From contig MU657180.1 in the NCBI GenBank assembly GCA_026770575.1, forward strand, positions 588,587 through 623,252: a DNA stretch of 34,666 nucleotides, written 5' to 3'. Position numbers and translations under genes: made by a program. Below, piece after piece: positions 1 through 34,666 of the stretch. The stretch is from Pelagophyceae sp. CCMP2097 (lineage: Eukaryota > Sar > Pelagophyceae). The notes beneath the pieces were generated by a model, which saw only the letters and a list, made by a program, of their open reading frames with translations, was not told where the DNA came from and did not search any database. Position 1 is the first letter of the stretch, and every line of letters begins with the position of its first letter.

Positions 1-1650
1 TCGATTTTACGACGTTGTCGCATCCTTCGCCCTCGACAGCACCCGCCCCCATTGCCTTCCTGCATGACTATTCATTTTCCTCTCTCTCCTTTTATTTATT
101 TCCGACCCTATAGTGTGAACATATGGATTCCGTGGCCAAACGACCGTGGCATTGTGCTGGTGCGGCTTAAGCAGCCATTTCATTCGGCACCGGGAATCTC
201 AGCCCCACCCAGGGTGAATCTTAAGCAAGCAATCTCACCCACATCGGCACCGGGAATCTCACCCCCATATCGGGGCGCAAAAAGCAGCTATGAGCGTTGG
301 AATTTAGCCGCCGACAGGGCATGCCTAGATGCGGCCTTAAAATCGACGAACCCATTCTAGGGACTACAAGCACTCAATGAGTGGGGGGGAGGGCTCCACA
401 GGGCTGCGTTCGCCCACTCGTGGTGACCGTCGGCCCTCTCCTGTAGACTCACCCGGCCTTCTATTGCCAGCACCTCCCTTGTCACTCCTTACCGGTGGAT
501 CTACGCAAATAAAAACCTCATGCCATCATCCAATATGCCCAGGCTCACGGGAACATAAGGGGCCCCATATGGGACCCCATATGGGACCCCGGGCAACAGG
601 CTTTCAGCCGGCGCGCGTCGCCGCCCGCGGGCCACCCGGATCCGCGGCGGACATGGCCTTTCTAAGCTGCTCTGTGTTGTTATTTTTTTCTGGATTACCC
701 TAACCTCATACTGAGGGACCCGGGCTCGCGGTAGGGACAGTAAATCACAATCAATAACCGTAGATTGCTGGGTAGGGACGGTAAATCACAGTAAATCACA
801 GTCAAGTCACCGAAAACGGGGATTTAGCCCCGAAAAAAAACAAAAACCCGCACCGGATTTTAACTCGGAATTTACCAAGGTATCATCAGGTGTTTACTAT
901 ATACTTACCAGGTATTATGATAAATTCTTGAAAATTCTTGAAAACGACGCCCGGGATCCTCAAAATGCAGCAACGGAGGGCAGAGCACGACGACCGCGGC
1001 GGCCGAGCCGGGTCGACAGTAAATCATTTACTGTCGATTACTGACCCCCGACAGTAATATAATGTAAAGTAATGTAATACAATCACAGGATGTCCAGTCC
1101 CGGAGGACCTTCTCCTGGCGTACAATTAGTCAGATCAACCAACTTAGCACGAATTTGATAGGTATTTAACAAAAAAGATAAATGAAAGTATCGACAACAT
1201 GGAGAGTATTCTCAAGCACGATGAAGTCAACCTTAGCATGTGCTGACAAGGAATCAAAAATAATAAGTTTCTCAATAAGTTTTCCGGGTGCGCCGCGCGG
1301 GGCCCATAACTCTGGTAAGGTCCCTTCCGGGTGCGCCGCCCAGACGAGTGTCCGCGCGGCGCACATCCAGTCCCCGGTAGATAGGCACATGAAGTGGTGT
1401 GTGAGTTAGAATATGATGTTGAACCGAGAAGATTCCGGAAGATCCGGGAGCCGGCGTCGGGTCCATTGGGCGGAAACGGACCTAGGATCCGTTGAGCGAC
1501 CCGTTGGACGGACGGACCTTATGCAATCGCCCAAAATGCGACATGCAGATTCTCTGTACCGCTGATGACAACATGGGGCGTGCGGAATGGACTAAGCCCG
1601 AGTAAGGCGCAACCAAAATCGCTAGAAACTTTGTCACTACATTGTGCCCT
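1..1650. other. Gene-poor left flank with short repeats
   Basis: I see no convincing protein gene here. ORFs are short and lack recognisable domains. The stretch holds one copy of the CAGGGTGGATCTTAAG repeat family at about 203-236, a tandem pair of the palindrome CCCATATGGG near 567-590, several copies of AGTAAATCA between 735 and 1025, and a perfect palindrome at 1013-1037. Base composition is lower in GC than the gene regions. Confidence 0.6.
1013..1037. repeat. 25-bp perfect palindrome built on AGTAAATCA
   Basis: Two 12-base arms, TCGACAGTAAAT and ATTTACTGTCGA, flank a single C. The motif CAGTAAATCA recurs at about 737 and 786-800, so the palindrome is an inverted pair of a locally repeated word. 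It could form a hairpin or be the centre of a small foldback element. Confidence 0.6.
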
Positions 1651-1653
1651 TTG

Positions 1654-2103
1654 TCACTTCATGGGAATTTGGATTGTAATGTAAGTTGCTGATTGAGTTA
1701 AGAGTTTGTTCTTCCGCAGATAACACAGGATGTCGCGGGCTTTGCCTTTGGCAGTTACGGTACCGGAAAGATGTTCGCACAAATCGAGGTCGATCGCGAG
1801 GGGTTCGAAGAAATCAGCGACACTGTTCTGGATATACTTGGGGCCGCCAATTTCGGTACTGGCTTCTGAACGCAACGCAATATACACGGGCTTGACCAAA
1901 CGGCGATTAGGGAGCCCTATAATATGGCTTTCTAAACTTGAGGGCGGCCGCTTGGGCGCGGAAACTTTGATCAATAAGTCCAAGTTCGCAGTGAAAGGCA
2001 GCTTTGTTGGTGTTCCTTGGCACGCCCAAAAGCCTCCTATAGATTGGTGAGTCCCCCTTTTGCCCGCACGATCATCGTGTGCGGCTCTTCGGATTGTATC
2101 CAT
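1654..2103 (-). CDS. Hypothetical protein (149 aa ORF)
   Basis: I do not recognise this ORF. It sits in a lower-GC stretch and its composition (many Leu, Ile, Glu, Asn and little Arg or Pro bias) looks more like real protein than the GC-driven ORFs elsewhere. The opposite strand also carries a 106-codon ORF at 1730-2050, so strand is uncertain. No domain is evident. It may be a relic of a transposon gene or an exon of a larger gene, since a PHD-finger ORF lies upstream on the same strand at 2529-2810. Confidence 0.3.
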   Translation of the reverse strand: MDTIRRAAHDDRAGKRGTHQSIGGFWACQGTPTKLPFTANLDLLIKVSAPKRPPSSLESHIIGLPNRRLVKPVYIALRSEASTEIGGPKYIQNSVADFFEPLAIDLDLCEHLSGTVTAKGKARDILCYLRKNKLLTQSATYITIQIPMK

Positions 2104-2528
2104 TTCTTGTTGGATTGATTCGCATTCAACACCGTTTTGCCAAAATTTCAGAATCTGACAGTGCGAATGATAATAATACTGTGCAAAGGTTTGGCGACTT
2201 GCTTTAAAATGTATGTTGGGAGTGCAAGAGGACGGCAGCCCATTTTATCAAGGTTGCAACTTAACATAGAGAGCTTCTTGCAGGTACCTACGCGAGCCCC
2301 CTCCGGAGGGTCCTGGGTTTTGAAGAGGGGGCCTGTCTGGGTCCATGGGCTGAAGAATAGCCAACTATCCAGATGCCCATCATATCATGGGATGCTCTCG
2401 CGGAGAATGCATATTTTTTTCGGGGTCTACTTGGTCAATGCGTTCAGTCACCGCAAAGTTTGAAGGGGGTGTGCAATGGGCCCGATCAGAAACTCGTACA
2501 TCGACAACTATTGCACGTTCTTCCGATT

Positions 2529-2810
2529 CTAAGGTGAGTGAGGGCTTGGTAGTGAGCATAGATTGCAGATATAATCTCCGTCGGGCATTGCACTGAGGCC
2601 CAGGCAATTAAAGTGAAAATCACCACCACATCCGTCGCAAATAACGACCGGTGGGTCGCCAGTTACGCAGTCCTCTAGCATAGAATAATTATTACAAACC
2701 GAGCATGTGTTCGGGTTATCATCGACGAACTGCATCTCAATATATTTTAACTGAACATTCGTCGTACCGATTTTCTCTTGGAGCCGAGGCTGGCGACCCC
2801 CCACCCCCAC
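2529..2810 (-). CDS. PHD zinc-finger protein fragment
   Basis: The 93-residue ORF contains a complete C4HC3 PHD finger. Ligands are Cys36, Cys39, Cys58, Cys61, His66, Cys69, Cys82 and Cys85, with the typical CDGC and YICNLC segments. PHD fingers usually read histone H3 tails in chromatin regulators, and some occur in mobile-element proteins. The N-terminal 25 residues are encoded inside a terminal-inverted-repeat segment starting near 2747, so the apparent start at 2810 is probably not the original one and upstream exons may be lost. The finger sits at the C-terminus. A further coding-like ORF in another frame lies just downstream at 2380-2607 (-) and may be a following exon. Confidence 0.6.
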   Translation of the reverse strand: MGVGGRQPRLQEKIGTTNVQLKYIEMQFVDDNPNTCSVCNNYSMLEDCVTGDPPVVICDGCGGDFHFNCLGLSAMPDGDYICNLCSLPSPHSP

Positions 2811-3265
2811 CCACCCACGGCCCAGCGCTGTGACGGGGGTGGTCGGCCGACCCCCCCCCTCCCCCCACCCACCTGTGGCAGGCTGTGCCAGGACACGCCG
2901 GGTATAATCGGGTATGCTTGGGTATTAACGCGAAAATGAGGGAAATACCGGGCATTTCCGAGTAATTCTCGGACCCGGCGCTACCCTCGCTCGTGGTGCG
3001 CCGCAAATTGCGGCCGTGAAGGTCGAGCTCCGTGATTGGGCTGGTCTCGGGATCCCGGGACCCTCCTTCGTGGTCTCGGGGACCCCCCCACAGCGCCTCC
3101 TCGCTCGACACGGGAGGGGGGTCTGCCGACCCCCACCCCCACCCATCCACGGCGGCTCGCTCGACACGGGGGGGACTGGCGACCCCCCCCTCCCCCCCCC
3201 CCCCCCCCCCCCCACCCCACCACCCATGCTCCAAGAGACAATCGGTACGGCGAATGTTCTGTTAA
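2747..3265. mobile_element. Putative TIR element with C/G-run interior
   Basis: Near-identical inverted repeats of about 38 bp lie at 2747-2784 and 3228-3265, sharing GAACATTCG, CGTACCGAT and TCTCTTGGAGC with about three mismatches. The interior, about 440 bp, carries long C-runs (notably 3182-3220) and a duplicated GCTCGACACGGG-type segment. The left repeat reads into the PHD-finger ORF. No transposase is present, so this would be non-autonomous. No clear target-site duplication was found. Confidence 0.5.
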
Positions 3266-3621
3266 GCGGGGGGGTTGGAGGGTCGAAAAACGTTTTTGAT
3301 GATGACCGAGGCATCGGCGGAATAAGAGGCCTACATATTTTTAACGGCCGACCTGGACCATATTTTCGCCCATGAGCTTCCACTGAAGGTCGTAGTCGAC
3401 GTCTTCACCGAAGACAATGACCTGGGGTTTCTTTGTATTTCATTGGGAGCGAGTGATCGTCCGCGTGTTTATGATATAATCGAGCATTTTCTGAATTGAA
3501 GGTGGGATGGTGCTGCACAGCCGGGGCACCTACTACATGTATGATAGTGACTATGAAATTAGTATCCGAACCTTTTGGCCCGGGAGCCTGACTTTGGCAC
3601 CGATTCGTTGGGGAACCCTAT

Positions 3622-3660
3622 TGGGCCAGCCCCACCCAGGGTGGATCTTAAGCAGCAAAT
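3622..3660 (+). repeat. Interspersed repeat copy, GGGTGGATCTTAAG family
   Basis: This copy contains AGCCCCACCCAGGGTGG followed by ATCTTAAGCAGCAA. The same core occurs at about 203-236, 23581-23612, 25188-25212, 25301-25340 and 34129-34165 in both orientations. The surrounding 3300-3880 stretch shows no recognisable gene. Confidence 0.7.
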
Positions 3661-3889
3661 TAGATTTCGATACCAAATACAATTTGACGCTCCGCGGCCC
3701 GGCCACGGGTCCACAGACCGGCTATGGGGCTTTTAGAACGCGCGTTGGCTACGGCCCGGTCGGTCCTAGGGCATGGTGCATCAAACGTGGCGATTAACCT
3801 ACTGACCCAGGTTCAAAAAGGGGTCTAGCGAAAGAACCATCTTCCCGTGGATTTAAATGGATCCCAGGGCGGCCGAGGTGCTTTAGACT

Positions 3890-4476
3890 TACAAGGGGGG
3901 TTCAACATGAAAACGCCGCTCATTTCCGAACCTCCACAGCACGTTTGAGTAGACTTTGAGTGGCTGGACATGTCCGGCTCAACCCAAGGTGTCGGGCTGG
4001 AGGCGGATCTCTCCCGTTTTTCGCGTATTCCGCGCGCAATCTCGATTTCAGCGTCGCCAAAAGCCGGTTTGAGGTGGTTCTCCACTGTCTTCGGCTGAGA
4101 TCCGCCTCCCTGCCGCTTCATTGGGGCCGGCTGTAGGCCTTGGCATCGCCAGATTCCGACCTAGTGGCCCATGGAGGTTCGGGATCAGGCCCAAAATTTA
4201 GGCTATGGGCTCCATTTTGCAAGTTATGGGCCCCATTTCACTTAAAACGCCCATGCAAACCCGCAATTACGCGGAAATGGTGTCAAGTTTTACACCGTTT
4301 TATTCTTGAAAGCGGCTTCACGGTCGGCGGATCGAGCCCATAAACAAACTTCCTTCGTCGGGGACCGCGCCGCCACCAGCCCGCGACGCAGCGACCATAA
4401 GTGGCCCCATACCTCGTTTATAGCCCGAGAAATTTGTAGTTGAGTGGAATCCGTTTCATGTTGGACCCCCCTTGTA
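3890..4476. mobile_element. Putative TIR element next to MYND gene
   Basis: Inverted repeats at 3890-3915 and 4452-4476 share TACAAGGGGGG and CAACATGAAA with one substitution and one single-base gap. The enclosed 587 bp contains only short ORFs, the longest 98 codons at 3825-4121 on the minus strand, with no recognisable domain. The right repeat ends 24 bp before the stop codon of the MYND-RING-Sel1 gene. No transposase and no obvious target duplication were seen. Confidence 0.45.
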
Positions 4477-4499
4477 GTGCACGCGGCCGGTCGGTTGCA

Positions 4500-5603
4500 T
4501 CAATTCCGTCGGTTGGCCCGGGAGCGCGCCTCGATGGGGTCCGTCAGTTCGAGGATCTGTGCAGCCGCGGCGTGCCCCAGGGCCGCGGCGCCCTGGAAGC
4601 AGCCCATGGCCTTGCCCATGTCCTGCGGCACGCCGTGGCCTTTTGCGTAGCACTTGCCGAGGTTGTAGAGCGCGTCTGGCACGCCCTGCAGCGCGGCGAG
4701 GTGAAACCACTCGGCGGCGTCTTGCGAATGCGTCACACCGTGACCGCCGTCGTAGAGGATCACGCCGAGGTTGGCTTGCGACTGCGCGAATCCCTGCTCG
4801 GCTGCGAGGCGGTACCATTTCGCAGCCGTCTTGTAGTCGATCTCGACGCCTTCGCCGTAATGATGGCGCCGGCCCAACGCGTGGAGAGCTTCGACGTGTC
4901 CTTGCGCCGCAGAGAGCGCGAAAAACTCGCTTGCCCGTGTGTGGCTCTGCTCGAGCCCCATTTCACCTCCACGGTACGCCTCTCCGAGGGCGACTTGCGC
5001 CAGGGCGTTGCCCTTGTCAACGTGCTTCTGCAGCCGGCGCAGCGACTCGGCTTCCGACTTAGGTGGGAGCGCTCGGCAGAGCGGGCAGCGCTCGTCGCGC
5101 TCCGAGGACTTGCGGGCGCACTTCGAGCACAGGACATTGCAGCAGCAGATGTACAAGGCTTTGCCTCGACTATCCAGTGGAAGCCGGTCGCAGCAGATGG
5201 TGCACGAGGCACGGCAGTACGACGTGCCGTCGTGCACCGCTTTGGCGCTGAACGCCGCCGCCGCCTTTGCTCGTAGAGCCGACGCGCGCGCCGCCGCGTT
5301 GGAACTAGCCGCCGGCGAGAAGTCGATGGGCGGCTCCTCCGTGATCACCTTCTTCGTCGATGGCGCGGCAAAGATGGGCGGCTCCCCCTTGACCTTCTTC
5401 GGCGGCATCATCACGTCGAGGAGGCGGTCTTGGAAGTCGGCGGCGAGCTGCTTGCACTGCGCCTTGTGCCCTCGCTTCCAGTCGACGAGCTGGCACGCTT
5501 TGGAGCAGTAGTGCCGCGACTTGCAGAGCGTGCAGTGCTTGCCGTCCTGCGCGTCGCAGACGCAGCACGGCGGCGGCACGGCGGCGGCCGGCGGCTCGTC
5601 CAT
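4500..5603 (-). CDS. MYND-RING-Sel1 repeat protein
   Basis: A 367-residue protein is predicted from the ATG at 5603; the frame is open further upstream but that extension looks non-coding. A MYND zinc finger lies at residues 13-50 (Cys13/14, Cys16, Cys24, Cys27, Cys33, Cys37, His46, Cys50). A Cys-rich RING-like finger lies at about 134-176 and ends CPLC. About five Sel1-like repeats (WYRLAAEQG and WFHLAALQG types) follow from about residue 190 to 355. MYND and Sel1 modules mediate protein contacts, and the RING suggests, without proving, ubiquitin-ligase activity. A broken paralogue lies at 15845-16818. The divergent neighbour starts near 6028, leaving a shared upstream region of about 420 bp. 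Confidence 0.85.
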   Translation of the reverse strand: MDEPPAAAVPPPCCVCDAQDGKHCTLCKSRHYCSKACQLVDWKRGHKAQCKQLAADFQDRLLDVMMPPKKVKGEPPIFAAPSTKKVITEEPPIDFSPAASSNAAARASALRAKAAAAFSAKAVHDGTSYCRASCTICCDRLPLDSRGKALYICCCNVLCSKCARKSSERDERCPLCRALPPKSEAESLRRLQKHVDKGNALAQVALGEAYRGGEMGLEQSHTRASEFFALSAAQGHVEALHALGRRHHYGEGVEIDYKTAAKWYRLAAEQGFAQSQANLGVILYDGGHGVTHSQDAAEWFHLAALQGVPDALYNLGKCYAKGHGVPQDMGKAMGCFQGAAALGHAAAAQILELTDPIEARSRANRRN

Positions 5604-6027
5604 CGTGCCGTGGATACTCGCCCGGACTCGCTTACTAGTTAGTACTCGTCGTCCGGCGAGGAGAGACGAGTGCGTTACCGCGAGGCCGTTCAACTGAACA
5701 GAAGTGAGGCCTTTTTTGGCGGAGGTTAACTCGACCCCAAAGTGCGCGTTGGCTGCGCGCTCAAGGAGCGCGTCGCGTCGCGCGCAAACGGTTGGGCCCT
5801 CGAGGGTGGGTGTGCCCCGGGCCGCCCACGAAGTGGCGCAGAGTTGGACCTGGGATTTGTCTCGCCGCCGGGCATCTTTGTGTGAGTTTTTCTTCTTCTT
5901 CGCGGGTGATGACCACCGCGCTCTGTTCGAAACACGGGGGAAACTCTGCTTTACCATACCAAACATGCTACTTTGGGACCCGCGTACGCAGGTTCGGCGG
6001 CTTGAACTCGGTCGGCGGCGTATTGGC

Positions 6028-6795
6028 ATGGTACGTCCCTCGGCAGCCGCGAAGATGGTCGGCGACGACGCCTGCGCGGCCGCGCTGCGGCGATACATGT
6101 CGAAAGAGGGTTCGTGGTACGATATTGATCGTCTCGCGAGCCGCGCCGGCGTCGATGCGGCTTGGATTCGATCCAAAACGCGGTTCTTAGAGACGCGCGG
6201 TTTCCATTTGGACAATATGACGCTTGGTGCGCGGCGCAAGACGCACATCGTGCTGCTGGCTAACGGCCAGGATGCGTCCTCGGCCGGTTTTGCGTCTGAC
6301 GAAGACGAGGCGCGGGAGGAGGATGCTGCGGACTCGGGACGAGCGGAGGCCGCGGCGTCGAACGTCGGGCCGCAGCTTGCCCCGAGATCGCCGCGCCCGC
6401 TCCGCGCGCCCCAGAAGCCAGCCCCGAGGAGGCCGCGCCGTGCGCGGCCTCACCAGCGCCGAGCATCTTCCAATTTCCGACTCCATGAGGAAAACTCTGG
6501 AGCCGAACCTATTGACATAGTAACCAAATCCCATGTAAAGTCAAAATCGACCCCTTCCGCCCAACCTCGAGTCCTCGTGATGCCGCGCCCCTCGGGACAC
6601 CCCGCGGGCACCCCGCGACCACTCTGGAAGCGCCCTGCGGCCCAAAACCCGCCCCTGCATACGTCAGTGACAGATGGTGTCATATTTTCATGTCAACAGC
6701 CGCTCCTCGATGCGCAGTCTCGACTGCTACCTTGGACTAAGTGGTTTTTCGCCCCTGAGCGCCCCTCCAGAGTGCACGTTTTTGGGGCAAGTTAA
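6028..6795 (+). CDS. Hypothetical protein with small N-terminal globular region
   Basis: The ORF is open from 5704, but ATG 6028 (255 aa) is the likeliest start because the protein-like part begins here. Residues about 10-70 are rich in mixed polar and hydrophobic residues (for example MSKEGSWYDIDRLASRAG and WIRSKTRFLETRGF) and could be a small helical DNA- or RNA-binding fold. The rest is acidic and then Arg/Pro-rich and probably disordered. I do not recognise a family. It is divergent from the MYND gene. The last 150 codons may be non-coding read-through. Confidence 0.4.
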   Translation: MVRPSAAAKMVGDDACAAALRRYMSKEGSWYDIDRLASRAGVDAAWIRSKTRFLETRGFHLDNMTLGARRKTHIVLLANGQDASSAGFASDEDEAREEDAADSGRAEAAASNVGPQLAPRSPRPLRAPQKPAPRRPRRARPHQRRASSNFRLHEENSGAEPIDIVTKSHVKSKSTPSAQPRVLVMPRPSGHPAGTPRPLWKRPAAQNPPLHTSVTDGVIFSCQQPLLDAQSRLLPWTKWFFAPERPSRVHVFGAS

Positions 6796-7304
6796 GTATT
6801 GGGGAAAAGGGTTTGATTCAGTTGAGTTGACTTTGGCGATTAAAAGATAGGATCCCCGGGCTTCGGGGTGGATTTGTTTTGGGAATGGGAGAATGATGCG
6901 ACTCTGCGTCCTTCAACTGTCAGGCGCCGAGCAGGTAGGGGAGGTCGGGGGGTGCGCCGGAGCAACTTTACCGACGACGGGAATCGGATTCTGGACCGTA
7001 CAATTACAGGGTTCCTATCCTTTTTTGGAACACAGGATGTGCGGGTGCCCGCGTCCTTTTGGTCTATAGAGTGAGTATCGGATATCGAGCTCTCTCGCGC
7101 GTTCGTTACCGGGGGGGTGCCCCCCCGACCCCCCCTCATCGCCGCTGCGCTTCACCAAAAACGCACCAAAAGAAACATAAAAAAGAAGCAGCCGCCAAGC
7201 AGATCTTTGACGACGACGGGATTCGAACCCACGACCCTGCGCTTTTTTGGATCACATGATCTACGGGTACCCACGTACTATCGGTCTATTGGGAGAAAGG
7301 CAAC
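6796..7304. repeat. Two diverged copies of a tRNA-derived repeat
   Basis: Segments at about 6968-7075 and 7205-7290 align over GACGACGGGA, TTTTTTGGA, a CGGGT-CCC block and GGTCTAT. The second carries, on the minus strand, a tRNA T-loop/B-box (GGGTTCGAATCCC, 7218-7230). Between them, 7079-7136 is a repeat (CGGATATCG through a G-run/C-run hairpin) that recurs at 7824-7886. The 7135-7165 stretch (CGCCGCTGCGCTTCACCAAA) recurs at 8690-8720. No gene is seen apart from these repeats. Confidence 0.6.
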
Positions 7305-7823
7305 ATGCTCGACCTCGCCGTCGGCTCGCGCGTCGCCTGCTCGCGGAACATCGCCGCCGAGCTCGGCCTGTACAACGGAGCCCTCGGCACCGTCGTCGGG
7401 TTCGGCTTCCAAGCCAAGACGCCGCCGCCCGCGGGCACGCCGACGCTCAGTGAGCACGTCGCCGCCGCTGCCGCGGGAAAGGAGAGCGAAATCCCCGTCG
7501 TATTCGTGCAGATGGACAACCTTGGCGACCCGAACCGTGGCTCCGTCGCCGACAAGCTCTCCTGCGACCCAGAACGCCGAGCCCTCGCGGTCCTTGATCA
7601 AGCACAGGTTCAACCGCTGCCTCTAGGAATTCCTAGAGCGGCGCGCGCCAAACGCCGCGGCGCGGCCCGGACCGACGCCGGCTCCATAACCGAGCTCGCG
7701 ACTCTCTGTCTGGGCCATGCTTCCCGCGCGGGGTGGGACAGAGCGGAAAGCTACATGGATGATACACAAGAAGGTGCGCCGCGGGCTGCGGGGGGCCTCG
7801 GGCAGCAATTTGACACTGGGCCG

Positions 7824-7886
7824 CGGATATCGGGCTCCTTCGCGCGTTCTCTCCGGGGGGTGCCCCCCCGACCCCCCCCCCCTCAA
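7824..7886 (+). repeat. Repeat copy with GGGGGGTGCCCCCC hairpin
   Basis: This stretch matches 7079-7136 through CGGATATCG, CGCGCGTTC and a G-run/TG/C-run hairpin followed by GACCCCCC. The G-run/C-run can fold back perfectly. It is probably part of the same composite tRNA-related repeat family that fills 7-11.5 kb. Confidence 0.6.
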
Positions 7887-7911
7887 AGGTGCCAACGTCA
7901 ACCGCTTGTGC

Positions 7912-7990
7912 CCCCTGTTGCTCCGCAGCTGAGTACACATGTGTGTCTACTAACAGCCCGAGGTCGCCGGTTCGAATCCGGCATATGGGG
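7912..7990 (+). repeat. tRNA-like remnant
   Basis: A perfect T-arm (GCCGG stem, TTCGAAT loop, CCGGC) occupies 7966-7982. A 7-base acceptor pairs 6 of 7 between 7912-7918 and 7983-7989. A short D-stem CTC/GAG is possible, but no sound 5-bp anticodon arm forms. I take it as a tRNA-derived sequence, not a working tRNA gene. Another T-arm-like segment is at 8196-8213. Confidence 0.35.
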
Positions 7991-8005
7991 AAAAAAGGCA
8001 TTGTG

Positions 8006-8734
8006 ATGTGTTTATATACACTTCTGATCTGGCTCCTGGCACTGGGACCGGAAATCCCTTTAGCCAGGATTAACGTCGGTGTTGTGGATTGTAAACAAAC
8101 ATCGCATGGGTCATCCAAGATCGGGCCCATCTTCAGTGGGCGGCTCCAGGCCGCCCGTCCGATGGGCCCTCCAGTTCAAATGTCTTGCATGAGGTCGCGG
8201 GTTCGAGCCTGCTCGTTCACGTTTCTACTCCGCTTGGCATGCGAATTTGGCTGCTCGTCCTGTACACGCGCCGTACATGTAAATATACTCCCCCCCCCCC
8301 TCATCTTTTTACTGCCGCTGTTTCCGGCTCTCGGTCGTCGCGCGGCTGGGCGTTCTACCCAACCAGCTCCGCCTCTGGGCTCCGCCTCTGGGCTCAAACA
8401 GCGGTTGTGAATATAGGGACGGATTTAAATCTTTTGAATTCCCACTCAGAACAAATTTTACTTTTGGGAGGAGACAGGGAGCTTGAGAGACGCCCGAGAG
8501 ACGCCCGAGAGACGCAGAGCGCGCCCGTCTATAGGACCGTGCTCGTCGTCTCCACGCCACGCCTAGGTGCGCTTACTCGGAGCGCGGCGTCCTTTGCCCT
8601 TGGAAACCGCCCGGTCTCTGTGGCTCCTTGTTTGACTCTGCTCGTCCGCGCCCTGCTCGTCCACGACACGCGTCGCGTAAGCTCCCCCCCCTCATCGCCG
8701 CTGCGCTTCACCAAAAACGCTTCAAAAAAATTTT
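8006..8734. other. Intergenic, no gene recognised
   Basis: Only low-complexity ORFs occur. The stretch contains a three-fold GAGACGCCC tandem at about 8484-8513. It also contains a segment at 8653-8682 (CTGCTCGTCCACGACACGCG) that recurs inside the inverted-repeat element at 25253-25284, and a segment at 8686-8720 that matches 7132-7165. Confidence 0.55.
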
Positions 8735-9233
8735 AAGAAATATGAGCCGCCAAACAAATCTTTTACGACGAGGGATTCGAACCCGCGACCCTGACTTTGA
8801 GCGATCGCATCAATCGCTACTCGCGAACTGGCCGAGTCAGTTGCAATGGGCAAAAAAAAAAAAACATGCCACCTGACCGGATCGAACTGGCGACCTTCAG
8901 AATACGAGACAAATATGGCTGGGGCAAGTAGAAATGCACTCTTATTGGCGAGGGGAGTTATCGAGGAAAACGCGATTTAGTGTTGGGGCGGTTTTAGTGA
9001 TCTGGGCGCGATCCGCGCGAGCGTGCGCACACGCACAGCCAAAATCTCGTTTTGGGGAAAACGGGGAAACGCGCCCTTTATGTTCAATTCCCACTTGCCC
9101 CGGGTCCTCCCGCGACGAGTACGAAGATTTTTACAGCGGCGTTTGGACGATTCGATCGGGCTCGCCAAGATCTACACCGTAGGCCAGCTAACTCGGATTT
9201 GATTTGTTAGTAGTAATAGTGCATTTCTACTTG
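8735..9233. repeat. 499-bp duplicated block, copy 1
   Basis: This block is repeated without indels at 11067-11565 with only two substitutions that I can find. It contains two tRNA-derived segments on the minus strand (B-boxes at 8772-8784 and 8877-8890), an A-tract, and most of a TIR element starting at 8917. Its near identity means a very recent duplication, or an assembly artefact given the N-gap between the copies. Confidence 0.9.
8763..8846 (-). repeat. tRNA-derived SINE-like unit (class II cloverleaf)
   Basis: On the minus strand an 84-nt cloverleaf can be drawn. The acceptor pairs 6 of 7 (TTGCAAC with GTCGTAA), the D-stem is ACTC/GAGT, the anticodon stem is GCGAT/ATCGC, there is a long variable region, and the T-stem pairs 4 of 5 around TTCGAAT. 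Position 33 is G instead of U, and the sequence recurs at 9255-9340 and 11095-11178. It is therefore read as a tRNA-derived repeat, not a functional tRNA. Confidence 0.6.
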
Positions 9234-9241
9234 CCTCAGCC
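8917..9241. mobile_element. MITE with 24-bp TIRs
   Basis: Terminal inverted repeats of 24 bp (8917-8940 and 9218-9241) match at 23 positions; the left one begins GGCTGGGGCAAGTAGAAATG. Flanks ACAAATAT and ACAAATCT suggest an 8-bp target duplication with one mismatch, as in hAT-like elements. The 325-bp element has no transposase. A truncated copy sits at 11249-11565. Confidence 0.75.
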
Positions 9242-9432
9242 ACAAATCTTTTACGACGAGGGATTCGAACCCGCGACCTTGACTTTGAGCGATCGCATCA
9301 GTCGCTACTCGCGAAATGGCCGAGTCTGTTGTAATGGGCAAAAAACAACAACAACGGAAACATGCCCCCTGACCGGATCGAACTGATGACCTTCAGATTA
9401 CGAGACTACCGCTCTACCGTCTATGGTCGCTC
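9242..9432 (-). repeat. Tandem tRNA-derived units
   Basis: Two tRNA-like 3' halves lie in tandem on the minus strand, with B-boxes at 9260-9272 and 9373-9387. The second continues into GGTAGAGCG and an AGTCTCGTAATCTGAAGG segment that resembles a D-arm and anticodon arm of a Thr(CGT)/Met-type tRNA. The 5' acceptor is missing and the T-stem has decayed. Order and sequence match the 8763-8915 pair. Confidence 0.55.
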
Positions 9433-9900
9433 CAAGTTAACTTGATTTTTATTCTGTAATTTCATGCGCGATCTGAGATTAATCTTGGGTTCAAAAGTGT
9501 ACATAAAGCCCTAGCTTGACCTTCAACGGCCATTCGGCGGAATAAAAAAACAGTGCTCGTTTGTGATGAAGGAAGCCTTGGTAGATGGCAACGGAGCGCG
9601 CGGGCGCACGCGAAAGCGACGTTGCCCGCGCGGGCGACGGGCCTCGGCGCGGATCGGTGGCTCCAAGGAGCGACGAAAACGGCTGGCTATGGACCGAGAA
9701 AGGCCCGATCAAGGGAAACGCGCGGAGCAAGAAATGCTTCGCGCGCTGGCCATAGGAGCCTGGGGAACAAACGGCCTTTTGCAGAAGCTATAGTTCACGA
9801 GCACCCGACACCAGTTCCGAGGCGATGGGACTATCGGAGGTCGATTGCGCTCACACTCTCAAAACTAGACCGAGAAACATATGAATCCGAGAACCGATTA
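9433..9900. other. Intergenic, no gene recognised
   Basis: A 122-codon ORF (9553-9921, +) reads partly into the adjacent TIR element and has Arg-rich low-complexity composition, so I do not call it a gene. Nothing else is evident. Confidence 0.5.
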
Positions 9901-10090
9901 GGAAGTTCCACCCCCAATTAGAATCGGCTTTCCCGGAAATTCCCCAATTAGAATCAACCTCTTTCTGAACATATTCGGCTCTATCGGAGCAACGGGCTTC
10001 CCTTTTTCTGAACATGTTATATTTCAAAGCCCCCTGATTGGTCAGAAACGATTCTAATTGGGGATTATTCTAATTGGGGGTGGAACTTCC
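9901..10090. mobile_element. 190-bp MITE with perfect 24-bp TIRs and TA flanks
   Basis: The TIRs at 9901-9924 and 10067-10090 are perfect over 24 bp, beginning GGAAGTTCCACCCCCAATTA. A second nested inverted pair (CCCCAATTAGAATC at 9943-9956 and its complement at 10050-10063) repeats the inner part of the TIR. TA dinucleotides flank both ends (9899-9900 and 10091-10092), as expected for Tc1/mariner-type insertion. There is no coding capacity. Confidence 0.85.
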
Positions 10091-10092
10091 TA

Positions 10093-10510
10093 TAGCAGTG
10101 GGGAGCTGAGTGGCAAATCCACCAGAATTTTAAAAAGTCTTTACAATTAAGGGGCACTTTGTGCAGGTGGGCAACTGCATTAAAAAAGGCACGTCGAGGT
10201 TCCGCCCTTCGTCGCCCGCCGCCGGAAGCCGCACCGCGTAGGGCCGCGTACAATGTAGGAATGTCGGTCGGTCAAGATTTGATAAAGTCATTCTCATTTT
10301 TAAATTTGTTTCACGCAGTTTTTCGAGGCGCTCACGGCTGTTTCAAGCGGTAATTAGGAGTTCAAAAAAAGGGCGAAAACAGGTTTAATTCTCAATAAGA
10401 GGAGCCTTTGGGTAATTAATAAACTCCATTTTGGTATTTACAAGACATTGTATTGGCTTTTTTGACGAAGCAAACACACGGGAATGACAAGTCTCCTGAT
10501 AAAAGGTCGG
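10093..10510. other. Intergenic, AT-richer, no gene recognised
   Basis: Short ORFs only. I see no repeat or RNA feature that I can support here. Confidence 0.5.
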
Positions 10511-10587
10511 AATGGTACCTACCTTAAGTGCCGTACGGCTAGAGGAGGTCCATGGCCACCTCCCAGCACCTTAAGGTAGGTACCATT
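10511..10587. repeat. Long hairpin with 18-bp perfect arms
   Basis: AATGGTACCTACCTTAAG at 10511-10528 is perfectly complementary to 10570-10587, and the pairing continues inward with one bulge. The 41-base loop holds a smaller inverted repeat (GGAGGT ... ACCTCC). This may be a small foldback element or a hairpin RNA source. Confidence 0.7.
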
Positions 10588-10718
10588 CGACGATTTGACC
10601 GAGATAGAAAATCGGGATTTGCTGGATGTCGAAAGTCCTGATTTGGTACAGCCGTGCGCTTTGGCCCGGGGCTCGGCGGCGCGGGCCCGGGGCGCGGCGC
10701 GGAGGGTCCGACGCCCCC

Positions 10719-10808
10719 NNNNNNNNNNNNNNNNNNNNNNNNNNNNNNNNNNNNNNNNNNNNNNNNNNNNNNNNNNNNNNNNNNNNNNNNNNNNNNNNNN
10801 NNNNNNNN
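10719..10808. other. Assembly gap (90 N)
   Basis: Ninety undetermined bases follow a GC-rich run and precede a tandem-repeat block. Gap size may be nominal. Confidence 0.99.
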
Positions 10809-11056
10809 TAATACATTCTTGCGCGACTCTATTGGGATTTAAACCGACGAAAGTGACACCGATTAGATTTAAAACAACGGCTTGGTGCTACCGATTCGCT
10901 TTAGTTGCATCAAAGTGACACCGATCAGGATTATTCTGCACATTGCGACACCATCTGCATATAATACGTTCTTGCGCGACTCCATTGGGATTAAATCCGC
11001 AAAAGTGACACCAATGAGATTAAAACCGACGAAAGTGACACCAATGAGGATATTGC
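10809..11056. repeat. Degenerate tandem repeat block
   Basis: Units containing AAAGTGACACCRAT plus GAGATTAAAACCGACG recur at about 10848, 10910, 11000 and 11032. A longer segment (AATACNTTCTTGCGCGACTC followed by YATTGGGATT) recurs at 10809-10841 and 10961-10994. This indicates two overlapping repeat periods next to the gap. Confidence 0.7.
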
Positions 11057-11066
11057 CCTTTTTAAA

Positions 11067-11565
11067 AAGAAATATGAGCCGCCAAATAAATCTTTTACGA
11101 CGAGGGATTCGAACCCGCGACCCTGACTTTGAGCGATCGCATCAATCGCTACTCGCGAACTGGCCGAGTCAGTTGCAATGGGCAAAAAAAAAAAAACATG
11201 CCACCTGACCGGATCGAACTGGCGACCTTCAGAATACGAGACAAATATGGCTGGGGCAAGTAGAAATGCACTCTTATTGGCGAGGGGAGTTATCGAGGAA
11301 AACGCGATTTAGTGTTGGGGCGGTTTTAGTGATCTGGGCGCGATCCGCGCGAGCGTGCGCACACGCACAGCCAAAATCTCGTTTTGGGGAAAACGGGGAA
11401 ACGCGCCCTTTTTGTTCAATTCCCACTTGCCCCGGGTCCTCCCGCGACGAGTACGAAGATTTTTACAGCGGCGTTTGGACGATTCGATCGGGCTCGCCAA
11501 GATCTACACCGTAGGCCAGCTAACTCGGATTTGATTTGTTAGTAGTAATAGTGCATTTCTACTTG
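11067..11565. repeat. 499-bp duplicated block, copy 2
   Basis: Collinear with 8735-9233. It carries the same two tRNA-derived units and the MITE from 11249 onward. The copy stops exactly inside the right TIR at 11565, where WD40-coding sequence begins, so the last 8 bases of the MITE are missing. Confidence 0.9.
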
Positions 11566-12201
11566 ACGGCGAGCATCGATGGCACGGTGCGGCTCTGGGA
11601 CGCCGCGACGGGCGCGCTGCAGACGACGCTCGAGGGGCACCTCCGCTGCGTCAACAGCTGCGCGTTCTCGCTCGACGGCACGCGCGTCGCGACGGCGAGC
11701 AGCGACAAGACGGTGCGGCTCTTGAGCGCCGAGACGGGCGAGCTTTTTACGACGCTCGAGGTGCACACCGACGCCGTCTTCAGCTGTGCTTTCTCGCCTG
11801 ACGGCAAGCGCATCGTGACGGCGGGCGTCGACGGCACGGTGCGGCTCTGGGACGCCGCGACGGGCGCGCTGCAGGTGACGCTCCGGGGGCACATCGGCTG
11901 TGTCAAATGCGCCCCGTTCTCGCCTGACGGCCAGCGTGTCGTGACGGGGAGCAGGGACAAGACGGCGCGGGTCTGGGTCGCCGCGACGGGCGCGCTGCTG
12001 ACGACGCTCGAGGGGCACGCCGGCACCGTCGAGGGCTGCGCGTTCTTGCCCAACGGCAAGCGCATCGTGACGACAAGCGACGACACCACGGCTCTGGAAT
12101 GTCGTAACTTAATGGCGCAGACTCGGCAGGACCTCGAGTCGACGAGCGCCGGCCTCTCATCGTCGGATGATCGAGTCCGTGAGACGCTCGTCAAAGTGTA
12201 G
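11566..12201 (+). pseudogene. WD40-repeat protein, 5'-truncated
   Basis: Five WD40 units are evident, each with a DGTVRLWDAATGAL-type strand, a GH dipeptide and an FSPDGKRIVTA-type strand. WD40 units fold as beta-propeller blades for protein binding; a propeller normally has about seven, so at least two are missing at the 5' end. Repeat DNA at about 11577-11640 and 11830-11893 is nearly identical, suggesting recent repeat expansion or conversion. The frame starts abruptly at the truncated MITE; the ATG at 11536 lies inside the repeat and is probably not native. The last about 35 residues lose the WD40 pattern before the stop at 12199-12201. Confidence 0.75.
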
Positions 12202-12415
12202 TCACAGAACTTCGCACTGGTAACCCTGCAGACCCTGCAGAAACGTACGCTTTCAGCCCTGCGGGGACCAAACCAACCCGAGCAAAGTACGCAACCCCCC
12301 GAATCTCGCGAAGCATCACCCGGACGCTTGCCCCACTTCGGCCCCGCCGGGCGTCCCCGGGTCGGCCGCGGGTGGACAATTGGTAGACGTTGAGTTATCG
12401 ATGCGATTCGCGGGG

Positions 12416-13659
12416 TCACCCCGGGTCTGCGTTTTCGGGGGCTTGGCAGCAGCTGCACGGGTCCTCGAAGCCCGGCAGCGGGTCGCTCGGCGGAGGCGTT
12501 GGCGCGAAGAGAGCGGCGGCGGCATCGATCAGTTTTTGGAGCCAGACGTCGTACCAGGGTTCGAGTTCCGCAACCGCCTAGAGAGCGCCTCGCGAAAGTC
12601 GCGACTGAAGACACGCACCGAGGACGTGATGCACGTATTCGTGTGAATGTCGCAAGTCCTCCGCCGGGACCGCTCTGCGTCGACGAAGCTGCGCATGTCT
12701 TGTCCGGTGAACCAACACGCCGCAGACGCCTCGGCGGGCACGCCGGCGAAGCCTAATAGGCGCGCGTCAGAAAAGCAGACGCCCAAAGAGGGCCCTTTAA
12801 AGGCCGGGGGCGTAGAGGGGGCGTAGAGGGGGTGTAGAGGGGGCAGTAGAGGGGGCCGTCTCGGGGGCCGTCTCGGGGCTCTATAGAGGCCGCGTCGGTT
12901 TTTCCACGGCGGCGCCGGTCGGTGCGGTGCTGCGCGACGGTGGCAGAGAACGTGACCGCCCGGCGCGGGCCGCGCGCATTCGGTGCTGCATCGGAGTCGG
13001 CCGCGTCCATGCCGACCCCGATGCTGCGGTCGCGTCGAACGGCAGCCTCGGCCGTGCACGCGGGCGCGCGGGCTTCCTTGAGGATGCTCTTCCGTTTCGG
13101 CGTTGGATCCGACGGCGACTGCTGCGACGGCACCTACCGAGGGCCTCTGGAACGCACGTTTTGATGTCCGCGTCGCCGCGCGCGGACTCACAGGTTGCAT
13201 TTGGCATATGCGGCAGACGATCTCGGGCCTGCGCCGGCGGGGCTTGAATCGGGAACGAGGGCTTGGCTTGGGATGCGCTGCCGTGTCCGTGTCAGATCTC
13301 GAGCGTCTCCACCCGCGAGCATCCCGGGCAACCAAAGGCTTTTGAGAATCGACGGCTCGGAAGACCACTGTCCCGTTCCCCCGAGGCCGCGCCTCGCCGC
13401 GGGTAAGCCCGAAGCTCATCACCCACGGTGTTCTGCGAGTCGCGGGGACGCGGGCTTCGGGCGTCGGGGAGACTTCAAAGCCTTCCTCAAAGTCCCAAGT
13501 CTTGCAGTCGCGCCAATGCCGCTCCGGGTTGGCCGCGGAGAGGTGCGGGAGGGCCACTTCAACCGTGGCATGTTCAACGGAATGCGGCTTGGCAGAGACG
13601 AGCATCCCCAGCGCTCCCGGCGAGACGCGGCGCGCCGGCGGCCGCGCCGCTAGCAGCAT
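12416..13659 (-). CDS. Spliced protein with SILK and RVxF PP1-docking motifs
   Basis: I propose four exons. Exon A starts at or upstream of 13659 and ends at 13192, followed by a GTGAGT donor and an intron to 13122. Exon B, from 13121, encodes KRKSILKEAR and about 40 residues later RAVTFSATV. Exon C, about 12747-12619, encodes a FAGVPAEASAACWF-type segment. Exon D, 12577-12416, contains EPWYDVWLQKLIDAAAALF and a short Cys-rich tail before TGA. A SILK motif followed by an RVxF motif is the docking arrangement of protein phosphatase 1 regulators, so PP1 binding is inferred. The B-C intron holds a GGGGGCGTAGAG minisatellite and its donor is unsettled (GT or GC). The C-D intron would be only 41 nt. 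The overall family is not recognised. Confidence 0.45.
12786..12895. repeat. Intronic minisatellite GGGGGCGTAGAG
   Basis: About four 12-base GGGGGCGTAGAG-type units are followed by two GGGGGCCGTCTC units. They lie between exons B and C of the PP1-motif gene on the minus strand. Confidence 0.7.
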
Positions 13660-13855
13660 GGCGCCGCCGGGTGCGCGGGCGGGGCGGTGGCACGGTGCAA
13701 GTGACGTTCGGCGTTCCGAGCACGCTGAGTTTCCAGGACGCGTACGAACAAAAGCTTCAAAGAATTTTCAAAAGTTCCCTTTTTCGAAACAGCCCCACGC
13801 TTGGCGATCGGCAAGAACAAGGCGGCCGGTGCGGGCCATCAAGCTTGCGAGGGCC

Positions 13856-15614
13856 ATGGTCGCGTGGAGTCTCGCCTGCCTATTTTGCCTCGCCGCAGAG
13901 GCGCTGGTGCCTCCAAATGCTCCGGGCTTGAGGCGCATCGTGAAACGGGATGCGAACCGTCCGAAGAAAGATAAGACCGCGGACCGCATGGCCGCCGCGA
14001 CGACGGAGTTCCGCGAGGCGCAGGCCCTCGTCGCGAAGAACGCGGATAATCAGCTGAAGAAGCGCGAAAGGATGCGCAAACAAAAGTTTGGTGGGGACGG
14101 CACTCCGCCAGACGTCAAGCGCGCAGAGGCGAAGACGTCCGCGGACCCGCGAAAGGCCGACAGACCCGCGCCCGCGCGTTTGCAGCCGCGTCCCGGACCG
14201 CGCGGCTTACCGAGACCGGTCGCGGTCCGACGTCTGGGCGTAGGCGACAAGCAATACGGCGCCGACGAGAAAGCCACCGCTGTCAAGGCCGCCGCTCAGA
14301 AGAGCACGGCCAAGGCCAAGGCCGTGAAGAAGGTTGCGCCGGCGCCGGCGCTGCGGTTCGCGAAGAAGCCGCTGCGAATCGGAATCTCTGACTTGGAACC
14401 TGCAAAATTCCTCGGCGGCTTCGCAGGCGTGCGTCCCGGCGCCCCGTCAATCGCCCCGCCGCCCGTCGAGCGACTCGGGCCACTGCCGCGGGCCTCTCGA
14501 CGGTACAGCGCAGGTTTCGGCCTTACCGCCGTCTTCGTCGCTCCCGGAGATTGCGTTCATTGGACGCTCCAACGTCGGAAAGTCTTCCATGCTCAACGCC
14601 CTCGCAGGCGCCAAGAAACCGGCCGCAGTCGTCTCCAAGACGCCCGGCCGCACGAGGTGCGTCACAAAGCCGAGGGTTCTGCACGAGACGAGAGGTTCCT
14701 CTACGGTCCTAGACGGGGACCCGTAGACGGGGCTCCTCGACGGGGCCTCTCGACGGGGCTCCTCAACTAGGACCCTAGACGGGAGCCCTAGATGGGAGCC
14801 CTAGACGGGAGCCCTCGACGAGGACCCTAGACGGGAACCATCGACGGGAACCATCGACGGGGGCCCTAGACGGGGACACTCGACGGGGTCTCTCGACGGC
14901 CCCCCTCGACGGCCCCCCTCGACGGGTCGGCTGAGGCGAATCCTGCAGGCTGATCAACCTCTTCGAACTTAAAGACCGCAAGGGCGCGGGGTGCATGATG
15001 GCCGACCTGCCCGGATATGGTTATGCCAAGCTGGGCAAAGACGAACAGGCGACCATCGCCCAATTCGTCTCCGACTATTTAGCGCGGCGCGAGGGCCTTA
15101 GACTCGTCGTGTTGATCGTCGACTCGCGAAGGGAGGTCGACGACGCCTCGTTCGCCCAAGACGAGGCCATCTATGAAGTCTTGCGCGCGTCGGGCCGCAG
15201 AGTCGTCGTCGTCGCGACGAAGATCGACAAGATCTCCACGAGCGACGAGCTGCTTCGGAAGTTGGAGGCCCTGCGAACGAAGATGAGGCTGCCCGACGAC
15301 GAACTTTTGTATTTCTCAGCCCTCACCCAACAAGGCCGCCCCGAGCTCTGGGCAGCCATGCAGGTCCGCGCACTTTGCCTTGCGAGCGCGCCATCTTTGG
15401 GGTCCTTGCGAGCGCGTCTGTCCGGCACCTGTTACCGTAGGATGCCTTCGCCGCAGACGAGCGCGTGGCACGCGGCGACGACGACTACATCACGCTCGAG
15501 TCGTCCGACGCCGCCGCACCCGACGACGACGAGCGCGAGCCGGCCGGGGCCGAGGAAGGAGGGCCGCTCTACGACGACGACGAAGACGACGAGGATGAAA
15601 TTATCACTTTTTAG
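13856..15614 (+). CDS. engB: YihA/EngB-type ribosome-biogenesis GTPase, probably organellar
   Basis: Four exons are inferred: 13856-14428, 14514-14656, 14949-15363 and 15441-15614, giving 434 aa with all phases agreeing. The GTPase domain has G1 GRSNVGKSS (P-loop starting near residue 208), KTPGRT just before the second intron, G3 DLPGYGYAK (about 258), G4 TKID (about 329) and an SAL G5. EngB proteins bind GTP and assist large-subunit ribosome assembly in bacteria and organelles. The N-terminus ([19 protein letters not shown]) looks like a signal peptide and is followed by a long Lys/Ala-rich basic stretch, fitting a bipartite plastid presequence. An acidic Asp/Glu tail ends the protein. All introns are GT-AG; two start GTGCGTC. 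The second intron contains a minisatellite. Confidence 0.85.
14703..14930. repeat. Minisatellite in EngB intron 2
   Basis: About 14-16 degenerate units of 13-16 bp based on GACGGGAGCCCTAGA fill most of the 292-nt intron (14657-14948). The unit alternates CTAGAC and CTCGAC. Splice sites lie outside the array. Confidence 0.85.
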
Positions 15615-15844
15615 CAAACCTCGCGGCGGAAAGGGCGGGGACCCGCGGCCGGGACTGATGAGAGCCACCAAAGAGCGGTTTGACGGTCACTGCGATGTGG
15701 TTTGACGGACACTGCGATGCATCCGTCGGACAGGGCCCTATTGGAGCCACGGGGACGTAGATTGAGCCACGGGGACGTCCATTACGGGGAGCATAGCCGC
15801 AAGAGGGGGGCGCGTCGCGAGCGGACGGTTTCTTTGAGACGCGT
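15615..15844. other. Short intergenic spacer
   Basis: The spacer lies between the EngB stop and the Sel1 pseudogene. It contains a direct repeat GTTTGACGGNCACTGCGATG at about 15677-15716 and a pair of GAGCCACGGGGACGT at about 15745-15778. No gene is seen. Confidence 0.6.
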
Positions 15845-16818
15845 TCATGCCCGTCGGCCGGCGTGCGCCGCGAGCCGCGCCGCAAGGCTTTCAGCCTGCC
15901 CCGCGGCCTGGACTTGCCCCTGCGCCGCGACGCGCTTGTAGAGGCGCAGCGCCTCGTGCAGTCCTGCGGGACGCCGAGGCCGTGTTGATAACACGTGCCG
16001 AGCGTGCAGAGCGCGTCAGCTTAGCCCTGCTCCGCGGCGAGGCGCAACCACCGCACGGCTTCGTCGTACGACTGCGCCACGCCCATGCCCTGGAAATACA
16101 AGTTGGCGAGGCCGTATTACGCGACAGGGAATCCTTGATCGGCTGCGCGCCGGTACCACAGCGCGGCGGTCGCGTGGTCGATCTTGACACCTCGCCCGTG
16201 CTCGTGACAAATCCCTAGATTAGTCTGAGCTGAGACGAATCCTTGCACCGCCGCGCGCTCGAAAAACTGGACCGCCCGCTCCTGGCTTTTTTTGAGGCCG
16301 AGGTCGCCATCTTGGTAGGCGCCTCCGAGCAACGACTGCGTCTCGGCTCGCCCTTTGTCCGCATGCGCCCGCAGCCGGCGCAGCGTCTCGGCATACGTTT
16401 TGCTTGCCGGCGTGCGGCAGAGCGGGCAGCGCTCGTCGTGCTGCAGGCACTTTTCGAAGCAGTCGGCGCAGATATTCTTGCAGCAGCAATCGTAGAGTGC
16501 TCGTCTGCCCTGCGCGGTGGCCTTGAACACTGCAGTCGTAGTCGTCCGAGCAGCCGGTAAGCTCGCAGTCGCCCTGGAACCAGCTGCCGGCGCGACATCA
16601 TCGACGATGGGCGGCTCCTCCTCGACCTTTAGCTTCTCCGGCATCAGCTCGTCGAGGAGCCGGTCCTGAAACTCAACAGCGAGCTGCCTGCAATGCGCCT
16701 TGTGCCCTCGTATCCAGTCTACGAGCTGGCACGCCTAGCCGCAGTAGTGCCGCGATTTGCACTTGGTGCAGTGCTTGCCATCCGGCGCGGCGCAGACGCA
16801 GCACGGCTTGGGCACGGG
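15845..16818 (-). pseudogene. MYND-RING-Sel1 paralogue, decayed
   Basis: This copy aligns along its length with the intact gene at 4500-5603: MYND (CCVCAAPDGKHC), RING-like Cys cluster ending CPLC, and Sel1 repeats. There is no ATG; a TAA (16819-16821) lies just ahead of the MYND. A TAG interrupts the MYND at 16735-16737 (paralogue YCSKACQ). Two TAA codons interrupt Sel1 repeats at 16117-16119 and 16021-16023. A frameshift near the last repeat moves the reading into the frame that ends with TGA at 15845-15847. The longest surviving ORF is 16117-16644. Confidence 0.8.
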
Positions 16819-17551
16819 TTAGGGCCCCCGTACAATTGTAGGGCTATCCCTTCGTACGAAAATTATTGCATTTCTTAAAAATCAATGCAATTTTTGAAAT
16901 TTGCAAAAATTGTAAATTTTGTGATTTTAAACGCCACTTAGAGCATTCGACGCGAGTTGACGCGGCGAGTCCGAATCTGATACATTTAACGTTAATTGCG
17001 ATAGTTGTCATTTTAGCGATAAACGTCATTTGACGCTCGGAACAACGGTATTTTCGATACTATCGTGCTCCAGGTCCGCCAAGCGAGAAATTCGAAAAAC
17101 CAAGAAACACACTGGACGCGTTTAATTACCGCCCCGACGCGTTTAATATCCTCCCCGACGAGTGATGAGGGTCCCACTGCCGAAAACGTCCGGGAAAAAA
17201 GGAACTGTAAAGAACGTTCCTTGGAACGTTCATCTAGCAGGTACAGACCTACAAATCCATGGTGCTAGCCCCTACGGGGGCCCTAACCCATCGTATGTGG
17301 CCGTCGCGCGTCTCGCTCGCCTCGCTCGAGCGCTGCTCGAGCGCTCGCTCGAGCGCTCGTTTTTTATAAACATGTGCGGTACCGCGGTCGTACTTTTAAA
17401 AGCGACGTCAGACCTGCCCCAAATTTAAACCTCAAACTGATTTCCAAGAAAGTTCCCGCCGCGCGCGGGCGGCTTCCTAGATATCCTAGTAGTAGAATCC
17501 TAGCGACAGAGGGCGTTGTCGACTCCCTCGAAGCGACCCTCGAAGCGGGCG
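16819..17551. other. AT-rich intergenic region and probable promoter
   Basis: 16850-17060 is strongly AT-rich with no gene. A near palindrome (AACGTTCC-TT-GGAACGTT) lies at about 17213-17230. Overlapping GCTCGAGCGC palindromes at about 17320-17358 are followed by TTTTTTATAAA near 17359-17369, a TATA-like site about 185 bp before the KCTD-kelch ATG. Assignment as promoter is inference from position. Confidence 0.45.
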
Positions 17552-19090
17552 ATGGCGGCTCCAAGCAGCCTCATCGCCTCTTTCGCGACCGTCCGGCGCA
17601 CGACCGCGGCGCAGGCCTCAGCGATCACCGCCCTCGAGCGCGCCTTTGACGCCGCGATGGTACGCCTTTTGAACCCGGCGTTGCATGATTGGCGACGACC
17701 ATCGTAGGCCCAGCTCGCAAACGACCGGCAAGCGCTCGAGGACGACCGCGCGGCCTTTATCCAAGAAACGAACGAAAAACTCGCGCGCGAAGAAGAGCTG
17801 CAGCAGCGGATGCGTGCGGCCGCGCCACCGCCCGACGAGCTGGTCAAGCTCAACGTGCGCGGCGCGCGCTTCGAGACGTCGCGGGCCGTGCTGACAAAGG
17901 TCGAAGACTCGATGCTCGGGCGCATGTTCGGGCGCTGCGACGCGATGCGGCAGCCGGACCCCAACGACGGTTCGATCTTCATCGACCGCGACGGCGAGCG
18001 CTTCGGCATGCTCCTCGACTTCCTGCGCGGCGATCCTCCCGATGGCCCGCGCATGCAGAGGGCGATCCGCGCGTTACCCGGGGCCGCGCAGGACGCAATG
18101 GTGCAGGAGCTGGATTACTTTGGCCTCGAGGCTGCCGTGTTCGGCGGGCGGCCGTGGACCGACGACGCGACGTTCCGACCGGGGCCGGACTTGAGTGAAG
18201 GACGTTCTTGGTGCGCTGCCGTGCTCGCTGGAGGGCGTGTTATTGTCTTTGGCGGTAAATCGGCTGAAGAAACGACGGAAGTGCTCGACACGCAGACGAT
18301 GACCTTTACAGCTGGGCCGAACATGCTCACGGGACGATCGGCCTTTGCAGCCGTCCAGATCGACGCTGATCGGGTGCTCTTGGTGGGTGGATGGAGTAAA
18401 GCAGGACAGTACAAATGTGTAAGCATTTTAAACACGACGGAGATCTTCCACCTCTCGACGCACACGTTTACACCGGGGCCGGACATGCAAGGGGCACGAT
18501 CCTATGGTGCCGCGATCGCACTCGACGCTCGCAGGATCCTCGTCGTTGGCGGTCACGAGGGCAGGTCTTTCTTGTCGAGTTCCGAAATCCTCAGCCTGGA
18601 CACGATGGCTTTTGCGCCCGGGCCTGCCATGACCACTTCGCGCGCCGGATGCGCGGCCGTCGCGCTCGACGAGCACCGCATCATGGTGGCCGGTGGCAGT
18701 TCAGTTACAGGTTTTTTAAATACGACTGAGATCCTCGACATCCGGACCATGTCGTTCGCGCCCGGCCCGTCGATGAGCTCGCAACGCGATGGATGCGCGG
18801 CCGTGCCCGTCGACGCGCAGCACGTCCTCATCATCGGTGGGTTGGACTCGTCAGGCAAGGCGTTGGTCGTGACTGAGCTCCTCGACGTGGCGATGCTCGA
18901 GTTCACGCCTGGGCCGGCATTGCAGGCTGGGCGCTATGCGTGTGCAGCCACGCGGCTCGGCGCTGCGGAACCGCGGATCCTCCTCGTGATGGGTGGTGAA
19001 GACGACCAAGGCGGAGAATGTTTTGTGACGGAGCTTCTCGCCGTCGATCCCCACCGGCAGCGGAGCGCGCGAGCGGCGCGCCGCGAGTGA
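17552..19090 (+). CDS. KCTD-type BTB plus kelch-repeat protein
   Basis: Two exons, 17552-17659 and 17708-19090, give 496 aa. The 48-nt GT-AG intron removes an in-frame TAG (17705-17707), and the same intron (61 nt, different frame) is required in the paralogue at 28192-29799. After a helical N-terminus with probable coiled coil (about 37-70), a T1/BTB potassium-channel-tetramerisation domain covers about 78-155 (VKLNVRGARFETS and GSIFIDRDGERFGMLLDF). About six kelch repeats follow to near residue 490, each with a VLLVGG or VVGG strand. KCTD and kelch proteins often act as cullin-3 adaptors; that role is inferred here. An upstream in-frame ATG at 17516 is an alternative start. Confidence 0.88.
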
Positions 19091-19137
19091 AGTTTGATAT
19101 CTTCCTCCGTGAAAGACGGAGGCCGGCCGACGACCAC

Positions 19138-19350
19138 GAATGCCCACGACCGACAGAGAAGCCCACGAGGCTTGAGGAGCCCACGACCGACAACCAGGGA
19201 AGCCCACGAGCAAGAGATGCCCACGACCGAGACTAGAGAGGCCCACCGACGACCAGGGGAGCCCAAGAGATACAACCAGAGAGCCCACGAAGAATGACCA
19301 TTGACCAGCGAAGTCCACGACCCAGAGATCCCCACGACCGACGCGCCCTC
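19138..19350. repeat. Degenerate minisatellite, AGCCCACGACCGA units
   Basis: About ten units of 15-25 bp with the core GCCCACGACCGA or GCCCACGAG follow the KCTD-kelch stop codon. The array probably lies in or beyond its 3' UTR. Confidence 0.75.
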
Positions 19351-19656
19351 TTTCGCGCGAGCCCGCTCGTCCGGCGCGCATGTAACCACGATTCGTTGCA
19401 CGCGCCGCCGCGGGGCCGGCGCTGCTCCACCGCTCGGAGGCAGGGCGAGGTCGGTGCCGGCGGGCATCCGAGTCGGAAAGAATTTGAATCGGGTAGTTCG
19501 GCGATAGGTTTCTTGGACGCAGGGTGGCCGGTACTATGGCCCTCCAGCTCGGTGCGTTTCAACGGCCGACTTTGCCGCCGCCAGCCCGGCGTAGGCGACC
19601 TTGACGAACTCCTCGGCGGCGATGAAGCGCGGCCCGGCGGGGGGCGAGATCGTTTA

Positions 19657-19776
19657 GATTATTCGAAATGGGAGTACCTAAGCGACGACGGCGACGCCGA
19701 CGCCGAGGCGCAAGCGGAGACACCGGAGCAGAAAGCGCTCTGGCAGCGCATGGTCGCCGCGTGCGTGAAACGCTAA
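19657..19776 (+). CDS. Possible terminal exon, acidic DYSKW protein
   Basis: After GATCGTTTAG, a plausible splice acceptor ending at 19656, the frame encodes DYSKWEYLSDDGDADAE and about 20 further residues ending VAACVKR and TAA. DYSKW-type segments with an acidic run occur in several eukaryotic cochaperone-like proteins, but I cannot assign a family. No convincing upstream exon was identified. Confidence 0.3.
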   Translation, partial: DYSKWEYLSDDGDADAEAQAETPEQKALWQRMVAACVKR

Positions 19777-20678
19777 ACGCACGCGCAGACGGCGGCGGCG
19801 GCCCCCTTTTGAGACTAGCGCGCTCGCCGCGGCCGCGGCCGCACGCGCCGCCGTTGCGCCTTTGCGACTGCCGCTTTGGTTAGGTCGGGCCTCGGCGGCG
19901 ACGAGGCGGCCGACGACGCGGTCGACGAGTGGCGGGTGGTGCACGCACCGTTTGTGGCAGTGCGCGCCTCTCCGTCCGTGACGTGCGTCCTCCCGAGACC
20001 GAATTGGCTTTCTAAAGAGGCCTTTTGCGCAGGTCGAAGCTCGTCAGCGTGCGGCGGCCGGGCGACGTCGTGCGCGTCGATTATACGTTGGAGGCGCTCT
20101 GGGCCAAACTCGACGGCGGCGGCCCGCGTCCGAGAGTTCCGAAGAAAATAGGCTTGCGGACCGAAAACGACGCCCTCGCGGACCGGCGCCGCCCTCGCGG
20201 GCCGCCGCCCTCGCGGACCGGCCCTCAGCGCCGCGCTAGGCGAGGTTGGCTGGATGCTGACGCATGGTGCCGAGCTGGGCCTTGGCGCGCTCCTCGAGCC
20301 CGTCTGAGGCCGCGCAGAGCTCACGCACGGTGTGGAGCTCGGTTTGGGCGCGCTCCTCGAGCCCGTCTGAGGCTGCGCAGAGCCCCCGCGCAGAAAAAAA
20401 CTCGCGCGAAACGGCCCGCCCGCGTGGCTCGAAGCATCTGCTTCGACGGCCGCATTTGTTATGTATATAGGTTTTGTCCCGACTGTATTGAAAGTATGCA
20501 CACGCGCCTTCGCGCCGGGGGCTAGCAGCCGTCGCCGCCGGCGAGCTTGAGGCACATTGTGGAAGGGAACATGGCAAGCATGTTTATTGTGACGCTGTAC
20601 ACCTAGTGTGATCGTCACAGAGCACACCCACCCGAAGTGTATTCGGGCCGGCGTCTCCCCCGGCGGTCTTCTCTGGCG
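19777..20678. other. Coding-like scraps, no gene model
   Basis: Two weak candidates lie here. On the plus strand, 20044-20160 encodes a protein-like stretch (VRRPGDVVRVDYTLEALW). On the minus strand, 20236-20390 encodes two repeats of LCAASDGLEERAQ-type helix, caused by a direct repeat of about 45 bp at 20285-20388. Splice phases do not join into a gene that I would defend. Confidence 0.35.
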
Positions 20679-23398
20679 TCATCCGTCGCCTTTTCTCGAT
20701 GCGGTGCCCCGGCAGACGCGGGTGCAGACGAGGCCCGTGCCGATGAGGGCGATGGACGCGTAGGCGTACGTATCCCGTTTGTCCCAGTGCTTCTTCCGGT
20801 CCTGCGCCTCGGCCTTTTGGTCCGGCCTAAAGCGCCGGCGTCGGAAGCCAGCGGAGAGACCCCCCGGGACGCCGACTCGAGACGTATCTCTGTCTTCTTC
20901 GGGACGCCGACTCTCCGTCGTATCTCCGTCTTTGTAGGGTCACCGGAACGCACAGGAGAGGCAGCGTGAGGAGGGAGAGGAAGCTGAGGGCGTAGGAGAG
21001 GGCGAAGGAGTATGCGACGACATTTCGGAAGGAAGGGGCATCCTCCAAGTAATTGGTCGCGTCGGATAGGTCCGGCTTAAAGAGTCCAAAGAGCTGATTC
21101 GAAATCGCAGAAGCCACGGGACCGCCGAGGTTCGAAGTCGTCGTCAGCAGGCCGTAGACCAAGCCTTCGTCGCCACCCTCTGCCATTTCCACCTAGGGCG
21201 CGCGTCGTCGAGCGACTTCGAGGCGTCTCCAAAATTTTGGTCGAGGCGTCTCCAAGATGACGTACGATGACGAACGTCGAGACTACAAAGTGCGCCGCTG
21301 CCGGAATCTCCACCAAAACAGTCTCCCCCAGGTAAAAGTACTGGTTGCGCACGATTCCAAACACGGTAAGGAATACAAAGGGCATGTCGAGGAGGTTGAG
21401 CAACACTGTTGTAGTGAGGAGCATCTTGCGCCAGGAGACGGCCAGATACCGCGTCTTCACGAGATACAACCCAAAAGCGAACAGCCCGAGGCCCACGAGC
21501 GAGAAGCACGCGTTCTGCCTAAAACCCGGATTCACCAAGGCGGCGGGGCACACGGGGTTTCTCGACGGACGCGGACCCGCGCAGCGTCTTCACTTTCGCC
21601 CAGTGCTGCTTCACCTCGCCGCCCGCCGTCGTGGAGATGTTGCCCACGAGCGGCGTTAGGAACTGGTAGAGGATGACGTAGAGCATGGCCCTGGAGCGGA
21701 GGAGCTCCCACCTGCGCAGGAAGCATCGACGTGATCTCCGTGATATACAACCCTCGCTCAAATAGCACGTCGGGCTTCGTCTTTGGACGCGGCATCGGAC
21801 GTCGACTTTGCGTACTGTCGAAAGGATCTCCGCTTCTCGTAGCGCACAAACTCCCCCGACGCCGCGGGCGCCGCCTCGCAGTCGCGGCCCTCGTGGCCCT
21901 TGTCATTTCCGGATTCGTGGAGCGGGCTGGCAGTGACTTTTGGGCTGGCAGCGACTTTTGGGTCTAACTTTGCGTCGAAAAAAATGATTTTTTGCTCGTG
22001 CACGAGTAACCAGCTCACGGGGACCATCATCGCAGACGGAAGCGCGAAGATGCCCATGACGGCGGAGAAGGAGAGGCCCCACTCAAAGGAACCTAAGAAG
22101 GGGGCCGCATCGCGGTTGCTTCTGCTCTGCCGTCTGCGGTGCGGTTGCGAGTCGCCAGCCTCTCCGCGTCTGCCGCCGACGCTGGTTCGCGCCGTTGTAC
22201 TTCCACGAGTTCATGCAAAGCCCTACGAGCATGACGGCGCAGACGTTGCCCAGCGTGCGCACCAAGTACACAGTCGTCTGCGTCGAGCCACGAGTCGCCG
22301 CAGCCTCCGTCCGAGCCTGAAACGCGCATCCAGAAGGGCACCGTCCGAAAGGGCCTCGAAAATGATGCCTCGAAGCTCTTCCGTCTCTCTCTCGGCCCTT
22401 TGTTTCTTCGGCGCGGCCGCTCGCAATCGTAACTGTGAGGCCGTCGGCGGCGACGTCTGCGATGCAGTAGCCCACGGCGGCGAGCATCATCATCAGGGCA
22501 TACTCTCCCCCCTGCGTCGCCGCCGCGACGTTGCACGGTTCAGCGCTCTGCTTGGCGCCTGGCGAAGAGGCGTGATACGGACTCCCGGCCGTTAAAGACA
22601 CACCGTGCTTGGAAGCCGAGGCGTCGACCTTGACGTAGCCGTCGCCCGCTTCGTTGACGCACCAGTACGGGTCCGGCAGGGGCATCGCGGCGAGGACGAG
22701 GAGCGCTATGGTGCAGAGGCACCACCCGATAACCATGTACGGCTTGCGGCGGTAGCCGAAGATCGGGACGCAGTCGTTTATAGCGCCAAACAGGAACTTG
22801 AACGACCACGGCAGGACCAAAACCGTCGCCGCCGTGCTGTAGACGTAACTCTCCACGTTCAAGTACCTAAGCGCGGGTGAAACTCCGCAACGCCGAGGGA
22901 GCACCGCCCGCGGGGCCCCCGCACCGCCTCCGGGGCACGCCTCGGGCCACGCCTTCGTGGCCGCCTCCAGACGCCCTCTGGGTTGCCCTCTGGGCCTTTC
23001 TCGACAACGCAGGTTTCACCCGAGGAAGAAGCCGTAGACCGTTGAGGGTAAGCCACCGTAGATGATCCCAACAGCAAAGTACTGCAGGTAGAGCCTACGC
23101 AGGAACTGCGGGCCCGAAACGAAAAGCCGGGGCCGCGCCCCCCCGCGGGTGCCGGCTGAGGACCCGCTTTGCGCCGAAAAGACGAGGCGCCCCCTTTGGG
23201 CCCGACGAGGACGCACCCGTACGTCTCCTTGGCCGGCGCCCATCTCTTCGGCGGTTTGAGCGGCGGCGCGTCGATCTGCTTGACGGGCACGGCGACGACG
23301 GTTGGCGCGGGCGCGGGGCGCGGGGAAACGACGTCTGCCTCGTCGAGCAGAAAATCCCCTTCGTCGTCCACACCCGGCCGCCGCTCCACGCTCGACAT
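20679..23398 (-). CDS. BT1-family folate/biopterin-type membrane transporter
   Basis: Nine exons are inferred (descending): 23398-23217, 23094-23020, 22866-22425, 22316-22193, 22092-21816, 21711-21583, 21518-21266, 21192-20954 and 20826-20679. They give 622 aa with all phases consistent. BT1 hallmarks cross the junctions: YLQYFAVGIIYGGLPSTVYG, FKFLFGAINDCVPIFGYRRK, DVAADGLTV, NISTTAGG, CFSLVGLGLF, MPFVFLTVF, and EMAEGGDEGLVYGLLTTTSN. About 12 membrane segments are expected. Family members move folates or pterins; some plant members are plastidial. Introns are 122, 153, 108, 100, 104, 64, 73 and 127 nt. Numbers 3, 4 and 6 use GC-AG. Intron 3 is a multiple of 3 without stops, so retention is possible. 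Exon 5 of the list holds a duplicated SPKVxASP segment. Confidence 0.88.
20866..20932. repeat. Direct repeat inside BT1 intron 8
   Basis: GGGACGCCGACTC plus a CGTATCTCNGTCTT tail occurs at 20866-20896 and again at 20901-20932. Intron 7 has a comparable 15-bp direct repeat, TCGAGGCGTCTCCAA, at 21218-21232 and 21241-21255. Confidence 0.8.
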
Positions 23399-24281
23399 CC
23401 TGCGCGTGCACGGGTTGCGCATGCACCGGGGGCCGACCGACCCGCCGCACGTGGCGCCTGCGAGGGACTGAGCTCAGCAGAGGAGATCAGCAGAGGGACT
23501 CGGCGGGGCCCACGGACAGCCAAAGAAATCGATTCCAGATGTTTATGTTTTCGGCGAGCACTCTTTTTTGTCCTTGCTTGCTTAATATCCACCCTGGGTG
23601 GGGCTGTCCCAGGCGGGGATAACCGCCAAACCCGAGTCAAAGGTGGGCTTCCAGGCCCGGAGGCCCGGGTGCCCGTGCTTCGGAGAACGTTCTCGCGCAT
23701 GAAGCGCGCGTCTCCTCGCGCCGGTTTGGATGCCCAAAGCGCTTTGGCACTTCGGTCGTGTTCGGTGGGGTTGCCCTTAAATCCCTCTACAATTATTATT
23801 GTACCATCACACGTCAGAGCTCACTGCAGGAGAATGGGTTTCACCCTAACCCCGCCACGCGCGCAGTTCGACGCTGTTAAGGTTCGGGCCTTGAGCGCGT
23901 ATCCAAGTTGACCCTTCTTATTAACCGCTTCCAATGCGCCCAACGCGATTTCACAAGCCGCGACCTCGCACGGCCCGCAGGGCCCTCCGAGCATACGCTT
24001 CGAAATTGGCCAATCTCTCTGTCCCTTTCTCGCTCTCCCCTCTTCAACTGGCCGCGACGACCTGTCCGCGCGTCGGCGGTGCAGGCCCCACGTCGGCGGC
24101 GTGCATCGGCGGCGACCGAGGACGCACCGCAAAGCTCGCTATCGCGCCCTCGAAGCTCTGACGCTTTCCAATCGCGTTCGGTGCTTGGTTTGCACGGATA
24201 CTTAACAGCTGTATCTCTCTTCGGCGACAAGAGCGCAAGACTCGGCGAGCGGCGGTCGACCCGAGGCTTTTTCGCTCGGCG
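23399..24281. other. Intergenic with one repeat copy
   Basis: No gene is recognised. 23581-23690 is a minus-strand copy of the GGGTGGATCTTAAG repeat family, with its extended part (GGGCCTCCGGGCCTGGAAGC) matching 34063-34165. The rest has short ORFs only. Confidence 0.55.
23581..23690 (-). repeat. Interspersed repeat, long copy
   Basis: Read on the minus strand, this copy runs GGGCCTCCGGGCCTGGAAGC, then ACCTTTGA, GGGTTTG, CAGCCCCA, CCAGGGTGGATATTAAGC. It aligns with 34063-34165 over about 105 bp with a few differences, so the family is longer than the 35-bp core seen elsewhere. Confidence 0.75.
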
Positions 24282-24983
24282 ATGGCTGCGCGCTATGCGA
24301 TGGCTGCGCTTGTGATGGCACTGAGTCTCGGCGAGTTTCCCTTTGGCTTGCAGGCGGCGCTTGCACGTCCTCTGACGATGCGCGGTGCGAGGCGCGCAGC
24401 AGGCTGCACCGCCGTGACATCGTACAACGCCGCGTGGGTCTCGACGCGCCGACGCGGGGGGCCGCGCTGCCGCGGGGCGCGGGGCACTTTTCGCCAGAGG
24501 CGCGATGCCGCGGGGCGCGCCGAGCTTTGCGGCGGCGGCGGCGTCGGTCCGCCTCGTCGCGGACGATGCGTTTCATTTCCGGCGATTGCGAAGGAGCGCG
24601 AAACGACAGAAGCGTGGAGCAGAGCTGCCCTCGGAACCGACGTCGTACGAGGCACCCCCGGGGCACTCGCACCTGCAGCCGCGACGCACCCGGAGTCCGA
24701 GTCGCCTTTGGCCCGCCGTGGCATCCGAAGCACCGTCCAACGGACCGTCGAACCCCGTCGCGCGGCACGCCAGCCGAGCATCGGAGCGGCACCACGGCGC
24801 CTTCTCTGGGACCGTGCGCCGCCGTCCCCAAGAGCGCCCGAGCCGCATCGGGGAGCCCGGGAAGCCCCGTCGCAGAAAAAAACGTCGATTGCCTCGAGCA
24901 CCCCTTCTAGTTCAGTTCGAATTCTTTCGGCGCGTGCCGGCCTTTCGCGCCTTTCCGCGGGTGCGGTCCGGCACGTGCTTTAG
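24282..24983 (+). CDS. Hypothetical secreted or plastid-targeted protein
   Basis: The 233-codon ORF starts with a signal-peptide-like segment (MAARYAMAALVMALSLGEFP) followed by an Arg/Ala-rich stretch. The remainder is low in hydrophobic residues and no domain is recognised. Overlapping ORFs in other frames are almost as long, so the call rests on the N-terminus alone and could be wrong. Confidence 0.3.
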   Translation: MAARYAMAALVMALSLGEFPFGLQAALARPLTMRGARRAAGCTAVTSYNAAWVSTRRRGGPRCRGARGTFRQRRDAAGRAELCGGGGVGPPRRGRCVSFPAIAKERETTEAWSRAALGTDVVRGTPGALAPAAATHPESESPLARRGIRSTVQRTVEPRRAARQPSIGAAPRRLLWDRAPPSPRAPEPHRGAREAPSQKKTSIASSTPSSSVRILSARAGLSRLSAGAVRHVL

Positions 24984-25187
24984 CGCGAAAGTCGTCGCAG
25001 CGTCGCGCTAACACAGTCCGACTCCAAAATTTAGTTGCAGGATTCGAATTCGAATTTTGGCAACGACGCACCACTCAAACCAACGTACACGTGCAAGGCC
25101 AGCGCGAGTGTGCAGGTTGTCGGCGGCGTGTGGCGGCCGGCGCCGATGTCGCGGATGCACAACGGCGAGACTTAGAAATCGAAACTA
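24984..25187. other. Intergenic, no feature seen
   Basis: A short GC-rich spacer without a supported gene; it contains GATTCGAATTCGAATTTT, a small palindromic run, near 25042-25059. Confidence 0.5.
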
Positions 25188-25325
25188 CCCAGGGTGGATC
25201 TTAAGCAAGCAAACTATTCAAAAGCTCACGAGCTTTTGTTCGGTTCTTTCTCCCCCCTGCTCGTCCACGACACGCGTCGCGTAAGCCTTCCCCCCTCATC
25301 TTGCTTGCTTAAGATCCACCCTGGG
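25188..25325. mobile_element. 138-bp inverted-repeat element (MITE-like)
   Basis: Perfect 25-bp arms, CCCAGGGTGGATCTTAAGCA and five more bases at 25188-25212 and the complement at 25301-25325, enclose 88 bp. The interior contains CTGCTCGTCCACGACACGCG, shared with 8653-8682. Conserved family sequence continues outward on the right (TGGGGCTGGCCCA), so the true element end may lie outside the arms. Single arms of the same type occur at five other places in the window. Confidence 0.75.
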
Positions 25326-25340
25326 TGGGGCTGGCCCATC

Positions 25341-25722
25341 TTCCAAGGTATGGATTCTTCTCTTCGTCGACAGTCGACGCGTCGACTCGTCGGTGCCGGC
25401 AGCTGGACCAGGGAGCCCGACGTCGTTTGTTTCGAGGTCGGACGGAGGAGAGCCTCGGTTGGCAGTTCCATCGCCCGACGGCCGAAAGTATTCGAATACC
25501 GTACTCGAATACAGCCAAGCCGTCCCGCTTCATCCTGCGCTCCCGGGCGACCGCCCTCCTCTTCTTCGATGACCTTGAGGGCACGAGGCCCGGACCCTCG
25601 CCACTAACCCTGACTTTCCGCGACTGAATCTTGAAAACAGTGCGAGGGTTAGGATTCCAGAACCTATTCCCAACTCTCAGAGTAACGAATCTCACTCACA
25701 GTCTAACACTCAAGCTTCCGCC
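25341..25722 (+). promoter_or_regulatory. Upstream region of PiT gene
   Basis: No separate gene is recognised. A pair of GTATTCGAATAC-like inverted motifs lies at about 25490-25512. Position suggests that promoter and 5' UTR of the phosphate transporter lie here, but no TATA box is obvious. Confidence 0.3.
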
Positions 25723-27726
25723 ATGGCGTTCACGATCAAGTCTGCCATCCGCGGCTTCGTCGTCCTCGTCCTCCTCGCATGCTTGATGGAGTTCGCAGAG
25801 GCCGAGCGCAATGCCTCGTTTGACCGAAAGCAGTGGACCTGGTGAGTGACCCTCCCGGAGGTCTCTTTCTGTGCGGCGCGCCCCACGCCGCGCCCTGTAG
25901 GATGCTCGCGTCCGCGGGCATCCTCGCCGTCGCCGCGGCCTGGGGCATCGGCGCCAACGACGTCGCCAACGCCTTTGCCACGTCCGTCGGCTCGGGAGCG
26001 CTCTCGGTCAAGCATGCGATCATGCTCGGCGCCGTCCTCGAGCCCCTCGGCGCCGTGCTCCTCGGCATGCTCCAGCGTCCTACAACGCGTCACCGAGGAG
26101 GCGGAACGGTCCTTGAGACAGGGAATCCAGACTTCCGACGCCTCCCGGTCCCGACCCTCGAAACCTTTAGGCGGCAAGGTCATGGAGACGATGCGTGGCA
26201 GCATCTCCAACTACAAGTGCTACCAGAACAACCCGGCGCTGTTCATGTATGGCATGACTTGCGTCATCTTCGCCGTCGCCGTCTGGCTCGCGACGGCCAC
26301 GTACCTCAAGATGCCCGTGTCGACGACGCACTCGGCCGTCGGCGGCATCATCGGCATGACGCTGATGACCCGCGGCCGCGGCTGCGTCACGTGGAACTAC
26401 CGCCCGAACCAGTACTGCATCAAGTCAAACCAGGGCCAATACGGCGACTGCCAAGTCAGCACCATGGGCTGGGACAACTTCCCGTGGCTCACCGGCGTGT
26501 CCCAGATCGTCGCGTCGTGGGTGATCTCGCCGGTTTTCTCGGGCATCGCCTCGTCGGTCCTCTACTTTTTCACGCGCTACTGCATTATGGAGCGCTCGAA
26601 CTCGTACCAGATCGTGCTCTGCGTCTTCCCGTTCATCGTCGCGTTCACCTTCTGGGTTAACTACATGTACATCGTGCTCAAGGGCGCCAGCTCCTGGACG
26701 GAGATCCTGCACACGACGGGCCAGGTCCGCGCGGCCAAGGCCGGCGACCTCGCGCCGGCGGCCGGGTGGGGCGGCATGTTCGCGGCCATCGGCTTCGGCA
26801 TCACGATCTGCGTCGAGTACTTCATCGTGAAGGACATCTCGGCGAAGGTGGCGAACGGCACGCTCAAGACGCAGGAGGAGGTCCACTTCCAGACGAAGAA
26901 GCCGGAGTTCGAGGTTGACGTCGAGATGACCAAGGCGGAGCCCGACGCGGCGCCCGCGGCGGCTTCCGGGAACTTCGTCTCGCAGTCGATCAACATGAAC
27001 GCCCTCGCCTGCGTCACCGAGGGTACCGGCGATGGCAACGCGGCCATCGTCGCGCGCCTGCACTCCAAGGTCAAGTACTATGACCCGAAGACGGAAGAGG
27101 TCTTCAAGTACGTGCAGGTCTTCACGGCCATGGTCGACTCGTTCTCGCACGGTGCCAACGATGTGGCCAACGCCATGGGCCCGTTCGCCGCCGTTTATTT
27201 CGCCTGGAAGGACGGCTTCATCGACAAGAAGCCCGTGGCATCGAACGCCGACGCCAAGTGGATTCTCCTGCTCGGCGGCCTCGGCATGACGATTGGGCTC
27301 TCCACGTACGGCTACAAGATTATGCAGGCCATCGGTGTAGAGCTGATCGCCGTGACGCCGTCGCGCGGCTACTGCATCGAGCTCGGCGCGGCCTTTGTCA
27401 TCATCTACGGCTCGTCGCAGGGCTGGCCGCTGTCGACGACGCACTGCCAGGTCGGCGCGACGATCGCCGTCGGCCTCTTCGACGGCACGGGGTCGGTCAA
27501 CGGCCGCGAGGTCTGCATTATCATTCTTGGCTGGCTCGCGACGCTCCTTATCGTCGGGCTTATCGCTGCCATCCTCGTGGGCCCGGCGCCGGAGCCCATC
27601 AAGGGCATTCTTGAGCTCGACGGCAAGAAGTCCAAGGGCTACTGCGAGAACTACATCAACTGGAAGGTCCAGCAGTCCATCGGCCGCGGTAAGGAAGGCT
27701 ACTCGATCACCGTCCCCAAGAAGTAG
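25723..27726 (+). CDS. PiT-family (SLC20/PHO4) phosphate transporter
   Basis: Three exons, 25723-25841, 25901-26064 and 26171-27726, give 612 aa. Exon 1 encodes a signal-like hydrophobic N-terminus and ends before a GTGAGT donor. Intron 2 (26065-26170) must start with GC to yield GAVLLGGKVMETMRGSIS, the conserved family sequence. The two PiT signatures are GANDVANAFATS at about 57-68 and HGANDVANAMGPF at about 421-433. The PVSTTHSAVGG and PLSTTHCQVGA segments of the inverted-repeat fold are also present. Family members import inorganic phosphate with sodium or protons across the plasma membrane. A large cytoplasmic loop lies between the halves. Codon use is strongly biased to G/C-ending codons, as in a highly expressed gene. 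Confidence 0.95.
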
Positions 27727-28191
27727 GGCGGCGTGCCGCCTCGGATTGTCACCTTTAATCTTTCGTCTCTTTTGTACCCGGCCCGCCTCTCCGCTGCTCC
27801 CGGGATTCCGACGGACCCGCCTGAATTGACGTTTTGGTGTCGGCGCGCCGGAGCCCCGCACGGCAATGCAACGCCCCGGGGACCGCCCTGCTGACGGCTC
27901 GCATTGGACCGAAGAGACCCCAACAGAAGTCCCCTCTTCGGAACAAACTCAAAAAATAACTCGGCCTCAGGCCCCGGCTTCTCGATCGTCGTCCCCAAGT
28001 AGGCAGCGGCTCCGCGTCCTCCGATTTGAATCATAACTTAGTCTAAATGCATACGACGACAGGGCCGGCGTCCGTCGGCCACTGATAGATGCCGCGGCTG
28101 GGTGGAGGGTCGGGGTGCGTCGGACATCGTGAGGCAGCGCGGCCTTGTCGCGGGGTGTCCGACGTCGCGCACGAGCGCTGCGATCAAGCGT
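27727..28191. other. PiT 3' flank with relic of a second PiT 3' end
   Basis: At about 27976-28003 the sequence encodes FSIVVPK and TAG. It resembles the PiT C-terminus YSITVPKK at 27703-27726, with a similar following GGCRGYG-type stretch. This suggests a leftover 3' end of a tandem PiT copy. Otherwise no gene is seen. Confidence 0.4.
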
Positions 28192-29799
28192 TCACGGTTG
28201 GCAGCGCGTCGACCACGCGGTCCTATGATGCTCAAAGGCGAGGACCTCGGTCGTCGAGAGGTCGTTGTAGCCGTCGTTGTAGCCGTCGTCGTCGTCGTCG
28301 TCGTCGTTGCCGCGTGGCCTTCGCCCACCCATCACGATGATCCGCGGCTCTGCGACGTCGAGTCGAGCGGCTGCGCACCAAGCGCGCCCGACCTGCATGG
28401 CCGGCCCAGGCGCGAACTCCATCGTCGCCACATCGAGGAGCTCCGTCGAGGTCAACGCCGTAGATGACGAGTTCTCCCCGTCGATGATGAGGGCGTGCTG
28501 CGCTTCGACGGCTGCGCTTCGACGGGCACGGCCGCGCATCCAAAGCGCGCCGAGCTCATCGACGGGCCGGGCGCGAATGCCATGGTCCGGAGGTCGAGAA
28601 CCTCCGTCGTATTCAACCGCTCTGAACGGGATCCGCCACCGGCCACCAAGACGCGGTGCTCGTCGAGCGCGACAGCCGCGCATCCACTGCGTGGAATGGC
28701 CATGTCGGGCCTGGGCGCAAAGGCCATCGTGTCCAGGCTGAGGATTTCCGTGCTTGACAGTATAGACTCGCCATCGTGGCCGCCAACGACGAGGATTCTG
28801 CGGGCGTCGAGTGCGACGGCAGAACAATAGCTTCGTGCCGATTGCATGTCCGGCCCCGGCGTGAACGTGCGCGTCGAGAGGTGGAAGATCTCCGTCGTGT
28901 AAAATTCTTCGCCATCGGCATCCACTCCGCCCACCACAAGCATCCGATCTGCGTCGAGCTGAACGGCTGCACAGCCCCCTTGTGCTGTGACCATATTCGG
29001 TCCAGCTGTAAAGGCCATCGTCTGCGTGTCGAGCACTTCCGTCGTGTCATAGCTGATCGTGTCATCAGCTGATCCACCACCAAACACAATAACACGTCCT
29101 CCAACAGAAACGGCTGCAAACCAAGCACGTGTTTCGTTCATCTCCGGCCCCGACTGGAACGTCGCGTCGTCGGTCCACGGCCGCCCGCCGAACACGGCTT
29201 CCTCGAGGCCAAAGTAATCCAGCTCTTGGACCATCGCGTCCCGCGCGGCCTCGGGTAATGCGCGGATCGCCCTCTGCATGCACGGGCCGTCGGGAGGATC
29301 GCCGCGCATAAAGTCGAGGAGCATGCCGAAGCGCTCGCCGTCGCGGTCGATGAAGATGGAGCCGTCCAAAGGGTCCGCCTGCAGCATCGCGTCGCAGCGC
29401 CCGAACATGTGCCAGAGCATCGAGTCCTCGACCTTTGTCAGCACGGCCCTTGATGTTTCGAAGCGCGCGCCGCCCACGTTGAGCTTGACCACGTCGTCGG
29501 GCGGCGGCGCGGCCGCGCGCATGCGCTGCTGCAGCTCTTCTTAGCGCGCGAGCTTTTCGTCCGTGTCTTTGATAAAGTTCGCGCGGTCGTCCTCGAGCGT
29601 TTGCCGGCCGCTTGCGAGCTGGGCCTGCGATGGTCGAAGCGTCGCGGCGCCGCCAATCATGCAACGTCGGTTTCAAATGGCGTACCATCTCGGCGTCAAA
29701 GGCCCGCTCGAGGACGGCGATCGCAGAGGCGTGCGCCGTGTTCGTGCGCCGGACGGCCTCGAGCGCGGCGGTCAAATCGTTCGGGGAGAGGGCCGCCAT
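28192..29799 (-). pseudogene. KCTD-kelch paralogue, broken
   Basis: Exon 1 is 29799-29686 (38 codons), the 61-nt GT-AG intron is 29685-29625, and exon 2 begins at 29624. It aligns throughout with the intact copy at 17552-19090. A TAA at 29541-29543 replaces the glutamate codon of LAREEELQQ. A 14-bp tandem duplication (28497-28510 and 28511-28524) in the fifth kelch repeat shifts the frame. The C-terminal part ends in a GAC-repeat-encoded Asp run. An ORF from Met 29522 to 28452 still covers the BTB domain and most kelch repeats, so a shortened protein remains possible. Confidence 0.8.
28259..28315. repeat. GTC/GTTGTAGCC microsatellite
   Basis: Two GTCGTTGTAGCC units are followed by seven GTC triplets and a GTTG end, within the 3' part of the kelch pseudogene. 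On the minus strand it encodes seven Asp plus a GYND repeat. Confidence 0.85.
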
Positions 29800-29818
29800 C
29801 GTCGCGTCGCTCTCTCTC

Positions 29819-30223
29819 AAGGCACAACGACGCCTATGGATGGCTTTTCCGGCAAATATCGGTCGATACTATCGACAGGAATCCCGGCAAATATCGACTG
29901 GGAATCGACGATTATCGACTTTTTTACACTTAAATATCTCAATAAAGGCAAAATTAAGATTTTATAAAATCTTTATTGAGAAATATGTTAAAACAAACGT
30001 AAATAAGATTTAATTAAATCTTAAATATGCCTTTATTGAGATATTAAATTGCGAAATGACGAAAAACATGGTATTTGCGAGCGTCAGATTGTGTTGAGTC
30101 TAGCAAATAACGACGATTTTCCCGGTAATCCCGGCAAATGTCGATGAAATATCGCCGATTATCGTTTCGGCAAAAATCCCGGCAAATATCGATCGCGCCT
30201 ATGCATAGCTGTCGTTGTGCCTT
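29819..30223. mobile_element. 405-bp TIR element with 10-bp target duplication
   Basis: The ends AAGGCACAACGAC and GTCGTTGTGCCTT are inverted copies, with similarity continuing to about 27 bp. The 10-bp word GCTCTCTCTC flanks it at 29809-29818 and 30224-30233. The interior is AT-rich, contains four CCCGGCAAATATCGA-type subterminal repeats (about 29848, 29882, 30130, 30178) and inverted ATAAAG stretches near 29943-30046, and has no ORF. A duplication of 9-10 bp fits Mutator-like elements. It inserted about 20 bp upstream of the start of the kelch pseudogene. The flanking word is low complexity, so its exact length is uncertain. Confidence 0.8.
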
Positions 30224-30233
30224 GCTCTCTCTC

Positions 30234-30647
30234 TGCGCGCGAATCGCTGAACGTATTTCGCCGGGTTTTCCAAGAGACGGCCCTTCTCAGCTTAGTACAC
30301 ATCCCCGGCCGATGGACGCACGTCGTCTTGTCTGGATGCGACTCTAGGATCCCCTGGAATACTGATTCGTGCGAGGCACCTATTGCTTTTGAGGCAAAGT
30401 GGCCGTACCGTGCGGCCCTAGTCATCTTCCGCCTCGCACGGCCCAAACTCCGACGTCGCCGGCAGAGGCCCGCAAACCAGAGAGCCGCCGGAGCGCCGCG
30501 GCCCTCGCGCGGCGGTGCGAGAGTCGTGCCGAGCATCTTCTCCGCAAGGTCCGGATCCCGAACAAGCTCGATTTCGTATGATGCATCGAGCCCCGTCCGA
30601 GGCCGGGGCGCGAGAGGACAAGACTTGGACTTCCGTTGTTGTTGGGT
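30234..30647. other. Spacer beyond H2B, possible coding scrap
   Basis: On the minus strand about 30450-30590 encodes a protein-like stretch (SYEIELVRDPDLAEKMLG) in a longer ORF that is otherwise a shadow of H2B. No gene model is supported. Confidence 0.3.
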
Positions 30648-30663
30648 GGTGTTGTGAAACACC
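30648..30663 (-). terminator. Histone-type 3' stem-loop of H2B
   Basis: On the minus strand GGTGTT-TCAC-AACACC forms a 6-bp stem with a 4-nt loop, 91 nt after the H2B stop. It is preceded by an AACAACC stretch and followed by ACCC. This geometry equals the histone mRNA stem-loop bound by SLBP. The same stem occurs after H2A and H3 in this window. Confidence 0.8.
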
Positions 30664-30754
30664 GGTTGTTGTGATTTTGTCGTCGTTCGAGTCGCGAAGC
30701 GTCGTTGTCCTTGCCGACGATGCGCCGTGCGCCTCGGTCCGGCGGCGGAGCTGC

Positions 30755-31114
30755 TTAGGCAGTGCCGGCGCTGGTGAACTTGGTGACGGCCTTGGTGCCC
30801 TCGGACACGGCGTGCTTGGAGAGCTCGCCGGGGAGCATGAGGCGGACGGCCGTCTGGATCTCGCGCGACGACATGGTCGCCTTCTTCGAGTAGCGGCCGA
30901 GCTTGGAGGCCTCGAGCGCGATGCGCTCGAAGATGTCGTTGATGAACGAGTTCATGATCGACATGCCCTTCTTGGAGATGCCCGTGTCCGGGTGGACCTG
31001 CTTCAGGACGCGGTAGATGTACGTCGAGTACGACTCGACACGCTTCTTCTTCTTCTTGCCCTCGGCGGCCTTCTTCGGCGCCTTGGCGCTCTTCTTCGAC
31101 GGGGTCTTGGCCAT
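30755..31114 (-). CDS. Histone H2B
   Basis: A 119-residue core histone from ATG 31114. The Lys-rich tail ([20 protein letters not shown]) leads into the H2B fold: [40 protein letters not shown], and the C-terminal [20 protein letters not shown] segment. It pairs with H2A in the nucleosome. The longer ORF to 31228 adds non-histone residues and is rejected. The last residues (TSAGTA) differ from the usual TSSK end. It is divergent from H2A across 373 bp. No intron. Confidence 0.97.
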
Positions 31115-31487
31115 GGTTGCTACGGGGTGCTTCGAGGCGACGAGAGATCGCTGCTCGCACGAGTGGGAGCAGGAAAGTGTTTTGACCCGAAGCCTGTGAT
31201 TCCGAAGCGCAGCAGCCCATATATTCAAACGGAACTCTTCGTGTTCGCGGTGTGTGGCGGGCCCTCGCGGCTGGGCGGCTGCTCGGGGGCGTCCGGGGCG
31301 ACCCTATCGCGATGCCGGAGCGTTCTATTCAATCCTCCTTCCAACGCGGCCTCGGCGTCGTCGATTTCGAGTCCAACGGACGGCTGGGATTCCGGAGCGC
31401 AGCAGCCGACGGCCGCCTTCCTCGACAAAGGCCAGCTCTCCACTGGCAGCACACCCGCACTCCCGTCTCACCGCACACTTCGACACC
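31115..31487. promoter_or_regulatory. Divergent H2B/H2A promoter
   Basis: This 373-bp spacer must drive both genes. A 20-bp word, GATTCCGRAGCGCAGCAGCC, occurs twice in the same orientation at 31198-31217 and 31388-31407. That is about 85 bp upstream of each ATG region on the H2B and H2A sides respectively. CATATATT at 31218-31225 is TATA-like for H2B. ATTCAA occurs at about 31222 and 31327. Confidence 0.65.
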
Positions 31488-31886
31488 ATGTCTGGCAAGG
31501 GCAAGGGCGGCCGCGGCAAGGGCAAGACGGGCGGCGAGAAGGCCACGTCCAGGGCCTCCAAGGCGGGCCTCCAGTTCCCCGTCGGCCGCATCGGCCGCTA
31601 CCTCAAGCAGGGCAAGTACTGCACGCGCATCGGCGCCGGCGCGCCCGTGTACCTCGCCGCGGTCCTCGAATACCTCTGCGCCGAGATCCTCGAGCTCGCC
31701 GGCAACGCGGCGCGCGACAACAAGAAGGCGCGCATCGTGCCGCGCCACCTCCAGCTCGCCGTGCGCAACGACGAGGAGCTGAACAAGCTCCTCGGCGGCG
31801 TCACCATCGCCTCGGGCGGCGTGCTCCCGAACATCCACGCCGTGCTCCTCCCGAAGAAGACCAAGGGCAAGGAGTCAGAGGAGTAA
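31488..31886 (+). CDS. Histone H2A
   Basis: A 132-residue core histone from ATG 31488. It starts [20 protein letters not shown] and contains [54 protein letters not shown] and the C-terminal [10 protein letters not shown]. There is no SQ-(E/D)-hydrophobic ending, so it is not an H2A.X type. Intronless. The acidic patch residues around [13 protein letters not shown] are present. Confidence 0.97.
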
Positions 31887-31973
31887 ATCTGCGGCGCCGA
31901 CGACGCTGCGGAGCTTCCTCCGAGACGGCGCGTTCCTTCCGAGGGACGTTCTTCGCTCAAAACAACAACCACC

Positions 31974-31989
31974 GGTGTTTCTTAACACC
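31974..31989 (+). terminator. Histone-type 3' stem-loop of H2A
   Basis: GGTGTT-TCTT-AACACC lies 88 nt after the H2A stop and is followed by ACCCC. It fits the metazoan consensus GGYYYTHHTHARRRCC except for one compensated pair (G-C instead of Y-R). This supports stem-loop-type rather than polyadenylated histone mRNA. Confidence 0.82.
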
Positions 31990-32241
31990 ACCCCAAAACG
32001 ACGGACACGCGACGAAGAGAGGCCCTTCGACTCGAGACCATAGTTGGCAGACGTGGAACGTCGAAAATTTGAGGATAGCAATGCGATTGGAGGCGTCGCG
32101 TTGGGAGCGCGGCCCGCCGCGTCGCTCCTTGAGCACCCCCCTCGGCTTCAGCGCGGCCGATCGAGCACGCCCGTACACATTACGATGCGCGTTTGGCGTC
32201 GATGCGTGCATCGGGAGATTACGGCGTTGGGTGTTGAATGG

Positions 32242-32313
32242 ACGATCTGCTGTTTTCGGACGCGGGCGGCCCGCTGGTGCGGGGCCGCGGCTCGCCGTCA
32301 TGAGCGCAGACGT
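32242..32313 (-). ncRNA. Candidate SECIS element of the deiodinase-like gene
   Basis: On the minus strand, 4 nt after the stop, ACGTCTGC (32313-32306) pairs with GCAGATCGT (32250-32242, one bulge) as helix I. An internal loop and then ATGA (32301-32298) opposite GA (32257-32256) give the non-Watson-Crick core. A GC-rich helix II includes GCGGCC/GGCCGC. The apical loop carries CC, not the commoner AA. Position, core and helix I fit a eukaryotic SECIS; helix II has mismatches, so this is a candidate only. Confidence 0.45.
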
Positions 32314-32316
32314 GCA

Positions 32317-33063
32317 TCAGCAGCAGAGGCGCCTGCAGAGGTCGCGGACCGCGCCGTCGAACGAGCATCCATCGGGCTCGGCGACCCAATCCACCTTGCC
32401 CGCGGCGTCGAAGACGTACAATCGCAGCGGCCAGGGCGCATAGAGCTTTTCAAAGGGCTCGCCGCGCTCCGGGTCGTCGACGAAGGTGTCCATGTCGATG
32501 CCGTACTCGGCGACGAAGCGCCGGGCGAGCCTCAAGCGCGCCGCGAGCGTCTTCGGCTGCTCGACGACCACGGGCTCGCCCGAGGGCACGCCGCGCGCGG
32601 AGCGCAGCGGCCACTCGTCGGTGGCGTGCGCCTCTGCGATGTAGACGAACTTCCACACCGCGGCGCGCCGCCCCGCGGCCGACGCCGAAGCGCGCGAGAG
32701 CAGCGGCCCGAGTACGCGCCACGGCGGTCAGGAGATGGACCCGGCGACGACGACGAGCGGCCGCGCGTTGCCCAGTTCGCGCTGGAGCAGCGGAACCGCA
32801 GCGTTTGCGGCGAGCGACCACACGGCGACGGCCGGCGCGGCGTCGCCCGCGTGGACGTCGCCGTGTCTCCCACGGTTGTAGCGGACGTAGTGCGCCACCT
32901 CCGGGTGTCGCAGCGCCGCCGCGCGCAGCAGCGCTACGCGCCGGTCGACGCGCGCCTCGTCGCCTTGCGTGACGGCGGCGAGCGACTCGCGCGCCACGCG
33001 GCGTTGCACCTCAGTCGCCACGTCGATCCAGTCGCCCGCGCCCGAACGCTCCGCGTCCTCCAT
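32317..33063 (-). CDS. Iodothyronine-deiodinase-like selenoprotein (in-frame TGA = Sec)
   Basis: From ATG 33063 the frame encodes 248 residues if the TGA at 32728-32730 is read as selenocysteine (residue 112). The context is RPLVVVAGSIS-Sec-PPWR, matching the deiodinase active site RPL-V-x-GS-x-x-Sec-PP-F. Downstream are FVYIAEAHATDEW, with the conserved EAHA-D-W and its His, and PFEKLYAPWPLRLYVFDAAG, also typical. The fold is thioredoxin-like. Animal enzymes reductively deiodinate thyroid hormones; algal relatives have unknown substrates, so redox or dehalogenase function is inferred. The frame is open upstream to the TGA closing the ubiquitin-like ORF at 33175, so the true start may lie further 5'. 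A candidate SECIS follows the stop. Confidence 0.82.
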
Positions 33064-33174
33064 CGCCAACTGCGTCGCCGGAGACCGCCGCAGCGCGTCC
33101 TCGACCCCGAGCAGCGCCACGAGAAACCCCTCGTCCGCTCCATCGTCCGCCGTGTCCGCCGCCGCGTCACCGGC

Positions 33175-33744
33175 TCACGACCTTGCCCGCTTCGAAGGCG
33201 GGCTGCTGCAGCCGCCGCGCGCCGCGGCGAGCGCGCTCCGAAGGCGTGCGACGTACGCGTCCGTCGACTCGCCAGCGCGCCGCTCGTCGTCGTCGCCATC
33301 GTCGTCGTCGTCGTCGCCGTCGCCGTCATAACTGCCGTCGCCGCCATCATCGCCCGATGCTCCGTCCGTGCGGCGGGGGGGCGCTAACTCGTGCGCGCGG
33401 CGCGCGATGTCTTTGGCCGTCTCGTTGCACCAGAAGATATCAACGTTGCCGCAGGGCGTGGCGACGGTGACTTGCAGTGGGAGGCCGTCCTGCGCCGACG
33501 ATTCGTGGTACATGCCGCCGCGGAGGCGGAGGACGAGGTGCAATGTGGCATGTGCTGTAATGTTGTACGAGGCGAGCCTGTAAGCGTCTTCGAGCTGCTC
33601 GCCGGCGAAGATGAGCCTCTGCTCGTCGTTCGGGATGTCCTCATTGGCCTGGATCTGCTTCTTGAGCTGCGCGATGGTGGTAAAAAACGGGCGGACCTCG
33701 AGCGTGATCGTCTTGTCCGCGAGCGTCTTGGCAAAGATCTGCAT
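33175..33744 (-). CDS. Ubiquitin-like protein with C-terminal extension
   Basis: A 189-residue ORF begins [17 protein letters not shown] and ends its first domain [10 protein letters not shown] at about residue 77, a close ubiquitin relative. The equivalents of Lys48 (FAGEQLEDA) and Lys63 (NITAHATL) are not lysine, while Lys6, Lys11, Ile44, His68 and the LRGG tail are kept. The following segment ([16 protein letters not shown], then a helix) could be a second degenerate ubiquitin fold. It leads to an Asp-rich linker. The frame is continuous with the deiodinase-like gene after the TGA at 33175-33177. It is also continuous upstream with another ubiquitin-like segment that is cut by a TAG. Confidence 0.75.
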
Positions 33745-33813
33745 CGGCCGTTTCGAGTCCGACTGGCCGTAGAAGACGAGCGTCGAGTGCGCGTAGAAAT
33801 CGTGGTCGAGCAG

Positions 33814-34029
33814 CTAACGGTCGTCGTCGAGGGGCGTGCCGTCGACGAGTAAGAGCCAAAAGTCTCCAGGCGCCGTCTTCCAAGGCGCGTCGAGGATCTT
33901 GCGCTTAACCGCCGCGACCATCATAATGCGCATGAATATGCTGACGCCTTCGCCCCCCAGTTGGCATCCCTGATGAACCACGACCGAAGTGCCAAAGTGA
34001 TTGGTGGCCCATACCTCTGTGAGGAGACG
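33814..34029 (-). pseudogene. Upstream ubiquitin-like segment ended by TAG
   Basis: In the same frame as the next ORF, residues before the TAG (33814-33816) include VKRKILDAPW and WLLLVDGTPLDDDR. After the TAG come [16 protein letters not shown]. Together these parallel the second half of ubiquitin. The frame opens at 34029, just after TAG at 34030-34032. CTCCTCACAG ending at 34017 is a possible splice acceptor. An internal ATG is at 33933. Either the gene carries a nonsense mutation or the real protein starts at 33744. Confidence 0.5.
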
Positions 34030-34032
34030 CTA

Positions 34033-34449
34033 CGCTTTATGTGCTGATGCGCTCTCCGAGGCACTGGCACCGGGCCTCCGGGCCTGGAAGCCGACCTTTG
34101 ATGCGGGTTTGACGGTCTTTCCCTTTTGGGTCAGCCCCAACCAGGGTGGATATTAAGCTAGCAACCTCGCTGGTGGATTATGATGGTGGTCTTTGGCAAC
34201 GCCTTCTTCCTTGGATTATCGTTGCTTGCTCTTGTGATTATAGATTCAACCTCCTTGTGGGATTACGGCAACGTCGCCCTGTTTGCAGCCTCGTGCCAGG
34301 GTTATAGGTCCCCTAACGCAAGGATGGGATTTGAAAGGGGGGGGCACACGTGCTTGCGGGATGACGAACAACTTAAACCTGTGCGACCTGGGAACGAGGC
34401 ACTTGCGAGTCCGTCGAATGATACCATACTGTTCCCGTGTCTTTTGGGT
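34033..34449. other. Spacer with long repeat copy
   Basis: Contains the plus-strand repeat copy at 34063-34165 and otherwise no supported gene. A 99-codon ORF at 34180-34479 runs through the H3 stem-loop and is rejected. Confidence 0.6.
34063..34165 (+). repeat. Interspersed repeat, long copy
   Basis: Collinear with the complement of 23581-23690: GGGCCTCCGGGCCTGGAAGC, CCTTTGA, GGGTTTG, CAGCCCCA and CCAGGGTGGATATTAAGC. Differences are a few substitutions and small indels. Confidence 0.75.
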
Positions 34450-34465
34450 GGTGTTAAAAAACACC
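34450..34465 (-). terminator. Histone-type 3' stem-loop of H3
   Basis: On the minus strand GGTGTT-TTTT-AACACC, preceded by CCAACCAACC and followed by ACCC, lies 65 nt after the H3 stop. The stem is identical to those of H2A and H2B; only the loop differs. Confidence 0.8.
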
Positions 34466-34529
34466 GGTTGGTTGGTTGAGTGCGGTCGTCGACGAGTCGT
34501 CTCCGGCCGCCAGGCAGAGCGAGGCGCAT

Positions 34530-34666
<137 letters not shown>

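Follow-up and report, generated by a model that had tools for sequence, protein, structure and literature searches.

Known deiodinase-like selenoproteins and the present locus

Deiodinase-like selenoproteins have been reported from organisms far apart from one another. In the available parts of the respective reports, one is described in Dictyostelium (PMC2375036), others in Sargasso Sea bacteria (PMC1088965), and in eukaryotic algae DIO is listed as one of the selenoprotein families, with 80% of its members containing selenocysteine (Sec) and a fifth lacking it (PMC7539508). Algae also possess selenoproteins fused to other domains, such as SELENOM-pVHL and GST-MSRA (PMC7539508).

The locus considered here lies on the minus strand of a stretch of 34,666 nucleotides from Pelagophyceae sp. 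CCMP2097 (contig MU657180.1, positions 588,587 to 623,252), which is called the window throughout. The window gene is a member of the published deiodinase-like selenoprotein kind. Like the algal, Dictyostelium and marine bacterial DIO proteins, as far as the available parts of those reports describe them, it combines a PF00837 domain and an active-site Sec with no thyroid hormone context. It differs from them in having eight close copies and one divergent copy in its genome, in an open reading frame (ORF) for ubiquitin (or ZZ zinc fingers in the divergent copy) lying in frame across a second TGA, and in the loss of the second active-site His in the window type. A putative fusion at the window would resemble SELENOM-pVHL and GST-MSRA, as outlined in the available text, in that a selenoprotein domain is joined to another domain, whereas the join itself would be a UGA and is known here from sequence alone. 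As far as seen, the multi-copy family, the ubiquitin or ZZ partner in frame across a second TGA and the SECIS consensus of the genome appear to be new. Among the matches listed in a literature search with partial coverage, by titles and the starts of abstracts, no ubiquitin-deiodinase fusion was found, and by title none of the papers listed for CCMP2097 concerned selenoproteins.

The account that we favour, at a probability of roughly 0.92, is that of an intact gene for a deiodinase-like selenoprotein, in which a SECIS element would direct Sec insertion at the UGA at 32730-32728, the product would act as a thiol-dependent Sec reductase, and the domain would start upstream of the ATG at 33063.

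Reading frame, domain and genomic copies

Positions 33174-32320 of the minus strand form one frame, in which TGA 32730-32728 is the sole stop. The original prediction had joined two ORFs (32728-33120 and 32317-32658, minus strand) across a single TGA and had seen deiodinase sequence on both sides. Both ORFs are present in the ORF list and share this frame, and the profile search that had been suggested for the Sec-translated sequence agrees: the joined frame of 285 amino acids matched Pfam T4_deiodinase (PF00837) with 34.8 bits against a curated cut-off of 27 bits, while the separate halves failed, the downstream half alone reaching 15.6 bits and the upstream half giving no match. In a six-frame search of the whole genome, the window gene scored 28.8 bits. 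The in-frame TGA (32728..32730, minus strand) falls on the deiodinase active-site Sec position, GSIS-U-PPWR. The deiodinase-like domain extends over 32320..33117 (minus strand), including a conserved N-terminal helix with the sequence ALLGVEDALRR, and is supported by Pfam, AlphaFold2 and Foldseek. Its terminal stop, TGA at 32317..32319, is also TGA in all seven close copies with a 3' end and TAA in the divergent copy. The open frame begins neither at GTG 33120 nor at ATG 33063, the start originally proposed, but at 33174, and it continues past another TGA (33177-33175) into a ubiquitin ORF; this ORF, the second TGA and the position of the helix had all been overlooked.

The genome searched comprises 66 Mb in 638 contigs. 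With the window protein as query, 16 places were found, namely eight close copies including the window (86-100% identical), one divergent copy on contig C16 (39%) and seven fragments. Nine of nine genome copies covering the site, the window among them, carry TGA at the Sec position within a GS-x-S/T-U-P-P loop, its decoding being predicted. PF00837 itself detected nine places across the genome, eight of them with an in-frame TGA. The ninth (L007, contig C8) was considered as a Cys-containing deiodinase and rejected, as it scored below the cut-off and is by sequence an ordinary WCGPC thioredoxin.

Predicted structure and likely chemistry

Among solved structures, a single-sequence search found Dio3 (4tr3) as the best match with an E-value of 5e-4, followed by Dio2 with 0.008, and a five-row profile gave E-values of 3e-11 and 5e-9, respectively. 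An AlphaFold2 model of the window protein from 27 rows reached a pLDDT of 77.5 and a pTM of 0.70. When this model was submitted to Foldseek, mouse Dio3 (4tr3) and mouse Dio2 (9h48) ranked first and second, with TM scores of 0.73 and 0.74 by target and 0.53 by query, and general thioredoxin-fold proteins came next. The predicted fold of the window protein is a thioredoxin fold nearest to the deiodinases.

Vertebrate Dio2 and Dio3 have the fold, the GSxS/T-U-PP loop and the EAH motif in common with the window protein, whereas identity in the structural alignment is only 24% (4tr3) and 21% (9h48). The His residues of EAH and of QHRSLEDR in Dio3 are taken here to be the two active-site His. The first is retained in the window protein; at the second, where a functional iodothyronine deiodinase should also carry His, Pro is aligned. 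The divergent copy has a His at this second position (IPRHRCAGDRL). The domain of the window gene contains one catalytic Sec, no adjacent Cys and a Cys close to the C-terminus. Because of the single Sec, the lack of a neighbouring Cys, the retained EAH and the Pro in place of the QHRSLEDR His, we regard a thiol-dependent Sec reductase as the most likely product, with a peroxide, a disulfide or an organohalogen as candidate substrates. We would not expect it to be an iodothyronine deiodinase, and there is no reason to expect iodothyronine substrates.

The upstream ubiquitin reading frame and the start of the domain

Upstream of the deiodinase, in the same frame, an ORF at 33178..33744 (minus strand) encodes ubiquitin (65.7 bits by Pfam) with a C-terminal extension and an acidic linker. 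It is followed by the second in-frame TGA (33175..33177, minus strand; KRARS-TGA-AGDAA), a candidate Sec codon or a true stop, which is kept together with the frame in all seven close copies compared. A linker (33064..33174) then leads to the first in-frame ATG (33061..33063). According to frame and alignment, the conserved helix makes up the second half of this linker, so that the ATG lies 3' of the helix. No other in-frame ATG between the two TGAs could serve as the start of the domain. The divergent copy (L020, G000:C16:721299-722132 plus upstream sequence) has a comparable arrangement, with a ZZ zinc-finger ORF (75.9 bits, two stretches), a TGA and the deiodinase in one frame.

In the homologue alignment, the family motif of the N-terminal helix is ML.RE(E/D).LR. 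The motif opens with Met in the divergent copy and in six of ten N-terminal halves found in protein databases (P0015, P0022, P0023, P0024, P0026 and P0027), and with Leu in the window-type copies covering it (ALLGVEDALRR; also P0004 and P0005), in P0009 and in P0025, the last of which carries a long, stop-free extension at its N-terminus. In the window protein, the helix is predicted with a pLDDT of about 86, and it is kept in P0009 (62% identical). Since this family-conserved helix lies upstream of ATG 33063, the deiodinase domain probably begins upstream of that codon. Translation would probably enter the helix from further upstream, by reading of the upstream UGA as Sec or by read-through, by a non-AUG start or by splicing from an unseen exon.

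The search for introns that would remove the upstream TGA required a GTRNG donor, preservation of the frame, an acceptor 5' of the helix and a length of at most 480 nt. There were none in the window, L010, L011, L013 or the divergent copy, and candidates were present in L012, L014 and L016. Of frame-preserving GT-AG introns of 38-140 nt over this TGA with weak donors, the window has one candidate and the divergent copy six. Across eight copies, dN/dS was 0.52 for the ubiquitin extension, 0.74 for the linker, 0.52 for the domain before Sec and 0.64 after it; for three intact copies the values were 0.46, 0.52, 0.50 and 0.55 in the same order. These substitution patterns are not decisive.

An even chance is given to an arrangement of two genes, in which TGA 33177-33175 closes the ubiquitin gene and the deiodinase has its own start, be it ATG 33063, a non-AUG codon (for instance GTG 33120) or an unseen 5' exon. 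Ubiquitin fusions with a stop codon at their end are commonplace, all seven copies covering ATG 33063 in frame retain it, and the public model of the divergent copy (P0006) begins at a Met of its own. However, merely 111 nt in the same frame separate the upstream TGA from the ATG, and a start at this ATG would remove the helix that is conserved in P0009 and confidently predicted.

A ubiquitin-Sec-deiodinase fusion is possible, though we would give it distinctly less than an even chance. A single mRNA would then encode ubiquitin, extension, Sec and deiodinase with two Sec codons served by the same SECIS, the upstream UGA being read as Sec or leaky; termination there would yield a ubiquitin-extension protein and read-through the fusion, which deubiquitinases could cut after LRGG. 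The whole of 33744-32320 forms one frame with TGA as its only type of stop, and the ZZ zinc-finger ORF, TGA and deiodinase of the divergent copy likewise share one frame, but a shared frame arises by chance in one of three cases each time. The upstream TGA and frame are kept in all seven copies compared, but as the copies are about 90% alike this is weak evidence. The only ATG falls 3' of the family helix, whose motif opens with Leu in the window-type copies, P0009 and P0025, although with Met in the divergent copy and six of the ten halves. No GTRNG-donor intron removes the TGA in the window, L010, L011, L013 or the divergent copy, whereas such candidates exist in the three other copies named above and weak-donor ones in the window and the divergent copy. 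Changes in the linker are not clearly biased by codon position, with 6, 5 and 8 variable sites at positions 1, 2 and 3 next to a dN/dS of 0.74 over eight copies. Furthermore, P0023 and P0025 run upstream without a stop, P0006 starts past the TGA, and none of 7994 scored protein-database candidates was such a fusion at E ≤ 0.01.

It is more doubtful still that the upstream UGA is a selenium-regulated Sec codon, at which termination would give a ubiquitin-fusion protein and decoding would add the deiodinase domain, with the order ubiquitin, extension, Sec, deiodinase with its own Sec. If this UGA were decoded, ubiquitin would be linked to a selenoenzyme in a novel manner governed by selenium, and the ZZ zinc-finger arrangement of the divergent copy would mark the linker UGA as an ancient switch in this family.

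The candidate SECIS element

A SECIS candidate of the CC apical type is located at 32242..32313 (minus strand). In 3' order after the stop come helix I (GTCTGC/GCAGAT, 32311-32306 paired with 32250-32245), ATGA (32301-32298), a GC-rich hairpin and CCGAAAAC, with the GA of the core at 32257-32256. The original prediction of an ATGA/GA core with a paired helix I stands; the distance of four bases from the stop does not, as helix I begins 5 bases and ATGA 15 bases after it. The apical CC had been regarded as unusual, yet it is an accepted form in the eukaryotic SECIS primary pattern NTGA-10..13-AA/CC-15..39-GA, as given in the available text of PMC2375036. The window element fits this pattern, with CC at 13 nt and GA 25 nt further on.

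Folding energy by itself is weak support for the element. In an energy scan of both strands of the window it ranked fifth of 87 matches; of 400 dinucleotide-shuffled versions of the 350-nt 3' stretch, 4 equalled or beat it, and folding of a 101-nt stretch gave z = -1.36. An Rfam search returned no SECIS match even at E ≤ 10. A first SECIS scan was too strict, without matches at the deiodinases, and was loosened for the later scan.

As an independent test, a covariance model (R1, eight pairs) was built from eight SECIS candidate rows of other selenoprotein genes with the deiodinases excluded: GPx (L028, L029 and L030), SelT, SelW, MsrA, Sep15 and SelM, the GPx L031 being omitted as a repeat of the L030 element. 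MAFFT misaligned the raw SECIS letters, and N padding at the tip was used instead. Helix II covariation in these eight genes was 0.659 over nine pairs, against a mean of 0.250 in shuffles, none of 500 of which reached it, and at most 0.210 in slides. Over the window, the best R1 match was 32313-32242 (14.3 bits, E 0.18), with the runner-up at 9.3 bits. Over 14 loci there were 18 matches at E ≤ 10, eight at deiodinases, one past an MsrA exon and nine others. All eight deiodinase copies with a 3' end were matched at the same place, the close copies (7/7) with 13.4-18.3 bits and the divergent copy with 30.0 bits (E 1e-4). The other matches include three within L020 coding repeats (17.1, 14.4 and 13.4 bits) and one in L040 (13.5 bits), so that false matches do occur at scores like that of the window element. 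Within the seven close copies, changes in the element, judged by eye, preserve pairing or fall outside the stems, save for an A to G change in L013. The core is GTGA in SelW and L013 and ATGA in the others.

Taken by sequence, the SECIS of the window resembles those of other selenoprotein genes in the same genome, and RTGACG...GA, often with CC, is put forward as its candidate SECIS consensus. That the real element lies elsewhere in the 3'UTR is very improbable. The R1 score and the energy are modest, which leaves some room for it, but 32313-32242 is the best R1 match of the whole window, and a scan over 600 nt past the stop found no [AG]TGA core start besides that of the element. The RTGACG...GA core is moreover common to the window, the eight other genes and the divergent copy, though the rows were partly picked by and laid out on this core, which is therefore no independent result.

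As an observation apart, the match past the MsrA exon (L039:1914-1981) is SECIS-like with 18.7 bits; that exon is without a TGA, and the Sec codon may sit in an unmatched exon.

Proposed decoding of the active-site TGA

Each protein-database search scored about 8,000 candidates sharing most words with the query within a limited length range. Among 27 homologues, 2 from one search and 25 from a second, ten stop precisely at the Sec position (...GSIS, GSYS, GSLS or GSHS), 16 match only beyond it, one model skips it and none spans it; the 27 were compared as proteins alone, in which the identity of the stop codon at their ends is not visible. Two of the N-terminal halves (P0004 and P0005) are near-copies with 88-91% identity, and the other eight are 34-65% identical. 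P0002 matches after the Sec site only and has an unrelated N-terminus, and P0006 (M885DRAFT_586047, Pelagophyceae sp. CCMP2097) is the public model of the divergent copy with the Sec stretch left out. Genes of this kind are thus cut at the Sec codon in catalogues, with 26 of 27 homologues covering one side only and P0006 omitting the Sec stretch. At the DNA level, relatives in Thermoleophilia metagenome-assembled genomes read GS(F/Y)T-TGA-(P/A)PF in three of three bacterial cases, and in viral contigs 11 stretches fitted a search pattern, none of them a relative.

Reading of UGA 32730-32728 as Sec is supported by the TGA in nine of nine copies, homologues from other organisms that break at this very residue, a SECIS resembling the others of the genome, and the presence of SecS and a PSTK-like piece. 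The recurrence of the break at one codon over such distances makes a random stop an unlikely source, and a pseudogene on the strength of the TGA alone is rejected in view of the same break in distant homologues. Eukaryotic SECIS elements bind SBP2 and eEFSec. The element at 32313-32242 would recruit this machinery, UGA 32730-32728 would then be read as Sec, while translation would still end at the terminal UGA, which precedes the SECIS core by 15 nt.

Random stops and frameshifts among homologues had been named in the original prediction as a sign against the gene. This applies in part: four of the eight close copies carry extra TAG or TGA codons (L011, L012, L014 and L015), L015 has in addition lost the frame upstream, so that its first part was found as a place of its own (L022), and L016 is truncated. 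Intact copies are those of the window, L010 and L013 as well as the divergent one, and dN/dS among intact copies is only moderately low (0.47-0.62). That TGA 32730 is a true stop in a decaying duplicate, as this damage in sister copies could suggest, is the least likely reading of all, given the break at the exact same residue in ten database halves, eight of them only distantly similar, and an otherwise intact window copy with its SECIS kept.

Some of the extra stops recur between copies. A TAG replacing the Trp of APWPLRLYV is common to L011, L012 and L015, and a TGA replacing the Trp of VDWVAEP is common to L012 and L015.

Selenocysteine machinery and other selenoproteins

A SecS gene was found in the genome, as well as a PSTK-like piece that scored 59 bits, under the cut-off of its model. 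tRNA-Sec was not found among the 53 of 5,768 tRNA candidates scored or by a pattern search, and the selD model gave no candidate in the genome. Other genes with TGA at what we take to be known Sec positions encode GPx, SelT, SelW, MsrA, Sep15 and SelM. In one GPx gene (L028), another in-frame TGA precedes the GPx domain (DVVA-TGA-DGTLRNR) and may belong to a very short intron. By eye, introns of only about 45-65 nt with GTGCGT or GTAACG donors are apparent in SelT and GPx genes (L034 and L032/L033).

Neighbouring genes in the window

The neighbours of the deiodinase gene are eukaryotic and comprise core histones, a phosphate transporter and BTB-kelch proteins. By gene content, the convergent neighbour is a histone H2A (31254..31886, plus strand), and the next is a core histone, H2B-like by eye (30755..31228, minus strand). 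After H2A, 31969-32014 (plus strand) resembles a histone 3' stem-loop (Rfam Histone3, 24.3 bits, under the gathering threshold of 34). A related pair of BTB-kelch genes lies on opposite strands at 17810-19090 (plus) and 28452-29522 (minus). Repeated ORF translations reveal a near-identical duplicate at 8628-9182 and 10882-11514, with a run of N at about 10700.
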